From Candidatus Phaeomarinobacter ectocarpi (GTDB taxonomy: Bacteria; Pseudomonadota; Alphaproteobacteria; CGMCC-115125), in assembly GCF_000689395.1 (NCBI RefSeq), contig NZ_HG966617.1, forward strand, positions 940,753-1,004,752: a DNA stretch of 64,000 nt, written 5' to 3'. Positions 1-64,000 of the stretch are shown piece after piece; position 1 is the stretch's first letter; each line of letters starts with the position of its first letter. A model generated the notes under the pieces. It was not told where the DNA came from. It was given only the letters and a program-made list of their open reading frames with translations, and ran no database searches. Made by a program: the position numbers and the translations under genes.

Positions 1-348
1 GCACTCGGTCCAAGAGAGGGGCGGCGCGTTCAACGTGAGATCCGCAGAAGTGTTCCAGACCTCCGAGAGAAGTTCAAAGCCGTTCGGGCAAATCATCTGC
101 GTGTTGTGGCCGCGTTGCGGGCTGACCCATATGATCCGCAGGCGCTGACCGACGCTCTGGGCAATGTGCGCGAAGCCCACACGGAACTGGCAGCCTCATT
201 CCAGGAGCCATTGGCAACAGTATTTGGCAATCTGACTTATGAGCAACGCCTCAAACTGGCAGACGCGCTGGAGCAGATGCGACCGCGACCTGGACGACGG
301 CCTGGCGGAGTGTCTGAAAGGCCCTCGGGCGACGATCCTGATCGCTAA
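1..348 (+). CDS. Periplasmic metal-resistance (CpxP/Spy-like) protein, 5'-truncated
   Basis: The frame is open through base 1, so only the last 115 residues are visible and the start lies outside the window. The visible part is a run of charged amphipathic helices (EIRRSVPDLREKFKAVR, then LRADPYDPQALTDAL, then LTYEQRLKLADALEQM) followed by an Arg/Pro-rich tail. That pattern resembles periplasmic heavy-metal-sensor/resistance proteins (Metal_resist, CpxP/Spy type), which are small helical chaperone-like proteins. No signal peptide or metal ligands can be seen because the N-terminus is missing. It converges on the downstream kinase gene with about 10 bases between the stops. The family call is by pattern only and moderately sure. 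Confidence 0.6.
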   Translation, partial: ALGPREGRRVQREIRRSVPDLREKFKAVRANHLRVVAALRADPYDPQALTDALGNVREAHTELAASFQEPLATVFGNLTYEQRLKLADALEQMRPRPGRRPGGVSERPSGDDPDR

Positions 349-358
349 CTCTCAGCGG

Positions 359-2590
359 CTAGGCGTTTTCAGCAACAGCTTCTTTTGCTGCGGCCACAAG
401 CGGTAGCGTGAAAGTTACACACGTGCCTTCACCGGGGGCGCTTTCTATTGAAAACGCGCCGCCATGTAGCTCTACCAGCGAGCGCGATAGCGCCAGGCCG
501 AGGCCCGTTCCCTCATGGGTCTTGAGGTAGTTGCTTTCGACCTGTTCGAAAGGCCGGCCTAGATTGGCAAGGTCAGCTGCATCAATCCCAATGCCGGTAT
601 CCACAACATTGATGGATACATGACCCTTGTCTTCATCGTGCTCGGCATCAATGCTGACGGTACCCCCGGCAGGCGTGAACTTGATGCCATTGCTGACGAG
701 GTTCAACAACACCTGCTTGATGGCACGTTTGTCCGCATGGATCACAGGCACGTTTCCAGCCTCTGCCAGTAGGGTGACCCGCGCATCATCTGCCCGCCCG
801 GACACCATATGCATTGTTTCTTCAAACACGTCGGCAAGGGCGACATCTGCAAGGTCCAGCTTGTGCTTGCCGGCTTCGATTTTGGACATATCCAGAATGT
901 CATTGATGACCTCCAGCAGGTGCTGCCCGCTGGCATGGATGTCGGTTGCGTAATCTTCGTATTTGTCAGCACCAAGCGGCCCGAACATCTGCTTTCGCAT
1001 GATTTCGGAAAAGCCGATGATCGCATTGAGCGGTGTGCGCAGCTCGTGGCTCATATTGGCCAGGAACTCCGATTTTGACCTGTTCGCAGATTCAGCTTTG
1101 GCTTTTGCACCAGCATATTTTTCAGCCAGTTGCACAAGCTGGCTTGCCTGCGCCTGAAGCGTGCGACGCGACCCTTCAAGATCCGTCACGGTCTCAGAGA
1201 GCACTTCGCCTTTGCGGATGAGCTCTGCCTCTTGATGCTTCAGAGCTGTAATGTCGGTTCCCACAGACACAATGCCACCATCACGCATGCGCCGTTCGCT
1301 CAGGTGCAGCCAGCGACCACCCGGCAGTTTTACTTCGAGGTTCTCTGGATCCGTTGCATCCGCCATGCGTCCTGGCAGCAGCAGCTCACCTTCAGCGCTG
1401 CGCAAATCAAGGTCGCGGGCTGTGGTACCAGCAGGAACGGCGTCCCTATTGATGTTGTGGAAGGCGCGGAACTTTTCGTTCGCCAGAATGAGACGACCCT
1501 TGCCGTCCCATAGCGAAAACGCCTCAGAGATGCTTTCTACGGCGTCCCGCAGGCGGGCGTTGGCCATACGCTCACGGGCTTCGGCCTGCTTTTGCTCAGT
1601 GATATCGATGGCGATGCCCACGAGGCGCTGTGTGTTGGCGGTCAGGCCACGCCAGATCTGGCCTTTGGCGCGAACCCAAATCCAGTCACCGGATGAATGG
1701 CGCAGGCGGAATGTTGTGTCATATCCAAGTGTTCCACGGCGCACACTGTCTTCGACCTCCTGGAGAATGTGACGGTCTTCTGGGTGCACATAGTTCATGA
1801 CCTGGTCCGGGCTCAGACGTGCCGCGCGAGGCTGTTCGCCAAGAAGCGCGAACATCGGCGCGGACCAATACAGGCGGCCCGCCGTGAGGTCCCAGTCCCA
1901 GATGCCACAGCGGGCGCCTGCAAAGGCAAGTTCAAACCGTTGTTCACTGTCTTTTAGAGCGATGTCAGCAGCGGTCTTGCGTTCAATCTGGCGGACCATG
2001 CCGCCTCCAAGAACGCAGATGAAAAAGGATGCCCCCGCCATCAGAACAAGATGAAACGGCAGTGTCGCGTACCAGTCTGCAAGAGCGGAGCGAATAGGGA
2101 TAAAAACAGCGACTTGTTGGGTGTTGCCGGTGACGACAGACCGCGCCTCTATGCCCGCGGACGCACCCGGTGAGGATGTGGTACCCGCCGGCTCACGTGT
2201 GACCATCACACCGGGGCGTAGATCAAGGGACGAAATGCGAGCGTTGAATGACTGCGTATCAAGAGTGCCGATGGAGGCATCGCCGGCCAGAGCCTTTGCG
2301 AGGGCGGTCGCATGGTTGTTTGCTTGTGCAAGGCCTGCCTGATAGTCAGCGCGCAGTTGCCATGCAGCAATCCCGTTGAAGGCAACGAGCACAATCGCGG
2401 AAAACAACAAAGCCCAAAGACGTGCACGGCTCTCATCAACATCGGGTCGCAGGGCGGTGTCCGTCCTTTGATCGCGGGATGAGAATATGCCCGCACTCCA
2501 ACCGGCAATGCGACCACCAAGGCTTTGCTGTATGGGCGCCATCGGACCGGCAGATGTTGAGATTGATCCGGTAAACCGCGCTTCGCTCAT
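359..2590 (-). CDS. PAS-domain sensor histidine kinase (PleC/DivJ-like)
   Basis: A 743-residue membrane sensor kinase. A first membrane segment lies near residues 58-78 and a second near 178-198, with an extracytoplasmic loop of about 100 residues between. Two PAS domains follow (about 215-335 and 345-450), then a coiled coil. The HisKA domain has the phospho-acceptor in MSHELRTPLNAIIGFSEIM (His515). The catalytic ATPase domain has N-box NLVSNGIKF, G1 DTGIGID and G2 GTGLGLALS. The sequence between H-box and N-box (IHASGQHLLEVINDILDMSK) is typical of alphaproteobacterial PleC/DivJ-type kinases, which control cell-cycle or developmental regulators; that role is inferred. I chose the ATG at 2590 because AGGGA/GGGAG lies just upstream; the frame extends 38 codons further. 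No receiver domain is fused. A perfect CtrA-type box and a GANTC-containing palindrome lie upstream. Confidence 0.9.
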   Translation of the reverse strand: MSEARFTGSISTSAGPMAPIQQSLGGRIAGWSAGIFSSRDQRTDTALRPDVDESRARLWALLFSAIVLVAFNGIAAWQLRADYQAGLAQANNHATALAKALAGDASIGTLDTQSFNARISSLDLRPGVMVTREPAGTTSSPGASAGIEARSVVTGNTQQVAVFIPIRSALADWYATLPFHLVLMAGASFFICVLGGGMVRQIERKTAADIALKDSEQRFELAFAGARCGIWDWDLTAGRLYWSAPMFALLGEQPRAARLSPDQVMNYVHPEDRHILQEVEDSVRRGTLGYDTTFRLRHSSGDWIWVRAKGQIWRGLTANTQRLVGIAIDITEQKQAEARERMANARLRDAVESISEAFSLWDGKGRLILANEKFRAFHNINRDAVPAGTTARDLDLRSAEGELLLPGRMADATDPENLEVKLPGGRWLHLSERRMRDGGIVSVGTDITALKHQEAELIRKGEVLSETVTDLEGSRRTLQAQASQLVQLAEKYAGAKAKAESANRSKSEFLANMSHELRTPLNAIIGFSEIMRKQMFGPLGADKYEDYATDIHASGQHLLEVINDILDMSKIEAGKHKLDLADVALADVFEETMHMVSGRADDARVTLLAEAGNVPVIHADKRAIKQVLLNLVSNGIKFTPAGGTVSIDAEHDEDKGHVSINVVDTGIGIDAADLANLGRPFEQVESNYLKTHEGTGLGLALSRSLVELHGGAFSIESAPGEGTCVTFTLPLVAAAKEAVAENA

Positions 2591-2652
2591 CGTCCCTGTG
2601 CTCCCCGCGCATGGGAACTGAAACAGTCCCCGCAGGCTGAATTCAGCCCGCC

Positions 2653-2689
2653 CCACAATGCGAATCGTTACTGATGATTCGCAATGTGG
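2653..2689. promoter_or_regulatory. 14-bp imperfect inverted repeat upstream of the PAS kinase
   Basis: Arms CCACAATGCGAATC (2653-2666) and GATTCGCAATGTGG (2676-2689) are complementary at 13 of 14 positions around a 9-base spacer. Each arm contains a GANTC site, the methylation target of CcrM in alphaproteobacteria. It lies 63-99 bases upstream of the kinase ATG. It could be an operator or a 5'-UTR hairpin; which one cannot be told from sequence. Confidence 0.6.
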
Positions 2690-2723
2690 AGTCCGGCTGT
2701 CCACAACGGGCGACAGGGCCGCG

Positions 2724-2738
2724 TTAACTTTTCGTTAA
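2724..2738. promoter_or_regulatory. CtrA-type box TTAA-N7-TTAA
   Basis: The sequence TTAACTTTTCGTTAA matches exactly the full CtrA recognition pattern known from Caulobacter and relatives (TTAA, 7 bases, TTAA). It lies 134-148 bases upstream of the PAS kinase start at 2590, in a non-coding gap, beyond the inverted repeat at 2653-2689. This suggests control of the kinase gene by a CtrA-like response regulator. Confidence 0.6.
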
Positions 2739-2829
2739 GGGGCTGAATTGTGTGGCAGTTGAGACTCACGATTCGCCGCGCGCGAATTCCACGCACCGCA
2801 TTTCACTTCTTCTGACTCGCGATTAGCCA

Positions 2830-5481
2830 CTACGCAATCATGCGGGTTGCTATCTCATAGACGTCTTCTGACAGTTTTCCGCCATCCAGCAAATCACCTA
2901 CGGAGCGCACCGCCTCGGATTTGCGGGCATCATCGTAGACACGCCAGCTCTTGAGTGTGCCCAAGAGGCGAGCTGCCACCTGTGGGTTGATTGGATCAAG
3001 ATCACGGACCACCTGAGTCAGCAGACGATAGCCACTGCCGTCGCCTGCATGGAAACGTACAGGATTTGATCCGGCAAATACGCCGATGAGAGATCTGACT
3101 GTATTGGGCCGTTTCATGGAGAAGTCTGAATGGTCCATGAGAGCTTCTACAGCTTGGCGCGTGTCTGTTCGGGAGGACATGGCCTGCAGCGAAAACCACT
3201 TATCAAGTAGAAGAGGGTCACCGGCGGCGCGTTCATAAAAGGCATCAAAGGCAGTTTGACGTTCCTCACGCTGCATGTGCGTGAGCGTTGCCAGTGCCGC
3301 TTCCATATCAGTCATGTTGTTGGCGGAAGAAAACTGTACAGCTGCAATCCGCGCAGAGTTCTCGTTGCCCAGACCCGCGTAAAGTCGAAGGCATGCGTTC
3401 TTCAAGGCCCTGCGGCCTGCCTGGTCTGCGTCAGGGCTGTAGGCTGCATTGGACTGAAGCTGTGAGTATCGATCCAGCAACAGATCGCCGAGCTGGTCTG
3501 CGACCGCTGACTGCAGGTGCTTTCGGGCATTGTGCACGGCATCTGCATCTACGTTCTGGCCGATATGCTGCGCCAGCTCCGCCTCACCGGGGAGATCAAG
3601 CATCATGGCTGCGAATGCGGGCTCCAGACTGTCGTCCTCCAACACATGCCTGAGCGCATCTGCGTATCGGGTGCCGCGCCGTGGTCTGTCTCCGGCGCTC
3701 ATGGCGCGTGTGATGTTGACCAGAAGTTCGCGGGCATAGGTCTGGCCAGCTTCCCAGCGTGCGCAAGGGTCCGGATCATGGGCCATCCGGAACAGCCAGT
3801 CTTTGTCTCCACCATTCGTGGTGAGTTTTACCGGCGCCGAGAATCCGCGAAGGACCGAAAGGACCGGCGGCGAGGTGACCTTCTCGAAGGTAAAAGTCTG
3901 TTCGTATCCCGTCAGCTCAACAACGGTTTGCGTCTCTGCGTCGCCGTCTGTGTTCGTGTCGGAAAGATGCAGCGGCAAGCTCGTGCCGTCCTTGCCGATC
4001 AGCCCCATGGCAAGCGGAATGTGCAGCGGGGCTTTGGCGCTCTGGCCTGGTGTTGGTGCTGTCGATTGCGCAACAGTCAGGTCGAAGGTTTCGTCAATCG
4101 GTGAGTACTTTCCCGACACAACCAGTTCGGGGGTACCGGCTTGATCATACCACCGCTTGAATTGTGCAAGGTCACGACCAGATGCATCTTCCATCGCAGA
4201 GATAAAGTCTTCGACGGTCGCGGCGCGCCCGTCATTCTTTTCGAAATAGGCGTCCATTCCGTTCCTGAAGGCGTCCGGGCCGATGAGCGTCTTCAACATG
4301 CGGACGACTTCAGCGCCTTTTTCATACACGGTCGCTGTATAGAAGTTGTTGATCTCAATGTAGCTTGACGGCCGCACCGGGTGGGCCAGTGGGCCGGCAT
4401 CTTCCGGGTATTGATGCGCCCGAAGCGTCTTGACGTCTGCAATGCGCTTTACCGGCCGCGAACGCATGTCGCTGGAGAACTCCTGGTCGCGGAAAACCGT
4501 AAGACCTTCCTTCAGGCAGAGCTGGAACCAGTCGCGACACGTGACGCGGTTACCGCTCCAGTTGTGGAAATATTCGTGAGCGATAATGGCCTCGACATTG
4601 GCATAGTCCGCGTCAGTTGCTGTGTCCGGGCGCACCAGAATGTATTTGTCGTTGAAGACATTGAGGCCCTTGTTTTCCATGGCGCCCATATTGAAGTCTG
4701 AGACAGCAACGATGTTGAAGACATCAAGGTCATATTCCCGACCGAACACCTCTTCATCCCATCTCATGGAGCGCTTGAGGGAATCCATCGCGTAGGCCGT
4801 ACGGTCAGCTTTCCCATGCTCCACATAGATGCCCAGCGCGACATCACGTCCAGACATCGTGGTGAAACTGTCAGACACGCAATCAAGATCGCCGGCGACC
4901 ATGGCGAACAGGTAGGCCGGTTTGGGGTGCGGGTCGTGCCATTCTGCAAAGTGGCGACCATCCGCAAGATCGCCCTGCGCAACCTGGTTGCCGTTGGCCA
5001 AAAGGATGGGGCATTCAGTTTTGTCTGCTTCCAGGCGAACCGTGTAGATGGCTAATACATCCGGACGATCAGGAAAATAGGTGATGCGTCGGAAGCCCTC
5101 TGCCTCACACTGTGTGCAGTAAACTCCGTTGGATCTGTAAAGACCCGTAAGGGACGTGTTGGCCTGAGGGTCACATTCGGACTCGATGACAAGCTCATGC
5201 GGCTCCGCCGTTACATCATGGAGCGTCAGCTTTGATTCAGAGACGGTGTAGGCATCGCAACCAAGCAGTTGGCCGTCCAGTGAAACGGAAATGAGCTGCA
5301 TCCGTTCACCGTCCAGCCCGATGGAGGTGGTGGCGGCGGCTTCGGGGTTTGGCTTCAGCTTTGTTTTTGCCGTTACCCGTGTGGCTGTCGGTGCGAGCTG
5401 AACATCGAGTGTGACTATGTCCACCAGCCAGGGTGGCGGCGTGTAGTCAGCAAGATGTACCGGTGACGGGGCAGGGGGCAT
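2830..5481 (-). CDS. pepN: Aminopeptidase N (M1 family zinc metallopeptidase)
   Basis: An 883-residue cytosolic alanyl aminopeptidase that removes N-terminal residues from peptides. The M1 exopeptidase signature GAMEN is at about residues 266-270. The zinc site HEYFH is at about 302-306, with the third ligand Glu in LKEGLTVF near 325. The N-terminal LADYTPPPWLVDIVTLDVQL and the full C-terminal helical region match the length of Escherichia coli PepN (870 residues). The frame can be extended to a TTG at 5550, but that codon sits inside a perfect inverted repeat (5542-5562), so the ATG at 5481 is preferred; neither start has a strong Shine-Dalgarno. It stands alone between the kinase and the unknown gene. 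Confidence 0.95.
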   Translation of the reverse strand: MPPAPSPVHLADYTPPPWLVDIVTLDVQLAPTATRVTAKTKLKPNPEAAATTSIGLDGERMQLISVSLDGQLLGCDAYTVSESKLTLHDVTAEPHELVIESECDPQANTSLTGLYRSNGVYCTQCEAEGFRRITYFPDRPDVLAIYTVRLEADKTECPILLANGNQVAQGDLADGRHFAEWHDPHPKPAYLFAMVAGDLDCVSDSFTTMSGRDVALGIYVEHGKADRTAYAMDSLKRSMRWDEEVFGREYDLDVFNIVAVSDFNMGAMENKGLNVFNDKYILVRPDTATDADYANVEAIIAHEYFHNWSGNRVTCRDWFQLCLKEGLTVFRDQEFSSDMRSRPVKRIADVKTLRAHQYPEDAGPLAHPVRPSSYIEINNFYTATVYEKGAEVVRMLKTLIGPDAFRNGMDAYFEKNDGRAATVEDFISAMEDASGRDLAQFKRWYDQAGTPELVVSGKYSPIDETFDLTVAQSTAPTPGQSAKAPLHIPLAMGLIGKDGTSLPLHLSDTNTDGDAETQTVVELTGYEQTFTFEKVTSPPVLSVLRGFSAPVKLTTNGGDKDWLFRMAHDPDPCARWEAGQTYARELLVNITRAMSAGDRPRRGTRYADALRHVLEDDSLEPAFAAMMLDLPGEAELAQHIGQNVDADAVHNARKHLQSAVADQLGDLLLDRYSQLQSNAAYSPDADQAGRRALKNACLRLYAGLGNENSARIAAVQFSSANNMTDMEAALATLTHMQREERQTAFDAFYERAAGDPLLLDKWFSLQAMSSRTDTRQAVEALMDHSDFSMKRPNTVRSLIGVFAGSNPVRFHAGDGSGYRLLTQVVRDLDPINPQVAARLLGTLKSWRVYDDARKSEAVRSVGDLLDGGKLSEDVYEIATRMIA

Positions 5482-5541
5482 GGCGGGCGATGTGCCCTCA
5501 GTCAAAGCGCTCAACGTATTTCCACTGACTATTGTACAATT

Positions 5542-5562
5542 CGCGTCCAAATAACGGACGCG
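5542..5562. promoter_or_regulatory. Perfect 7-7-7 inverted repeat upstream of pepN
   Basis: CGCGTCC (5542-5548), spacer AAATAAC, GGACGCG (5556-5562). It lies 61-81 bases before the chosen pepN ATG and about 45 bases past the stop of the next gene, so it is well placed to be an operator. There is no T-run, so it is not a typical terminator. Confidence 0.5.
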
Positions 5563-5607
5563 TACTATAGGCGATGGGATGCAGGATAAAAGGCGAACTT
5601 GTTGGCG

Positions 5608-6165
5608 CTACGCGACGGTCTCTTCAGAAAGTCCATCAGGGTCCTGCTCAACAGCTTTGAGTGTCTGTTTGGCGTCCTGAATAAGGCTCATCAGCTCGTT
5701 GGAGATATTCTCCGGCTGATCTTCCGCATAGCCCACCAGCTCACGTGTCAGCCGATAGAGACGGATGCTGCCTGAAATGAGACGCGCCTGAAACTCGATG
5801 CGCTCCGGGTAAAGGTCATATTCAGAACCTGGTACACGCCAGCCACCCCAGTCGTTTTCACCTGTGACCACAATTGGATAGGTACCTGGATGGGGGTGAT
5901 GGCTGCACTCGTCGGGCTGCTGCCACTTGTTTTTCCCGCGCATGACGCGCCAGTTCTCGCCGTCATAGCCGGAGACCTGTTCGGACGTGGCTTCACTGGC
6001 CAGTTCTTCCGCACCGAATTCGCGGCCAAGACCCACGTCATAGGTAATGCGGATTGGTTCTTCCACGTCCTTTACCCATTGCGGCAACACGTGCTCAATC
6101 TGAGCCCAGGTGCCGACGGGTTTGACGTAAACGCGCTGGTTCTTGTGGAACTGCGCCTTGGCCAT
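5608..6165 (-). CDS. Conserved protein of unknown function
   Basis: A 185-residue soluble protein with no signal peptide or membrane segment. I do not recognise a characterised family. Visible features are an SH3-like opening (MAKAQFHKNQRVYVKPVGTW), an aromatic stretch with SHHPHPGTYPIVV and GENDWGGWRVPGSEYDLYPE, and a helical C-terminus ending in acidic residues. The start at 6165 is set by GGAG seven bases upstream; the frame extends five codons further. The 14 bases GGAGCAGAACCATG around this start also occur at the start of the RND pump gene. A perfect CtrA-type box lies 63-77 bases upstream. The codon pattern and spacing mark it as a real gene. Confidence 0.8.
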   Translation of the reverse strand: MAKAQFHKNQRVYVKPVGTWAQIEHVLPQWVKDVEEPIRITYDVGLGREFGAEELASEATSEQVSGYDGENWRVMRGKNKWQQPDECSHHPHPGTYPIVVTGENDWGGWRVPGSEYDLYPERIEFQARLISGSIRLYRLTRELVGYAEDQPENISNELMSLIQDAKQTLKAVEQDPDGLSEETVA

Positions 6166-6227
6166 GGTTCTGCTCCGCATGCGGTAAAGTGAAGGTCGTC
6201 AACCGTATGAGCATGGCACAACCCGAG

Positions 6228-6242
6228 TTAAGGCCGATTTAA
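6228..6242. promoter_or_regulatory. CtrA-type box TTAA-N7-TTAA
   Basis: TTAAGGCCGATTTAA is a second exact match to TTAA-N7-TTAA. It is 63-77 bases upstream of the unknown gene starting at 6165 and downstream of the stop of the RND pump (6286), so it can only serve the 6165 gene. My visual scan found only two perfect matches in the window, both intergenic. Confidence 0.6.
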
Positions 6243-6285
6243 GCCACTCTGTTCAATTGCCTCGGAAATCAGCCAAAAACCGCAG

Positions 6286-9200
6286 TCACGCAGACTTTTT
6301 GAACCCCGGCCAGATGCTTTTGAGCTTAGCAAAGCCAGCGTCGACACCACTGCGTGCATCCGCCATCAACGTATATGCGACAGGGACGACCACTAGTGTA
6401 AGGGCGGTGGATGACGTCAGACCGCCAATGACCAGGAATCCCATCCCGTTGCGGAACTCGGCACCCTGACTGACTGACATGGCCACCGGGATCATGCCGC
6501 AGATGGTCGAAAGGGCTGTCATCAGCACCGGGCGCAGACGGACCGGGCCTGCCTCTCTCATGGCGTCACGAGCGGACATGCCACCATCATGTGCCTGGTT
6601 GGCATAGTCGATGAGAAGAATGCCGTTTTTCATGACCAGCCCCATCAGTGCAAGCAGACCGATTTGGGCAAACATGGTCATCGTTTCACCAGCCAGGTAG
6701 ATCGCGATGAAAGCACCCACAAACGAGAGGGGTGCTGTCAGCATGATAACCAGGGGCTGCGTGAAGCTGTTGAACTGGCTTGCCAGGATCATATACAGCG
6801 CGACAAGGGCAAGCATGAAGGCAAAGCCAATAGCTTCTGTCGTTTCCTTCATTCGCTTGGCTCTGCCTTCCGCTGTCACGGTGTAGTTTTGCGGCATGCG
6901 GGCTGAGTCAATGATGCGTTCAAACTCGGCTGTCGCGTCACCCATGGCAACGCCCGGGCCGGTATTTGCGAAGATTGAAATTTTGCGAGAGCGGTTTGAG
7001 CGATCAATTTGTGCGGGTCCTGCCTCAACATTGAACGCGGCCAGATTGGCAAGATCAATCAGCTCGCGGTCTGAGGCGCGAACCTGAATGAGCTCGAGTT
7101 GGTGCAATTCATGACGTTGGTCTTCCTCAAGTCGGACGCGCACATCATAGCGTTGGCCGAACTCTTCGAAGGTCGCTACGTCAACACCACCCACAAGGGC
7201 ACGCACCGTGTCAGCGAGCGAACGCACAGGAACCGATAGGTCGGCGGCCCGCACACGGTCTACGATGACCTGGACCTCAGGCTTGCCTTCTTCAAATGAG
7301 GTTTTGATGTCGCGGAAAATTCCCGCTTCTCTCATGCGCGACGAAATCAGATCCGTACGCTGGCGCAGTACATCAAGGTCGGGTCCCGACATTGAGTATT
7401 CGAGTTCAAAGTTGGTAAAGCCACCGCCGGATATCCAGGGAACATCGGTGAGGGAAATGTGGGTCGTTTCCGGAGCGGCCTTCAGCATGGCAGCGCGTGT
7501 TGCATCCATGATGGGAATGAACCCCACGTCTCGATCACCCTTGGCTGTTAGGGCAATGTAGAACGATGCCTGGTTGACCCGCTCGCGGCTGTCGCCACCA
7601 ACCGTAAAGAAGACAGATCTGACATTCTCAACCCGGCGGATTGATGCAGCGGCCCGGCTTGCAACTTCGCGCGTTTGTTCCACGCCTGCACCAAATGGCA
7701 GCTCAAGCTGACCCAGAAATTCCGAACGGTCAGCCCGTGTGTCAAAGGCGGATGGCACGAGACCGGCAACAAAAACGCCAAGCACCATGGTCGCGCCAGC
7801 AAGCAGCACGATGATCCAGCGTTGTGCCAAGGCAAAATCGAGAAGGCGTCCATAGATAGCTTCAAGGCGCACATACGCATGGTCAAAGAACTGACCGATC
7901 CGCCCAAGACTGCCGTCTTCGTTTCGCTCGAGAAAACGCGCGCATAGCATCGGAGTAAGTGTCAGCGAGCACATGAGCGACACACCGACCGAAAACACAA
8001 TTGCCAGCCCATATTGGAAGAAGAACCGACCGACGATCCCATCCATAAAGGCAATGGGAACAAAGACCGCGGCAATAGACAGGGACCCCGAAAGAACTGC
8101 CGGGCCGACTTTCTTCACGCCTAGCGACGCCGCCTGCATGGGCGGATGGCCATCCTCAAGCTGACGGTGAATGCTCTCCAGGATAACGATGGCATCATCA
8201 ACCAGCAGCCCAACCGCAACGGACAGAGCCATAAGCGTCATCATGTTGAGCGTGAAGCCCATTACGTAGAATGCAAAGAATGTGGAGATCAGTGCCGTTG
8301 GCATGGCAATGGCCACGATGGCTGTTGCGCGCAACGACAAAAGAAAAGCCAGTGTGACAAGCACAACAAGGATGACGCCAAGCCCGATGTCGCCAAAGAC
8401 ATCATTCACAGAATCTTCGATGAACTTGGACGTGTCGCGCGCTGCAAGCAGACGCACACCTTCAGGAGCTGTTTTTCTGATTTCAGCTAGTTGCGCCCGA
8501 ATGGCCTGAGCCACTTCAACGGTGTTGCGGCCAGACTGCCGTCGTACCTCGAGACTGACCCCCGGCTTTCCGTCGAGTTCAGCGTAGGACCGCAAATCTT
8601 CCATGCCGTCCTCAACGCGGGCCACGTCGCGTACTCGAGTGGGCCCGGTCTCGCGGAACGCGACAACGATGTCGCCAAACTCTGCGATGTTCTGAACTTC
8701 ACCCTTGGTCTTAACTGAGAATTCCGACCGCAGACCGACCGTATCGAGACGCCCACCTGGGATTTCAGCGTGCTCACGGCGCACCGCATCTATGACGTCC
8801 TGCGCCGTTACGCCGTAGGCGCGCAGGCGCACAGCATCAAGCCAGATGCGCACTTCCCGGTCACGACCACCAACAAGTCGAATGGACCCGACACCCGGAA
8901 CGCGCTGTAGTTGCTCCTTCACAACACGGTCTGCATAGCGGGTGATCTCGCGCACGGGCATGTCGCCGGAAATCATGACCGACATGATCGGCTGCGCGTC
9001 CGGGTCCACCTTCTGTACGATTGGCTGCTCGGCATCGCCCGGGAGGTCACCGACGGCGAGTGAGACCTTGTCGCGCACATCCTGCGCTTTGACGTCCACA
9101 TTCTCGTCGAGACCAAACTCGATATTGACGGCGCTATGACCTTCGGAGCTGATGGAGCGCAGGCTCTCTATGCCTGAAATCGTGTTGACCTGCTCTTCAA

Positions 9201-9399
9201 CAGAATCCGTAACTTCAGTTTCAATGGTCTCCGGGGCGGCCCCTTCAAGAAGGGTTGTAACCGAGACATAGGGAAACTCGACGCGTGGGAAGAGGTCAAC
9301 GCCGATGCGGCCAAGAGAAATCCAGCCCAGCACAACAAATGCGCCAACCAGCATGACTGCAAAGACCGGGCGTCGAATGGAAACGTCTGAAATCCACAT
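6286..9399 (-). CDS. RND family multidrug efflux pump, inner-membrane subunit
   Basis: A 1037-residue proton-driven pump of the HAE1/AcrB superfamily. The first membrane helix is at about residues 10-30, followed by a large periplasmic loop. Helices TM2-6 lie at about 335-495, including GLLVDDAIVILES with the paired Asp of the proton relay. After a second periplasmic loop come TM8-12 (about 850-1010), with the relay Lys in GLVMKNGILLIDYANQ. Length is normal for the family. The ATG at 9399 has GGGAG seven bases upstream. It follows the adaptor gene by 14 bases, so the two are one operon. No outer-membrane channel gene is nearby, so a TolC-type partner must be encoded elsewhere. Substrate cannot be read from sequence. 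Confidence 0.95.
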   Translation of the reverse strand: MWISDVSIRRPVFAVMLVGAFVVLGWISLGRIGVDLFPRVEFPYVSVTTLLEGAAPETIETEVTDSVEEQVNTISGIESLRSISSEGHSAVNIEFGLDENVDVKAQDVRDKVSLAVGDLPGDAEQPIVQKVDPDAQPIMSVMISGDMPVREITRYADRVVKEQLQRVPGVGSIRLVGGRDREVRIWLDAVRLRAYGVTAQDVIDAVRREHAEIPGGRLDTVGLRSEFSVKTKGEVQNIAEFGDIVVAFRETGPTRVRDVARVEDGMEDLRSYAELDGKPGVSLEVRRQSGRNTVEVAQAIRAQLAEIRKTAPEGVRLLAARDTSKFIEDSVNDVFGDIGLGVILVVLVTLAFLLSLRATAIVAIAMPTALISTFFAFYVMGFTLNMMTLMALSVAVGLLVDDAIVILESIHRQLEDGHPPMQAASLGVKKVGPAVLSGSLSIAAVFVPIAFMDGIVGRFFFQYGLAIVFSVGVSLMCSLTLTPMLCARFLERNEDGSLGRIGQFFDHAYVRLEAIYGRLLDFALAQRWIIVLLAGATMVLGVFVAGLVPSAFDTRADRSEFLGQLELPFGAGVEQTREVASRAAASIRRVENVRSVFFTVGGDSRERVNQASFYIALTAKGDRDVGFIPIMDATRAAMLKAAPETTHISLTDVPWISGGGFTNFELEYSMSGPDLDVLRQRTDLISSRMREAGIFRDIKTSFEEGKPEVQVIVDRVRAADLSVPVRSLADTVRALVGGVDVATFEEFGQRYDVRVRLEEDQRHELHQLELIQVRASDRELIDLANLAAFNVEAGPAQIDRSNRSRKISIFANTGPGVAMGDATAEFERIIDSARMPQNYTVTAEGRAKRMKETTEAIGFAFMLALVALYMILASQFNSFTQPLVIMLTAPLSFVGAFIAIYLAGETMTMFAQIGLLALMGLVMKNGILLIDYANQAHDGGMSARDAMREAGPVRLRPVLMTALSTICGMIPVAMSVSQGAEFRNGMGFLVIGGLTSSTALTLVVVPVAYTLMADARSGVDAGFAKLKSIWPGFKKSA

Positions 9400-9413
9400 G
9401 GTTCTGCTCCCGC

Positions 9414-10562
9414 CTAAGCTGGTTCGTCGGTTGTGACGGCAGCGATTGGTTCTCCGGGGGCGGATACAATTACCGGATCATCCTCAACCAGCGTCCGTAG
9501 TCCCGGGCCCGACAGAACTTCAGCTCCCTGAGACAAGCCCTCCAGCACCACGACGCGTTCAGCGTCCAGCTGGGTCGTCCGCACCGGCCTGCGTTTGGCA
9601 ATCCCGTTTTCCTCCACGAACACATATCGTTGTTCTTCAAAGCCGAGCACAGCACCACGCGGAAGGGTGAGGACCTCGCGGGCGGGTGGATAAATCAGGG
9701 CGCGCGCAAAGGAACCTGGCTTGATGCGATAGTCGTCATTGGCGATACCAATGCGCACTTCGATGGTGCGCTTCACCGGATCTATGAAGTCATTGATGCG
9801 GTGGATTTCACTTTCAAACTCATCATTCAGTCCGTCGATAATGACCTTGGCGCGTGTACCAACCTCAAACTTTGACAGGTGCACTTCAGGGACATCCACG
9901 ATGGCCGCGACGATGTGTATCTCCATGATCTGAACCACGCCGGATGGTCCCATCATACCGCCGCCACCCATGCGGGTCGCCATGAAGGTACCCTCATGCA
10001 CATTGCGTGCGGTGATCACGCCATCAAAGGGTGCTTTGACAATCGCATCTTCCAGAGCCTGTTTGATCTGCCCGAGCTTTGCTTCTGCAATGCCAAAACG
10101 GGCTTGTGCGGATTCATGGGCGGCGCGGGACTTATCCAGAGCACCGGCGGAGGCGTTACCCCGCTTGTGAAGTTTGGAAATGCGGTTGAAGTCGCGACTG
10201 GCCTGCTTTGCGGTCGCGGATGCGAGTTTCAACTCGTTTTCAAGCTCTGAGACTTTCAGCTTGAGTTCTGTGTCGCGGGTGCTGAAGAGAGGCTCGTCCT
10301 TTGAGACACGCTGCCCGACCCGGACAAATATCTCTTCAATGATGCCATCAACCCGGGGACCAAGGTCTGTACTCTGCAGAGGAGCCATTGTACCTGTCCC
10401 GACAATGGGCTGCTCGATGCTTATCTTCTCCACGACCGAAGACGCCATGATGACTGGATCCGGAGCCGTTTCCAGACTGGCAGCGTCACCGCCACCGTCA
10501 CCACATGCGGAAAGCGCAACGGCCAGTGCCGCCGCGCTCAGAAGAAATGCTCTGGTACTCAT
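9414..10562 (-). CDS. RND efflux periplasmic adaptor (membrane fusion protein), lipoprotein
   Basis: A 382-residue adaptor that links an RND pump to an outer-membrane channel. The N-terminus MSTRAFLLSAAALAVALSAC is a lipoprotein signal with lipobox LSAC and Cys20. Then come the first half of the lipoyl/barrel-sandwich domain (STDLGPRVDGIIEEIFVRVG), a helical hairpin of about 60 residues, the second half of the lipoyl domain (VKAPFDGVITARNVHEGTF), the beta-barrel and membrane-proximal domains. Three in-frame ATGs (10571, 10568, 10562) cluster at the start; the last best fits the signal peptide and the GGGA upstream. It is the first gene of the pump operon, divergent from a MarR gene with a palindrome between. 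Confidence 0.92.
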   Translation of the reverse strand: MSTRAFLLSAAALAVALSACGDGGGDAASLETAPDPVIMASSVVEKISIEQPIVGTGTMAPLQSTDLGPRVDGIIEEIFVRVGQRVSKDEPLFSTRDTELKLKVSELENELKLASATAKQASRDFNRISKLHKRGNASAGALDKSRAAHESAQARFGIAEAKLGQIKQALEDAIVKAPFDGVITARNVHEGTFMATRMGGGGMMGPSGVVQIMEIHIVAAIVDVPEVHLSKFEVGTRAKVIIDGLNDEFESEIHRINDFIDPVKRTIEVRIGIANDDYRIKPGSFARALIYPPAREVLTLPRGAVLGFEEQRYVFVEENGIAKRRPVRTTQLDAERVVVLEGLSQGAEVLSGPGLRTLVEDDPVIVSAPGEPIAAVTTDEPA

Positions 10563-10617
10563 CACCATCATGTCCCATTGATTCAAGCTGAATGGCCATA
10601 GCCAAATCTGTACTTTT

Positions 10618-10646
10618 GTATTCACGCATAATATATCCGTGGATAC
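10618..10646. promoter_or_regulatory. Probable MarR operator in the divergent promoter
   Basis: Inverted repeat GTATTCACG (10618-10626), 11-base AT-rich spacer, CGTGGATAC (10638-10646), complementary at 8 of 9 positions. It is roughly midway between the adaptor start (10562) and the MarR start (10703) and its AT-rich core could hold a -10 element. MarR proteins usually bind such palindromes and repress themselves and the adjacent pump. Confidence 0.6.
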
Positions 10647-10702
10647 AATATGTCGGGCTCTTCTTGATCCAGCCAAAACCGACTGTATCGCCGGGAATGA
10701 TG

Positions 10703-11209
10703 ATGCCTAATGCCGAAACCCACGCTGAGCGTGCCGCCGCAGACATGACAAACGAGCTCAGCCTTGAGGGTGAATTCGCCTGGTCTGTCTATGATGTTCA
10801 ACGGCTGATCGGCAGATTGTTCGACAGACGGATGCGGGAGATTGGCCTGACACAGGCCCAGGGCAGGGTGCTTGCCGCGTTAAGGCGCACCGACGGCCAA
10901 ATTCAGACGGCCCTCGCAGACATGTTGGATATGGAAAGGGCACCATTGGGGAAACTGGTGGACCGGCTGGAAGAAGCAGGTTTTGTCCGCCGCAAACCGG
11001 ACGCACAGGACCGGCGGGTAAAGCGGGTCTATCTCACACAAAAATTTGCGTCAGTGGCCGCTGAAATGGTCTCACTTGGTGAGGAGATATTTGACCCGGC
11101 ATTGCAGGGGATTTCAGTTGCTGAGTTGGAGCGCGTGACAAATGCTCTGCTGCGCATCAAGACCAATCTCATGGCTCTTGATGAGGCCAATGGCGAACCA
11201 GCGACCTAA
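10703..11209 (+). CDS. MarR family transcriptional regulator
   Basis: A 168-residue dimeric winged-helix repressor. After an N-terminal dimerisation segment, the DNA-binding domain is visible: LTQAQGRVLAALRRTDG, then QTALADMLDMERAPLGKLVD as the helix-turn-helix, then GFVRRKPDAQDRRVKRVYLT with the typical DxRxxR wing. A C-terminal helix completes the dimer interface. Three consecutive ATGs (10697-10705) follow GGGA; the third gives normal spacing. The frame is open about 37 codons further upstream, but that part would read through the operator. It is divergent from the RND adaptor gene, so it most likely represses the pump in the absence of a small-molecule inducer. Confidence 0.9.
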   Translation: MPNAETHAERAAADMTNELSLEGEFAWSVYDVQRLIGRLFDRRMREIGLTQAQGRVLAALRRTDGQIQTALADMLDMERAPLGKLVDRLEEAGFVRRKPDAQDRRVKRVYLTQKFASVAAEMVSLGEEIFDPALQGISVAELERVTNALLRIKTNLMALDEANGEPAT

Positions 11210-11254
11210 CCTCTCAAATTACCCTTCAACCGCTTACAATGCAGCATGACAGGC

Positions 11255-11267
11255 TGACGCTACGTCA
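11255..11267. promoter_or_regulatory. Small palindrome in the gap before the dehydrogenase pair
   Basis: TGACG-CTA-CGTCA is a perfect 5-3-5 inverted repeat. It lies about 210 bases upstream of the acyl-CoA dehydrogenase at 11474, in a 264-base gap (11210-11473) with no convincing gene. Palindromes of this size are common operators for fatty-acid or branched-chain catabolism regulators, but I cannot assign one. Nothing else clear was seen in the gap. Confidence 0.3.
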
Positions 11268-11473
11268 AACCCGTTTGGGCACGGGTAAACCCAAAAATGC
11301 CCTTTTCATGGCCTTGCCGCGCGCTAGTTTTTGCCTCAGAAAACAAGGGCTAGCGCTCTGTCGACGGTCGTCCGAGTGCCACAAGAGGTTCAAACAAAGC
11401 AGACGCGCCAGTCCGCAATGCAGGATTGTTCAAGCGCGCATGTATGAAATCAGCAGGGTTGAGGAAATAGATC

Positions 11474-12601
11474 ATGAATTTTGATTTCTCCGATGACCAG
11501 AAGCTCCTGAAAGACCAGGCAGCAAAATTTCTGGCGGACAAATGCAAGCCGGAGGATGTGCGCAAAATCCTCGAGAGCGATGCGCCTTATGACAAGACGT
11601 TGTGGCAGGGCTTGGCCGAGATGGGATTCCTGGGAACAACAATCCCGGAAGCTTATGGCGGGCTTGGACTTGGCTATCTTGAGCTCTGCGTGATTGCGGA
11701 AGAACTTGGCCGCGCATGCGCGCCGGTGCCGCTTTCATCATCTGTGTATCTTGCGTCCGAAGCGATCAACCGTTTTGGTTCTGAAGAGCAAAAACAGGCT
11801 TGGCTGCCAAAGGTCGCATCCGGCGAAGCCATTGGCTGCTTCGCCTTTGCTGAAGGTGTGCAGGCACCGACCGCGCGGACCATCACCACTACTTTGTCAG
11901 GGGGCAAGCTTTCGGGCACCAAACTGCCTGTGGCGGATGGAGACGTCGCCGACTTTGCCGTGGTTGTTGTGAAAACAGGGTCGGGCACGAGCGAAGGGGA
12001 TTTGTCTCTTGCTCTGGTGGATCTGACCGGAGCGGGTGTGTCCCGCGAAACCGTTTCGACAATCGATCCAACCCGCAGCCATGCAACCATCACCTTTGAC
12101 GGCGCTCCCGCAGATCTGCTGGGCAAGGAAGGCGACGGCTGGTCCGCGACGCAGGACGTGATGAACTGTGCAGCGGTCCTGTTTGCGTTTGAGCAACTGG
12201 GTGGCACGCAGGCAGCTCTGGAAATGGCCAAAGGCTATGCGCTTGATCGCTATGCATTCGGTCGTCAGATCGGCTCGTACCAGGCCATCAAGCATAAGCT
12301 TGCCGACATGTATGTGAAACTCGAGCTGGCTCGTGGTCATTGCTACTACGGTGCCTGGGCGCTCTCCACAAACTCACCTGAACTGCCACTGGCGGCAGCT
12401 GGTGCGCGCGTGGCAGCGACGGAAGCTTTCCGCTTCGCAGCGCAGGAGAACATCCAGACCCATGGCGGCATTGGCTACACATGGGAAGCCAACACTCAGT
12501 TTTACTATCGCCGTTCGAAACTTCTGGGCCTTGCCCTTGGTGCCGTTGGTGGTTGGAAAGAACGCATCGTGCGGCAGCTAGAACAGCGTAACGCCGCTTA
12601 G
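11474..12601 (+). CDS. Acyl-CoA dehydrogenase, small-subunit type
   Basis: A 375-residue flavoprotein of the acyl-CoA dehydrogenase superfamily. The N-terminal helical domain starts MNFDFSDDQKLLKDQAAKFL; MGFLGTTIPEAYGGLGLGYL is the usual gly-rich turn; FAEGVQAP sits where the FAD/substrate strand normally reads TEPxAGSD, so this motif is degenerate. The C-terminal domain contains HGGIGYTWE. The MCAD-type catalytic Glu (YEGT motif) is absent, and the alternative Glu of helix G is not evident (MNCAAVLFAFEQLGG). This resembles small, probably non-catalytic subunits of heteromeric dehydrogenases such as PimD. It is 41 bases upstream of the next dehydrogenase, its likely partner. AGGA eight bases before the ATG sets the start. 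Confidence 0.9.
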   Translation: MNFDFSDDQKLLKDQAAKFLADKCKPEDVRKILESDAPYDKTLWQGLAEMGFLGTTIPEAYGGLGLGYLELCVIAEELGRACAPVPLSSSVYLASEAINRFGSEEQKQAWLPKVASGEAIGCFAFAEGVQAPTARTITTTLSGGKLSGTKLPVADGDVADFAVVVVKTGSGTSEGDLSLALVDLTGAGVSRETVSTIDPTRSHATITFDGAPADLLGKEGDGWSATQDVMNCAAVLFAFEQLGGTQAALEMAKGYALDRYAFGRQIGSYQAIKHKLADMYVKLELARGHCYYGAWALSTNSPELPLAAAGARVAATEAFRFAAQENIQTHGGIGYTWEANTQFYYRRSKLLGLALGAVGGWKERIVRQLEQRNAA

Positions 12602-12642
12602 GAACCCGCACTCAGATATTTTGACAAACCAGGAGGTCCATC

Positions 12643-13881
12643 ATGGATTTCGACGATACCAAAGAAGAAGCCGCCTTCCGCAAAGAGTGCTACGACTGGC
12701 TCTCACAGAATGCACGGCTCAAGTCAGCGTCCGGCGAGAATTCACGCAATCGCAGCAACATGTCCGACGATGAGTTGGTGAAGCGCGCGAAGGAATGGCA
12801 GGCCAAGAAGGCTGCAGCCGGCTACGCGCAGATTACATGGCCCAAGGAATGGGGCGGCCGCGGCGGCACGCCCATCGAGTCGGTCATCTACTCGCAGGAA
12901 GAAGCCAAGTTCTCCGTTCCAGGCGGTGTCTTTGAAATTGGCCTTGGCATGTGTGTGCCGACCGTAATGACTTACGCAGACCCAGAAACCTGCAAGCGGG
13001 TTGTTGGCCCGGCTTTGCGCGGTGAAGAAATCTGGTGTCAGCTCTTCTCAGAGCCCGCTGCTGGTTCTGACGTCGCAGGCATCCGCACCAAGGCTGAAAA
13101 AGACGGTGACGAATGGGTCATCAATGGTCAGAAGGTCTGGACGTCAGGTGCCCAGTTCTCTGACTTTGGCATCATCATCACCCGGACAGACCCCAATGTG
13201 CCCAAGCACAAGGGCCTAACCATGTTCTGGCTCGACATGAAGTCGCCAGGCGTTGAAGTGCGTCCAATCAAGCAGATGTCCGGTGATTCAGGCTTCAACG
13301 AAGTCTTCTTCACCGACGTACGCGTGAAGGACAGCCAGCGTCTTGGTGAAGTTGGCCAGGGGTGGAAATCCGCCATCACAACACTGATGAACGAGCGTCT
13401 CGCTGTCGGCGGTGGTGCCGGCGCTGGTGACTTTGGTGAATTGCTCGCGCTTGCTCGGTCTACCGAGATGGAAGAAGGGGCAGCCATCGCCCAGTCTTCT
13501 GTCCGTGAAAAGATCGCGGACTGGTATGTGGAAAGCCAGGGACTGAAGCTGAACCGCTTCCGCACCATTACAGCGCTTTCCAAGGGCACGGCCCCTGGTC
13601 CCGAAGCATCTATCGGCAAGATCGTATCCGCTCCGAAGATGCAGGACCTCGCTGCCTTCGCCATGGATATGGAAGATATGGGCGGCATCATTACCGACCG
13701 CAGCATTGCGCCGCTCAACGGTGGCTTCCAGGCTCAGTGGTTCGGCGCAGCGGGTTACCGCATTGCCGGCGGCACTGATGAAATCCTGCGCAACATTGTG
13801 GCGGAGCGTGTGCTTGGTCTGCCGCAGGATGTGCGTGTGGACAAGGATGCAGCGTTCAACGAACTGCCAAAGGGCAAGTAG
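12643..13881 (+). CDS. Acyl-CoA dehydrogenase, large-subunit type
   Basis: A 412-residue acyl-CoA dehydrogenase preceded by a strong AGGAGG. Motifs are ITWPKEWGGRGGTP in the N-domain, QLFSEPAAGSDVAGIRTKAE for FAD and substrate, WTSGAQFSDFGIIITRTD, and the C-terminal AGGTDEILRNIVAERVLGLP. The MCAD-position Glu is replaced by Gly (AGGTDE), but LMNERLAVGG carries a Glu at the helix-G position used by isovaleryl-type enzymes and by the catalytic subunits of heteromeric dehydrogenases. It follows its probable small partner (11474) in the same operon and is closed by a strong terminator at 13907. The substrate is unknown; an alpha-beta heteromer oxidising a medium, branched or dicarboxyl acyl-CoA is inferred. 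Confidence 0.92.
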   Translation: MDFDDTKEEAAFRKECYDWLSQNARLKSASGENSRNRSNMSDDELVKRAKEWQAKKAAAGYAQITWPKEWGGRGGTPIESVIYSQEEAKFSVPGGVFEIGLGMCVPTVMTYADPETCKRVVGPALRGEEIWCQLFSEPAAGSDVAGIRTKAEKDGDEWVINGQKVWTSGAQFSDFGIIITRTDPNVPKHKGLTMFWLDMKSPGVEVRPIKQMSGDSGFNEVFFTDVRVKDSQRLGEVGQGWKSAITTLMNERLAVGGGAGAGDFGELLALARSTEMEEGAAIAQSSVREKIADWYVESQGLKLNRFRTITALSKGTAPGPEASIGKIVSAPKMQDLAAFAMDMEDMGGIITDRSIAPLNGGFQAQWFGAAGYRIAGGTDEILRNIVAERVLGLPQDVRVDKDAAFNELPKGK

Positions 13882-13906
13882 CACAACATCATGTGAGTTG
13901 TGGAAA

Positions 13907-13940
13907 CCGGCCCGGAGAGCAATCTCCGGGCCGGTTTTTT
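13907..13940 (+). terminator. Rho-independent terminator
   Basis: CCGGCCCGGAGA (13907-13918), loop GCAA, TCTCCGGGCCGG (13923-13934), then six T. A perfect 12-bp stem. It ends the two-dehydrogenase operon and lies just before the stop of the convergent moeA. Confidence 0.95.
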
Positions 13941-13941
13941 G

Positions 13942-15123
13942 CTAGAGCGGCATTACTTCAACTGTGTCGCCCGCCTTGCAGGACGGTGCATCGGGGAGAC
14001 GCCGGATCAGCACATTGGCTTCTGACAAGGCTGCAAGGTGGGATGAATCCTGCTTGGCCATTGCACGGACGGGGCCGGTGGCCCCATCGCGAACACCGCG
14101 CAGATAAGTTTCGCGGTCACCATTGGTCTCAAGCGCTTCCGACAGAACTGCGGTCTCGAACCCAAGCGCCAGCGCGGTGGGCTGTCCAAGCAAGGTGCGC
14201 AAGGCTGGAACAAGAAACAGCCGGGCGGTGACCATGGCGGACACCGGGTTGCCGGGAAGGCCCAGAACCGGCAAATCACCGAGTTTGCCGAACCATGCAG
14301 GCTTGCCGGGCTTGACCCTGACTTTTTCAAAGATGAGCGTGCCGCCTTCTTCCGTGAAGACGCTTCGTAGGTGGTCGTGGTCCCCGACGGAAGCGCCACC
14401 AATGGTGATCAGCAGGTCCGCACCTTCCGCAGAGGCAAGAGCTTCGCGCACATCCTCGGGGTCATCGCGTGCGATGCCCAGCGACAGGGGTTGCCCACCA
14501 ATCGAAAAGATCAAAGCAGACAGCCCCGGCGTGCCGGAGTTGAATATCTGATCGCCCTTTGGTGTTTCTCCGGCATGTACAAGTTCGTCACCCGTCGCCA
14601 GAACAGCCACACGTGGGCGCCGCATGACGGGGATGTTGCCAAAGCCGGCTGCTGCTGCAAGAGAGACCTTGGCAGGGCTGAGAATGGTGCCGGCTTCCAG
14701 TAGAAGTTGGCCATCCTCATAATCAGATCCCGCGGGACGGATGTGGCGGCCCGGGTTTGCCAAATCATCTGTGGTCAGTGTGTTGCCGGATATCTCGACA
14801 TTTTCCTGAATGACAACCTGGTCCAATCCTTCGGGAATGCGGGCGCCGGTTGAGACACGTACGGCCTGCATTTCCCCTATTGGAGTATCCAGCCCGGCAC
14901 CAGCACGCGATTCACCGCGCAGGGAGAAAGTGCCCTTGCCCAGGTCGGCGGAACGCACGGCATACCCGTCCATTGCCGATACTGCTGAGGGTGGCTGTGA
15001 GCGGTTGGCGACAACATCCTGTGAGAGTGTCCGACCAAAGGCCCGCGCAGCCGTCACTGTTTCGGTGCTGAGGGAAGATAGCGCCGCGGCAATCTGCGCA
15101 CGGGCTTCTTCGACTGAAATCAT
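13942..15123 (-). CDS. moeA: Molybdopterin molybdotransferase
   Basis: A 393-residue enzyme that inserts molybdate into adenylated molybdopterin, the last step of molybdenum cofactor synthesis. Visible motifs are SAMDGYAVRSADL near residues 49-61, VAVLATGDELVHAGE, the MPT-binding TIGGASVGDHDHL, VRVKPGKPAWFG and LGLPGNPVSAM, then a C-terminal beta domain. Length matches MoeA. The ATG at 15123 lies about 15 bases after the moaB stop; an in-frame TTG at 15153 would overlap moaB. It has no strong Shine-Dalgarno, so translation may be coupled to moaB. The pair moaB-moeA forms an operon. Confidence 0.95.
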   Translation of the reverse strand: MISVEEARAQIAAALSSLSTETVTAARAFGRTLSQDVVANRSQPPSAVSAMDGYAVRSADLGKGTFSLRGESRAGAGLDTPIGEMQAVRVSTGARIPEGLDQVVIQENVEISGNTLTTDDLANPGRHIRPAGSDYEDGQLLLEAGTILSPAKVSLAAAAGFGNIPVMRRPRVAVLATGDELVHAGETPKGDQIFNSGTPGLSALIFSIGGQPLSLGIARDDPEDVREALASAEGADLLITIGGASVGDHDHLRSVFTEEGGTLIFEKVRVKPGKPAWFGKLGDLPVLGLPGNPVSAMVTARLFLVPALRTLLGQPTALALGFETAVLSEALETNGDRETYLRGVRDGATGPVRAMAKQDSSHLAALSEANVLIRRLPDAPSCKAGDTVEVMPL

Positions 15124-15139
15124 ACGAAGAACTGAAATC

Positions 15140-15658
15140 TTACTTCTCGCCAAGCCGTGGAATCATTTCAATGAGGTTACATGGCTTGTGAGTATGATCG
15201 AACTCAGCCTTGAGAACCTTCTCCCAGCCATCGCGTACAGCACCACTGGAGCCCGGCAGAGCAAACAGAAATGTTTCCCCGGCGATACCGGCGGTGGCCC
15301 GCGACTGCAGCGTCGAGACGCCGACGCTCTCATAACTCACCAAGTGGAACACGACCGAGAAGCCTTCGATCTCCTTGTCGTAGAAGGTGTGAAAGACTTC
15401 CGGCGTGATGTCGCGCCCTGTAAGCCCGGTACCCCCGGTTGAAATTACGGCATTGATCGCGGGATCATCGATCCACTGCTGAAGTTTGGCCGCAATAGCA
15501 TCGCGCTCATCCCACACGATGGCACGATCAACCACCTTGTGGCCCGCAGCACCAATCTCTTCAATGAGGTAAGCTCCCGACGTATCGGTGCTTTCATCGC
15601 GGGTATCGGAAATGGTCAGAACGGCAAAGCCGACAACTTTGGGGGCTGCTTCTGTCAC
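15140..15658 (-). CDS. moaB: Molybdenum cofactor biosynthesis protein B
   Basis: A 172-residue MogA/MoaB-fold protein that adenylates molybdopterin. Motifs: FAVLTISDTRDESTDTSGAY at the N-terminus, VISTGGTGLTGRDITPE for the MPT/ATP site, and FALPGSSGAVRDGWEKVL near the C-terminus. It starts at GTG (15658), preceded by GTGGA, and no in-frame ATG is suitable. It precedes moeA by 16 bases, so both are co-transcribed. Whether it acts like MoaB or MogA cannot be fully settled by eye, but the SDTR and LPGSSGAV pattern favours the MoaB subgroup common in alphaproteobacteria. Confidence 0.92.
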   Translation of the reverse strand: MTEAAPKVVGFAVLTISDTRDESTDTSGAYLIEEIGAAGHKVVDRAIVWDERDAIAAKLQQWIDDPAINAVISTGGTGLTGRDITPEVFHTFYDKEIEGFSVVFHLVSYESVGVSTLQSRATAGIAGETFLFALPGSSGAVRDGWEKVLKAEFDHTHKPCNLIEMIPRLGEK

Positions 15659-15755
15659 GGGTGAATTCCACTCTCAACTGTCAGGAAGCCGAACCATAGG
15701 GGATGCTGCTTTGCAGGGCGAGACCGGAGGGAACAGTCGTATTTGCAATACGCGT

Positions 15756-16175
15756 TTAGTTTTTGTCTTCCAGGTGAGACCCGCGCCGCTCAATGTCCTT
15801 CAGGATCAATCGGGCATTTCGCATGTTTGACTTGAAGGCAATGTCAAAGATATCGCCGAGAACCGGCACAGCACCAACAGTTGTATCCAGCAAGGTGTTC
15901 ACGGCCATTGCCGCCAGAGTGCGTTTTCTGACTTTCGCCCGTGATGCTTCAGTAAAAATATATCCCGCCAGCAGAAGCCCGATGGCATCACCAATGCCTG
16001 GTATGAACCCAAGCAAGCCATCCACTCCAAGCCGGACCTGTGTTCCTGGCAAGGGAAATTGTGCATCAAGCAGCTTGGCCAGCTTTGCAATGCGTTCAGC
16101 AGTCTCGCGCTCCTCACCGGTCAGACTGTCGGGAAGAATGATTTCCTGATCCGGTACCCGGGGTGTCTCGGCCAT
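15756..16175 (-). CDS. DUF4112 family membrane-associated protein
   Basis: A 139-residue protein of the DUF4112 family. The family pattern is clear: RLGVDGLLGFIPGIGDAIGL near residues 48-67, then a hydrophobic segment LLLAGYIFTEA, a basic stretch RAKVRKRTLAAMAVNTLLDT and VGAVPVLGDIFDIAFKSNMR. Two moderately hydrophobic helices suggest membrane association. The function of the family is not known to me. The ATG at 16175 has GAAGGA about ten bases upstream; the open frame runs further upstream but that part is a shadow of the divergent gene. It lies downstream of no obvious partner; moaB starts about 100 bases beyond its stop. Confidence 0.85.
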   Translation of the reverse strand: MAETPRVPDQEIILPDSLTGEERETAERIAKLAKLLDAQFPLPGTQVRLGVDGLLGFIPGIGDAIGLLLAGYIFTEASRAKVRKRTLAAMAVNTLLDTTVGAVPVLGDIFDIAFKSNMRNARLILKDIERRGSHLEDKN

Positions 16176-16354
16176 TGAAACAATTCCTTCGAAGGTTCTT
16201 GAAGCGGCGGGAATGCAGAGCATACGCCGGAAATCATTGAGTTTACATGGCGCTGAAGGCGCCAAGGTTGTAGTCCACGACGAATGTGACCTGAGTGTGC
16301 TGTAATGGGGTCGAAAGAAACAAACCTTCAACATTGAAGACAAGGAACAGAAAA

Positions 16355-17590
16355 ATGGCGATCGACTTCGTAATTCCAGACGATGCAAAAGAGGTTCGTG
16401 CCCGCGTACGCAAGTGGGTGCAGGACGAGTGCATTCCAGCGGAAAAACGCATGGCTGAAGGCGAGGACTACAAGACAGTCCTGGCCGATCTCCGCAAGAA
16501 AGCGCGCGCTCAAGGTCTATGGCTGCCATTCATGCCGAAGGAATTCGGCGGTATGGGGCTTGGCCCCCTTTCCAATGCGCTAGTGCAAATGGAACTGGGC
16601 CAAAGCCACCTTGGTGCGTTGTCCATGAACTCGCAGGGACCCGACGATGCGACCATGCTTACTCTGCTGGCCCATGGCACTGAGTTTCAGAAAGAAAAGT
16701 ACCTCAAACCATTTCTGAATGGTGACAAGCGGGTCTGTTACTCCATGACGGAAAAAGCAGCCGGCGCTGACGCAACGGGCATGCAGACAACCGCAACCAA
16801 AGACGGCAACGGTAACTACGTTCTCAATGGTGAGAAGTGGTTCTCAAGTTCTGCCAACGTGGCTGACATCGCAGTGGTGATGGCAAAGACCAATCCTGAC
16901 GCTGCGCGTCATCAGCAGTTTTCGACCTTCATCGTTGAATTGCCCAATCCCGGCTACAAAATCATTCGCAATATCCCCACCATGGCGCATCACAGCGAAG
17001 TGGCTGAACAAATGGGGGCTGCTCACTGCGAGATCGAGATCGAGGACCTTGTTGTTCCGGAGGAGAACCTTCTGGGTGGCGAAGGCCAGGGGTTTGCCAT
17101 GGGACAGCATCGTCTGGCCTATGGGCGGCTGCGTCATGGCATGCACAATGTGGCAATGGCGCAGCGTGCGCTTGATCTGGCGACAGCGCATGTCACAGAG
17201 CGCTCTACGTTTGGCAAAGGTCTGGAAGACAGACAGGGCGTGCAGTTCATGCTCGCTGAGTGTGCCAGCCAGCTCTACATTGCCCGCCTCATGCTTATGC
17301 ACATCGCATACAAGGCAGAAAACGGCCTGGATATCCGTCAGGAAAACGGGATTGCCAAGGTCTTCCTCGCCAACATGGTGCACAAGGTGGTGGATACCGC
17401 GATCCAGCTTCACGGTGCCCTGGGTTACAGCACGGACACGCCATTGGCAGGTTGGTACACGGACATCCGGTCCCAGCGTCTGGTAGATGGTCCTGATGAA
17501 GTGCACAAATGGATCACCGGCAAGAACGTCATCCGCGCCTTCAAAAATGATGGCACAACAGCTGCTGCAGCCGGCGGTGACTTGCTTTAA
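16355..17590 (+). CDS. Acyl-CoA dehydrogenase, ACAD10/11-like
   Basis: A 411-residue acyl-CoA dehydrogenase. Motifs: LWLPFMPKEFGGMGLGPLSN, SMTEKAAGADATGMQTTATK in the FAD region, NGEKWFSSSANVADIAVVMA, and TFGKGLEDRQGVQFMLAE. The catalytic loop reads RLVDGPDEVHKWITGKNVIR; DGPDEVH is typical of ACAD10/ACAD11-like enzymes, where Asp takes the place of the MCAD Glu. Those enzymes act on 4-hydroxyacyl-derived or unusual acyl-CoAs; the substrate here is unknown. The ATG at 16355 has AAGGA eight bases upstream. It is monocistronic, closed by a long hairpin terminator at 17608. Confidence 0.92.
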   Translation: MAIDFVIPDDAKEVRARVRKWVQDECIPAEKRMAEGEDYKTVLADLRKKARAQGLWLPFMPKEFGGMGLGPLSNALVQMELGQSHLGALSMNSQGPDDATMLTLLAHGTEFQKEKYLKPFLNGDKRVCYSMTEKAAGADATGMQTTATKDGNGNYVLNGEKWFSSSANVADIAVVMAKTNPDAARHQQFSTFIVELPNPGYKIIRNIPTMAHHSEVAEQMGAAHCEIEIEDLVVPEENLLGGEGQGFAMGQHRLAYGRLRHGMHNVAMAQRALDLATAHVTERSTFGKGLEDRQGVQFMLAECASQLYIARLMLMHIAYKAENGLDIRQENGIAKVFLANMVHKVVDTAIQLHGALGYSTDTPLAGWYTDIRSQRLVDGPDEVHKWITGKNVIRAFKNDGTTAAAAGGDLL

Positions 17591-17607
17591 ATAGCGATCA
17601 CGATCTT

Positions 17608-17653
17608 GCGCAGGCTGTTCCGGTTATAACCGGAACAGCCTGCGCTATTTTAA
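17608..17653 (+). terminator. Long perfect hairpin terminator
   Basis: An 18-bp perfect stem with arms 17608-17625 and 17628-17645 (GCGCAGGCTGTTCCGGTT and its complement) and only AT at the centre, followed by TATTTTAAT. It ends the ACAD10/11-like gene. The near loop-less design suggests it could also form a cruciform. Confidence 0.85.
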
Positions 17654-17724
17654 TCAATGCTGCCGCGGTCTGCAGGACCCGCGCGAATGTGCGAACTGGC
17701 ATCTTGTTTGGGCATAGCCGTTGA

Positions 17725-18750
17725 ATGGCCAAAGTTGATCACCGATTTAGCGTCGCTCCCATGATGGAGTGGACAGACCGTCACTGCCGCGTGTTCCACC
17801 GCTGCATGACGAAGCACGCCCGCCTCTACACGGAAATGGTAACGGCGGCTGCGGTGGTAAATGGAGATCGTGGCTATCTGCTTGGCTATTCGCCGGTAGA
17901 GCATCCGGTGGCTCTACAACTCGGCAGTTCAGATCCTGCAGAGCTCGCACAGGCCGCTCGAATTGGCGCTGACCTGGCCTATGACGAAATCAATCTCAAT
18001 GTCGGCTGCCCCTCTGACCGGGTGCAATCTGGCAGCTTCGGAGCGTGCCTCATGCGTGAGCCAGACCTTGTGGCGCGGTGTGTGGAGGCGATGAAGAACG
18101 AAGTCGATATTCCGGTAACGGTGAAATGCCGCATAGGTGTCGACGATCAGGTGCCTGCGGATGTGTTGCCGGCATTCGCCCGAACTATGCGGGCAGCTGG
18201 GGCAGATGCACTCATCGTCCATGCGCGCATGGCATGGCTTGATGGTCTGTCCCCCAAGCAGAACCGTGACGTGCCGCCGCTGGACTACCCGCTTGTCTAC
18301 GAGTTGAAGGCGGAACACCCCGACTGGCCCATAAGCATAAACGGCGGCGTACAATCCATTGAAGAAGCCGAAGAGCATCTCACCCACATGGATGGAGTGA
18401 TGATGGGACGTACGGCCTACAACGAGCCATATGTGCTTGCGGCAGTTGATTCGCGGATTTTTGGCAGCAAGGCCGCCCTTCCAAGCCGGCACCAGGTGCT
18501 GGAGAGATTTCTGCCATATGTCGAAACCGAGCTGTCAGCCGGTGCCCGGCTTAATTCGATGGCCCGGCACGTGATCGGGCTGTTCCACGGCGCAGCCGGC
18601 GCCAGGGCCTTCCGGCGCTACCTCTCAGAGAACATGCACAAGAAAGGCGCGGGACCGGAAGTCCTTGTCGCAGGGGCGCAGCTTGTTCCTGATCCGGATG
18701 ATGGTGTGGCACAGAGAAAAGAACGTGCGTATGCGGCTGACGACGTGTAG
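17725..18750 (+). CDS. dusA: tRNA-dihydrouridine synthase A
   Basis: A 341-residue FMN-dependent enzyme that reduces uridine to dihydrouridine at positions 20/20a in the tRNA D-loop. The TIM barrel begins RFSVAPMMEWTDRHCRVFHR, followed by LYTEMVTAAAVV. The catalytic Cys is in LNVGCPSDRVQSGSFGACLM (Cys95), and later come VKCRIGVDD, IVHARMAWLDGLSPKQNR (a DusA hallmark) and the FMN-binding INGGVQ and MMGRTAYNEP. Length is normal. The ATG at 17725 has no strong Shine-Dalgarno. The permease gene follows after 12 bases. Confidence 0.95.
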   Translation: MAKVDHRFSVAPMMEWTDRHCRVFHRCMTKHARLYTEMVTAAAVVNGDRGYLLGYSPVEHPVALQLGSSDPAELAQAARIGADLAYDEINLNVGCPSDRVQSGSFGACLMREPDLVARCVEAMKNEVDIPVTVKCRIGVDDQVPADVLPAFARTMRAAGADALIVHARMAWLDGLSPKQNRDVPPLDYPLVYELKAEHPDWPISINGGVQSIEEAEEHLTHMDGVMMGRTAYNEPYVLAAVDSRIFGSKAALPSRHQVLERFLPYVETELSAGARLNSMARHVIGLFHGAAGARAFRRYLSENMHKKGAGPEVLVAGAQLVPDPDDGVAQRKERAYAADDV

Positions 18751-18762
18751 ATAGCGCCCATC

Positions 18763-19599
18763 ATGGATTTTGCCGGTATCGATTTTTCAGTTCTTCTGAT
18801 CTTTGTCTCAGCTCTGGTTGCGGCAGGCCTGCTCGCAGGTCTTGTCGCCGGGTTGTTCGGTGTGGGCGGTGGCATCGTCATTGTGCCGGTGCTGTTTTAC
18901 GTCTTCACGGCATTTGAAATTCCTGAAGCCGTTAAGATGCATGTTGCGGTTGGCACGTCACTCGCGACGATCATCGTCACGTCCATTCGATCTTTCCGCA
19001 GTCATCTCAACTCCGGTGCCGTGGATGTCCCGCTCCTCAAGAGCTGGATTCTCCCGATTGTAGCTGGCGTGTTGACGGGTACTGCTGTCGCGGACATGAT
19101 CGATGGCACCGCGTTGACGCTCATTTTTGGTGTCATCGCATTGGTGGTGGCAGCCAATATGGCGTTTGCAAAATCAAGCTGGAAACTGGCCGACGACATT
19201 CCCGGCCGGCCGGGACGCGATGCCATTGGTGGTATCATAGGATTTCTGTCGACATTGATGGGGATCGGCGGCGGCACTTTCGGCAACACAGTCATGACGC
19301 TGTGTGGACGTACGATCCATCAGGCGGTAGCGACGAGCGCGGGGCTTGGCCTCATCATCGCTGTGCCGGCAACGCTTGGCTTTATCGCCAGCGGATGGAA
19401 CGAGGCAGGCACACCTCCGGGCTCGATAGGCTACGTGAACCTGATTGCGTTTGCTTGCATCGTGCCGGCTACAATCCTGATGGCCCCGGTTGGGGCGCGC
19501 CTCGCACATAAATTGCTGCAAAAGACACTCAAGCGAGGCTTCGCGGCCTTCCTGGCGTTGGTGGCAATTCGGATGCTCTACGGTGTTCTTGTTGGCTAA
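18763..19599 (+). CDS. TauE/SafE family sulfite/anion exporter permease
   Basis: A 278-residue membrane protein of the TauE/SafE (TSUP) family with about eight hydrophobic helices. The duplicated family signature is seen twice: GLFGVGGGIVIVPVLFYVF near residue 30 and LMGIGGGTFGNTVMTLCG near residue 165. Family members export or import small sulfur-containing anions such as sulfite or sulfoacetate; the substrate is unknown here. It is 12 bases after dusA and probably co-transcribed. Its TAA stop overlaps the TAG stop of the convergent thioesterase within the four bases CTAA (19596-19599). Confidence 0.9.
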   Translation: MDFAGIDFSVLLIFVSALVAAGLLAGLVAGLFGVGGGIVIVPVLFYVFTAFEIPEAVKMHVAVGTSLATIIVTSIRSFRSHLNSGAVDVPLLKSWILPIVAGVLTGTAVADMIDGTALTLIFGVIALVVAANMAFAKSSWKLADDIPGRPGRDAIGGIIGFLSTLMGIGGGTFGNTVMTLCGRTIHQAVATSAGLGLIIAVPATLGFIASGWNEAGTPPGSIGYVNLIAFACIVPATILMAPVGARLAHKLLQKTLKRGFAAFLALVAIRMLYGVLVG

Positions 19600-20012
19600 G
19601 CGCCGATGATTGCCCATGCTCCGGCAGAGGTCGCAATCAGCTTGTCGCCCACATAGAAATCTCCCTGCGTGAAGACGATGCGTCGCCCCTTCTTGCGAAG
19701 GGTGGCATTGCCTTCCACCCAGTCGCCTTCACGGGCGCCGGCGATGAATTCTGTATTCAGGTAGATGGTCGCAATGGGGACGCCACCTGTGGCGTGAAAG
19801 ACAACCGACCCCAGCAGCGTATCCGCAACCGTGGACAGCATGCCGCCATGAAGCATGCCATACGGATTGCAGTGACGTTTTTCGACCAGAAAGCCATAGC
19901 GCTGTTGGCCGTCCACCTGTTGAGGAGGCTTGTAGATCGGCCCGGCGAGTTTCTCGAAGGTGTCGTAGTCGAATGTATGGATGGGCTTCCACCCGTCAGG
20001 AACTATGCTCAT
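19596..20012 (-). CDS. PaaI-type hotdog-fold thioesterase
   Basis: A 138-residue hotdog-fold protein. Core motif HGGMLSTVADTLLGSVVF is the central helix of PaaI/acyl-CoA thioesterases, with Asn/Asp/His-type residues (NPYGMLHGG) that form the active site. IATIYLNTEFIAGAREGDW and GRRIVFTQGDFYVGDKLIAT are the sheet strands. Such enzymes hydrolyse acyl-CoA thioesters. It starts 3 bases after the phosphomannomutase stop, so the two form an operon. A second hotdog gene of similar type lies at 37543. Confidence 0.9.
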   Translation of the reverse strand: MSIVPDGWKPIHTFDYDTFEKLAGPIYKPPQQVDGQQRYGFLVEKRHCNPYGMLHGGMLSTVADTLLGSVVFHATGGVPIATIYLNTEFIAGAREGDWVEGNATLRKKGRRIVFTQGDFYVGDKLIATSAGAWAIIGA

Positions 20013-20015
20013 GGG

Positions 20016-21515
20016 TCAAAGCTTCTGATCATATTCGCCGACTTCAGGATGCTGAGACAGCACCCCATCGATCTCTTCAAACATGGCACGCAGATTTTCT
20101 TCGGATGCGGGGCTTTCCACGACAACGACCAAGCCTGGCTTGTTCGATGAGGCGCGTACCAGACCCCAGGTGCCATCTTCCAGTGTCAGGCGAATGCCAT
20201 TGACCGTGACGACGTCACGAATTTTCTGGCCCATCAATGTTTCGCCCGCCACAAATTTGGCTGTGTAGTGCGCAACCACTTTGTCGACAACGCCATACTT
20301 TTTGTCATCGGGACAATGGGGCGACATGGTGGGCGAGCCCCATGTCTTGGGGAGATCATTCTTGAGGTCAGCCATGCTTCTGTCGGGAGCACGCTCCAGC
20401 ATGTCCAGCACTGCAAGGGCAGCAACACAGCCGTCGTCATAGCCACGCCCGATAGGGGTGTTGAAGAAATAGTGGCCGGATTTTTCAAAGCCTACCAGAG
20501 CGCCAAGCTCATGGCTGCGGCGTTTGATGTAAGAGTGGCCGGTCTTCCAGTAGTCGGTCGTTGCGCCAAGTTTCTGCAACACGGGATCGGTGAGAAACAG
20601 GCCGGTCGATTTCACATCCACAACGAATTTCGCGTTCGGGTGCTGTTGCGCAAGATCTCGCGCGAGCATGACGCCAACCTTGTCCGCGAAGATTTCCTCA
20701 CCAGTGTTGTCCACTACGCCGCACCGGTCTCCGTCACCATCAAATGCGAGCCCCACATCTGCTTTATGCTCCAGCACCGCATCGCGCAATGCATGAAGCA
20801 TCTCCATGTCTTCCGGGTTCGGATTGTAGCGTGGGAAAGTGTGGTCGAGTTCGCAATCAAGAGGGATGATTTCCGCCCCGGTCGCCTTCAGCACATCGGG
20901 CATGAAGGCACCCGCAGTGCCATTGCCACACGCTGCAACCACTTTGAGCTTCCGCTTGAGTTTTGGACGATCTGTCATATCTGCAATGTAACGGTCCCGC
21001 ATGTCGTCAACATATGCATAGCCGCCACCATCGCGGGATTTGCCCTCACCGCCCAGCACGATTTCCTTGAGACGGCTCATTTCATCCGGGCCAAATGTGA
21101 GTGGACGGTTGGCACCCATTTTCACACCGGTCCACCCGTTCTCATTGTGGCTGGCTGTAACCATCGCGACGCATGGAACGTCCAACGCAAATTGTGAAAA
21201 ATACGCGACGGGCGATAGCGCAAGGCCGATGTCGTGGACTTTGACACCAGCCGTAAGCAGACCGGTGATGAGCGCCTGCTTGATGCTTGTGGAGTAGGAG
21301 CGGTAGTCATGCCCAACAGCAATTTCAGGTTTGACACCGAGCTCGTGGATCAAAGTCCCAAGACCAAGACCGAGGGCCTGTACCCCCAACAGGTTGATTT
21401 CTTTTTCAAACAGCCAACGGGCGTCGTATTCCCGAAACCCCTGTGGGGCGACGAGAGGAACATTCTCATAGTCGAGCGTATTTGGCGCGATATCTGCGCG
21501 AGGAGTGGGCAGCAT
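20016..21515 (-). CDS. Phosphomannomutase/phosphoglucomutase
   Basis: A 499-residue alpha-D-phosphohexomutase that interconverts hexose 1- and 6-phosphates for polysaccharide and nucleotide sugar synthesis. The phosphoserine loop is MVTASHNENGWTGVKMG, the magnesium loop is LAFDGDGDRCGVVDNTG, the sugar loop is GFEKSGHYFFN, and the C-terminal domain contains LTLEDGTWGLVRASSNKPG, which binds phosphate. This set is that of AlgC/ManB-type enzymes. The start at 21515 is set by GAGG about eight bases upstream; a TTG ten codons earlier is less likely. The thioesterase follows. Confidence 0.93.
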   Translation of the reverse strand: MLPTPRADIAPNTLDYENVPLVAPQGFREYDARWLFEKEINLLGVQALGLGLGTLIHELGVKPEIAVGHDYRSYSTSIKQALITGLLTAGVKVHDIGLALSPVAYFSQFALDVPCVAMVTASHNENGWTGVKMGANRPLTFGPDEMSRLKEIVLGGEGKSRDGGGYAYVDDMRDRYIADMTDRPKLKRKLKVVAACGNGTAGAFMPDVLKATGAEIIPLDCELDHTFPRYNPNPEDMEMLHALRDAVLEHKADVGLAFDGDGDRCGVVDNTGEEIFADKVGVMLARDLAQQHPNAKFVVDVKSTGLFLTDPVLQKLGATTDYWKTGHSYIKRRSHELGALVGFEKSGHYFFNTPIGRGYDDGCVAALAVLDMLERAPDRSMADLKNDLPKTWGSPTMSPHCPDDKKYGVVDKVVAHYTAKFVAGETLMGQKIRDVVTVNGIRLTLEDGTWGLVRASSNKPGLVVVVESPASEENLRAMFEEIDGVLSQHPEVGEYDQKL

Positions 21516-21615
21516 GGTCAGGCCTCGTATGGCTGGTAAACGCAATGTGGTTGACTAGGGAGTAGCACGCAGCATGCCAAGGCGCATCGGCTGTTTTTCG
21601 CGCGTTTTGATCTGC

Positions 21616-22314
21616 CTACTGCCGCAGAATGAGACGGTCACCATCAAATTGCACTGCACTTAGTTCCCTCAGGAAAGACATGCCAAGCAGTGACTGGGAC
21701 AGACCATCCCCTTTGGTGATAGAGGCATCCACGTTGCGGACAGTCAGTGAGCCAACCTTTACTTCGTCCAGCACAACGCGTGCTCCAGGGACGGTGCCAT
21801 TGGCTGTGTTGTACAGGCGGTCAAATCTGAGCGTCGATATGTCGACGCCCAAGCGGGCTGCATCCGAGGCTGAAAGTGCCACGTCGCTCGCGCCGGTATC
21901 CACAAGCAGTTTCACGCTCGTCCCGTTGATCAATGCCTGAACATGGAAGTGACCATCACGGCTTGCGCGCAGAGAAACTTCACCATTGCTCTGTTCAACC
22001 GGACTTGAAGGAACAATTTCTCCCATGAGCCTTTGGCCCAGCATCTTGAACTCGTTTTGAAGGGAGTAGGCGGCCACCAGCACAATGCCGATGGCGATCC
22101 AGACAAGCGCCTGCTTGAGCGCGAGGCCAGCGCGCTCACGCCAACCGACAATCACGGATGACCCAACCAGCGTCAGAAGAAGGACAAGATAGACCAGCCG
22201 CATCTGGTCGTTTTCGTCATTCAGGCTGCCCGGGTTCATCACCACCAGCAGCAGAACAACGGCGCTGATCGCCAAACCGCCGAGACCGATCCAGGTCCAC
22301 TGATTGCGATACAT
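21616..22314 (-). CDS. Membrane-anchored retroviral-type aspartic protease (TIGR02281-like)
   Basis: A 232-residue protein. Three hydrophobic segments in the first 110 residues (IGLGGLAISAVVLLLVV, LVYLVLLLTLVGSSVIVGW and ALVWIAIGIVLVAAY) anchor it in the membrane. The C-terminal domain is a clan AA single-lobe protease: HFHVQALINGTSVKLLVDTG with catalytic DTGA, then ARLGVDISTL and the closing SLLGMSFLRELSAVQFDGD. Such proteins must dimerise to be active; substrates are not known for this family. The ATG at 22314 has GGGAG nine bases upstream; an ATG nine codons earlier (22341) has none. No operon partner is evident. Confidence 0.9.
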   Translation of the reverse strand: MYRNQWTWIGLGGLAISAVVLLLVVMNPGSLNDENDQMRLVYLVLLLTLVGSSVIVGWRERAGLALKQALVWIAIGIVLVAAYSLQNEFKMLGQRLMGEIVPSSPVEQSNGEVSLRASRDGHFHVQALINGTSVKLLVDTGASDVALSASDAARLGVDISTLRFDRLYNTANGTVPGARVVLDEVKVGSLTVRNVDASITKGDGLSQSLLGMSFLRELSAVQFDGDRLILRQ

Positions 22315-22440
22315 CTCTTCACTCCCAAAGAGGCCGGTCATACAGGTTCATCTATCGCCTATAAATGTGGGCAAGAGTATGAGCAAAAGACTACGATTTT
22401 ACTTGGAGCAATCAGCGCAAGTTATTATCTGTCTGACACT

Positions 22441-22459
22441 GTGATACAAATAGTATCAC
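22441..22459. promoter_or_regulatory. Perfect palindrome GTGATAC-N5-GTATCAC upstream of cobA
   Basis: GTGATAC (22441-22447), AAATA, GTATCAC (22453-22459): perfect 7-5-7 inverted repeat, 29 bases upstream of the TTG start of the methyltransferase. It is placed as an operator. A related palindrome (GTGAT...ATCAC) lies upstream of the convergent CobS-like gene at 24231. Confidence 0.6.
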
Positions 22460-22487
22460 GTGATTTTTGTGTGTTTAAGGTGTCGTT

Positions 22488-23411
22488 TTGACAAGTGGGC
22501 CTACCCAGATGAGACCAGCCGCCGGCGTTTTGCCAGGCGAGATGCGGCAGCGCTTTGGCCTGCCGGTCTTTGAGGCTGGCTGGGTTTGGCTTGCAGGCGC
22601 AGGGCCAGGTGATCCCGGATTGCTGACCCTGCATACGGTGCATGGGCTCGCGGAAGCTGATGCCGTTGTATATGACGCGTTGGTGGATAATCGCATTTTG
22701 GCATTGGCCAAACCGACGGCTGAGCTGGTTTTTGCTGGTAAGCGTGGCGGCAAGCCCAGCCCCAAGCAACGCGATATCTCAGATCGATTGATTGAGCTCG
22801 CGCGGGAAGGCAAGCGCGTGCTGCGCCTTAAAGGCGGTGACCCGTTTGTTTTCGGGCGCGGTGGCGAAGAGGCGCTGGCGCTGGTCGGCGCGAAAATTCC
22901 ATTTCGGGTGATCCCTGGGGTCAGCGCGGGCACCGGTGGCCTGGCCTATGCCGGGATTCCAGTCACACACCGGGAAACCAATCAGGTTGTGACCTTCGTA
23001 ACGGGACACAGCGCGGCAGGCGACGTGCCGGATGGCATGGACTGGCAGGCGATCGGCAAGGGGTCACCTGTGATCGTCCTGTATATGGCCATGAAACACT
23101 TGGGTGTCATTGCGGAACGATTCCTGGAGGCTGGACGCGCGCCAACGGACCCGGTTGCGGTCGTCAGCAATGCCTCAACTCCCGATCAGCGGGTCTTGGA
23201 AACCACACTGGCCCGTGCAGCTGCTGATGTTGCAGCAGCTGGCATGGAGGCACCTGCAATCATTTGCATCGGCGAGGTGGTGCGTCTGAGACAGGGCCTT
23301 GATTGGCTTGGCGCCCTTACTGAAGGGCGGATACTGCATCCTGATCCGTTGGCTGAAGCCTCAGATGCTCATGAGGATGGCGAGAGCAAGCAGCGCCCAA
23401 ACCTCGCCTGA
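22488..23411 (+). CDS. cobA: Uroporphyrinogen-III C-methyltransferase (SUMT)
   Basis: A 307-residue S-adenosylmethionine-dependent methylase that makes precorrin-2 from uroporphyrinogen III for cobalamin or siroheme. Motifs: LAGAGPGDPGLLTLHTVHGL, ADAVVYDALV, VFAGKRGGKPSPKQRDI, VLRLKGGDPFVFGRGGEEA, IPGVSAGTGGLAYAGIPVTH and GSPVIVLYMAMKHLG. No siroheme synthase domain is fused. The start is uncertain: a TTG at 22488 has AAGGTG five bases upstream, while the first ATG (22509) has no Shine-Dalgarno. The 3' end overlaps the convergent CobS-like gene by 51 bases. Confidence 0.93.
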   Translation: MTSGPTQMRPAAGVLPGEMRQRFGLPVFEAGWVWLAGAGPGDPGLLTLHTVHGLAEADAVVYDALVDNRILALAKPTAELVFAGKRGGKPSPKQRDISDRLIELAREGKRVLRLKGGDPFVFGRGGEEALALVGAKIPFRVIPGVSAGTGGLAYAGIPVTHRETNQVVTFVTGHSAAGDVPDGMDWQAIGKGSPVIVLYMAMKHLGVIAERFLEAGRAPTDPVAVVSNASTPDQRVLETTLARAAADVAAAGMEAPAIICIGEVVRLRQGLDWLGALTEGRILHPDPLAEASDAHEDGESKQRPNLA

Positions 23412-24179
23412 TTGCTGCAAGGCCAGGGGCAGCGGCAGCACCTCTGATTCAATCTCCCGCGCCAGCATGCGCGGTGCTCCCCAGGCTCCAATGGCAGCCC
23501 CTCCAACCGCCGCTGCACCAGGCAGAATGCCAAGAGCAAAGAGCGCGACAAGCAAGGCAATGATAATTGCGGTGGTGGCAGGGCCCAGCTCGCGACCATT
23601 CCCCTCATCCATATCTTCTTCAGAAATTTCGGTGCCGTCCGGCGGCAGGATCACAACTTTTGGATCTACATTGGTTGGCGTCGGCATCACGCCAGTTTCA
23701 GCATCTTCGTCGTCTTCTGGAGGATTGGGCTCAAAAAGAATCGCTGCGGCATGCGAAAGAGCACCTGCCGCCGCAAGCGAGACGACCACCATGTGAGGCC
23801 CGCCATCCGGCGTGGATGGATTGCCAATAACATAGATCGCCGCAAGCTTGATCATCGTAGCAACGAGGAGAGGACCGGCTGCGCGCTGCCCATGATCATC
23901 CATGTGCCCACCGATAAGAATAAGAGCCGCCACACTCAAAACCGTGCAAACCGCTAGCGGCAGGCCTACATCGTGTGCTGCGAAAAACACGCCACCGGCT
24001 GCCAGCCCAATCAGGGTGCCGATCACGGGATAGGCCCGGCGTACCCGTGGGTCCAATGCCATGGCAGCAGGTGGATGAGGGAGCGGCAGGCGGGTCAGAG
24101 TGGCGGCCGCCGAGTGCAAATCCTGCCACCAGGCTTTGATGGTCCAAGCGTCATCTGCGGCGTGGTAGGGATCGCTCAT
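23361..24179 (-). CDS. Degenerate CobS-like (cobalamin synthase family) membrane protein
   Basis: A 272-residue membrane protein. The order of segments follows adenosylcobinamide-GDP ribazoletransferase (CobS/CobV): WWQDLHSAAATLTRLPLPHP at the N-terminus, YPVIGTLIGLAAGGVFF, a helix ending IGGHMDDHGQR where CobS has its acidic HLDGLADTADG motif, LAAAGALSHAAAI, and a C-terminal LALQQSGEVWALLALA matching the LGA-x-QQ-x3-E end of CobS. The catalytic acidic motif and the following conserved DSR-x-GT-x-G region are missing, and an acidic linker of about 45 residues (EDDEDAETGV to EEDMDEGNGR) is inserted. It is convergent with and overlaps SUMT by 51 bases. Not obviously a pseudogene because the frame is intact. 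It may be an inactive or repurposed CobS; this is inference. Confidence 0.6.
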   Translation of the reverse strand: MSDPYHAADDAWTIKAWWQDLHSAAATLTRLPLPHPPAAMALDPRVRRAYPVIGTLIGLAAGGVFFAAHDVGLPLAVCTVLSVAALILIGGHMDDHGQRAAGPLLVATMIKLAAIYVIGNPSTPDGGPHMVVVSLAAAGALSHAAAILFEPNPPEDDEDAETGVMPTPTNVDPKVVILPPDGTEISEEDMDEGNGRELGPATTAIIIALLVALFALGILPGAAAVGGAAIGAWGAPRMLAREIESEVLPLPLALQQSGEVWALLALAILMSI

Positions 24180-24230
24180 AGCTTGCAGTCAGACATCATC
24201 AAAGGCTATTACCGACATAATTGTAAGTTA

Positions 24231-24250
24231 TGTGATGAATTGGCATCACA
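24231..24250. promoter_or_regulatory. Perfect palindrome TGTGATG-N6-CATCACA upstream of the CobS-like gene
   Basis: TGTGATG (24231-24237), AATTGG, CATCACA (24244-24250): perfect 7-6-7 inverted repeat, 52 bases upstream of the CobS-like start at 24179. It shares GTGAT...ATCAC ends with the palindrome at 22441, though the inner spacing differs by one base. It lies in a 269-base gap (24180-24448) that has no gene; the dehydrogenase at 24449 is 198 bases away on the other side. Confidence 0.5.
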
Positions 24251-24448
24251 GAAAACGTCGCGTCAAGGTGACCCTAGCGGGGTGGTGGTGGATGCGCCAC
24301 ACAGGCGCAGGGGAGTCAGTTTTCTTGAAACACGCACAATCGGAGCTAATATCCCCGCAACGGTGACGCGTGTTCACTTTTTGACATATGGGTGCGGCCG
24401 CAACCTCAATGCGGACGGTCGGCCTCACTGCGCCCTGGAGGGAGTATC

Positions 24449-25636
24449 ATGGATATTGAGTTCAGCCCGGAAGACCTGGCATTTCGCGACGAAGTTCGCG
24501 AGTTCATCAAGGAAAACTACCCGGAATACCTGCGTGAAAAGAAATCACGGCAGGACATGAGCAAGGAAGACATCCTTGCCTGGCACAAGGTGCTTCACAA
24601 GAAAGGTTGGGTCGCTCCTCACTGGCCAAAAGAATATGGCGGCACCGAGTGGAACGTCACCCAGCGCTACATCTGGGGTGAAGAGAATGCCCGCGCGGAA
24701 ACATCTCCGCTGCTGCCATTCGGGCTCTCCATGGTTGGCCCCGTGATTTTCAACTACGGCAACGAAGAGCAGAAGGCGAAGTATCTGCCGCGCATCCTCT
24801 CCGGTGAAGACTGGTGGTGCCAGGGCTATTCAGAGCCGGGCTCAGGGTCCGACCTTGCCAGCCTGCGCACCCGCGCCGTGCGTGACGGTGACGATTATAT
24901 CGTCAACGGCAGCAAGACCTGGACGACACTTGCCCAGCATGCTGACTGGATGTTCTGTCTCGTGCGCACAGACACGGAAGTGAAGGCGCAGGAAGGTATC
25001 TCCTTCATCCTGATCGACATGAAAACGCCAGGCATCACCGTACGCCCGATCATCACCATTGATGGCGGCCACGAGGTGAACGAGGTCTTCCTTGAAGACG
25101 TGCGTGTACCGGCTGAGAACATGATCGGCGAAGAGAACAAGGGCTGGACCTATGCGAAGTTCCTTCTTGGCAACGAGCGTTCCGGCATTGCCGGCGTGGC
25201 ACGGTCGAAGAAGGCGATTGAGCGTCTCAAGACCATTGCCGGTGCTGAGACCGTGGATGGCGAGCCGCTCATCAAGACGGACAGCTTCAAGCGCAAGATT
25301 GCCGATCTTGAAATCGACCTGACGTCTCTTGAATTCACCGAGCTGCGGACGCTGGCTCAGGAAAGCAAGGGCAAGGGTCCGGGGCCGGAAAGCTCCATCC
25401 TCAAGATCAAGGGTACCGAGATCCAGCAGCGGATCACAGAACTGACCGTGGAAGCGGTGGGCAACTATGCCTACCCGTTCGCCGCGCCGAATGGTGAAGG
25501 TTCAAACGAGCTGCCGGGTCCGGACTACGCACTGGGTGCTTCGCAGGGCTACTTCAACATGCGGAAAACGTCGATTTACGGCGGTTCCAACGAGATTCAG
25601 CGCAACATCATTGCGAAAGCAGTGCTGGGGCTCTAA
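24449..25636 (+). CDS. Acyl-CoA dehydrogenase, PimC-like large subunit
   Basis: A 395-residue acyl-CoA dehydrogenase. Motifs: MDIEFSPEDLAFRDEVREFI, GWVAPHWPKEYGGTEWN, GYSEPGSGSDLASLRTRAVR, WTTLAQHADWMFCLVRTD, and the C-terminal YGGSNEIQRNIIAKAVLGL. The MCAD-position Glu is Gly, but LLGNERSGIAG provides a Glu at the alternative helix-G position. This combination resembles pimeloyl-CoA dehydrogenase large subunit PimC and related enzymes. GGAGGGAG before the ATG fixes the start. The small-subunit-like gene at 25793 follows after 156 bases and is the likely partner. Substrate unknown; dicarboxylate- or steroid-side-chain-type acyl-CoAs are possible. Confidence 0.92.
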   Translation: MDIEFSPEDLAFRDEVREFIKENYPEYLREKKSRQDMSKEDILAWHKVLHKKGWVAPHWPKEYGGTEWNVTQRYIWGEENARAETSPLLPFGLSMVGPVIFNYGNEEQKAKYLPRILSGEDWWCQGYSEPGSGSDLASLRTRAVRDGDDYIVNGSKTWTTLAQHADWMFCLVRTDTEVKAQEGISFILIDMKTPGITVRPIITIDGGHEVNEVFLEDVRVPAENMIGEENKGWTYAKFLLGNERSGIAGVARSKKAIERLKTIAGAETVDGEPLIKTDSFKRKIADLEIDLTSLEFTELRTLAQESKGKGPGPESSILKIKGTEIQQRITELTVEAVGNYAYPFAAPNGEGSNELPGPDYALGASQGYFNMRKTSIYGGSNEIQRNIIAKAVLGL

Positions 25637-25792
25637 TCACTACGCCGAACAGTTTTGTTTCCGGGAGGCGGTGGGCTTATGGTCCGACCGCCTCCCGGCT
25701 ACAGACATCATATGAATTCACATTTTGACTCGACGGGCCGCGTCCAAGTGGTCCGCGTAAAACAACCTGAAAACAGGAAGGACGCCTGAGCA

Positions 25793-26920
25793 ATGGATTT
25801 TTCCTTCTCCGAAGAACAGACCCTACTGCGCAACTCCGTGGAACGGTTCGTTCAGGACAAGTACGACTTTGATACCCGCCGTAAGATCACAGCCAGCGAC
25901 GAAGGATTCAGCCGCGAGAACTGGCAGCAGATGGCTGAGCTTGGCCTCCTTGCAGCGCCGTTCTCCGAAGAGCAGGGCGGCCTTGGCGGCGGCCCCATCG
26001 ACGTGATGGTGCTGATGGAAGAATTCGGCAAGGGCCTCGTTGTCGAGCCGTTTATTCCAACAGTGGTGCAGGCGGGCGGTTTCCTGCGTCGCGGCACGCC
26101 GGCTCAGATCGATGAGCACATTCCAGGCATCATTGCAGGCGAAACCATCTGGGCATTCGCATATGCAGAGCCTCAGGGTCGCTACAACCTGGCGGACCTC
26201 ACAACAACCGCCGCCAAAGATGGCGACGGCTTTGTGATCAACGGCAACAAGGCTGTGGTGCTTGGTGGTCCTTGGGCAGACAAGCTCATCGTCACAGCCC
26301 GCACGTCGGGCGGTCAGCGCGACGAAAAGGGCGTTACGGTCTTCATCGTTGATAAATCGGCAACCGGTGTCACCACACGTGACTACCCAACCGTCGATGG
26401 CTCACGCGCGTCGGAAATCACTTTCGAAAACGTCAAGGTCGGTGCGGACGCTGTTATTGGCGAAGTCGACAACGGCCTGCCGCTTGTTGAGCAGGTATCT
26501 GACGAAAGCATCGCCGCTCTTGCTGCTGAAGCATGTGGCTGCATGAAGATGCTGGTCGATGACACCGTTGAATATTGCAAGACCCGCAAGCAGTTCGGCA
26601 TGCCGATCGGCAAGTTCCAGGTCCTGCAGCACCGCATGGTCGACATGTTCATGAACCACGAACAGTCAGTGTCCATCAGCTACATGGTCAACCTGAAGCT
26701 TGGTGAAGACGAAGTTGAGCGCAAGAAAGCGGCGTCCGCCGCCAAGGTGCAGATCGGCAAGGCAGGCCGCTTTGTTGGCCAGCAGGCTGTGCAGCTGCAC
26801 GGCGGCATGGGCATGACGGACGAATTGCGCGTTGGTCACTACTTCAAGCGCCTGACCATGATCGACACCCAGCTGGGCAACGTCGATTATCACCTCAAGC
26901 GCTACGCCGACGCTGCATAA
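25793..26920 (+). CDS. Acyl-CoA dehydrogenase, PimD-like small subunit
   Basis: A 375-residue member of the dehydrogenase superfamily, the same length as the gene at 11474. Motifs: MDFSFSEEQTLLRNSVERFV, LLAAPFSEEQGGLGGGPIDV, FAYAEPQGRYNLADLTT, TRKQFGMPIGKFQVLQHRMV, HGGMGMTDELRVGHYFKRL. The helix-G catalytic Glu position reads SDESIAALAAEACG and the C-terminal loop lacks YEGT, so a catalytic base is not evident. This matches the small subunits of heteromeric dehydrogenases such as PimD. AGGA lies about ten bases upstream of the ATG. It follows the large subunit and ends at a clean terminator, so the two form an operon. Confidence 0.9.
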   Translation: MDFSFSEEQTLLRNSVERFVQDKYDFDTRRKITASDEGFSRENWQQMAELGLLAAPFSEEQGGLGGGPIDVMVLMEEFGKGLVVEPFIPTVVQAGGFLRRGTPAQIDEHIPGIIAGETIWAFAYAEPQGRYNLADLTTTAAKDGDGFVINGNKAVVLGGPWADKLIVTARTSGGQRDEKGVTVFIVDKSATGVTTRDYPTVDGSRASEITFENVKVGADAVIGEVDNGLPLVEQVSDESIAALAAEACGCMKMLVDDTVEYCKTRKQFGMPIGKFQVLQHRMVDMFMNHEQSVSISYMVNLKLGEDEVERKKAASAAKVQIGKAGRFVGQQAVQLHGGMGMTDELRVGHYFKRLTMIDTQLGNVDYHLKRYADAA

Positions 26921-26943
26921 GGCCTGGCAATACAGAAACTCAG

Positions 26944-26977
26944 AATGGCCGCTCCTTTCAGGAGCGGCCATTTTTGT
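26944..26977 (+). terminator. Rho-independent terminator
   Basis: AATGGCCGCTCCT (26944-26956), loop TTC, AGGAGCGGCCATT (26960-26972), then further T. Perfect 13-bp stem ending the PimC/PimD-like operon. Confidence 0.95.
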
Positions 26978-27013
26978 ATCTACTGACGCGAAGCAATCGA
27001 ATTGGATCAGACA

Positions 27014-27721
27014 ATGGCTGAGAAAAAGAAGGTCTGCCTCGTAACAGGCGTCGGCCCGGGAACAGGTGCTGCACTGGTAGAAAGGTTTGCTGTCGGAGGA
27101 TTTGAAGTCGCGATGCTGGCCCGATCCAAGGACCGCCTTCGTGAGATTGAGGGCAGGGTGACAGGCGCACATGCATATGCGTGCGACGTGTCTGATGCCG
27201 CAGGCCTGGCAGGCACGATAGAATCGGTCAGTGAAGATTTCGGCACGCCATCCATCGTTGTTCACAACGCGGTGGGGGGTGCCTTTGGCAACTTCCTCGA
27301 CATCAAACCAGAGGTTCTGGAGCGTAATTTTCAGGTCAACGTGATGGCATTGCTCAACATCTGCCAGCAGGTGGTGCCCTCAATGATCAAGGCTGGTGAG
27401 GGTGTTGTGATGGCGACCGGCAACACGTCTGCTTATCGTGGCAAAGCCAATTTTGCCGGCTTCGCGCCCACCAAGGCAGCGCAACGCATTCTACTCGAAA
27501 GCGTTGCACGGGATGCTGGTCCCAAGGGCGTCCATGCAGCATATGTGGCGATTGATGCGGTTATTGACGTGCCCTGGGCACGTGAGGCCATGCCGGATCA
27601 GCCAGACGATTTTTTCGCAAAGCCCGTTGATATCGCTGAAGAGTGTTTTCGCGTTGCGCATCAGCCGCGGTCAACATGGACTTTTGATACAATCATCAGA
27701 CCATTCGGTGAGAACTGGTAG
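27014..27721 (+). CDS. Atypical short-chain dehydrogenase/reductase
   Basis: A 235-residue Rossmann-fold protein. The nucleotide site is visible: VCLVTGVGPGTGAALVERF with a GxxxGTG-like turn, then CDVSDAAG and VHNAVGGAFG in place of NNAG. In the catalytic region the order is GNTSAYRGKANFAGFAPTKA. The Tyr that normally sits four residues before the catalytic Lys is Phe (FAPTK), so ordinary dehydrogenase chemistry is unlikely or altered. Other bacterial SDRs I recall share this F-A-P-x-K pattern, so it may mark a subfamily. The ATG at 27014 has GGAT about eight bases upstream; a TTG at 27002 is less likely. It converges on the sensor kinase with 15 bases between. Confidence 0.85.
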   Translation: MAEKKKVCLVTGVGPGTGAALVERFAVGGFEVAMLARSKDRLREIEGRVTGAHAYACDVSDAAGLAGTIESVSEDFGTPSIVVHNAVGGAFGNFLDIKPEVLERNFQVNVMALLNICQQVVPSMIKAGEGVVMATGNTSAYRGKANFAGFAPTKAAQRILLESVARDAGPKGVHAAYVAIDAVIDVPWAREAMPDQPDDFFAKPVDIAEECFRVAHQPRSTWTFDTIIRPFGENW

Positions 27722-27736
27722 CTATCCGGCCTGCAC

Positions 27737-29140
27737 CTAGGCGATGTCACGCACCGGCTGAAGTTCGTTTTGAATCAGCCTTGCCCGCGGGAGTACAGCT
27801 GTTGCGCGCGTGCCATGGCCAACTGCGCTTTGAAGATCAAGGAAACCACCATGGGCGTGGACCAGGCCATTCACGATCGCAAGGCCGAGGCCTGTGCCGC
27901 GCTCGCCTGTGCGTGATTTGGAATTGCCTTGAGCAAAGGCTTCCATGACACGGGCAAGCTCATCGTCATCCATTCCGCAGCCTGTGTCGTCAACGCCAAA
28001 GGCGATTGAACCATCACTCTGGATGTTCGCAAACAAAGTTAGGCGCCCACCGTCATCCGTAAATTTCAATGCGTTGGACATGAGATTGAGCCAAAGCTGA
28101 CGGACCGCGCGATTGTCCGCGAGGATGCGCGGATGGTGCTTGGGCACGTCCAGAACAAGTGAGATGCCACGTTTCTCGGCCGGGATTTCGATCATGCGGG
28201 CGCATTCCCGGGCGACTTCAGAGAGGTCGACGGGCTCTTCTGTCAGTTCCAGGCGTCCAGCTTCGATACGTGCCAAATCCAGCACGTCATCGATCAACGA
28301 GAGCAGATGGCGACCGCTCCCGTGAATGTCTTCTGCATATTGCTTGTAGTTGTCATGCCCGAGTTCGCCGAAGGTTTCACCGCGCATCACATCCGAGAAG
28401 CCGATGATGGCATTCAAGGGTGTGCGCAGTTCGTGACTGATGCTTGCCAGGAACGCCGACTTTGTCTGGCTCGCTTCTTCGGCTTCCGTGCGCGCGTGTT
28501 CAGCGGTTGTCTTTTCCGTCTCAAGCTTCGCGATGAGTGCGTCTTTCTCATCCCTTAAGGTCAACATGTCAGTCGACGTCTTGTTGATGCCTTTGGCCAT
28601 TGAATAGAGGAAATAGGTGTAGACCGCCGCAACACAGCCGACGGCCATCAGCAGGGGGTCGCCGCTCAAAACAGGCCGAAATACCAGGGCTGCTGCAGGC
28701 ACAAACAAGGACGAGTACATCAATGGCAAATAGATTGAGGAATGACCGACAGCCATTGCCAGATGGGCGGCCATAACGCCGAGCAGGAATGCGTTGTTGA
28801 GCACGTCTCCGGGTACCCAGAACCACAGCACCATCGATGCCCAGCTCAGTTCAGAGAAAAGATTGAGGCGAACGACAGTCTTCGACCATCGCTCGAACGC
28901 CTCAGGCTGATTTGCCGGCGGCTGCTTGGCTTTTGCCACATAGTAGAAGGCCACGTAGCTACCAGCGGTCACTACGAACCAAAGCGCGGCTGCCAGCGGC
29001 GTCGTCCAGAAAACCAGGATACCAGCGACACCGGCCATCATAAGAGGCACGACTTTGCCGGATGACGCCATGTTCTGGACGAAATAATCCAGCTGCGAGC
29101 GTGTCGCGCTTCGCGAAATATGGGTAGGGGACAAGGTCAC
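27737..29140 (-). CDS. Six-helix membrane sensor histidine kinase (PleC/DivJ-like)
   Basis: A 467-residue kinase with about six membrane helices in the first 182 residues (near 31-46, 51-70, 92-110, 115-133, 136-155 and 163-182) and no sizeable periplasmic domain. A coiled coil (about 185-225) leads into HisKA: SAFLASISHELRTPLNAIIG with His236. The ATPase domain has NLMSNALKFTDDGG, DDTGCGMDDDEL and GTGLGLAIVNGLVHAHGG. The HisKA region (IHGSGRHLLSLIDDVLDLAR) is close to that of the PAS kinase at 359, both of the PleC/DivJ type. It starts with GTG at 29140. It has no cognate regulator next to it, so it is likely an orphan kinase. Confidence 0.9.
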   Translation of the reverse strand: MTLSPTHISRSATRSQLDYFVQNMASSGKVVPLMMAGVAGILVFWTTPLAAALWFVVTAGSYVAFYYVAKAKQPPANQPEAFERWSKTVVRLNLFSELSWASMVLWFWVPGDVLNNAFLLGVMAAHLAMAVGHSSIYLPLMYSSLFVPAAALVFRPVLSGDPLLMAVGCVAAVYTYFLYSMAKGINKTSTDMLTLRDEKDALIAKLETEKTTAEHARTEAEEASQTKSAFLASISHELRTPLNAIIGFSDVMRGETFGELGHDNYKQYAEDIHGSGRHLLSLIDDVLDLARIEAGRLELTEEPVDLSEVARECARMIEIPAEKRGISLVLDVPKHHPRILADNRAVRQLWLNLMSNALKFTDDGGRLTLFANIQSDGSIAFGVDDTGCGMDDDELARVMEAFAQGNSKSRTGERGTGLGLAIVNGLVHAHGGFLDLQSAVGHGTRATAVLPRARLIQNELQPVRDIA

Positions 29141-29299
29141 GACCTGTCGCTCCAGGAAATTGATTTACAAATGGGCAGTGCTCGAAAGCCTGCCCTAACT
29201 TCGTCAGTATGCCTGTAATGTGTTAACAACCGCTTCGCTGACGCGCGTTTGAGCGCACGCATCCTGCAATTTTCCGGCAAAAACCCAGAGGAAAAATCT

Positions 29300-30103
29300 A
29301 TGACCGCTTCGCCGCTGCTTCTCGACGTTGATGGCCACGTGGCCACTTTGACCATCAATCGGCCGGACAGCCGCAACGCTCTGGGCGAAGCAGAAGACGG
29401 GCCTGCATTCGCCGCTGCCGCTGAACAGATCAATGCGAATATTGATATTCGGGCCGTGATTCTGACTGGCGCCGGCAAGGCCTTCTCTGCCGGTGGCAAT
29501 ATCAAGGCCATGAAAGAAAAGGCCGGCAGCTTCGGCGGACCCGGCGTCGACATTGCACGGGGGTATTACACGGGCATTCATCGGATCGTGAAATCGCTCT
29601 GGTCGCTCGAAGTTCCCATGATCGCGGCTGTGAATGGCCCGGCTATCGGTCTGGGCAATGATGTCGCATGTCTCGCGGATACGCGCATTGCATCAGACAA
29701 TGCCATTTTTGGCGCGACTTTCCTCAAAATTGGTCTGGTGCCGGGGGATGGTGGTTCCTGGTTGCTTCCACGGGTGATCGGCACCGCACGAGCTGCGGAA
29801 CTGTTCTTCACTGGTGACGTAATAGACGCTGAAACAGCCTGCCAGTGGGGCCTCGTGAGCCGCGTTGTGCCACATGAAGACTTGATGGCCGAAGCCCGAA
29901 AACTGGCCGACAAAATGGCCGGACAGCCGCCCCACGTGCTGCGTATGACCAAGCGGCTGATGCGTCAGGGAATGACCACAACTTTTGACCAAATCATGGA
30001 CATGTCGGCCAATATGCAGGCTCTGGCGCACCACACAGATGATCATGCAGAGGCCGTGTCCGCATTTATCGAGAAGCGGACGCCGACCTACAAGGGTCAA
30101 TAA
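29300..30103 (+). CDS. Enoyl-CoA hydratase/isomerase family protein
   Basis: A 267-residue crotonase-fold enzyme. Motifs: VDGHVATLTINRPDSRNALG, VILTGAGKAFSAGGNIKAM forming the first oxyanion-hole strand, AAVNGPAIGLGNDVACLADT forming the second, and KIGLVPGDGGSWLLPRVIG. In enoyl-CoA hydratases two Glu act as acid/base; here the first position is in the GLGNDVA stretch and the second in GLVPGDGG, where Asp replaces Glu, so it could be an isomerase or a hydratase with altered specificity. C-terminal helices follow the family. GAGGAAAAATCT before the ATG at 29300 fixes the start. It sits beside the two ABM-fold genes and a dehydrogenase. Confidence 0.9.
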   Translation: MTASPLLLDVDGHVATLTINRPDSRNALGEAEDGPAFAAAAEQINANIDIRAVILTGAGKAFSAGGNIKAMKEKAGSFGGPGVDIARGYYTGIHRIVKSLWSLEVPMIAAVNGPAIGLGNDVACLADTRIASDNAIFGATFLKIGLVPGDGGSWLLPRVIGTARAAELFFTGDVIDAETACQWGLVSRVVPHEDLMAEARKLADKMAGQPPHVLRMTKRLMRQGMTTTFDQIMDMSANMQALAHHTDDHAEAVSAFIEKRTPTYKGQ

Positions 30104-30160
30104 GTCAGGCCGACCGTGCACCTGCGCCAATCCACTTTGCATTTTTGCCAAATAATAGCC

Positions 30161-30203
30161 GTCATGGGGATTTGCCCCCTGACGGTCAGGGACATAAAGT
30201 CCC
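30161..30203 (+). promoter_or_regulatory. Two adjacent stem-loops upstream of the ABM genes
   Basis: First: GTCATGGGG (30161-30169), ATTTG, CCCCCTGAC (30175-30183), 8 of 9 pairs. Second: GGGAC (30189-30193), ATAAA, GTCCC (30199-30203). They occupy the gap between the enoyl-CoA hydratase stop (30103) and the first ABM start (30256). No U-run follows, so they look like a structured leader or an operator rather than a terminator. Confidence 0.4.
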
Positions 30204-30255
30204 CGCAACGCAATTTACAATTTTGAAAACAACACAAATCCCAAGGGAGAACACC

Positions 30256-30552
30256 ATGGCCGCAGTTGGCATTGTTGCAACACTCACCATCCAGTCTGGC
30301 AAGGAAGCTGAATTCGAAGAAGTCTTCAAAGGCCTTCGCGAGCAGGTGCTGGCAAATGAGCCAGGCTGTGAAATGTATGACGTGTACAAGTCCAAAGCAG
30401 ACGCTTCGAAATATGTGATCATGGAGCGCTACAAGGACGACGCGGCCCTCAAGGCGCACGGTGAGTCAGATCACTTCAAAGCAGCTGGACCCAAGCTTGG
30501 CGCGGTTCTGGGCGGCGCGCCGGTGCTTGATTATCTGGACCAGGTTGCTTAG
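30256..30552 (+). CDS. Antibiotic biosynthesis monooxygenase (ABM) fold protein
   Basis: A 98-residue dimeric ferredoxin-like alpha/beta-barrel protein of the ABM superfamily. Pattern: VGIVATLTIQSGKEAEFEEV, LANEPGCEMYDVYKSKADAS, YVIMERYKDDAALKAHGESD and HFKAAGPKLGAVLGG. Members include cofactor-free quinol monooxygenases and heme-degrading enzymes, but many have unknown roles. AAGGGAGA before the ATG fixes the start. It is followed after 26 bases by a paralogous ABM gene, and the dehydrogenase at 30923 comes next, so all three probably share an operon. Confidence 0.88.
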   Translation: MAAVGIVATLTIQSGKEAEFEEVFKGLREQVLANEPGCEMYDVYKSKADASKYVIMERYKDDAALKAHGESDHFKAAGPKLGAVLGGAPVLDYLDQVA

Positions 30553-30578
30553 GCCGCTGCGTTTTAAGGAGGCAGTTG

Positions 30579-30896
30579 ATGGCTCTCGACGGCACATTGG
30601 GCGGCGTGGTGCGCATCCCGGTTCTGGCTGGCAAGGAAAAGGAATTTGAAGACATTTTTCTTGCCATGCGGGCTAGCGTCCACGCCCACGAACCTGGATG
30701 CAGGATGTATGACCTGTACCGCAACCGAGCGGATGATGCGGCTGGGAACACTCAATTTGTGGTGATGGAGCAATGGGCTGATCAGGCTGCGCTCGATAGT
30801 CACCGCGAGCAGCCTCACATGAAGGAAGGCCTGCCGAAGCTTGCGGGTCTCGTCGCTGGTGCGCCTGACAGCCAGTTTTTTGATATCGTCAGATAA
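30579..30896 (+). CDS. Antibiotic biosynthesis monooxygenase (ABM) fold protein, second copy
   Basis: A 105-residue ABM-fold protein related to the preceding one: GGVVRIPVLAGKEKEFEDIF, HEPGCRMYDLYRNRADDAAG, FVVMEQWADQAALDSHREQP and LPKLAGLVAGAPDSQFFD. AAGGAGG lies seven bases before the ATG (30579); a TTG one codon earlier is less likely. It follows the first ABM gene by 26 bases and precedes the dehydrogenase by 26 bases. Two non-identical ABM proteins in tandem could form a heterodimer or act on related substrates; this is inference. Confidence 0.88.
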   Translation: MALDGTLGGVVRIPVLAGKEKEFEDIFLAMRASVHAHEPGCRMYDLYRNRADDAAGNTQFVVMEQWADQAALDSHREQPHMKEGLPKLAGLVAGAPDSQFFDIVR

Positions 30897-30922
30897 TCAG
30901 CATACGAATTAGGAGCTGATCC

Positions 30923-32131
30923 ATGGATCTCAGTTTTTCAAAAGAAGACAATGCATTCCGCGAAGAGGTTCGCGCCTTTATCGCAGAAGCGTTCACCGAT
31001 GACCTTCGTCGCAAGATGTCACTCACCAAGAATGGCTATCTCGACAAGGAAGACCACATCATGTGGCAGAAGCGACTGCACGAGAAAGGCTGGGCTGCGA
31101 CGCACTGGCCGGAGGAGCATGGCGGCCCGGGTTTCACCCCAAGCCAGCACTTCATCTATGACAGCGAAATGTCAGCTGCCGGCGTGCCGCTGGTAGTACC
31201 ATTCGGCATCCGCATGGTTGCTCCGGTTATCATGAAGTTCGGCTCCGAAGAGCAGAAAAAGAAATATCTACCGGATATTCTCGCCACCAATGTGTGGTGG
31301 TGTCAGGGATATTCTGAGCCGGGCTCCGGGTCTGACCTTGCATCATTGCAAATGAAGGCTGAGGACAAGGGCGATCACTATCTGTGCAACGGCTCCAAGA
31401 TCTGGACGACTCAGGCACAGCACGCTGACATGATTTTCTGCCTCGTACGCACCAAGAAGATGGAAAAGCGTCAGGACGGCATTTCGTTCCTTCTGATCGA
31501 CATGCACTCGCCAGGCGTAAAGGTTGAACCTCTGGTCACACTGGATGGTCCTGCTGAAGGCAAGCAGGAAATCAATCAAGTGTTCTTCGAAGACGTGAAG
31601 GTCCCCAAAGAGAACCTCATCGGCGAAGAGAACAAAGGCTGGACTTACGCCAAATACCTGCTCGAGTTTGAGCGTGGCAATGCATATGGTCCCGGTCTTT
31701 ACCGGTCGCTTGGCAAGGTGAAAAAGATCGCTGCCGATACCAAGATCAATGGTGAGACGTTGGCCGAGCAGCCGCACTTCAAAGCCAAGGTCAATGATAT
31801 CGAGACCCAGATCCGCGCGATGGAATTTACAGAGCTGCGCATCTTCTCAGCGATGTCCAATGGGCAGAACCCGGGTCCTGAATCGTCCATGCTCAAATGC
31901 CGCGGCACCGAGCTTCAGCAGGCGATATCCGAGCTGGCTCTCGAAGGCATCGGCTATTACGGCATGCCTTTTGTTGAGGACACTTTTGCGCTCAAGAACG
32001 AAGAAGTGGTGGGTCCGGACTACGCGCCGGTCACAGCCCCTTACTACTTCAGTCTGCGGAAGGCTTCGATCTACGCTGGGTCAAACGAAATCCAGCGCAA
32101 CATCATGGCAAAGGCCGTGTTGGGGCTCTAA
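30923..32131 (+). CDS. Acyl-CoA dehydrogenase, large-subunit type
   Basis: A 402-residue acyl-CoA dehydrogenase close in layout to the gene at 24449. Motifs: MDLSFSKEDNAFREEVRAFI, GWAATHWPEEHGGPGFTP, GYSEPGSGSDLASLQMKAED, WTTQAQHADMIFCLVRT, and C-terminal YAGSNEIQRNIMAKAVLGL. As in its paralogue, the MCAD-position Glu is Gly and LLEFERGNAYG has the alternative Glu. Unlike the other two large-type genes (12643 and 24449), no small subunit lies beside it; the PimD-like protein at 25793 could serve in trans. AGGAG precedes the ATG. The operon ends at the terminator at 32156. Confidence 0.92.
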   Translation: MDLSFSKEDNAFREEVRAFIAEAFTDDLRRKMSLTKNGYLDKEDHIMWQKRLHEKGWAATHWPEEHGGPGFTPSQHFIYDSEMSAAGVPLVVPFGIRMVAPVIMKFGSEEQKKKYLPDILATNVWWCQGYSEPGSGSDLASLQMKAEDKGDHYLCNGSKIWTTQAQHADMIFCLVRTKKMEKRQDGISFLLIDMHSPGVKVEPLVTLDGPAEGKQEINQVFFEDVKVPKENLIGEENKGWTYAKYLLEFERGNAYGPGLYRSLGKVKKIAADTKINGETLAEQPHFKAKVNDIETQIRAMEFTELRIFSAMSNGQNPGPESSMLKCRGTELQQAISELALEGIGYYGMPFVEDTFALKNEEVVGPDYAPVTAPYYFSLRKASIYAGSNEIQRNIMAKAVLGL

Positions 32132-32134
32132 GTC

Positions 32135-32150
32135 TTAACCACTCGCTAAC
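32135..32150. promoter_or_regulatory. Near-consensus CtrA-type box
   Basis: TTAACCACTCGCTAAC differs from TTAA-N7-TTAAC by one base. It lies between the dehydrogenase stop (32131) and its terminator, about 90-105 bases upstream of the hybrid kinase start. Being upstream of the terminator weakens the case, and one mismatch makes chance plausible. Confidence 0.25.
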
Positions 32151-32155
32151 AAATG

Positions 32156-32187
32156 AAGCCGGGGCAGCAGTTTGCCTCGGCTTTTTT
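32156..32187 (+). terminator. Rho-independent terminator
   Basis: AAGCCGGGGCA (32156-32166), loop GCAGTT, TGCCTCGGCTT (32173-32183) with one G-T pair, followed by a T-rich run. It ends the ABM/dehydrogenase operon. Confidence 0.85.
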
Positions 32188-32239
32188 GTTGTTTGTACAC
32201 CATCAAATTTTTAACCGGTCAGCGTCAATAATTCCCAAC

Positions 32240-34117
<1,878 letters not shown>

Positions 34118-34157
34118 GGCACACGCGGCTGCTTGATGTCTTGATCAGGCTGTTGGC

Positions 34158-35060
34158 TTACTTGCCGGAGGCCTTTTCAAAGAACTTGCCCGTCTGCTCG
34201 CCACCCATGAAGAAGGGCTTGGAGTTCGAGAAGTCGGTGATCTGATCCCAGTTTTCCAGAACCTTCTCAGCTGTCAGGTTATCACGGCCTACATAAACGC
34301 CATCGGCTTCCACAACCTGGGCGGCTGCGAAGACGCCGGCACCTGCGCACAGGATGGTACCTGTTGGTGCATCGTCGCTGACGAGGATCATCACACCGGG
34401 AGATACGAATTCCGGCTTCAGCATGGCTTCTGCTTCGGGTGGCATCAGGTTTTCGGTCATACGCGTAAAGGCAACAGGTGCCAGCGTGTTGACCTTGATG
34501 TTGTCCTTCTGGCCTTCAATCTTGAGCGTGTTCATTAGGCCAGCAAGCCCAAGCTTGGCAGCGCCGTAGTTGGCCTGGCCAAAGTTGCCGTAAAGACCTG
34601 AGGACGAAGACGTCATCATGATGCGGCCATACTGCTGCTCTTTCATGATGGGCCAGACAGCCTTGGTTGCCTTGGCAGAACCTGCAAGGTGCACATCAAC
34701 AACCAGATCCCAGTCTTTCTGGTCCATCTTCGCGAAGCTTTTGTCGCGCAGGATGCCGGCATTGTTGATGAGAATGTCGATGCGTCCGAATGCGTCCATC
34801 GTCTGCTTGACGAGGTTTGCTACACCGGCGTCGTCAGTGACGCTTGAGCCATTGGAAATAGCTTCAGCACCAAGGGCTTTGATTTCTTCCACAACCTTGT
34901 CAGCCGCTTCAGATGATCCGCCTGAGCCATCCACTGACCCACCAAGATCGTTGACCACGACCTTGGCACCGCGACGGGCGAGCTCAAGAGCGTGACACCG
35001 GCCAAGGCCACCGCCTGCACCGGTTACGATTGCAACCTTACCTTCGAACGAAATAGTCAT
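34158..35060 (-). CDS. Short-chain dehydrogenase, (3R)-hydroxyacyl-CoA dehydrogenase type
   Basis: A 300-residue SDR. The nucleotide site is VAIVTGAGGGLGRCHALELA; RGAKVVVNDLGGSVDGSGGS is characteristic of the hydroxyacyl-CoA dehydrogenase part of peroxisomal multifunctional enzyme type 2 and its bacterial single-domain homologues. NNAGILRDKSFAKM, the catalytic SSSSGLYGNFGQANYGAAK with Ser, Tyr and Lys intact, and VNTLAPVAFTRMTENL follow. The C-terminal extension ends GKFFEKASGK. Oxidation of 3-hydroxyacyl-CoA in beta-oxidation is likely, fitting the dehydrogenases around it. GAGGA lies about 11 bases upstream of the ATG at 35060. It is divergent from the nucleoside transporter with a 181-base gap. 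Confidence 0.9.
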   Translation of the reverse strand: MTISFEGKVAIVTGAGGGLGRCHALELARRGAKVVVNDLGGSVDGSGGSSEAADKVVEEIKALGAEAISNGSSVTDDAGVANLVKQTMDAFGRIDILINNAGILRDKSFAKMDQKDWDLVVDVHLAGSAKATKAVWPIMKEQQYGRIMMTSSSSGLYGNFGQANYGAAKLGLAGLMNTLKIEGQKDNIKVNTLAPVAFTRMTENLMPPEAEAMLKPEFVSPGVMILVSDDAPTGTILCAGAGVFAAAQVVEADGVYVGRDNLTAEKVLENWDQITDFSNSKPFFMGGEQTGKFFEKASGK

Positions 35061-35241
35061 GTTCTGATTGATCCTCTTTTTGGCCGATATGCCTGAGTTG
35101 TTGAGGGGGTGCAGCACCCGGCACGGGCACCGCAAAAATGCTGGGGAGGTTTTGCAATGCCCGCCATGTGGGGTCAAGCTGAACGCCTATGACTAAATTC
35201 GCCCCTCTGATAAAGGGCGAGGCAATCCGGGGACCTTATCT

Positions 35242-36495
35242 ATGGATTTTTTGGGGCTGCAGAGCCTTTTTGGCCTGCTGGTGTTTGTTGGGTTGGCGTG
35301 GTGCTTGAGTGAGAATCGGCAAATTTTCGCTTGGAAAACCGTCCTGGCAGGCTTGATAGCCCAACTGGTCATCGCCCTTTTGTTTCTACGCGTACCATTT
35401 GCCCACCAGGCCATGCTCTCCCTGAACGGGCTTGTCGATGCCTTAATGGCGGCCACACGCGCTGGAACATCTTTTGTCTTTGGATATATCGGCGGGGGGG
35501 ATGCCCCCTTTGATGTGACCAACCCGGCCGCTGGCTTCAGCTTGGCATTTCAGTCCCTTCCCATTGTTCTGGTGGTCTCTGCATTGGCGGCCCTGCTGTG
35601 GCACTGGCGCATCTTGCCGATAGTCATTGGCGCGCTTTCGGCGGTCCTGCGTCGTACATTAAATATCGGTGGTGCGCTGGGGCTGGCATCTGGCGCAAAC
35701 GTTTTCATGGGCATGGTCGAGGCGCCCATCCTCATCCGGCCTTATCTGGCACGCCTTTCGCGCTCGGAGCTATTCGCATTGATGTCGGTCGGGCTCGCGA
35801 CGGTGGCCGGCACGGTACTGGTCCTTTATGCCAGCGTTATCGGCGCGCGGGTTGACGGCGCGCTTGGCCATATCATTGCAGCGTCATTCATCTCACTACC
35901 TGCCGCCATCATCATCGCGCGCATCATGGTTCCTGAGACGACGCAGGGCACATCTGTAGGCGATGATGTGCCGAGCCTTGAGTACCGCGGCAGCATGGAT
36001 GCTGTCGTGCAGGGAACAACCAGCGGACTGCAATTGATGCTCGCTATCGCGGCAATGCTCATCGTGGCTGTAGCGCTGGTGGCACTTGCGGACATTACAC
36101 TTGGGGTTCTGCCGGATGTCGCTGGCGCACCTTTGACTCTGGAACGTGTGTTCGGCTGGCTGTTTGCCCCCATCGTCTGGGCCATGGGCATCCCATGGAG
36201 TGAAACTGGCAATGCCGGGTCCCTGATGGGCATCAAAACGGTGCTGAATGAGTTTCTTGCCTATCTCGCGCTTACCAACCTGGAACCGGGCGCTCTGTCT
36301 GAGCGCTCTCAGCTCATCATGGTCTATGCGCTGTGTGGGTTTGCAAATCCCGGCTCAGTTGGAATCATGATTGGCGGGTTGACCAATCTGGTTCCTGAAC
36401 GCCGCGATGAAATCATCGGCCTTGCTGGCAAAGCATTTGTTGCCGGGACACTGGCAACATGCATGACCGGCGCTGTGGTTGGTGTCGTGTCCTAA
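35242..36495 (+). CDS. NupC/CNT family nucleoside transporter
   Basis: A 417-residue inner-membrane transporter with about nine to ten hydrophobic helices. Family motifs: LFLRVPFAHQAMLSLNGLVD, GTSFVFGYIGGG, FQSLPIVLVVSALAALLWHW, GASGANVF-type GLASGANVFMGMVEAPILIR (substrate site), and PWSETGNAGSLMGIKTVLNE with YALCGFANPGSVGIMIGG. These are typical of concentrative nucleoside transporters driven by proton or sodium. GGGGA nine bases before the ATG sets the start. Its TAA stop overlaps the TAG of the convergent luciferase-like gene within CTAA (36492-36495). The gap before it (35061-35241) has only a short repeat GGGTGC-A-GCACCC near 35106. Confidence 0.92.
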   Translation: MDFLGLQSLFGLLVFVGLAWCLSENRQIFAWKTVLAGLIAQLVIALLFLRVPFAHQAMLSLNGLVDALMAATRAGTSFVFGYIGGGDAPFDVTNPAAGFSLAFQSLPIVLVVSALAALLWHWRILPIVIGALSAVLRRTLNIGGALGLASGANVFMGMVEAPILIRPYLARLSRSELFALMSVGLATVAGTVLVLYASVIGARVDGALGHIIAASFISLPAAIIIARIMVPETTQGTSVGDDVPSLEYRGSMDAVVQGTTSGLQLMLAIAAMLIVAVALVALADITLGVLPDVAGAPLTLERVFGWLFAPIVWAMGIPWSETGNAGSLMGIKTVLNEFLAYLALTNLEPGALSERSQLIMVYALCGFANPGSVGIMIGGLTNLVPERRDEIIGLAGKAFVAGTLATCMTGAVVGVVS

Positions 36496-37538
36496 GCGGC
36501 TTTTGCAAGAGCAAACGCATCTGCAAGAAGCTCATAGGACCGCACCCGATGGACATGATCATAGGTGATTGTCACAAGAGCGAATTCTTCAACGTCATGT
36601 TCACTCGCCAAAGTGAGCAGCTGATCCTTGACCTGTTCAGGCGTGCCAGTCATTCCTCGAGCTTCAATGCCCTTGATGATTTCTCGTTCCTCATCCGTGT
36701 ACGGATAGGAAAGTGCGTCTTCGATTGTCGGGAAGGGGCCCGGCTTGCCCTGCATCATCCACAGCACCCAAAGATTGCGGCTTGCGCAGATCCGGCGCGC
36801 TTCGTCTTCTGTTTCCGCCACCATGACCGACACGCCCATGGAGGCGCGCGGGGCTTTTAGCGTGCGGGAGGGGCGGAAGTGTCTGCGATATGTCTCAAAC
36901 GCACGGTCGGGCGATTCCGGATTGATAAAATGCGCGTAGCAATAGCTCAAGCCGAACTGGGCCGCATGCATGGCGCTGTCGCCACCTGAGCCAAGCAGCC
37001 ACATATCCGGGACGCCGGGTCCCATGGGAGCAGCATGAATGCCCCGATAGGGGTGATCTTCTGGAAACCCGCCAGCTTCACCTTCAAGCCCTGTTGAGTC
37101 TTCAAGGAACTGGGTGAGCAGTTGTACCTGCTGTGGGAACACTTCAAGCGGATAGGCTTTGGGGCCCGGCATCAATGCAGCTGTTGTGCGTGGTTCTGCA
37201 CCGGCAGCCCTGCCCAGACCCAGATCAATGCGTCCGGGATAGAGCGTCTCAAGAAGCCGAAACGTTTCTGCTACCTTGAGCGGAGAATAGTGCGGCATCA
37301 TCACGCCACCAGACCCGATGCGCATAGTTGTGGTTTCCGCCGCCAGCCGCGCTATGAGGACTTCCGGAGCTGATCCGGCGAAGGATTTGGTGTTGTGATG
37401 CTCAGCCACCCAGTAACGGTGATACCCCAATGCATCGCAGCGCTTGGCAAGGTCGATGGTGTCACCCAGCGCCTGGGCAGCAGTGCCGCCGGCGCGAATA
37501 GGAGACTGGTCGAGTATCGATAACAGGGGCTGGTGCAT
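36492..37538 (-). CDS. Luciferase-like (LLM class) flavin-dependent oxidoreductase
   Basis: A 348-residue TIM-barrel flavoprotein of the bacterial luciferase-like monooxygenase superfamily. Motifs: SILDQSPIRAGGTAAQALGD, YHRYWVAEHHNTKSFAGSAP, IGSGGVMMPHYSPLKVAETF, GRIDLGLGRAAGAEPRTTAA and PDMWLLGSGGDSAMHAAQFG. These are the usual FMN-binding and substrate segments of this family. The substrate is not known. It starts four bases after the upstream hotdog gene ends, so the two form an operon. Its stop overlaps that of the convergent nucleoside transporter. Confidence 0.9.
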   Translation of the reverse strand: MHQPLLSILDQSPIRAGGTAAQALGDTIDLAKRCDALGYHRYWVAEHHNTKSFAGSAPEVLIARLAAETTTMRIGSGGVMMPHYSPLKVAETFRLLETLYPGRIDLGLGRAAGAEPRTTAALMPGPKAYPLEVFPQQVQLLTQFLEDSTGLEGEAGGFPEDHPYRGIHAAPMGPGVPDMWLLGSGGDSAMHAAQFGLSYCYAHFINPESPDRAFETYRRHFRPSRTLKAPRASMGVSVMVAETEDEARRICASRNLWVLWMMQGKPGPFPTIEDALSYPYTDEEREIIKGIEARGMTGTPEQVKDQLLTLASEHDVEEFALVTITYDHVHRVRSYELLADAFALAKAA

Positions 37539-37542
37539 TTGA

Positions 37543-37977
37543 TTAGCTGCGCTTTTTCAATTTCTTCACGATGCCGCTGAAGTTTAGCAGTGTTGGTCCT
37601 GTTCGGGCATCATCAGCATTTATTGTTCCGCGCACAAAAATCATGCTGCCGGTCTCCCGCACGACTTCTCCGGATGCATAAACAAAGCCCATGGAGGGAC
37701 CCGCGGCCGTGAATTCGCCGTTGAGGGCGATTGTCACAGCGTGTGTATCGGTCAACTCATCCAGCGCGATGGTGAACAAGGCATAGTCTGCAAAGGTCAT
37801 CAGCATGCCGCCATGGATGGCATTGCCGCCATTCAGGTGCTTGGGCTCTACCTTGAAAGCAGACACAACGCCTTGGGGTGTGCGCTGGTAGAAGAATGGA
37901 CCGGCCATATCTTCGTAAGGCTCATCTGAGCCCCACTTTTCCCAGCCTTCAAGGCCTGCCGGTGGTGTAAAATCCAT
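37543..37977 (-). CDS. PaaI-type hotdog-fold thioesterase
   Basis: A 144-residue hotdog-fold protein. Core helix NGGNAIHGGMLMTFADYALF has the His-Gly-Gly typical of PaaI-type thioesterases; HAVTIALNGEFTAAGPSMGF and GSMIFVRGTINADDARTGPT form the sheet. It is the first gene of an operon with the luciferase-like gene (four bases apart). The ATG at 37977 is preferred to a TTG at 37998. The role, hydrolysis of an acyl-CoA or aryl-CoA thioester, is by family. Confidence 0.9.
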   Translation of the reverse strand: MDFTPPAGLEGWEKWGSDEPYEDMAGPFFYQRTPQGVVSAFKVEPKHLNGGNAIHGGMLMTFADYALFTIALDELTDTHAVTIALNGEFTAAGPSMGFVYASGEVVRETGSMIFVRGTINADDARTGPTLLNFSGIVKKLKKRS

Positions 37978-38083
37978 GATGCTAATTCTCTTGTTCAAGT
38001 TAGTGTTTTCTCAATGGCGGCTGTCATATCACAGAGGGCAGGGCAGCCAACCAAGATGTCCGAATTTTGCGTGCAGGTGATGT

Positions 38084-38608
38084 TTGCCAGACGGAAAGTC
38101 CAAATCTGATGAATCCACGTCAACCCCGGCGCGTATCAAGCCGGTGGATGCATTGGAGCAGGCCCAAACCAAGAGCGCCCTTGCATTCTGGCAATCGAAC
38201 GCAAGCCAGGGATCGCTGCCACATGCACATCTGATAGACCCGGCAGTGTTGCGAGAATTGCTGCCAAACATCGTGCTGATTGATGTGATCTGGCCCGATG
38301 GCACGCTGGATGACGCAGCGGTACCTCAGGATTTCCGGTATCGGTTGATCGGTGGGCACAGCGCTGAAACCCATGATGCCAATCTGACCGGCACCCTTGT
38401 GTCAGACCTCTCCGGCTTCGGCGAAAGCTACTCTGAAGTCATGATGGGCTTCTATCGCAGCATCTGTGCCCAGAAGGCTCCCGTGGCTGCTGGGGGTACC
38501 CTGGCCATCATAGGCAAGGGGTATCGAGACTTTGAAGCCATCTATCTTCCCTTTACCGAGACCGGCGAGCATGTGGATCGCCTGATGGCCGCCGTGGTCT
38601 ATCTTTAG
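38084..38608 (+). CDS. PAS_5 family protein
   Basis: A 174-residue soluble protein of the PAS_5 type common in alphaproteobacteria. Pattern: ALAFWQSNASQGSLPHAHLI, the linker PAVLRELLPNIVLIDVIWPD, DFRYRLIGGHSAETHDANLT with the GxDLTG-like turn, and FEAIYLPFTETGEHVDRLMA at the end. These proteins are single PAS-like domains of unknown signal and partner. The start is uncertain: a TTG at 38084 is the first possible codon after an in-frame stop and has AGGTG four bases upstream; no early ATG exists. The dehydrogenase at 38732 follows. Confidence 0.8.
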   Translation: MPDGKSKSDESTSTPARIKPVDALEQAQTKSALAFWQSNASQGSLPHAHLIDPAVLRELLPNIVLIDVIWPDGTLDDAAVPQDFRYRLIGGHSAETHDANLTGTLVSDLSGFGESYSEVMMGFYRSICAQKAPVAAGGTLAIIGKGYRDFEAIYLPFTETGEHVDRLMAAVVYL

Positions 38609-38731
38609 ATAGGCAAACGCGCTTCAGAGCTATGCAATGCGTTTTGACGTGCGGTGGGGCGATAGATACTCTCCCGCCGAACGCAATGCTCTGCCTAATT
38701 CACCATACGTCCGCCGGAAGGTTCCCCGATC

Positions 38732-39880
38732 ATGTCTCTCGACGCAGAAACCCGCCAACAGCTCCTTGATTCCGTGTCCCGCTTCGTGCGTGAACGATTG
38801 CGCCCACTGGAAGATCAGGTGGCTGAAAATGATGCGGTGCCTGATGACATCATTCAGGAAATGAAAGAGTTGGGCCTCTTTGGATTGGCGATCCCGGAGG
38901 AATTCGGCGGCCTTGGCCTGTCCATGGAAGACGAGTGCCTGACCATGTTTGAAATGGGTCGCACGTCTCCGGCCTTCCGCTCTGTATTCGGAACAAATGT
39001 CGGCATTGGCAGCCAGGGCATTGTGATGTTCGGGTCAGATGAACAAAAACAGGAATGGCTCCCTGGGCTGGCATCCGGCGAAATCATTGCAAGTTTTGCG
39101 CTGACGGAGCCTGAGGCTGGCTCTGATGCCGGTTCGGTGAGGTGCACAGCCATTCGCGACGGCGACGAATACGTCATCAACGGCACCAAGCGCTACATCA
39201 CCAATGCCAACAAGGCACATATCTTTACGCTGATGGCCCGGACCAATCCGGACGTGAAGGGCGCCAAGGGCGTATCGTCCTTCATCGTGCCCTCCGACCT
39301 GCCGGGCATTTCTCTGGGGAAGCCGGAGAAGAAAATGGGTCAGCAGGGCGCGCACATCTGTGACATCAACTTTGACAATGTCCGCGTACCAGCGCGTCTT
39401 CGCCTTGGCGATGAAGGCATGGGTTTCATCAATGCCATGCAAATTCTCGAACGCGGGCGTCTTCACATATCTGCTGTGTGTGTCGGCGTCGCTGAACGTC
39501 TGATTGCCGACTGCGTGGAATATGCGTCTGAGCGCAAACAGTTCGGCCAGCCCATTGGCGAGTTTCAGTTGGTGCAGGGCATGCTGGCGGATTCTAAGAC
39601 GGAAGCTTACGCCGGACGCTGCATGGTAATGGACGCCGCAAAGCGTCGTGACGCCGGTGAAGACATTGGCACCGAAGCGTCGTGCTCCAAGTATTTCTGC
39701 TCCGAGATGGTCGGCCGCGTCGCGGACCGTGCGGTGCAGATTTATGGCGGCGCAGGCTACATCACCGACTATGGCATTGAGCGGCTTTACCGCGATGTCC
39801 GCATTTTCCGGCTCTATGAGGGCACCAGCCAGATTCAGCAGGTTGTGATTGCACGCAACATGCTGCGTGAAGCAGGCTGA
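38732..39880 (+). CDS. Acyl-CoA dehydrogenase, MCAD/SCAD type
   Basis: A 382-residue acyl-CoA dehydrogenase, the only one of the seven here with the canonical catalytic loop. Motifs: LGLFGLAIPEEFGGLGLSME, FALTEPEAGSDAGSVRCTAI, NGTKRYITNANKAHIFTLMA, KQFGQPIGEFQLVQGMLADS, and RLYEGTSQIQQVVIARNMLR with the Glu of MCAD-type enzymes. Length fits homotetrameric short/medium-chain enzymes. GGAAGG lies upstream of the ATG. The uracil-DNA-glycosylase-superfamily gene starts five bases after its stop, so they may share a transcript although the functions are not obviously related. Confidence 0.94.
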   Translation: MSLDAETRQQLLDSVSRFVRERLRPLEDQVAENDAVPDDIIQEMKELGLFGLAIPEEFGGLGLSMEDECLTMFEMGRTSPAFRSVFGTNVGIGSQGIVMFGSDEQKQEWLPGLASGEIIASFALTEPEAGSDAGSVRCTAIRDGDEYVINGTKRYITNANKAHIFTLMARTNPDVKGAKGVSSFIVPSDLPGISLGKPEKKMGQQGAHICDINFDNVRVPARLRLGDEGMGFINAMQILERGRLHISAVCVGVAERLIADCVEYASERKQFGQPIGEFQLVQGMLADSKTEAYAGRCMVMDAAKRRDAGEDIGTEASCSKYFCSEMVGRVADRAVQIYGGAGYITDYGIERLYRDVRIFRLYEGTSQIQQVVIARNMLREAG

Positions 39881-39885
39881 TCTGT

Positions 39886-40476
39886 ATGGCTGATGAGGCC
39901 GCTGTTCAGAATCTGTTGAAGGACATCCGCGCATGTACGGCGTGCGCGGACGATCTGCCCCATGATCCCAGGCCGGTTCTGCGCGCCAGCACCAGCGCGC
40001 GCATTTGCATCGTCGGCCAGGCACCGGGAACCCGGGTGCATGCGAGCGGCATACCATTTGATGACCCGTCCGGCGACCGTTTGCGGGATTGGCTGGGTAT
40101 TGATCGAGACACCTTTTATGACGAAAGCCGTATTGCGATTGTCCCCATGGGATTTTGCTTTCCCGGGCTGGATGCCAAGGGCGGCGACAAGCCGCCGCTC
40201 AAACGGTGTGCAAAACTATGGCGAAAGCAGCTGTTTGAGACGCTTGGAAAAATCGACTTCACCATCATTATCGGCACATACGCACAGGCATGGCATCTGG
40301 GCACAGAGCGCAAAAAAACAGTGACTGAAACAGTGGCCGCATGGCGCGAGTACATGCCGTCTGCAATCACGCTCCCACACCCCTCATGGCGCAACAATAC
40401 ATGGCTGAAGAAAAACCCCTGGTTTGAAGCGGATGTCCTGCCCGTGTTGCGGGCGGAAGTCGCAAAGCGAGTCTGA
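39886..40476 (+). CDS. Uracil-DNA glycosylase superfamily protein (COG1573-like)
   Basis: A 196-residue protein of the uracil-DNA glycosylase fold. Visible signatures: ARICIVGQAPGTRVHASGIP (motif A-like, with GQAPG where family 4 has GEAPG), FDDPSGDRLRDWLGI, IVPMGFCFPGLDAKGGDKPP, IIIGTYAQAWHLG and LPHPSWRNNTWLKKNPWF (motif B-like). Only two N-terminal Cys (CTAC) are present, so a four-Cys iron-sulfur cluster as in family 4 is not evident. Whether it excises uracil is unknown. It starts five bases after the dehydrogenase stop and ends three bases before the lipoprotein hydrolase. Confidence 0.85.
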   Translation: MADEAAVQNLLKDIRACTACADDLPHDPRPVLRASTSARICIVGQAPGTRVHASGIPFDDPSGDRLRDWLGIDRDTFYDESRIAIVPMGFCFPGLDAKGGDKPPLKRCAKLWRKQLFETLGKIDFTIIIGTYAQAWHLGTERKKTVTETVAAWREYMPSAITLPHPSWRNNTWLKKNPWFEADVLPVLRAEVAKRV

Positions 40477-40479
40477 GTC

Positions 40480-41436
40480 ATGCGCGCCAACGGTCTTTTT
40501 GCAGCGTTGATGATTGGGCTTGCCGCCTGCGCACCTCGCCTTGATTTGCCTGGACCGGCGATCGCTGATCCCGTCCTGAAACCCGACGAACTGATAACAG
40601 CCGACGGGCGAGAGATTGCCTTGCGTCGTTACGTTGCCGACGACCCTCGAGCGATCATTGTCGCGGTACACGGATTTAACGACTACGCGAACGCATTTCA
40701 TATGGCGGGTCCATGGTTTGCTGATCGCGGAGTCACACTCATCGCCCTTGATCAGCGTGGCTTCGGCAACACACCCAATCGCGGGCGCTGGGCGGGCACG
40801 GATGCATTGGCAGATGATGTGGCGACGCTTGTGCAAGCCGTCCACAGGCAGGCTCCACAGACGCCCATCTACCTCCTTGGGGTGAGCATGGGAGGAGCAG
40901 TTTCAACTGTTGCAGCGTCACGTCACGATCTGCCCATTGAGGGGCTTGTTCTCTCCGGCCCTGCTTTTTGGGGGTGGTCTCAACTCAATCCTGTTTACCG
41001 GGCCACCTTGTGGACGGTGGCGCATGTCGCACCATGGTACTACCTGACAGGCGAGGGGCTGCGCCTGTGGCCATCAGACAACATCGAGATGCTACGTGCC
41101 TTGAGCCGCGACAAACGCATGATCCGCGAAACGCGGGTGGACGCGATTTATGGTCTTGTTACCCTCATGGATGACGCCTTTGAGGCGGCAGCTCAGGTTG
41201 ATAATCCAACCCTGATTCTGTTTGGTGAAAAAGATGAAATTGTGCCAGCGGCACCGGTTGAGGCCGTCATAGCCCAGCTTCCCGGCCCAAAACGCTTCGT
41301 GCGGTATCAAAACGGGTGGCACATGCTGCTGCGAGACCTTCAGCGCGAAACAGTCTACGAGGATATTAAGGCTTGGATTACTGACCCTGATGCCGCCCTT
41401 CCGTCCTTGGAAGAGGTGGCTTTGCCGCCAAAATGA
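40480..41436 (+). CDS. Lipoprotein alpha/beta hydrolase (monoacylglycerol lipase-like)
   Basis: A 318-residue hydrolase with a lipoprotein signal: MRANGLFAALMIGLAAC, lipobox LAAC with Cys17. The alpha/beta fold shows IIVAVHGFNDYANAFHMAGP (oxyanion), LIALDQRGFGNTPNRGRW, the nucleophile elbow LLGVSMGGAVS, the Asp in LILFGEKDEIVPAA and the His in NGWHMLLRD. This matches the lysophospholipase/monoacylglycerol lipase group (PldB, COG2267). It is placed in the envelope by its lipid anchor, so it probably acts on membrane or exogenous lipids. It begins three bases after the preceding gene. Confidence 0.9.
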   Translation: MRANGLFAALMIGLAACAPRLDLPGPAIADPVLKPDELITADGREIALRRYVADDPRAIIVAVHGFNDYANAFHMAGPWFADRGVTLIALDQRGFGNTPNRGRWAGTDALADDVATLVQAVHRQAPQTPIYLLGVSMGGAVSTVAASRHDLPIEGLVLSGPAFWGWSQLNPVYRATLWTVAHVAPWYYLTGEGLRLWPSDNIEMLRALSRDKRMIRETRVDAIYGLVTLMDDAFEAAAQVDNPTLILFGEKDEIVPAAPVEAVIAQLPGPKRFVRYQNGWHMLLRDLQRETVYEDIKAWITDPDAALPSLEEVALPPK

Positions 41437-41493
41437 GGGCATTAAGTGCCCCATAGTTCATCTGCGTGACACCTGTCTGAAAAGCGCCCGCCC

Positions 41494-43176
41494 ATGCCTT
41501 TCTTCAATGCTGTTGAGAAACGACCGGTCACGGCTCTTTTGCTGCTGTGCCTTGCGCTTTATCTGCCAGGCCTGTTCACACTTCCCGCGCTGGATCGCGA
41601 CGAGGCACGCTTTGCGCAGGCAACCGTGCAGATGCATGAAACCGGCGACTACATGGTGCCGCATTTTCAGGACGACTTGCGTGCCAAGAAGCCTGTGGCG
41701 ATCTATTGGGCGCAGGCAGCCACGTCAGGCGTGGCCAGTCTCGCGGGCCTGAACGACCCCAATGGTCATCCTGGAATCTGGGCTTTCCGCATCCCGTCAT
41801 TCGTCGCAGCCATTCTCACAGTTCTTCTGACCTGGCGTCTGGCTGCGTTGTTTTACGGGCCGCGTGCGGGATTGATGGCTGGCACACTCATCGCCACGTC
41901 GGTGGTGCTGGTTGCAGAGGCAAATATTGCAAAAACAGATGCCGCGCTCGCAGCATCGATCATGGTCGCTCAGCTTTCTCTCGCACGTGTTTGGTTGGCA
42001 CGGGAACCGTCGCGATTGGATCCGGGGCTCGGCAACGCTGTGCTGTTTTGGGTGGCAATGTCAGTTGGCATCCTTCTCAAGGGACCAATTGCGCCGATGA
42101 TCAGTGGCCTGACGCTTGCCGCACTGGTGATTGCGACCCGCGAGATCAAATGGGTCTTTTTGCTGCGCCCCGTGCGCGGCGGATTGCTGGTCCTGGTGCT
42201 TACTGTCCCGTGGGCTGCCAGTGTCTGGTTTTCCACCAATGGGTCTTTTTTTGGTGAAGCTGTGGGCGGAGACTTTCTACCCAAGCTTGCGGGCGGGCAG
42301 GAAAGCCACGGCGCGCCCTTTGGGTACTACACCCTGCTACTGCTGCTGACATTTTTCCCTGCAAATCTGATGTTGATACCGGCGATCACGAAGGCATGGG
42401 GAGAGCGGCGATCAGCAGCTGTTATGTTCCTCGCCGCCTGGATCATCCCGAACTGGATTGTGTTTGAAATCGTTCCAACCAAATTGCCGCATTATGTGCT
42501 GCCAGTTTACCCGGCGCTGGCCATCATAGTGGCCGCTTTGCTTGCGGCGGCCCTGAGGCACCCGCAACTGCTCAGAACCAGATTGGCGCGCACAAACATC
42601 GTGGTATGGGGGGTGGTGGCGACCATCCTGGCTGTGGCCATTGTTGCGCTGCCTGTGTTGTTGCCTGAAGGCACGGCTGTGGAGCCCGGGCCGTGGCCGG
42701 TCGTCGGCGCCGGCATTTTTGCTGCGATGGCTGTGCAGGTACTTGCACAGGCATGGCGAGCGCGGGCGTCTGGCGTTGTCCTGGCGATCGCTGTCACCGG
42801 CATTGCTTTTTCCGTGGCGCTGCTTGAATTTGCGCGCCCGCGCGTGGATCCTTTGTGGGTTGCAGACCGCACCGCGCAGGCATTGGAAGAAAATGGGCTC
42901 ACCGGCCTGCGCGTCGTGTCCGCCGGTTTCTCGGAACCGAGCCTCGTATTTGCTCTTGGTACGGAAACCCGTCTGACAGATGGCGTGGCAGCGGCAGGAG
43001 CACTTGCCCAGGGTGAAGCTGAAATAGCGCTTGTGGAAATGCGCGAGGAAGCCGCATTCTTTCAGGAGGCTGCCAGGCTTGGCATCACTCCCACACGTAA
43101 ATTGACTGTCAGTGGTCTGAATTATTCACGAGGAGACGCTGTCAGCCTTACAGCTTATCTCCTGAAAGCCCGATAG
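41494..43176 (+). CDS. GT39/ArnT-like membrane glycosyltransferase
   Basis: A 560-residue integral membrane glycosyltransferase of the PMT/ArnT superfamily. The first helix (ALLLLCLALYLPGLFTL) is followed by the catalytic loop motif PALDRDEARFAQATVQMHET with Asp-Glu, then QDDLRAKKPVAIYWAQAA. About ten to twelve membrane helices follow, with LLKGPIAPMISGLTLAALVI and LVLTVPWAASVW typical of the family, and a soluble C-terminal region from about residue 440. ArnT-type enzymes transfer a sugar from a polyprenyl-phosphate donor to lipid A or another acceptor; the acceptor is unknown. The start ATG is at 41494. The DUF937 gene follows after 36 bases. Confidence 0.9.
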   Translation: MPFFNAVEKRPVTALLLLCLALYLPGLFTLPALDRDEARFAQATVQMHETGDYMVPHFQDDLRAKKPVAIYWAQAATSGVASLAGLNDPNGHPGIWAFRIPSFVAAILTVLLTWRLAALFYGPRAGLMAGTLIATSVVLVAEANIAKTDAALAASIMVAQLSLARVWLAREPSRLDPGLGNAVLFWVAMSVGILLKGPIAPMISGLTLAALVIATREIKWVFLLRPVRGGLLVLVLTVPWAASVWFSTNGSFFGEAVGGDFLPKLAGGQESHGAPFGYYTLLLLLTFFPANLMLIPAITKAWGERRSAAVMFLAAWIIPNWIVFEIVPTKLPHYVLPVYPALAIIVAALLAAALRHPQLLRTRLARTNIVVWGVVATILAVAIVALPVLLPEGTAVEPGPWPVVGAGIFAAMAVQVLAQAWRARASGVVLAIAVTGIAFSVALLEFARPRVDPLWVADRTAQALEENGLTGLRVVSAGFSEPSLVFALGTETRLTDGVAAAGALAQGEAEIALVEMREEAAFFQEAARLGITPTRKLTVSGLNYSRGDAVSLTAYLLKAR

Positions 43177-43212
43177 GGTTCGAGACAACCGGCGACGAAA
43201 GGTCAATAAGCG

Positions 43213-43821
43213 ATGAGCCTGATGAACATACTGATGGAAGCCCAGCAGGGTCAGTCCACCGACGTCTTGGCACGGCAGTTTGGCCTGGACAGCAGCCAGA
43301 CGAAAAACGCTCTTAGCGCTTTGGTGCCAGCACTCACAGCTGGCGTAAAGCGCAATACAGCGCAGGAAGGCGGTCTCGCGTCACTGATGGGCGCACTGGC
43401 GGGGGGCAGCCATGATCAGTATCTGGATAACCCTGCGAAAGTGGCGTCGTCGCAGGCCGTCGAGGAAGGCAATGGTATTCTTGGCCATGTCCTTGGATCC
43501 AAAGATGTTAGCCGTCAGCTTGCCGCCCGTGCATCAGCAAAGACGGGCATCAGCGATGATGTTCTGAAGAAAATGCTCCCCGTTGTTGCCAGCATGGTCA
43601 TGGGCGCACTTAGCAAGCAGGCTGGCGGGGGGCGAGCCTATGAGGGCGAAGCTGATTCAGGCAGCCTCGGGTCGTTGGTCGGCGGCGTAATGGACAGCAT
43701 CACCGGCGGCGGGAGCAAATCGGGAGGAAGCAAGGCAGCCGATTTGTTGACTTCAGCGCTTGATCGCGATGGTGACGGCTCGATGCTGGATGATGTGATC
43801 GGCGGCTTCTTCAAGCGCTAA
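43213..43821 (+). CDS. DUF937 domain-containing protein
   Basis: A 202-residue soluble protein of the DUF937 family. Pattern: FGLDSSQTKNALSALVPALT near residue 24-43, GNGILGHVLGSKDVSRQLAA and DDVLKKMLPVVASMVMGALS, the repeated helical units of the family, then a Gly/Ser-rich linker (GGGSKSGGSKAADL) and a short tail DRDGDGSMLDDVIGGFFKR. The tail contains DRDGDGS, resembling an EF-hand-like calcium loop. The function of the family is unknown. It lies 36 bases after the glycosyltransferase and ends 26 bases before the tRNA gene on the other strand. Confidence 0.88.
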   Translation: MSLMNILMEAQQGQSTDVLARQFGLDSSQTKNALSALVPALTAGVKRNTAQEGGLASLMGALAGGSHDQYLDNPAKVASSQAVEEGNGILGHVLGSKDVSRQLAARASAKTGISDDVLKKMLPVVASMVMGALSKQAGGGRAYEGEADSGSLGSLVGGVMDSITGGGSKSGGSKAADLLTSALDRDGDGSMLDDVIGGFFKR

Positions 43822-43847
43822 GCCATGCCTGCGGTCAGTGTGTTGAA

Positions 43848-43922
43848 TGGTGGGCGCGGCTGGGATTGAACCAGCGACCCCTGCGGTGTGAACACAGTGC
43901 TCTCCCACTGAGCTACGCGCCC
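43848..43922 (-). tRNA. tRNA-Val (anticodon CAC)
   Basis: Read on the minus strand, the 75 bases fold into a full cloverleaf: acceptor GGGCGCG/CGCGCCC, D-arm GCTC-AGTGGGA-GAGC, anticodon arm CTGTG-TTCACAC-CGCAG with anticodon CAC, and T-arm GCTGG-TTCAATC-CCAGC. ACCA is encoded at the 3' end. It decodes GUG. No attachment-site duplicate or integrase was seen beside it. Confidence 0.97.
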
Positions 43923-44035
43923 GACATTCAACGTTCTCTTGTGTGACGGAAAGTGAGCAAATTGCTCAACCCGCCCGCAGGGAAAGGCGTTCTAGATTTG
44001 TGGTCAGGCAAAGTCAAGCAAGGCAATCTGCCTCG

Positions 44036-44734
44036 CTATCGGGCCGATTGCAGTTCGCCGAGAAGACTGTCCAGCGCGGGCAGGAATTCGTCATAGTGGT
44101 CAATCAGACGGTCCGCACCCATTTCGCCCGGGGGAACGTGCGTGTAGCCGAAAGAAACGGCGATTGATCCGACGCCAGCGTTTTTTGCAGCATCTATGTC
44201 GAAGGGACTGTCACCCACCATGACAGTGCATGCACGATCTCCCTTGAGCCGCGACACGGCCTCAAAGATCGGCGTGGGGTCCGGTTTGCGGACCGGCAGG
44301 GTGTCGCCCCCAATCAGGACCGGGAAGAATGTATCAAGCCCAAGCAACTTGATGACTTCCAGCGATAGTCCCTCGACCTTGTTTGTCACAACGCCGAGTT
44401 TGTAACCGCGTTGCTCAAGGGTCTCGAGGGCTGGCACAAGACCATCAAATATCTGCGTGTGATCAGCGAGATGGTCTCCATAGTAGTCGAGAAACTCCGC
44501 AAACAGCTGATCCAGCAAGTCTTCGCTGGCTGGTTCGCCTGTATAGGCAAAACCGCGCTCCATGATTTTTCGCGCGCCGCCGCCAACCATTTCACGGACC
44601 CGCTCATGGGGAACACGGGCGCGTCCATGCCTTGCGAGAACCACATTCATGGTTTCTGTCAGGTCCAGCGCTGTGTCTGCCAGGGTGCCATCAAGATCGA
44701 AGAGGATTGTTGGTGTAACTGTCATGGTCTGCAT
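44036..44734 (-). CDS. gph: Phosphoglycolate phosphatase (HAD hydrolase)
   Basis: A 232-residue HAD-superfamily phosphatase. Motif I TILFDLDGTLADTALDL with the nucleophile Asp, motif II GVVTNK (Thr), motif III Lys in the KPDPTPIFEAVSRL region, and motif IV VMVGDSPFDIDAAKNAG. The helical cap domain lies between. The set fits Gph, which removes phosphate from 2-phosphoglycolate, a DNA-repair and photorespiratory by-product. ATG codons at 44734 and 44725 are both possible; neither has a clear Shine-Dalgarno and both lie in a strong inverted repeat (44715-44750). It is downstream of the DUF2817 gene by 70 bases. Confidence 0.9.
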   Translation of the reverse strand: MQTMTVTPTILFDLDGTLADTALDLTETMNVVLARHGRARVPHERVREMVGGGARKIMERGFAYTGEPASEDLLDQLFAEFLDYYGDHLADHTQIFDGLVPALETLEQRGYKLGVVTNKVEGLSLEVIKLLGLDTFFPVLIGGDTLPVRKPDPTPIFEAVSRLKGDRACTVMVGDSPFDIDAAKNAGVGSIAVSFGYTHVPPGEMGADRLIDHYDEFLPALDSLLGELQSAR

Positions 44735-44750
44735 GTGCCATGACAGTAAC
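44715..44750. promoter_or_regulatory. 13-bp inverted repeat covering the gph start codons
   Basis: GTAACTGTCATGG (44715-44727), 10-base loop, CCATGACAGTAAC (44738-44750), 12 of 13 complementary. In the gph mRNA, the ATG at 44734 falls in the loop and the ATG at 44725 in the stem. It could be a translation-control hairpin or an operator. Confidence 0.55.
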
Positions 44751-44804
44751 GTCTAGGCAATGTGGATATGGCGTGGCCTTTTACCGCGTGGGACCGCAAT
44801 GCGC

Positions 44805-45929
44805 TCAGTCAGCGGACCAATTGCCGGCTCCCGTGATGGCTTTGTTGAGCACATCAACTCCGCCCGCAGCCACTTTGCGTTCCCATCTACCCCGCTGCGG
44901 CGCGTAGTTTTCACGAATTTCCTGCAGATATCCCGGTGCCTCAGGGGCATCCAGACCACCCACAAAGCGCATCCAACGCTCCACCATTGGAACCCGCATG
45001 ACATACCGCACATCAGAGCGGGATTTTGCAGAGCAAAATTCAACGACAGCACCAGTGATGTCGGCCTGGTCCTTCAGCAGTTGCTCCAGCCCCCAGAAGA
45101 CAATGCCGTGGCGCGTCGGGCGCCGCGAGCCCCACTGTTTTTCGACATTGGCAGGCATGAGGGCATCTTGACCCCACCATAAGCCGGCCCGCTTGTGCGC
45201 AGCGCTGGTCGGCTCACTGAAACAAAGAAAAATGGTTTCACCGTCACCGACAGGCCCGGAATGAAAGTCGACATAGGCAACTTTTTTCGCATGGCCAAGG
45301 TAGGTGGCCACAATGCGCTGGAGGTGTTGCGTGGACCATGAAAGGGAAGTGCCGCCGAAGTGATAACCGTCGGCATGTGTGTATTGTCCCCGACTGATCG
45401 CATCTTCCAGCGCCCATTGCCCATGTTGCTCGACGAACCGGCCGCCTGCTTCGAGCATGGCGTCGACACTGTTTGCTGAAAGGTCATCGGGGCACAGAAC
45501 GGCATGTATCTGCTCGTAAAGCGGGTTCGCGGGATGGGGCCGGGAATGGTCTAGCCAGTTGCGGTTTATGTCGATGTTGTCCTCGGTACCGCGCAAACCA
45601 TAGGCAAAACCCCAAGGGTTGACCCCATGCACCAGGAGAACAGCGGTATCCCGCGGCAGGTTCTGCGGTGCAGCGCTGTTTAACCAGGCGATCTGTGCTG
45701 CTGACCCTGCATACCCTTCCGCACCATGAACTCCACTGAGACAAAGCAATACGGTGGATGCGTCTTCTGGCCCCAGCCAGCCGACATCAATGGCCAGGGT
45801 TTCGCCCGCCGGGCCGGTGAGGGGATGTTCAATGGCCGCAACGTGAGCGGCAGCATTGGATGCCGCAAGAATGAACTTCTCGCGCGCCTCGTGGTAGCTG
45901 CCGGAAAACGGAGAAGCGGCCGGGCTCAC
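44805..45929 (-). CDS. DUF2817 (M14-like) metallopeptidase family protein
   Basis: A 374-residue protein of the DUF2817 family, which is related to zinc carboxypeptidases. Seen: LSGVHGAEGYAGSAAQIAWL with the His-x-x-Glu zinc pair, EDNIDINRNWLDH with the Asn-Arg substrate site, and VAYVDFHSGPVGDGETIFL with a further His. The C-terminal part includes TGAVVEFCSAKSR with a Glu of the M14 type. Substrate unknown. Start is GTG at 45929 with only a weak Shine-Dalgarno. It lies 70 bases upstream of gph and could share a transcript. The 225-base gap upstream (45930-46154) has a weak repeat TTCGCCA...TGGCGAA near 46018 and no gene. Confidence 0.88.
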   Translation of the reverse strand: MSPAASPFSGSYHEAREKFILAASNAAAHVAAIEHPLTGPAGETLAIDVGWLGPEDASTVLLCLSGVHGAEGYAGSAAQIAWLNSAAPQNLPRDTAVLLVHGVNPWGFAYGLRGTEDNIDINRNWLDHSRPHPANPLYEQIHAVLCPDDLSANSVDAMLEAGGRFVEQHGQWALEDAISRGQYTHADGYHFGGTSLSWSTQHLQRIVATYLGHAKKVAYVDFHSGPVGDGETIFLCFSEPTSAAHKRAGLWWGQDALMPANVEKQWGSRRPTRHGIVFWGLEQLLKDQADITGAVVEFCSAKSRSDVRYVMRVPMVERWMRFVGGLDAPEAPGYLQEIRENYAPQRGRWERKVAAGGVDVLNKAITGAGNWSAD

Positions 45930-46154
45930 AACAGATTTCTCGCTTGGGTGTTACATGGATGGTGAGGTGACAAGGCAGCTGATTTTTCAGTTTCATTATC
46001 AGCGCCGGGTAGTGGATTCGCCAAGCCTCGATTTAAGTCTGGCGAACACGTCGTCAGTTGGCTTTGCACCGGGAGGCTTCAACCGGTAGAAACGCAGTCA
46101 ACAGCAAGTGCCCAGCCGTCACCAGGTTGAGGCATACTATGGGGGAGACAAGGC

Positions 46155-47636
46155 ATGGTAGACGCGCCGACAGGCCTGAAAGATGAAGGCCTTTTTCGCC
46201 AGGACGCTTACATCAATGGCGAATGGTGCCGCCATGAGGCGGGTGCCATGACCGATGTCACAAATCCTGCAAATGGAGACCTTGTTGCTCAGGTGCCGAA
46301 TCTTGGGCGAGCGGAGGCAACCAGCTCGGTCGAAGCGGCGCAGGCGGCATTTGTCCTGTGGTCGAAGCGCACCGCCAAGGAACGTTCGCAGATTGTCCGT
46401 CGCTGGTTCGACCTGATGACAGAGCATGAAGACGATCTTGCGCTGCTTTTGACGCTCGAACAGGGCAAGCCACTGCCTGAAGCCTTGGCCGAAATACGCT
46501 ATGGGGCTGCATTCACCGAGTTTTACGCCGAGGAAGCCAAGCGGGTCTATGGCGACACTGTGCCGGCGCATTTTGGTGATCGGCGCATCGTGGTTGCCAA
46601 GCAACCCATAGGTGTGGTGGCGGCGATCACACCATGGAACTTCCCCAACGCAATGATCCTGCGCAAAGTCGCACCGGCATTGGCAGCAGGCTGCACCGTC
46701 GTATGCAAACCCGCCCCGCAGACACCATTGTCTGCTTTGGCGCTGTGTGAGTTGGCCGAGCGCGCAGGCATTCCCAAAGGGTGCTTCAACGTTGTCACCG
46801 GCAATGAAGTAGAAATTGGAGGTGTTTACACCTCCCATGATGATGTGCGGGTCGTGACCTTCACCGGCTCGACTGCGGTTGGAAAGCTTCTCATGGAGCA
46901 GTCTGCCCGCACGGTGAAAAAAACATCAATGGAGCTCGGCGGCAACGCGCCGTTTATCGTTTTTGACGACGCCGACATTGACCGCGCGGTGGAAGGAGCC
47001 ATCGCCTCAAAATATCGCAACACCGGCCAGACCTGTGTGTGCACGAACCGTATTCTGGTGCAAAACTCTGTATACGCCGTATTTACCCAGAAACTGTCTG
47101 CCGCCGTTGCCAAGCTCAAAGTCGGCTATGGCACCGAGGACGGGTCCCAGATCGGGCCGCTGATAGACAAGGCGGCTCTGGAGAAAGTGGAAGGTCACGT
47201 TTCCGACGCGTTGGAGAAAGGCGCAAAAATCGGAACCGGCGGCAATCGCCACGCCCTTGGCGGCACATTCTATGAGCCGACGGTTCTCATTGATGCAGAA
47301 GCCAATATGCGCATCGCCAATGAGGAGACATTTGGACCCGTAGCACCTGTCTTCCGGTTCCGGTCGGAAGACGAAGCCATTGAAATGGCAAACAACACCA
47401 ACTATGGCCTCGCGGCCTATGTGTACTCCCGCGATGTTGGCCGTTGCTGGCGGGTGGGCGAAGCACTGGAGTTTGGGATTGTCGGCATCAATGAAGCGCT
47501 GCTGTCGGTCGAAGTCGCCCCCTTTGGCGGCGTAAAAGAATCCGGTATTGGCCGGGAAGGCGGCAAATGGGGTATCGAGGAATTTCTCGAACCCAAATAC
47601 ATGACCTTTGGTGGTCTGGATGGAGACAACAGCTGA
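46155..47636 (+). CDS. gabD: NAD(P)-dependent succinate-semialdehyde dehydrogenase
   Basis: A 493-residue aldehyde dehydrogenase. Motifs: PIGVVAAITPWNFPNAMILR, FTGSTAVGKLLMEQSA, the general base in MELGGNAPFIVFDDAD, the nucleophile Cys in NTGQTCVCTNRILVQ, and EETFGPVAPVFRF with PFGGVKESGIGREGGKWGIE. This matches the GabD type, which oxidises succinate semialdehyde to succinate in 4-aminobutyrate degradation. The substrate call is by similarity in motifs. GGGGGAGA lies before the ATG. Its TGA stop overlaps the ATG of rpiA by one base (TGATG), so the two are translationally coupled. Confidence 0.92.
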   Translation: MVDAPTGLKDEGLFRQDAYINGEWCRHEAGAMTDVTNPANGDLVAQVPNLGRAEATSSVEAAQAAFVLWSKRTAKERSQIVRRWFDLMTEHEDDLALLLTLEQGKPLPEALAEIRYGAAFTEFYAEEAKRVYGDTVPAHFGDRRIVVAKQPIGVVAAITPWNFPNAMILRKVAPALAAGCTVVCKPAPQTPLSALALCELAERAGIPKGCFNVVTGNEVEIGGVYTSHDDVRVVTFTGSTAVGKLLMEQSARTVKKTSMELGGNAPFIVFDDADIDRAVEGAIASKYRNTGQTCVCTNRILVQNSVYAVFTQKLSAAVAKLKVGYGTEDGSQIGPLIDKAALEKVEGHVSDALEKGAKIGTGGNRHALGGTFYEPTVLIDAEANMRIANEETFGPVAPVFRFRSEDEAIEMANNTNYGLAAYVYSRDVGRCWRVGEALEFGIVGINEALLSVEVAPFGGVKESGIGREGGKWGIEEFLEPKYMTFGGLDGDNS

Positions 47637-48352
47637 TGGGCGACACACATCTTTCGCAGGACGATCAAAAGCGCATCGCCGCAGAGGCAGCACTGGCCTA
47701 TGTGAAGGACGGCATGAAAGTCGGTCTGGGCACGGGGTCGACCGCTGCCCACTTCGTCACGGCTCTGGGCCGAAAGGCAAAGGAGGAAGGGTTGTCGCTT
47801 TCCTGCGTCCCCACCTCTGAAGCGACTGCAGCGCAGGCGGCAGATATGGGTCTCAAGGTCGTGACCCTCGATGATGAGCCGCATCTTGATGTAACGGTCG
47901 ATGGCGCAGACGAACTGGACAAACACCTGACCCTCATCAAGGGCGGCGGCGGTGCCTTGCTGCGCGAAAAGATCGTGGCCTTTGCCTCTACGCAGATGAT
48001 CGTCATTGCGGATGAGAGCAAGGTGGTGCCTGTACTCGGCAATTTTCCGCTGCCTGTTGAGGTCGTGCCGTTCGGTGCCCAGACGACCGGCACGCGCATT
48101 CTTGAATCCGGCAAGCTGTTTGGGTGCGAAGGTGCGATTTCAATGCGGACGGACGAGTTCGGCGAGCCATTTTGTACCGACAGCAACAATTTCATATTTG
48201 ACTGGGCGCTGGGAGAAATTCCTGATCCCAAGGGTCTTGGTCACTATCTGGCACGGCTGCCCGGCGTTGTAGAGCATGGCCTGTTTCTGGATATTGCCCA
48301 TGCAGCCCTTGTCGGCAAGGCCGACGGCACGGTTGAGACGCTGCGCAGATAG
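47636..48352 (+). CDS. rpiA: Ribose-5-phosphate isomerase A
   Basis: A 238-residue enzyme of the pentose phosphate pathway. Motifs: VGLGTGSTAAHFVTALG (phosphate binding), LDVTVDGADELDKHLTLIKG (Asp and catalytic Glu), GGGALLREKIVAFAS, and IADESKVVPVLGNFPLPVEV. Length and motifs match RpiA. The start ATG (47636) shares its A with the last base of the gabD stop, making coupling likely. This pairing of gabD with rpiA has no obvious metabolic logic. Confidence 0.95.
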   Translation: MGDTHLSQDDQKRIAAEAALAYVKDGMKVGLGTGSTAAHFVTALGRKAKEEGLSLSCVPTSEATAAQAADMGLKVVTLDDEPHLDVTVDGADELDKHLTLIKGGGGALLREKIVAFASTQMIVIADESKVVPVLGNFPLPVEVVPFGAQTTGTRILESGKLFGCEGAISMRTDEFGEPFCTDSNNFIFDWALGEIPDPKGLGHYLARLPGVVEHGLFLDIAHAALVGKADGTVETLRR

Positions 48353-48448
48353 GCAGCCGGCTCCCTCATCAAGCTATTGTGAAAACACCTTGGGAACCGG
48401 GCATGCCGGTGCCATCTAGGGCGCATACGAACAAGAAAGGCCCGCATT

Positions 48449-49831
48449 ATGGCTGACTATGATTACGACCTTTTCACCATCGGCGCCGGCTCCGGCGGCG
48501 TGCGGGCCTCGCGCATGGCGGCCTCTCACGGCGCCAAGGTGGCTGTGGCCGAAGAGTACCGCGTTGGCGGCACATGCGTCATCCGTGGCTGCGTGCCAAA
48601 GAAGCTGTTTGTCTATGCAAGCCACGTACTTGAGGACATCGAAGATGCGGAAGGCTTTGGCTGGACTGTCGAAGGCGCAAAGTTCGACTGGAAAACGCTG
48701 ATCGCCAACAAGGACAAAGAGATCGACAGGCTGAATGGGATTTACATTCGCAACCTTGAAGGATCCGATGTCGAGATCATCGAAGACCGCGCCATCATCA
48801 AGGACAAGCACACCATCCATCTGGTGAACCAGGACCGTGATGTGACCGCGAAGGTCATTCTCATTGCCACTGGTGCGACCCCCAACATTCATGAGGTGCC
48901 CGGGCACGAATTGGCCATCACCTCAAATGAAGCTTTTCATCTCGATGAATTGCCCAAGCGCGTGGTCGTAGCAGGCGGCGGATACATCTCTGTCGAGTTT
49001 GCGGGCATCTTCAACGGCCTTGGCTCTGACACGACGCTGGTCTATCGCGGCGAGGAAATTCTGCGTGGCTTTGACGATGATCTGCGCACGCATCTCCATG
49101 CCGAGATGGACAAGAAGGGCGTCGACATTCGCACCGGCGTTGTATTTGAACGGGTTGACAAGACCGACGATGGCCTTGCCGTCACGTTGAGCGATGGGTC
49201 CGTCATAAAGACGGATGTTGTGATGTTCGCGATCGGACGCAACCCGAACAGTAAGGGACTCGGCTTGGAAAATGCCGGAGTAGAATTTGAGCCCAATGGC
49301 ACCATCAAGGTCGATGCCTACTCCAAGACAAACGTGGATAACATCTATGCCGTCGGTGATGTCACCAATCGAGCCAATCTCACACCGGTGGCCATACGTG
49401 AAGGGGCGGCGTTCGCGGAGACCGTGTTCAACAAAAACCCTGTTGCGGTGGATCACTCCTGCATTCCAACAGCAGTGTTCTCGACACCTGAAATCGGAAC
49501 TGTTGGCATCAGCGAAGAAATGGCACGCCAGCAGTTCGGTCGCGTAGATATCTACAAATCCACTTTCCGCGCCATGAAGCACACCCTTTCGGGCCGGGAT
49601 GAAAAGACACTGATGAAGATCATCGTCGACCCGGCATCTGACCGGGTCCTGGGCGTCCATATGATCGGTCCGGCCTCCGGTGAAATCATCCAGGCAGTCG
49701 GGATTGCAGTCCAGATGGGAGCCACCAAAGCTCAGTTTGATGCAACGGTTGCGGTGCACCCAACGGCTGCAGAAGAGCTTGTGACCATGAAAACGCCGGA
49801 GCCTCAGCCAGAAGCTGTGGCGGCTCAGTAG
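48449..49831 (+). CDS. gor: Glutathione-disulfide reductase
   Basis: A 460-residue flavoprotein that reduces oxidised glutathione with NADPH. The FAD site is LFTIGAGSGGVRASRMAASH; the redox-active disulfide is in VGGTCVIRGCVPKKLFVYAS; a second nucleotide site is VVVAGGGYISVEFAGIFNGL; the FAD-binding GD motif is NIYAVGDVTNRANLTPVAIR; and the C-terminal active-site His-Glu is in VAVHPTAAEELVTM. The VIRGCVPKK signature is typical of Gor rather than lipoamide dehydrogenase. AAAGG lies about nine bases before the ATG. Confidence 0.95.
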   Translation: MADYDYDLFTIGAGSGGVRASRMAASHGAKVAVAEEYRVGGTCVIRGCVPKKLFVYASHVLEDIEDAEGFGWTVEGAKFDWKTLIANKDKEIDRLNGIYIRNLEGSDVEIIEDRAIIKDKHTIHLVNQDRDVTAKVILIATGATPNIHEVPGHELAITSNEAFHLDELPKRVVVAGGGYISVEFAGIFNGLGSDTTLVYRGEEILRGFDDDLRTHLHAEMDKKGVDIRTGVVFERVDKTDDGLAVTLSDGSVIKTDVVMFAIGRNPNSKGLGLENAGVEFEPNGTIKVDAYSKTNVDNIYAVGDVTNRANLTPVAIREGAAFAETVFNKNPVAVDHSCIPTAVFSTPEIGTVGISEEMARQQFGRVDIYKSTFRAMKHTLSGRDEKTLMKIIVDPASDRVLGVHMIGPASGEIIQAVGIAVQMGATKAQFDATVAVHPTAAEELVTMKTPEPQPEAVAAQ

Positions 49832-50005
49832 CGCGCTGCAGCTCTTGCGTTAACCACCCATGCCCGAGCAGGGGTAGAATCAGCCGCCGGTCGGGCGTAT
49901 ATAGACGCCTCGTCCCCGGGTCCCTGATGCACCAAATTTGGCTCCAACCTTGAGGTTGTGGCGGTTTTCAGGGCGTCCCGGCGGCAGATTTTGTGAGTGG
50001 AAGTA

Positions 50006-51385
50006 ATGAGCGATACCTGGACGCCCCAGTCCTGGCGGGAAAAGCCCGCCAAGCATATTCCCGACTATCCGGATGCTGGAAAGCTTGCGGATGTGGAAAA
50101 GACTCTTGCCGGCTATCCGCCACTGGTCTTTGCAGGTGAGGCTCGCCAGCTGAAGGCGGACCTTGCTGACGTAGCGGAAGGCAACGCCTTTTTGCTGCAG
50201 GGGGGCGATTGCGCCGAGAGCTTTGCTGAGTTCCACCCAGACAATATTCGCGACACATTCCGTGTGCTGTTGCAGATGGCTGTTGTGCTGACATTCGCTG
50301 CCGGATCCCCGGTTGTGAAGGTTGGGCGCATTGCAGGTCAGTTCGCCAAGCCGCGCTCCGCGCCGACTGAGACGCAGGGCGACGTGACATTGCCGAGTTA
50401 TTTCGGCGACAACATCAACGGTATTGAGTTCGATGCTGCCCAGCGGGTGCCGGATCCGGAGCGCCAGCTGCGCGCCTATTCACAGGCCGCATCCACGCTG
50501 AACCTGCTCCGCGCGTTCGCGCAGGGTGGATACGCCGACCTCAATTTCGTGCACCGCTGGAACATGGGCTTCGTTGCAGACAGCCCACAGGGCCATCGCT
50601 ACGAAGAACTGGCGACCCGGATTTCCGAGACGCTGGATTTCATGAAGGCGTGCGGCATTGATGCCAACTCGACATCGCAACTGCAGGCAACTGACTTCTA
50701 CACAAGTCATGAAGCCCTGCTGCTCGGCTACGAGCAGGCGATGACGCGCATCGATTCAACGACCGGTGACTGGTACGACACGTCCGCACATATGCTGTGG
50801 ATCGGTGACCGGACACGTCACCCGGATGAAGCACATGTGGAGTTCATGAAGGGCATAAAAAACCCGATCGCCATGAAGTGTGGCCCGTCGCTGCAGCCGG
50901 ACGAGCTCGTTCGCCTGTGCGATGCCCTGAACCCGGACAATGAACCTGGCCGGTTGACCCTCATTGCGCGCTTTGGTTCTGAGAACGTGGGTGACGGTCT
51001 GCCGCCGCTCATTCGCGCGGTGGAACGTGAGGGCAAGAAGGTTGTGTGGTCATGTGATCCAATGCACGGCAACACCATCAAGGCGTCCAACGGCTACAAA
51101 ACGCGTCCTGTGGATCGCATTTTGAAAGAAGTGCAGGACTTCATGGCGGTACACCGTTCTGAAGGTACCCATGCCGGCGGTGTCCACTTTGAGATGACGG
51201 GCTCGGACGTAACCGAATGCCTGGGTGGTGCCATTGAAGTGACGGAGGAAAGTCTCTCTGATCGCTACCACACCCATTGCGACCCGCGTCTCAACGCCAA
51301 TCAGGCGCTGGAACTGGCCTTTATGATTGCAGAAGGCCTCAAGGCAGAACGTCAGCAGCGTGACAGTGTCGCCGCTGCCGGCTAG
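50006..51385 (+). CDS. Class II 3-deoxy-7-phosphoheptulonate synthase (DAHP synthase)
   Basis: A 459-residue plant-type (class II) enzyme that starts the shikimate pathway from phosphoenolpyruvate and erythrose 4-phosphate. Motifs: [112 protein letters not shown] and [18 protein letters not shown] (metal ligands). The ATG at 50006 has TGGA upstream; a start three codons earlier is less likely. The 174-base gap before it shows no gene. A hairpin follows its stop. Confidence 0.95.
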
Positions 51386-51409
51386 TTGCATAAAGACGTA
51401 GTTACCTTG

Positions 51410-51441
51410 CCCCACACCCGCTACCATGGCGTGGTGTGGGG
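51410..51441. promoter_or_regulatory. Hairpin masking the ribosome site of the S33-type hydrolase
   Basis: CCCCACACC (51410-51418) pairs perfectly with GGTGTGGGG (51433-51441). The right arm overlaps the GGGGAGGG that serves as Shine-Dalgarno for the GTG start at 51450. There is no T-run, so termination after the aroG-type gene is not the obvious role; blocking of translation initiation is possible. Confidence 0.45.
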
Positions 51442-51449
51442 AGGGACTC

Positions 51450-53462
51450 GTGCCTAACAAACCAGTTTCAAAAAGACTTCTTAGGGCAGCTGCACTAATC
51501 GGTGCGGTATTGTCCGTAGCATCGGCATCACTGGCTCAGGACGTGAGTGCGCCAGGCAATCAGGCATCTGCGCAGCAGGGCCCATTGAGCCAGACGCCGT
51601 GTGATGAGCTGATTGGCTATGATCACCCTCGGATTACTTGCGGATATCTGGCCGTAAAAGAGACACCTCAGGGTCGCGATCTCGACCTGGCAGTTGCCGT
51701 GGTTGCCGCGGTTGATGGATCACAAGGCAAGGAGCCGGTGATTTTTCTCCATGGTGGCCCCGGTGGCGCCATTGTGAATGCCGCGCGCCAGTTCGCCTCT
51801 CACCCAATGAACAAGACCCGCGATGTCATTTTGTTTGACCAGCGCGGATCGGGCTTGTCCCGGCCCATCGACTGTCCCGAAGCATCATCGGCCTATCTGG
51901 AAATGCTGGCCGCTGACCTTGATGCCAGGACATCAATAGCCCGGCAGGCCAACATCGAAAGCACCTGCCGCGACCGCATGATCAACGAAGGCGCAGACCT
52001 TGACGGGTATGGCACCCGTGAAACTGTCGGCGACATGGAGGTGCTGCGCAAAGCACTTGGTGTGGAAAGCTGGAACGTCATGGGCGTGTCCTACGGCACC
52101 ACAGTGGGCCTGGATTACGTCCGCATGCATCCCCAGCACACCCGCGCCTTGGTACTGGACAGCGTCTATCCACCATCCTTTGCGTCCGGAGGCGACGCGG
52201 CCACCCGGTCTTTCGCCCGTGCGCTGGAGCAGCTTTATGCGGATTGCCGCAGGGATGATGAATGCCGTAACGCTTATCCCGGTCTGGAGACCTCATACCT
52301 GGCAACAGTAATTGCCCTAGAACGAAAACCGTTGGCGGTTCCCGTGTCCGATCGAAGTCTTGTGCCATCCGGCGTGTTCTATATGAACGCTCAGGATTTC
52401 ACGTCGATCATCCACCAGATGCTGTACGGCAAGGCCACCATTTCACTCGTGCCCAAGGTCATTGACCTCGCTGCGCGGGGGGAGGCCGAGGCATTAGCAG
52501 GGCTGGTGGAAATTCTTGGGCCATTGGCAATGCGCATTGATCTGACGGCCCGACTGTCTGTTGAATGTCGCGAGCGCTGGCTGACCCCGGGGCGCAATCT
52601 GACTGACATGGACCGGCTTGAACGGTTCCTGCGTCGGAGCCTGACTATTTTCGATACAGAAGATGTCCTGTGTGAGGACTGGGCGCCGCAATTCTCTGAT
52701 CCGGACTTCAATGCCCCGGTATCGTCACCAGTGCCGGCCATCTTTTACTCGGGAGCGAATGACCCGATCACACCGCCTGAGAACACACTCGCAACATTCC
52801 GACGGTTCCCGGCTGGTCAGTATGTGCATGTGCCTCACACGGGCCATGGCGTAGACCGCTCTCATCTCTGCGTACGTGAAATCACGGCAGCCTTTCTCGA
52901 TGACCCCCGTGCATTGGTGCGCGATGGGTGCGTTGGAGACATAACGCCGATCCCTTTTGTCACTCAGGTTGCACTATCCCGAGGGGCATTGCCCTTCGCG
53001 GCGGGCGTGCTGCAAATGCAGAGTCCGTTTCTGCTTGTCTCTCTGGCAATCGGTGGACTTTTGATCGTGGTCGGCATGATCTGGATGCTGACAGCTGTAA
53101 GTCGCAGCCAGCACGGTAGGCGTCCATCTGTCATTGCCTTGGCATCTGCTGGTTCTTCAGGTCTGTCTGGTGTTTTGCTGCTGACTTTTGCGGCAGTTCT
53201 CACACTGACGATTGCGGACGCTGGGGCAGGTCTGACGCCTGCCATCCTGGCCTTGGGTTTGCCGGTTGAAAGCGCATGGCTGCTGCTCCTCCCGCTTGCC
53301 GCACTTGCAGCATTTGCGGTTGGTGTTGTGATGCTCGTTCTGGCACTGGCCCGAGGCGGCGCCAACACAAAGGCCAACGCGCCTTTGCTGGTCCTGGCGA
53401 TTGGCTGTGGTTTGGTCTTGGCCGTGTTGTGGTGGCAAGGGTTCTTTGGCCCGGTAGGTTAG
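51450..53462 (+). CDS. Exported S33-type alpha/beta hydrolase with C-terminal membrane domain
   Basis: A 670-residue protein. The GTG at 51450 is chosen because GGGGAGGG lies five bases before it and a clean signal peptide follows (KRLLRAAALIGAVLSVASAS, cleaved near SLAQD). The hydrolase domain (about 60-510) has VIFLHGGPGGAIVNAARQFA, DVILFDQRGSGLSRPIDCPE, the nucleophile in VMGVSYGTTVGLDYVRMHPQ, the Asp near GANDPITPPENTL and the His in HVPHTGHGVDRSH; this is the proline iminopeptidase/tripeptidyl aminopeptidase group (MEROPS S33). About four hydrophobic helices (about 525-550, 570-595, 608-635, 645-665) follow, which is unusual for the family. An ATG eight codons upstream (51426) lies in the hairpin loop. 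Confidence 0.85.
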   Translation: MPNKPVSKRLLRAAALIGAVLSVASASLAQDVSAPGNQASAQQGPLSQTPCDELIGYDHPRITCGYLAVKETPQGRDLDLAVAVVAAVDGSQGKEPVIFLHGGPGGAIVNAARQFASHPMNKTRDVILFDQRGSGLSRPIDCPEASSAYLEMLAADLDARTSIARQANIESTCRDRMINEGADLDGYGTRETVGDMEVLRKALGVESWNVMGVSYGTTVGLDYVRMHPQHTRALVLDSVYPPSFASGGDAATRSFARALEQLYADCRRDDECRNAYPGLETSYLATVIALERKPLAVPVSDRSLVPSGVFYMNAQDFTSIIHQMLYGKATISLVPKVIDLAARGEAEALAGLVEILGPLAMRIDLTARLSVECRERWLTPGRNLTDMDRLERFLRRSLTIFDTEDVLCEDWAPQFSDPDFNAPVSSPVPAIFYSGANDPITPPENTLATFRRFPAGQYVHVPHTGHGVDRSHLCVREITAAFLDDPRALVRDGCVGDITPIPFVTQVALSRGALPFAAGVLQMQSPFLLVSLAIGGLLIVVGMIWMLTAVSRSQHGRRPSVIALASAGSSGLSGVLLLTFAAVLTLTIADAGAGLTPAILALGLPVESAWLLLLPLAALAAFAVGVVMLVLALARGGANTKANAPLLVLAIGCGLVLAVLWWQGFFGPVG

Positions 53463-53501
53463 AGCGGTCGAAGCTCCTACACGATTGTAGGCCGTAATAA
53501 A

Positions 53502-53533
53502 AAAGGCCCCGCCGATGGTTCGGCGGGGCCTTT
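53502..53533. terminator. Bidirectional rho-independent terminator
   Basis: AAAGGCCCCGCCG (53502-53514), loop ATGGTT, CGGCGGGGCCTTT (53521-53533). On the minus strand it is followed by a T-rich run (TTTTTTATTA), and on the plus strand by TTTCGC. It separates the convergent hydrolase and reductase genes. Confidence 0.92.
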
Positions 53534-53556
53534 CGCATTCGCGTGGTGCGGTGTGC

Positions 53557-54585
53557 CTAGATGGCTTTGTCCGGACCGACCTTGACCAGCATCTTGCCCA
53601 TATTGCCGCCGGTGAAGAGGTTGAGGAACGCGTTGGGTGCGCGCTCAATCCCGTCTTCCACGGTTTCTTCCCATTTGATTTTGCCTTCACCTATCCACTT
53701 GGTCATGTCGCGGATGAAGTCCGGCAGCAGATCGAAATGATTGGAGACGATGAAGCCCTGCATCTTGAGGCTTTTGCCAACCATGTAGATCAGGTTGCTT
53801 GGGCCGGGTTTGGGCTCGGTGTCGTTGTACTGGGAAATCATGCCGCACATGGCCAGTCGGCCCATGGGCCGCATGTTCTCAAGCGCTGCAGTGAGGTGTT
53901 CACCACCCACATTTTCAAAGTACACGTCCACACCCTTGGGCGCAGCCGCTCGCACGGCTTCTGTGAGGTCACCACATGTCTTGTAGTTGATCGCCTTGTC
54001 GATGCCGGCTGTTTCTTCCAGCCACTTGCATTTTTCATCAGAACCAGCGGTGCCGACGACAAAGCACCCCTTGGCTTTGGCGATCTGGCACACAATGGCA
54101 CCGACAGCGCCGGATGCCGCCGATACAAACACGGTCTCACCATCCTTGAGTTCACCAATGCGCAGCAGGCCCGCATAGGCAGTCATGCCGGGCATGCCGA
54201 GTGTGCCAAGAAAAGCCTGAATGGGAACGCCGGAACTTGTATCGACCTTCTGAACTTCCTCGCCCTTGGCGACAAAATATTCGCGCCAGCCAAGCATGGA
54301 TTGCACATAGTCGCCGACCGCGGCCTTGTCGGAGTTGGATGCAATCACCTGACCGATGGCACCGCCTTCAAGCGGCGCGCCAATCTGGAACGGCGGCACA
54401 TAGCTTTCGCGGTCATACATACGGCCGCGCATATAGGGGTCTACAGACATCCAGATGTTGCGGACGAGCACTTCACCGTCGCCTGGCGCTGCAATATCCA
54501 CCTCCTTGACCTGAAAATCTTCGAGCTTCGGCATGCCCTCCGGGCGCCGTGCAAGCTGCACTTCCTTAGAAACGACGTTTGACAT
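53557..54585 (-). CDS. NADP-dependent medium-chain reductase (CurA/LTB4DH-like)
   Basis: A 342-residue zinc-independent oxidoreductase of the MDR superfamily. Motifs: VRNIWMSVDPYMRGRMYDRE, the NADP-binding VSAASGAVGAIVCQIAKAKG, CFVVGTAGSDEKCKWL (arginine-free Rossmann end with a GSDEKC turn), VDVYFENVGGEHLTAALENM and CGMISQYND. This is the leukotriene B4 12-hydroxydehydrogenase/CurA/YncB group, which reduces alpha,beta-unsaturated ketones. GGGAG precedes the ATG at 54585. It follows a paralogue (54652) by 66 bases, so they may be co-transcribed. Confidence 0.92.
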   Translation of the reverse strand: MSNVVSKEVQLARRPEGMPKLEDFQVKEVDIAAPGDGEVLVRNIWMSVDPYMRGRMYDRESYVPPFQIGAPLEGGAIGQVIASNSDKAAVGDYVQSMLGWREYFVAKGEEVQKVDTSSGVPIQAFLGTLGMPGMTAYAGLLRIGELKDGETVFVSAASGAVGAIVCQIAKAKGCFVVGTAGSDEKCKWLEETAGIDKAINYKTCGDLTEAVRAAAPKGVDVYFENVGGEHLTAALENMRPMGRLAMCGMISQYNDTEPKPGPSNLIYMVGKSLKMQGFIVSNHFDLLPDFIRDMTKWIGEGKIKWEETVEDGIERAPNAFLNLFTGGNMGKMLVKVGPDKAI

Positions 54586-54651
54586 TGGGTCTTCTCCCTG
54601 TTGGTTGATTTTGGGTTGTTTGGTTTTCGGTAGTGCGTGTTCTTGTGTGAG

Positions 54652-55665
54652 TCAGCCTTGCGGGTCCGCGACATGGACCAGACGCTTGCCGTAGTTTTCG
54701 CCACTCAATAGGCCAACAAGGGCCTGCGGGGCATTTTCGAGGCCTTCCACAATGTCTTCGGCAACTTTGATGCTGCCCTGCGCTGCAAATCCGGCAAGCT
54801 CGGCTTCTGCCTCAGCCTGTCCGTCGAAATCCATCACAATGAACCCCTCGACCTTCAAGCGCTTGGTCACGATCAGCCCGGGCACACCACGTGGGCCGTG
54901 CGTGGGGGTGTCGGTATCGTATTGGGAAACAGCGCCACAACACACGATGCGGCCATGCGTATTCATACGGAACAGCACACCTTCAAAAATGTCCCCACCC
55001 ACATTGTCAAAGAAAACATCCACACCATCAGGGGCATCGCGCTTGAGTGCCTTCATGACCGGTTCGTTGTTGTAGTTTATGGCCGCGTCGAAGCCGAGTT
55101 CGTCTGTCAGCCACTTGCACTTCTTGTCCGATCCGGCAATGCCGACAACACGCGCGCCACGCGTCTTGGCCAACTGACCGGCAACGGAACCGACAGCGCC
55201 CGCGGCCGCAGAAACAACAACCGTCTCGCCAGCCTGAGGTTTGCCGATATGCAGCATGCCAAAATAGGCCGTTTTGCCTGTAATGCCGAGAATGGAGAGC
55301 AGGTGGGTCAGCGGGCCGCGCTGCTTGCGCTTTTGCACCTGCTTGGCGGGCAGGGCGACATAATCACACCAGCCCATGTCGGCTTCCACAATATCGCCGG
55401 GGCCAAAACCGGGATCATTGGAGGCAACCACTTCGCCAAGCGCACCACCGGCCATTTTTGTGCCTGGAAGCACCTGATCTCTGTAGGTGCGTCCCTGCAT
55501 CCAGGCCCGGTTGGCCGCATCGATGGAGATATAAAGCACCCGAATAAGCAGCTCGCCCTCTCCGGCTGTAGGCATGTCCACAATTCCAAGACCAAAATTG
55601 GACGCCAAAAGCTTGCCAGCCGGCGATTCAGTGAGGGTAATCTGGCGGGATTCGGTCGCGGTCAT
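54652..55665 (-). CDS. NADP-dependent medium-chain reductase, paralogue
   Basis: A 337-residue MDR reductase similar to the next gene. Motifs: ISIDAANRAWMQGRTYRDQV, MAGGALGEVVASNDPGFGPG, VVSAAAGAVGSVAGQLAKTR, VVGIAGSDKKCKWLTDELGF, VDVFFDNVGGDIFEGVLFRM and VCCGAVSQYDTD. It lacks zinc ligands. The active site opening (ISIDAANRAWM) differs from the MSVDPYMRGRM of its neighbour, so substrates probably differ. The ATG at 55665 has GGAG about ten bases upstream. It is the upstream gene of the pair. Confidence 0.9.
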   Translation of the reverse strand: MTATESRQITLTESPAGKLLASNFGLGIVDMPTAGEGELLIRVLYISIDAANRAWMQGRTYRDQVLPGTKMAGGALGEVVASNDPGFGPGDIVEADMGWCDYVALPAKQVQKRKQRGPLTHLLSILGITGKTAYFGMLHIGKPQAGETVVVSAAAGAVGSVAGQLAKTRGARVVGIAGSDKKCKWLTDELGFDAAINYNNEPVMKALKRDAPDGVDVFFDNVGGDIFEGVLFRMNTHGRIVCCGAVSQYDTDTPTHGPRGVPGLIVTKRLKVEGFIVMDFDGQAEAEAELAGFAAQGSIKVAEDIVEGLENAPQALVGLLSGENYGKRLVHVADPQG

Positions 55666-55893
55666 GGGGGCACACTCCGGGGGCAAATGACGTTAAGAAA
55701 GCCGGGAAGGAGTTAACACGGGGCCTCCGGGGGCTGGCAAGTGCCCAACAACTGGCATGTCGGGCGCAGTTAGACCGGTTTTGCAGATCAGAGCGGCATA
55801 ACCGCCTCTTGGCCTAAAGCCCCGGATCGCCTAGCTTCCGGGCCGAAAACCCACACCGACCCCTGACCCGTGCCGGAGCACCAGTTTCCCTCA

Positions 55894-56886
55894 ATGCCCT
55901 ATAACCGTCCCAAGCTTTCGCACGTGCGCGCTGGCGTTGTCGGCACCGGATATTTCGGCCGCCTGCATGTCAGCAAATATGCCTCCATTCCCGGAGTGGA
56001 GTTGGTCGGCGTTTATGACCTCAATGCCGATCGCGCCAGAGAAGTGGCTGACGAGTTTGACTGTGACGTCATGGCCAGCCCGGACGATTTCATCGGCAAG
56101 GTGGACGCGGTCTCGATCTCAGCGCCGGCAACCTTCCACTACGAGTTGGCAAAGCCTTTTCTGGAAGCCGGTATCCACGTCCTCATCGAAAAGCCGATTG
56201 CAACCTCGCTGGATGATGCAGATGAACTGATAAAGATCGCCCGCGACAAGCAGGTGGTTATCCAGGTTGGCCATCAGGAGCGCTATGTGTTCTCACGCTT
56301 CGATCTGCCGTCGCTGGTGTCAGATCCCGTCGAAGTGATCTGCCGCAGGGCGGGCCCATTCACCGGACGCAATGTGGATGTCAGCGCGATCCTCGATCTG
56401 ATGATCCACGATCTCGACATCAGCCACCAGATTCTTCGCTACAAGCCCGCGAAGGTCCAAGCGACCGCCCGCGCTGTTCACGGAGATCTGGCAGATGAGA
56501 TCGACGCTGTCGTGACGACGGAAGACGGCAAGACCGTGCGTGTGTTTGCCAGTCGCGTCGGTGACAAACTGGAACGCTCGGTCCGGATCATCTGCAAAGA
56601 CCGCGAAATCATGATCGATTTTGCCAACCGGCAGTTTGAACTCACAGAAAAAGGTGCCAATGGCGACCGCCGGATCATGGACCCTGAAGAAGTAGATGGC
56701 CTGCCGGTCATCGACGAACTGGTATCGCAGGACCCCCTGGCGGAAGAAATCGGCGGATTTGTAAATGCGGTGGCGACAGGCGCCCGCCCGCGTGTCAGCG
56801 GTCAGGATGCCCGCCGGGCACTCGAGACAGCATTGGCGATTGATGCCGCCATCGGCCCGATCACACGCGAGGAACCCGCAGCGTAA
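55894..56886 (+). CDS. Gfo/Idh/MocA family oxidoreductase
   Basis: A 330-residue NAD(P)-dependent dehydrogenase. Rossmann motif RAGVVGTGYFGRLHVSKYAS; HVLIEKPIATSLDDADELIK with the conserved EKP; VGHQERYVFSRFDLPSLVSD; and ILDLMIHDLDISHQILRYKP with the catalytic His-Asp. This pattern is close to GnnA, which makes UDP-3-keto-GlcNAc for diamino-type lipid A, and to other sugar dehydrogenases of the family; which one cannot be decided here. The ATG at 55894 is preferred to a GTG at 55870 since the latter has no purine-rich site upstream. The nadE gene follows after 39 bases. Confidence 0.85.
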   Translation: MPYNRPKLSHVRAGVVGTGYFGRLHVSKYASIPGVELVGVYDLNADRAREVADEFDCDVMASPDDFIGKVDAVSISAPATFHYELAKPFLEAGIHVLIEKPIATSLDDADELIKIARDKQVVIQVGHQERYVFSRFDLPSLVSDPVEVICRRAGPFTGRNVDVSAILDLMIHDLDISHQILRYKPAKVQATARAVHGDLADEIDAVVTTEDGKTVRVFASRVGDKLERSVRIICKDREIMIDFANRQFELTEKGANGDRRIMDPEEVDGLPVIDELVSQDPLAEEIGGFVNAVATGARPRVSGQDARRALETALAIDAAIGPITREEPAA

Positions 56887-56925
56887 GGCTTGGCAAGCGC
56901 AGCGCAGCACATTAGGTCTGACCCT

Positions 56926-58587
56926 ATGACGGATACGCTCAAAATCTGCCTCGCGCAGCTCAACCCGATTGTCGGCCACGTTGAAGGCAACATTGCCCGC
57001 GCCCGTGAAGCCCGCGCGGATGCAGCAAAGCAGGGTGCAGACCTCATTGTTTTCACCGAGCTGTACATCACCGGCTATCCACCCGAAGACCTTGTGCTGA
57101 AACCCGCGTTTCAGGATGCCGCGCGCGACGTGCTGGACGATTTTGCACGGGACACAGCCGATGGCGGCCCTGCGGTGCTCATTGGTGTGCCCCTGCGCGA
57201 TGGCGGCGTTCTCTACAATTCTGTGGCGCTGCTGGACGGCGGCAAAGTTACCGAGATCCGCCACAAGCAGATGCTGCCAAACTATGGCGTGTTCGATGAG
57301 ATGCGGGTCTTTGAATCCGGGCCGGACCCCAAGCCCATTCCGTTCAAAGGTGTGTCGCTGGGCGTCCCTGTGTGTGAAGACATCTGGCACGACCATGTGG
57401 TGGCCAATCTGGCCAATCAGGGTGCCGAAATTCTGATTGTGCCCAACGGGTCGCCCTTTGAAGCCACCAAGCACGGTGCCCGACAGAACCATGTGCGCGC
57501 CCGGGTGAGTGAATCCGGACTGCCGCTGGCCTATGTCAATCAGGTGGGCGGCCAGGACGAACTTGTGTTTGATGGTGCCTCCTTTGTGATGAACACCGAT
57601 CTGAGCATGCCTCTCAGCTTGCCGGCCTTTTCCGAAAGCTGCGTCATGACCGAATGGACGCGTGGTGACGGTGGCTGGAGCTGTGCACAGGGCGAGACGG
57701 CGCCGGACCCGGAAGGACTGGAAGCCATTTATGGGGCCTGCGTCCTGGGTCTGCGCGATTACGTCAACAAGAACCGGTTCCCAGGCGTTGTGCTCGGCTT
57801 GTCCGGTGGTATCGACAGTGCGATCTGCGCTGCCATGGCTGCCGATGCGCTGGGTCCGGACAAAGTGCATTGCGTGATGCTGCCCTCCAAATACACCAGC
57901 CAGGAGAGCCTGGATGATGCGGAGGAGTGCGCCCGGCTCATTGGCACCCAGCTCGACACAGTTTCGATCAGCGAAAGTGTGGATGCCATTGAAGGCGCAC
58001 TTGCACCACTGTTTGACGGTCGCAAGCCGGACATCACCGAAGAAAACATCCAGTCCCGTGCCCGTGGTCTGTTGTTGATGGCGCTGTCCAACAAGTTTGG
58101 CCATATGGTGCTCACGACCGGCAACAAGTCCGAGATGTCCGTCGGTTATGCGACGCTGTATGGCGACATGAATGGCGGCTTCAACCCCATCAAGGATGTT
58201 TACAAGATGCAGGTCTTTGCCTTGTGCGAGTGGCGCAACCAGAACCACCCGTCAGGGGCCCTTGGGCCTGAGGGCCGTGTGATCCCTCAGCGGATCATTT
58301 CCAAGCCGCCAAGCGCTGAACTACGCGAAGACCAGAAGGACGAAGACTCACTTCCGCCCTATCCCGTGCTCGATGATATTCTCGAAAGCCTCGTGGAACA
58401 TGAGCGCAGCGCCGAAGAAACAATTGCCCGCGGCCATGACTCTGCAGAAGTGAAGCGCATTGAGCACCTGCTCTATATTGCGGAGTACAAGCGTCGCCAG
58501 TCAGCGCCCGGTGTGAAAATCGGCCTCAAGAATTTCGGCCGCGATCGTCGCTATCCGATTACTAACGGCTTCCGCGATGCCCAGTAA
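56926..58587 (+). CDS. nadE: Glutamine-dependent NAD+ synthetase
   Basis: A 553-residue two-domain enzyme that makes NAD+ from nicotinic acid adenine dinucleotide. The N-terminal nitrilase-type glutaminase domain (1-260) has Glu in IVFTELYITGYPPEDLV, Lys in EIRHKQMLPNYGVFDE and Cys in LGVPVCEDIWHDHVV. The C-terminal synthetase domain has the PP-loop VVLGLSGGIDSAICAAMAAD, SRARGLLLMALSN and LTTGNKSEMSVGYATLYGDM, then QRIISKPPSAELREDQKDED. TTAGG upstream supports the ATG at 56926. Its 3' end overlaps the gltX start by 11 bases, so translation is coupled. Confidence 0.95.
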   Translation: MTDTLKICLAQLNPIVGHVEGNIARAREARADAAKQGADLIVFTELYITGYPPEDLVLKPAFQDAARDVLDDFARDTADGGPAVLIGVPLRDGGVLYNSVALLDGGKVTEIRHKQMLPNYGVFDEMRVFESGPDPKPIPFKGVSLGVPVCEDIWHDHVVANLANQGAEILIVPNGSPFEATKHGARQNHVRARVSESGLPLAYVNQVGGQDELVFDGASFVMNTDLSMPLSLPAFSESCVMTEWTRGDGGWSCAQGETAPDPEGLEAIYGACVLGLRDYVNKNRFPGVVLGLSGGIDSAICAAMAADALGPDKVHCVMLPSKYTSQESLDDAEECARLIGTQLDTVSISESVDAIEGALAPLFDGRKPDITEENIQSRARGLLLMALSNKFGHMVLTTGNKSEMSVGYATLYGDMNGGFNPIKDVYKMQVFALCEWRNQNHPSGALGPEGRVIPQRIISKPPSAELREDQKDEDSLPPYPVLDDILESLVEHERSAEETIARGHDSAEVKRIEHLLYIAEYKRRQSAPGVKIGLKNFGRDRRYPITNGFRDAQ

Positions 58588-59917
58588 CGTCAAGACGCGC
58601 TTTGCGCCCAGCCCCACGGGCACGCTGCATGTGGGCAATATGCGCGCGGCACTGCTCAACTGGCTTTACACCCGAAAGATGGGTGGCGAGATCGTGCTGC
58701 GCTTCGATGATACGGACACAGCACGCTCAACCCGTGCCTTTGCGGACGCCATTGAGGCAGACCTTGCCTGGGGCGGACTGACCTTTGATGTCATCACCCG
58801 TCAGTCAGACCATATTGCCACCTATGATGCAGCTGCAGACAAGCTGAAAGCAGACGGGTTGCTCTACCCCTGCTACGAGACCCCCGCAGAGCTGGACCGT
58901 CGCCGCAAGCGTCAGCTGTCGCAGGGCAAACCTCCGGTCTATGACCGGGCAGCCCTTGAACTGACGGACGAGGATCGCGCCAAACTGGAAGCCGATGGCC
59001 GCACACCCCATTGGCGGTTCCGGCTATCGGGCACCAAAGTCATGTGGAACGATCTCATTCGCGGGCCTCAATCCATCGAGACGGCATCCGTTTCTGATCC
59101 GGTGCTCATCCGCGAGGACGGGACGTACACCTACATGCTGCCGTCTTCAGTCGATGACGCAGAAATGGGCATTACTCATGTGCTGCGTGGCGAAGATCAT
59201 GTGACCAATACAGCCGCCCAGATCGAACTGCTGCAAGCCGTCGGTGCTCAGCTACCAGCATTTGCGCATTTCCCGCTGATGGTCGCGCCCGGTGGTGCCA
59301 AGCTCTCTAAGCGAGAGGGCGGGGCAAGTGTGCGTGATGTGCGTGAACGCGGCCTGGAACCCGGCGCGCTCACCAGTTATCTGGCCCATCTGGGCACATC
59401 AGATGACGTGAAGGCCGCAAGTCTTGATGACCTGATCGAGGGGTTTGAGTTTTCAAAGTTCGGTCGAGCGCCCGCGCATTATGACGTGGCAGATCTAGGC
59501 CGGCTGAATACAGACCTGCTGCACACCGCGGAGCTGGCCGACGTGGCCACACGTCTGGACGCGCTCGGGCTCACGATCAGCGAAACCCTCTGGCTGGCCA
59601 TTCGCGGCAATTTGGAAAAACTGTCTGATGCCGCTATCTGGGTGCAGGTGACGGACGGCGAAATCACACCGATCATCGAAGATGCGGACTTCGCCACCAA
59701 AGCTGCTGCCGTTCTGCCCGCAACCCCGTGGGACGAGACGACGTGGAATACCTGGACGGATGCGGTGAAGGCTGAGACCGGGGCCAAGGGAAAAGGCCTG
59801 TTCATGCCGTTGCGCAAAGCACTGACCGGACTTGACCACGGGCCGGAGCTCAAGGCGCTGTTGCCCCTGATCGGCCGCGACAAGGTTCTGGCGCGGCTTG
59901 GTGCTGGCACCGACTGA
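58577..59917 (+). CDS. gltX: Glutamyl-tRNA synthetase (short form)
   Basis: A 446-residue class I synthetase. The HIGH-like motif is in TRFAPSPTGTLHVGNMRAAL, LRFDDTDTARSTRAFADAIE is the next conserved block, GEDHVTNTAAQIELLQAVGA follows, and the KMSKS-like motif is KLSKREGGASVRDVRERGLE. The zinc-binding Cys pattern is not evident. Many alphaproteobacteria carry two GltX copies, one charging tRNA-Glu and one mischarging tRNA-Gln for the amidotransferase pathway; which this is cannot be told. The start ATG lies 11 bases inside the end of nadE. A probable terminator follows at 59939. Confidence 0.94.
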   Translation: MPSNVKTRFAPSPTGTLHVGNMRAALLNWLYTRKMGGEIVLRFDDTDTARSTRAFADAIEADLAWGGLTFDVITRQSDHIATYDAAADKLKADGLLYPCYETPAELDRRRKRQLSQGKPPVYDRAALELTDEDRAKLEADGRTPHWRFRLSGTKVMWNDLIRGPQSIETASVSDPVLIREDGTYTYMLPSSVDDAEMGITHVLRGEDHVTNTAAQIELLQAVGAQLPAFAHFPLMVAPGGAKLSKREGGASVRDVRERGLEPGALTSYLAHLGTSDDVKAASLDDLIEGFEFSKFGRAPAHYDVADLGRLNTDLLHTAELADVATRLDALGLTISETLWLAIRGNLEKLSDAAIWVQVTDGEITPIIEDADFATKAAAVLPATPWDETTWNTWTDAVKAETGAKGKGLFMPLRKALTGLDHGPELKALLPLIGRDKVLARLGAGTD

Positions 59918-60390
59918 GGATATCGCCAATGTCGATGGACCCCCCCGTCAAGCCGGAGGGTGGCGGTCTTTTTTGTTTCTGGTCCATTCCCCCAAACGCC
60001 ATTGTCCTCCCCCGACTTGATCGGGGGATCAACCGGACAATCCATTCTGAGCAGATGCTGACCTCCGACCAGAGTCCATATCCCCGGGCTTGACCCGGGG
60101 TCCACTCGCTGGCGCTGCCCGGGATGGCCGATGTGAATAGGCCTCGGGTCAAGCCCAAGGATAGGGACAACTGATGGGTTGATTTTTTAAGACATTCCGC
60201 CCAAAGTCCGGCCCATGAAAACCGCCGCAACCATCTGGTGCATTTGCTGCACCATTATTATTAGCTAGCGCACAACGCTGGCTCGCGGCCGTTCGTCATT
60301 TTCCTGGACATCAGACAAGACGTATAAGCCACGAGGCCAGCAGGCCTTGAACGGGATATTTTTGCCCGGGTTAACGAAGGACTTTGTTTG
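59918..60390. repeat. Gene-free stretch with four small palindromic elements
   Basis: The largest gap of the window. It holds four palindromes that share a 5-base centre, CTTGA or its complement TCAAG: 59939-59961 (7 of 9 pairs; a T-run follows, so probably the gltX terminator), 60008-60028 (TCCCCCGA-CTTGA-TCGGGGGA, perfect), 60082-60100 (CCCCGGG-CTTGA-CCCGGGG, perfect) and 60142-60160 (6 of 7 pairs, inverted orientation). They resemble dispersed palindromic repeats of alphaproteobacterial genomes. The rest (60161-60390) is the cysS leader with a TTAAC half-site near 60372; no gene was seen. Confidence 0.7.
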
Positions 60391-61767
60391 ATGGCACGCC
60401 CTGTGACCCTCAGCCTGCACGATACGTCCAGCCGCACAAAGCGGGTGTTTGAGCCGATTGATCCGGCCAATGTGCGTCTCTATGCCTGCGGTCCGACGGT
60501 TTATGACTTTGCTCATATCGGCAATGGCCGCACGGCTGTGACCTTCGACCTGGTGTTTCGTGTGCTGCGCTATGTGTATGGCGACGATCACGTGACCTAT
60601 GTGCGCAACATCACGGACATCGAAGACAAGATCATGGCCCGCGCTAAGCGCGACGGCGTCACCATCCGTGAGCTGACCAACGGGACAGCAAAAGTCTACC
60701 AGGATGACATGGCAGGGCTTGGCTCTTTGCCACCCACCCATGAGCCCCGCGCCACCGACTATGTGGACGGCATGATCGAGATGATCTCGAAGCTGATTGA
60801 TCTTGGCCACGCCTATGAGGCTGAAGGTCACGTGCTGTTTGATGTTTCATCCGACGAGAACTATGGCCGCCTGTCCGGCCGCTCGCTCGATGACATGATC
60901 GCCGGTGCCCGCGTCGAGGTTGCGCCTTACAAGCGTAACGCCACCGACTTTGTGCTGTGGAAGCCCAGTGCCGAGGATATGCCCGGCTGGGACAGCCCTT
61001 GGGGCAAGGGCCGCCCCGGCTGGCACATCGAGTGCTCCGTCATGGGTGAGCATTTGCTGGGCGAGACATTTGATATCCACGGTGGCGGCATAGACCTCGC
61101 CTTCCCGCACCACGAAAACGAGCTGGCGCAATCCAGCTGCTCCCATGGCGGCGCGAAGCTGGCCGACTACTGGATGCATGGCGGCTTTTTGCAGGTCGAA
61201 GGCGAGAAGATGTCCAAGTCGCTCGGCAATTTCCTTGTTGTGCACGACCTGCTGGGCGATTGGCCGGGTGAAGCACTGCGCCTGCACCTGTTCATGACCC
61301 ACTACCGTCAGCCGTTGAACTGGACGGTCGAAGGCGTGCGCGAGGCCAAAGGCATTCTGGACCGATGGTATGCCTCAACCGCTGACGTGGGTGAGGTGAC
61401 TGCGGATGATGTGCCGGAAAGTGTAACCTCTGCCTTGCTGGATGATCTCAACACACCGCAGGTTCTGGCAGCCCTGCACAAACTGTGCGGCGAAAGTCAA
61501 AAAAGCAGCGAAGAAGCTGCTCGGGCGCTCAAGGCATCTGGACAGTTGATAGGCCTGTTTGGCCACACGGCTGAAGAGTGGGCGACCTGGCGTCCGGCAA
61601 CGTCCACCGTGGACGATGCGCAGGTCGAAGGCCTGATCGCAGCGCGCAAGCAGGCCCGGGACGAAAAAGACTTTGCGGAAGCAGACCGTATCCGTGATGA
61701 ACTGACAGCACTTGGCATCGAGATCAAGGATGGGCCGGACGGCACCACCTGGACGGTCGCGACGTAA
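60391..61767 (+). CDS. cysS: Cysteinyl-tRNA synthetase
   Basis: A 458-residue class I synthetase. Motifs: LYACGPTVYDFAHIGNGRTA with the zinc Cys and HIGN, VRNITDIEDKIMARAKRDG, HIECSVMGEHLLGETFDIHG with zinc Cys and His, LAFPHHENELAQSSC, and the KMSKS motif in GEKMSKSLGNFLVVHDL. All catalytic and metal residues appear intact. The ATG at 60391 has AAGGA about nine bases upstream; a TTG one codon earlier is less likely. cimA follows after 12 bases, an operon. Confidence 0.96.
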   Translation: MARPVTLSLHDTSSRTKRVFEPIDPANVRLYACGPTVYDFAHIGNGRTAVTFDLVFRVLRYVYGDDHVTYVRNITDIEDKIMARAKRDGVTIRELTNGTAKVYQDDMAGLGSLPPTHEPRATDYVDGMIEMISKLIDLGHAYEAEGHVLFDVSSDENYGRLSGRSLDDMIAGARVEVAPYKRNATDFVLWKPSAEDMPGWDSPWGKGRPGWHIECSVMGEHLLGETFDIHGGGIDLAFPHHENELAQSSCSHGGAKLADYWMHGGFLQVEGEKMSKSLGNFLVVHDLLGDWPGEALRLHLFMTHYRQPLNWTVEGVREAKGILDRWYASTADVGEVTADDVPESVTSALLDDLNTPQVLAALHKLCGESQKSSEEAARALKASGQLIGLFGHTAEEWATWRPATSTVDDAQVEGLIAARKQARDEKDFAEADRIRDELTALGIEIKDGPDGTTWTVAT

Positions 61768-61779
61768 GGGGACGAAAAA

Positions 61780-63387
61780 ATGAGCACCAAAGAACGTCTC
61801 TACCTGTTCGACACCACGCTGCGCGACGGCGCGCAGACACAGGGTGTGGACTTCAGCGTCGACGACAAGATCCGTATTGCAGAAACATTGGATGCGCTGG
61901 GCATTGACTATGTGGAAGGCGGCTGGCCGGGCGCAAACCCGACCGACAGCGCGTTCTTCAGTGAAAAGCGTGGTCTGAAAAAGGCGACCATGACCGCATT
62001 TGGCATGACCAAACGCGTGGGGCGGTCGGCCGACAACGATCCAGGGCTCGCGGCCCTGTTTGATGCGGAGTCAGACGCCGTGTGCCTCGTCGCCAAGACC
62101 TGGGACCACCAGGTGGAGTTGGCACTGGGTTGCTCGCTGGATGAAAACCTGGAAGCCATTGAAGACAGCGTGCGCGCAATCACCAAGCATGACCGCGAGG
62201 CCATGATTGACTGCGAGCATTTCTTTGACGGCTACAAAGCCAATCCGGACTACGCCATTGCCTGCGCCAAGACAGCACTTGCTGCCGGCGCGCGCTGGGT
62301 CGTGCTGTGCGACACCAATGGCGGCTCGCTTCCCCATGAGGTGGAAGCCATCACACGTGCTGTGGCCGAGCATGTGCCGGGAGACAATCTGGGCATCCAT
62401 ACCCACAATGACACAGAGAATGCTGTCGCCAACACGCTGGCGGCCATCAATGGCGGCGTGCGTCAGATACAGGGCACGCTCAATGGTCTGGGCGAGCGTT
62501 GCGGCAATGCCAACATGGTCTCATTGCTGCCGACACTGCTGCTGAAACCGGATTATGCGGACAGGTTTGAAACCGGTGTGCCGGTGGAGAACTTGAAGCA
62601 ACTCACCCATGTGAGCCGGCTGCTGGATGAAATCCTCAATCGGTCCCCCAATCGCCATCAGCCTTATGTGGGTGCATCCGCATTTGCCCACAAAGGTGGA
62701 CTGCATGTGTCCGCTGTCCAAAAGGACCCGGCAACCTATGAGCACGTGCCGCCGGAGGCGGTCGGTAACAAGCGTCGCATTCTGGTATCTGATCAGGCCG
62801 GTCGCTCAAACGTGCTGGCCCAGCTGGAAGCCGCCGGCATCGAAGTTGACGCGCAGGACCCGCGCATCAAGCGGCTGGTGGATGAAGTCAAGGAACGCGA
62901 GTTCCTCGGATACGCCTATGACGGTGCGGAAGCCTCGTTTGAGCTGCTGGCGCGCCGAGCTCTAGGCGAGGTACCGCATTACTTTGAGGTGGAGAGCTTC
63001 CGCGTTCTCGTGGAACGCCGCTTCAATGCCATGGGCGAATTGGTGACGGTGTCCGAGGCCACAGTCAAAGTGGCCGTGGATGGCGCCACGATCATGAGCG
63101 CAGGGGAGGGCAATGGCCCGGTCAACGCGCTGGATCAGGCGCTGCGAAAAGACCTTGGAAAATACTCGTCATGGCTTGAGGACTTGCGTCTGGCGGACTT
63201 CAAGGTCCGTATCCTGACAAGTGGCACCGAGGCTGTAACCCGCGTGATGATTGAGAGCGTTGATGGTGACGGAGCCCGCTGGTCCACCGTCGGTGTGTCA
63301 CCGAATATCGTGGACGCATCCTTTCAGGCATTGATGGACTCAATCACCTACAAGCTGCTGCGCGACGGTGCACCTGCCGCTCTTTAG
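61780..63387 (+). CDS. cimA: Citramalate synthase
   Basis: A 535-residue enzyme that condenses acetyl-CoA and pyruvate to (R)-citramalate for isoleucine synthesis. Motifs: YLFDTTLRDGAQTQGVDFSV (catalytic Arg-Asp), YVEGGWPGANPTDSAFF, VLCDTNGGSLPHEVEAITR, GIHTHNDTENAVANTLAAI (metal His), GLGERCGNANMVSLLPTL, and ASAFAHKGGLHVSAVQKDPA. The C-terminal part (about 390-535) is the LeuA-type regulatory domain. The TLRDGAQTQGVDFSV variant is the TIGR00977-type citramalate synthase rather than isopropylmalate synthase. GGGGA lies before the ATG. It converges on a cupin gene with nine bases between. Confidence 0.93.
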   Translation: MSTKERLYLFDTTLRDGAQTQGVDFSVDDKIRIAETLDALGIDYVEGGWPGANPTDSAFFSEKRGLKKATMTAFGMTKRVGRSADNDPGLAALFDAESDAVCLVAKTWDHQVELALGCSLDENLEAIEDSVRAITKHDREAMIDCEHFFDGYKANPDYAIACAKTALAAGARWVVLCDTNGGSLPHEVEAITRAVAEHVPGDNLGIHTHNDTENAVANTLAAINGGVRQIQGTLNGLGERCGNANMVSLLPTLLLKPDYADRFETGVPVENLKQLTHVSRLLDEILNRSPNRHQPYVGASAFAHKGGLHVSAVQKDPATYEHVPPEAVGNKRRILVSDQAGRSNVLAQLEAAGIEVDAQDPRIKRLVDEVKEREFLGYAYDGAEASFELLARRALGEVPHYFEVESFRVLVERRFNAMGELVTVSEATVKVAVDGATIMSAGEGNGPVNALDQALRKDLGKYSSWLEDLRLADFKVRILTSGTEAVTRVMIESVDGDGARWSTVGVSPNIVDASFQALMDSITYKLLRDGAPAAL

Positions 63388-63396
63388 CAACGCCAC

Positions 63397-63795
63397 TTAG
63401 CGCGGCCTGTGCTCTGTTCCTTCACCGGCGGTGATGAATACCACGGATGCGGCGCCATCTACGTCTGCTGTATGCCAGACACCTGGAGCGTTGATGGTGT
63501 AGTCGCCCTGATGAAGCGTCACCTGTGTGACGGTTCCGTCGGCAGCTTCCTGGTGAAGCGTAATTGCGCCCTGGGTGCACAGCACCACTTCACTGCCGCG
63601 CGGGTGCATCTCCCACATGTCCCATGGCTTTGAAAAAGTATGCATGCTCACCAACCTGCCCTCCGGACCGTCGCCGCCATGCCGTTCGCCATATCCAGCA
63701 TACCATGACATGTCACCGGTCATTTCTGGCTGCACAATCGCGGTCGCACCAAGGCCTAGGTGGACTGGGTGCTTGGAAAGCGTGTGAGATGTCAT
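63397..63795 (-). CDS. Cupin domain protein
   Basis: A 132-residue single-domain cupin. Pattern: MHTFSKPWDMWEMHPRGSEV (cupin motif 1; the usual second His is less clear), VVLCTQGAITLHQEAADG, and VTLHQGDYTINAPGVWHTAD (motif 2 with PGVWHT) before VVFITAGEGTEHR. The fold is a small beta barrel that may bind a metal; no specific activity is evident. The ATG at 63795 has AGGA about nine bases upstream; an ATG at 63834 has none. Confidence 0.88.
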   Translation of the reverse strand: MTSHTLSKHPVHLGLGATAIVQPEMTGDMSWYAGYGERHGGDGPEGRLVSMHTFSKPWDMWEMHPRGSEVVLCTQGAITLHQEAADGTVTQVTLHQGDYTINAPGVWHTADVDGAASVVFITAGEGTEHRPR

Positions 63796-63846
63796 GGCAC
63801 TTGTCCTGATTGTCACGATTTGCGTGTCCGCCATTCAAGATCGCGG

Positions 63847-64000
63847 GTGGTCAAACACAGTTGGACATGTGAGAGGAATGTCACCAGCCTCGTCAAGCGC
63901 CGGAGCCAGAAACTGCCTGTTCTCACACCATCAAAAATTGGCGTTCTGCTGTCAGCAGGAGCCTATTTTATGTGGGGCTTCCTGCCCCTCTATTATCGTG
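63847..64000 (+). CDS. RarD/EamA-type permease, 3'-truncated
   Basis: The window ends inside this gene. In this frame the last 25 codons read KIGVLLSAGAYFMWGFLPLY and then YR, which matches the first membrane helix of RarD-type DMT/EamA permeases (drug/metabolite transporter superfamily). The start is uncertain: a GTG at 63847 is in frame, but the better ribosome site GAGAGGA leads to an ATG in another frame. It is divergent from the cupin. Confidence 0.6.
   Translation, partial: MVKHSWTCERNVTSLVKRRSQKLPVLTPSKIGVLLSAGAYFMWGFLPLYYR

Follow-up and report, generated by a model that had tools for sequence, protein, structure and literature searches.

The pepN-pleC region and its candidate CtrA box

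Two minus-strand genes, encoding an M1 aminopeptidase (pepN) and a sensor histidine kinase (pleC), are separated by a 239-bp gap in the 64,000-nucleotide stretch of DNA that we analysed (the window). This gap contains the sequence TTAACTTTTCGTTAA at 2724-2738, which reads TTAACGAAAAGTTAA on the minus strand, matches the CtrA-box consensus TTAA-N7-TTAA exactly and lies 133 bases before the kinase ATG. The initial annotation had reported an exact box in the non-coding leader of a kinase gene, and both the match and its location are borne out, as is the statement that the window holds only two perfect boxes, both intergenic. Exactly two TTAA-N7-TTAA sites were found, at 2724-2738 and 6228-6242, compared with an expectation of 0.09 from dinucleotide shuffles, none of 100 of which reached two. 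The features of the region, with the basis of each assignment in brackets, are as follows.

359..2590, minus strand: pleC, PleC orthologue, sensor histidine kinase of 743 aa (domains, synteny, best hit)
2662..2666, unstranded: GANTC (CcrM) site adjoining the predicted transcription start (sequence and genus conservation)
2674..2679, minus strand: predicted -10 hexamer AATCAT, overlapping GAATC (sole promoter-like site in 2560-2860; shuffle mean 0.1)
2676..2680, unstranded: GANTC overlapping the predicted -10 (sequence and conservation)
2689..2693, unstranded: GANTC in the promoter spacer (sequence and conservation)
2698..2703, minus strand: predicted -35 hexamer TGGACA (T(G/A)GACA-N16/17-GANTC in 31 of 49 gaps)
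2724..2738, unstranded: candidate CtrA box, TTAACGAAAAGTTAA in the minus-strand reading, predicted position in the pleC promoter about -71 to -57 (exact motif; conserved in 4 of 4 genus members)
2763..2767, unstranded: GANTC upstream of the box (kept in all 4 genus members)
2770..2774, unstranded: GANTC upstream of the box (kept in all 4 genus members)
2814..2818, unstranded: GANTC adjoining the pepN stop (kept in all 4 genus members)
2830..5550, minus strand: pepN, M1 aminopeptidase, syntenic neighbour of pleC (ORF, domains, orthologous loci)

The second perfect box, at 6228-6242, lies upstream of a gene for a 185-aa protein without a Pfam or NCBIfam match. It has a counterpart in G001, a relative within the same genus (Candidatus Phaeomarinobacter), and also in the genome G002, as judged by its spacing of 3504 bases to the pleC box.

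The kinase carries PAS_3, PAS_7, HisKA and HATPase_c domains. To collect orthologues, its N-terminal 490 residues were used as the query, and the sequences retrieved came mostly from Parvibaculum-type genomes, the rest being from Aliihoeflea, Mesorhizobium and Asticcacaulis. Of 51 loci retrieved, 48 (L082-L129) were examined, L130-L132 being omitted as unrelated, and pepN is found upstream of the kinase in 45 of the 48. In Caulobacter crescentus, pepN is CC_2481/CCNA_02566 (PMC11481889) and pleC is CC2482/CCNA_02567 (PMC2529317, PMC7200025). When the pepN-side kinase of Asticcacaulis biprosthecium was compared with the source genome (G000, one contig of 3,415,905 bases, 3.42 Mb), the window kinase was the best match (434 bits; next 274), and its orthologue was likewise the best match in G001 (430 bits; next 263). 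This best hit is one-way, from the syntenic kinase of Asticcacaulis rather than from C. crescentus PleC, and in Asticcacaulis pepN and the kinase gene are about 0.9 to 2.3 kb apart. Since pepN and pleC are adjacent in Caulobacter and the window kinase exceeds the next candidate in score, synteny and the one-way best hit identify it as the PleC orthologue, which sharpens its earlier description as a PleC/DivJ-like kinase. A DivJ identity is ruled out by its score against NF050805 (243-245 bits against a cut-off of 1000), and no protein in the whole genome exceeded this cut-off, the best reaching 256. A PDB search with the kinase returned generic kinase cores, DivL included.

The reading of the box given in the initial annotation presupposed a ctrA gene, and the genome contains one. 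Among six OmpR-type regulators, three of which were scanned with NCBIfam, L060:1066-1773 scores 428 bits against NF045991 (cut-off 350). Also present are chpT (PF10090), gcrA (PF07750) and ccrM, which encodes a CcrM-type methylase with a RAMA domain.

Genome-wide TTAA pairs

The whole source genome contains 15 perfect TTAA-N7-TTAA sites. When TTAA pairs are sorted by spacing, the counts are 3 for N5, 19 for N6, 15 for N7, 8 for N8 and 3 for N9, over a background of 4.3 per spacing obtained by pooling the 39 pairs with N10-N18. The Poisson probability of 15 or more N7 pairs, given about 4.3 per spacing, is about 5e-5; N7 pairs are enriched over background, as are N6 pairs. In G001 the corresponding counts for N5-N9 are 3, 10, 18, 5 and 4, with N7 the commonest of these spacings.

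All 15 N7 pairs in the source genome are intergenic, so that an equal spread of boxes through coding sequence, named beforehand as an outcome that would count against the initial annotation, did not occur. The same holds for 19/19 N6 pairs, 6/8 N8 pairs, 3/3 N9 pairs and 2/3 N5 pairs, and even single TTAA motifs fall outside coding sequence in 65 of 120 cases (55 inside), though 89% of the 284-kb sample is coding; genes were called for these counts, and for naming the neighbours of N6 and N7 pairs described below, by a simple script based on codon usage, for which 33 ORFs of the window served as the training set. Because every N6 pair is also intergenic, intergenic enrichment is not specific and is no proof of CtrA boxes. 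The genome scan proposed in the initial annotation gave the anticipated result and proved to be a weak test, and we dropped this line of argument, TTAA pairs of most spacings being intergenic anyway. Their position would also fit a different explanation, that CtrA does not recognise the motif, which would instead be an A-tract or UP-like element flanked, in AT-rich intergenic DNA, by TTAA tetramers that arose by chance. Against this, the number of N7 pairs exceeds the per-spacing background.

Conservation at matched spacing is more telling than intergenic position for the N7 pairs. The same place and spacing are kept in G001 for 12 of the 15 N7 pairs, compared with 5/19 N6 pairs and 2/8 N8 pairs (Fisher P = 0.005 for N7 versus N6 and 0.001 for N7 versus N6 and N8 pooled); the other 3/15 N7 pairs were not recovered there. 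The conservation test covered N6, N7 and N8, leaving aside the N5 (3) and N9 (4) sites of G001. Two of the 12 conserved N7 pairs (1187532 and 3257610) were placed by extrapolation 144-176 bp past the aligned block, and the same applies to an N6 pair (over 116 bp) and an N8 pair (over 254 bp) among those counted as conserved. Two further N6 sites have an N7 neighbour in G001, where TTAA motifs cluster. The greater conservation of N7 pairs than of N6 and N8 pairs likewise argues against chance flanks around an A-tract. An N6 spacing has been recorded for CtrA in C. crescentus, at podJ P1 (PMC4287350), so the N6 pairs are an imperfect negative control, and by analogy they may serve CtrA in the source genome too.

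N6 pairs lie upstream of ctrA, ccrM and a DUF1465 gene (L154 2333895, L050 671955 and L157 2410085), at the same place in G001. DUF1465 is the RcdA family. A further TTAA-N6-TTAA occurs 29 bp before phyR of the general stress response (L047, G000:C1:198998).

The neighbours of the N7 boxes include flagellar genes, with one pair of boxes between a flgB-like gene (Flg_bb_rod 20.2 bits, slightly below the cut-off of 20.7) and fliO, and another box between fliX and flgI. There is also a box between hemE (URO-D) and a Kinase-PPPase gene. These positions are as expected for a CtrA regulon, and some other N7 boxes adjoin genes without an evident link to the cell cycle (CopB, M19 dipeptidase and a sugar transferase). 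The hemE/Kinase-PPPase box (G000:C1:3295225-3295239; L015, L081) is kept in G001, and its identical 15 letters occur in the site lists of G002 and G003, where the match is one of sequence only. The hemE and Kinase-PPPase pair flanks the origin in Caulobacter and Rickettsia. In the 20-kb stretch around this pair, DnaA-box matches (4, with 1.8 expected) are not above chance.

Promoter architecture and box conservation among relatives

The gap between pepN and the kinase gene was compared across 49 loci, comprising the 45 pepN-bearing orthologue loci (L082 representing G003) and the loci of G000, G001, G002 and G012; L083, L112 and L129, which have no pepN upstream, were excluded. Several of the 49 gaps are near copies, hence not all are independent. 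A consensus scan of 2560-2860 in the source genome returned a single promoter-like site, TGGACA-18-AATCAT on the minus strand, which we predict to be a sigma-70-like promoter whose weak -10 shares bases with a CcrM site. The arrangement T(G/A)GACA-N16/17-GANTC recurs in 31 of the 49 gaps, with TGGACA in 30 and TAGACA in one, and with a spacing of 16 bases in 29 gaps and 17 in two (G000 and G002); single-base shuffles of the gaps, which preserve base content only, gave a mean of 0.05 and a maximum of 1. Among the 18 gaps that lack the N16/17 spacing, five from the Aliihoeflea/Mesorhizobium group have N15 and 13 more, including those from Asticcacaulis, have no such spacing. The source gap contains six GANTC sites, all conserved in the genus; in the 284-kb sample, 14 of 6974 overlapping 240-bp windows, in four places, hold at least five. 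The predicted leader fold in 2591-2680 has a z of -2.3, a stability matched by 7 of 200 shuffles. If transcription begins at about 2667, a position derived by hand from the predicted -10, the box would lie at about -71 to -57, upstream of the core.

In C. crescentus, GcrA depends on CcrM to occupy pleC, whose promoter is crippled when its GANTC sites are mutated (PMC3667746). By analogy, pleC in the source genome may be subject to stimulation of the GcrA/CcrM type.

We considered two other roles for the box at this locus. It does not appear to be the -35 of a promoter of its own, given that the scan revealed no second promoter-like site and that inspection of the sequence showed no -10-like hexamer at a suitable distance. 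A replication origin was suggested by the six GANTC sites, the CtrA box and a TTGTGGACA with slight resemblance to a DnaA box, and was rejected because no lasting switch in the sign of the GC skew is seen at the locus (5-kb bins are positive on both sides, except for a slightly negative value at 945753 and another, at 995753, close to zero); the fixed TGGACA-GANTC distance in relatives also contradicts it. Elsewhere in the genome, the gap between ELM1-domain and SnoaL genes (L076 3280-3640; G000 about 2213280-2213640) has up to seven GANTC sites within 240 bp, together with two TTATCCACA and one TCATCCACA, which are DnaA-box-like, and at L070 8400-8660 a GC-rich inverted repeat is surrounded by a cluster of GANTC sites, with six in 240 bp.

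It is conceivable, and in our view very improbable, that the box serves a transcript other than that of pleC, such as an antisense or small RNA starting in the gap, or the end of pepN. TTAA pairs are identical on both strands, and no terminator-like site was found in 2560-2860, both of which would suit such a role; it is opposed by the finding that no second promoter-like site was detected on either strand of the same interval.

Within the genus the box is kept in all four members, each time 91 bp after the pepN stop, and reads TTAACGAAAAGTTAA or TTAATGAAAAGTTAA. Both TTAA halves are invariant, while the non-motif parts of the gap have diverged. Of the 49 gaps, 17 have a perfect box of this type at the matching place, 4 from a single clade have one that deviates at one position, and 28 have none; outside the genus, this corresponds to 13 perfect and 4 near boxes in 45 gaps. 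The comparison of orthologous promoters thus upholds the box throughout the genus and in part of the wider sample, with more than half of the gaps lacking it. The label 'none' refers to the AAAAG type of box: of the gaps so counted, L126 and L127 do contain a different perfect N7 pair, immediately behind pepN and distant from the kinase gene, and L090 and L097 have a one-mismatch pair downstream of the core. Gaps without the box include those of Tepidicaulis, where there is only a one-mismatch pair downstream of the core promoter, the Aliihoeflea/Mesorhizobium group and Asticcacaulis. If any perfect N7 pair within 330 bp after pepN is counted, the number of gaps rises to 23 of 49, and in nine (L084-L087, L089, L092, L102, L104 and L106) a second perfect N7 pair is located further upstream, about 55-125 bp from the first.

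The absence of the box from 28 of 49 gaps means that it is not essential to the promoter. Four orthologues (L091, L094, L095 and L099) have the AAAAG core at the matching place without the TTAA halves, so part of the conservation of the box may have another cause, such as a UP-like A-tract, and the A-tract may predate the box, which would have formed around it. Retention of AAAAG in these box-less orthologues favours the explanation, introduced above, of an A-tract with chance flanks. The invariance of both TTAA halves in the genus runs counter to it, and overall we regard it as improbable. The box is well preserved and probably a landing site for CtrA.

On the tree of relatives, the perfect box requires at least four changes; it is a quick tree with long branches, in which the placement of Phaeomarinobacter is weakly supported. 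When near boxes are included, the distance from the first base of the box to TGGACA is 24 bp in 14 gaps, 25 bp in two and 35 bp in the four genus members, L110 being left out of this count as its hexamer is not TGGACA. The shift from 24-25 to 35 bp is about one helical turn and, as a single event, only suggestive. Our tentative proposal, which falls somewhat short of an even chance, is that one fixed core, TGGACA-N16/17-GANTC, operates at pleC in the Parvibaculaceae and Phaeomarinobacter, and that the CtrA box was repeatedly gained and lost there, each time centred on the same A-tract, its distance upstream of TGGACA having shifted by roughly a helical turn between the two lineages.

Predicted CtrA input to pleC

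We consider it reasonably probable that the box is a CtrA site upstream of a pleC core promoter of the GcrA/CcrM type, at which CtrA modulates, and more likely activates, transcription. The 239-bp gap would then be the pleC promoter region, with TGGACA-N16/17-GAATCAT acting as a sigma-70-type core stimulated by GcrA and CcrM. CtrA-P would bind upstream of this core and adjust, probably raise, pleC expression; the position of the box, clear of the predicted core, makes activation likelier than repression. Timing in the cell cycle would come from GcrA and GANTC methylation. If the pathway operates as in Caulobacter, PleC would lower DivK-P and so favour CtrA phosphorylation, in line with the DivK-P/CtrA-P pathway described in PMC7003649. 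PleC would close the loop, which would be positive if CtrA activates pleC. The initial annotation had suggested CtrA control of the kinase and a regulatory loop of this sort, and both are best treated as predictions from the promoter sequence.

An alternative that we hold to be unlikely, though it deserves more weight than the A-tract and other-transcript explanations above, is that CtrA binds the box but barely affects or represses pleC, the promoter being driven by GcrA and CcrM alone. In Sinorhizobium meliloti, CtrA was detected at pleC by ChIP-seq and its depletion had no measurable effect on pleC expression (PMC4433202). The GANTC/TGGACA core is also kept without the box in orthologues, and the predicted start of the box, at -71, is further upstream than is usual for activating CtrA sites in Caulobacter (PMC4287350), which counts against activation and fits a site of little effect. 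A box of no consequence is, however, harder to reconcile with TTAA halves that are retained across the genus despite divergence of the non-motif parts of the gap, and with its recurrence at the matching place in separate clades.

Modulation by CtrA, our preferred reading, has precedents. A comparative study of 2010 predicted that CtrA controls the DivJ-PleC-DivK genes in 'cluster A' alphaproteobacteria, placed Parvibaculum lavamentivorans in the Caulobacter-like group and cited binding of Brucella abortus CtrA to the pleC promoter (PMC2877005). Our prediction is similar in directing CtrA input into the DivJ-PleC-DivK module and differs, as far as the passages of that study available to us show, in concerning another genus and in describing the promoter anatomy around the box. 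The C. crescentus pleC promoter likewise bears GANTC sites and shows CcrM-dependent GcrA occupancy; the passages of that 2013 study mention no CtrA box (PMC3667746), whereas in the source genome sites of both kinds share one promoter region. Among the matches listed in a search of open-licence literature, none dealt with the pleC box of Candidatus Phaeomarinobacter, with the cell cycle of this genus or with TGGACA-GANTC at pleC. CtrA at pleC promoters is already known from Brucella and Sinorhizobium, and GcrA/CcrM at pleC from Caulobacter; the present case is an ordinary, well-founded further example.

As a prediction, it extends the CtrA-PleC loop to an alga-associated genus and brings CtrA and CcrM/GcrA sites together in one conserved promoter region. 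The family-wide series of promoters with the box present, with one mismatch or without it offers a test bed for the rewiring of cell-cycle loops. If the proposed history of a fixed core with a mobile box is true, one kinase of the pathway would be under both the methylation clock and CtrA, and the family would provide a clear case of CtrA-loop rewiring.
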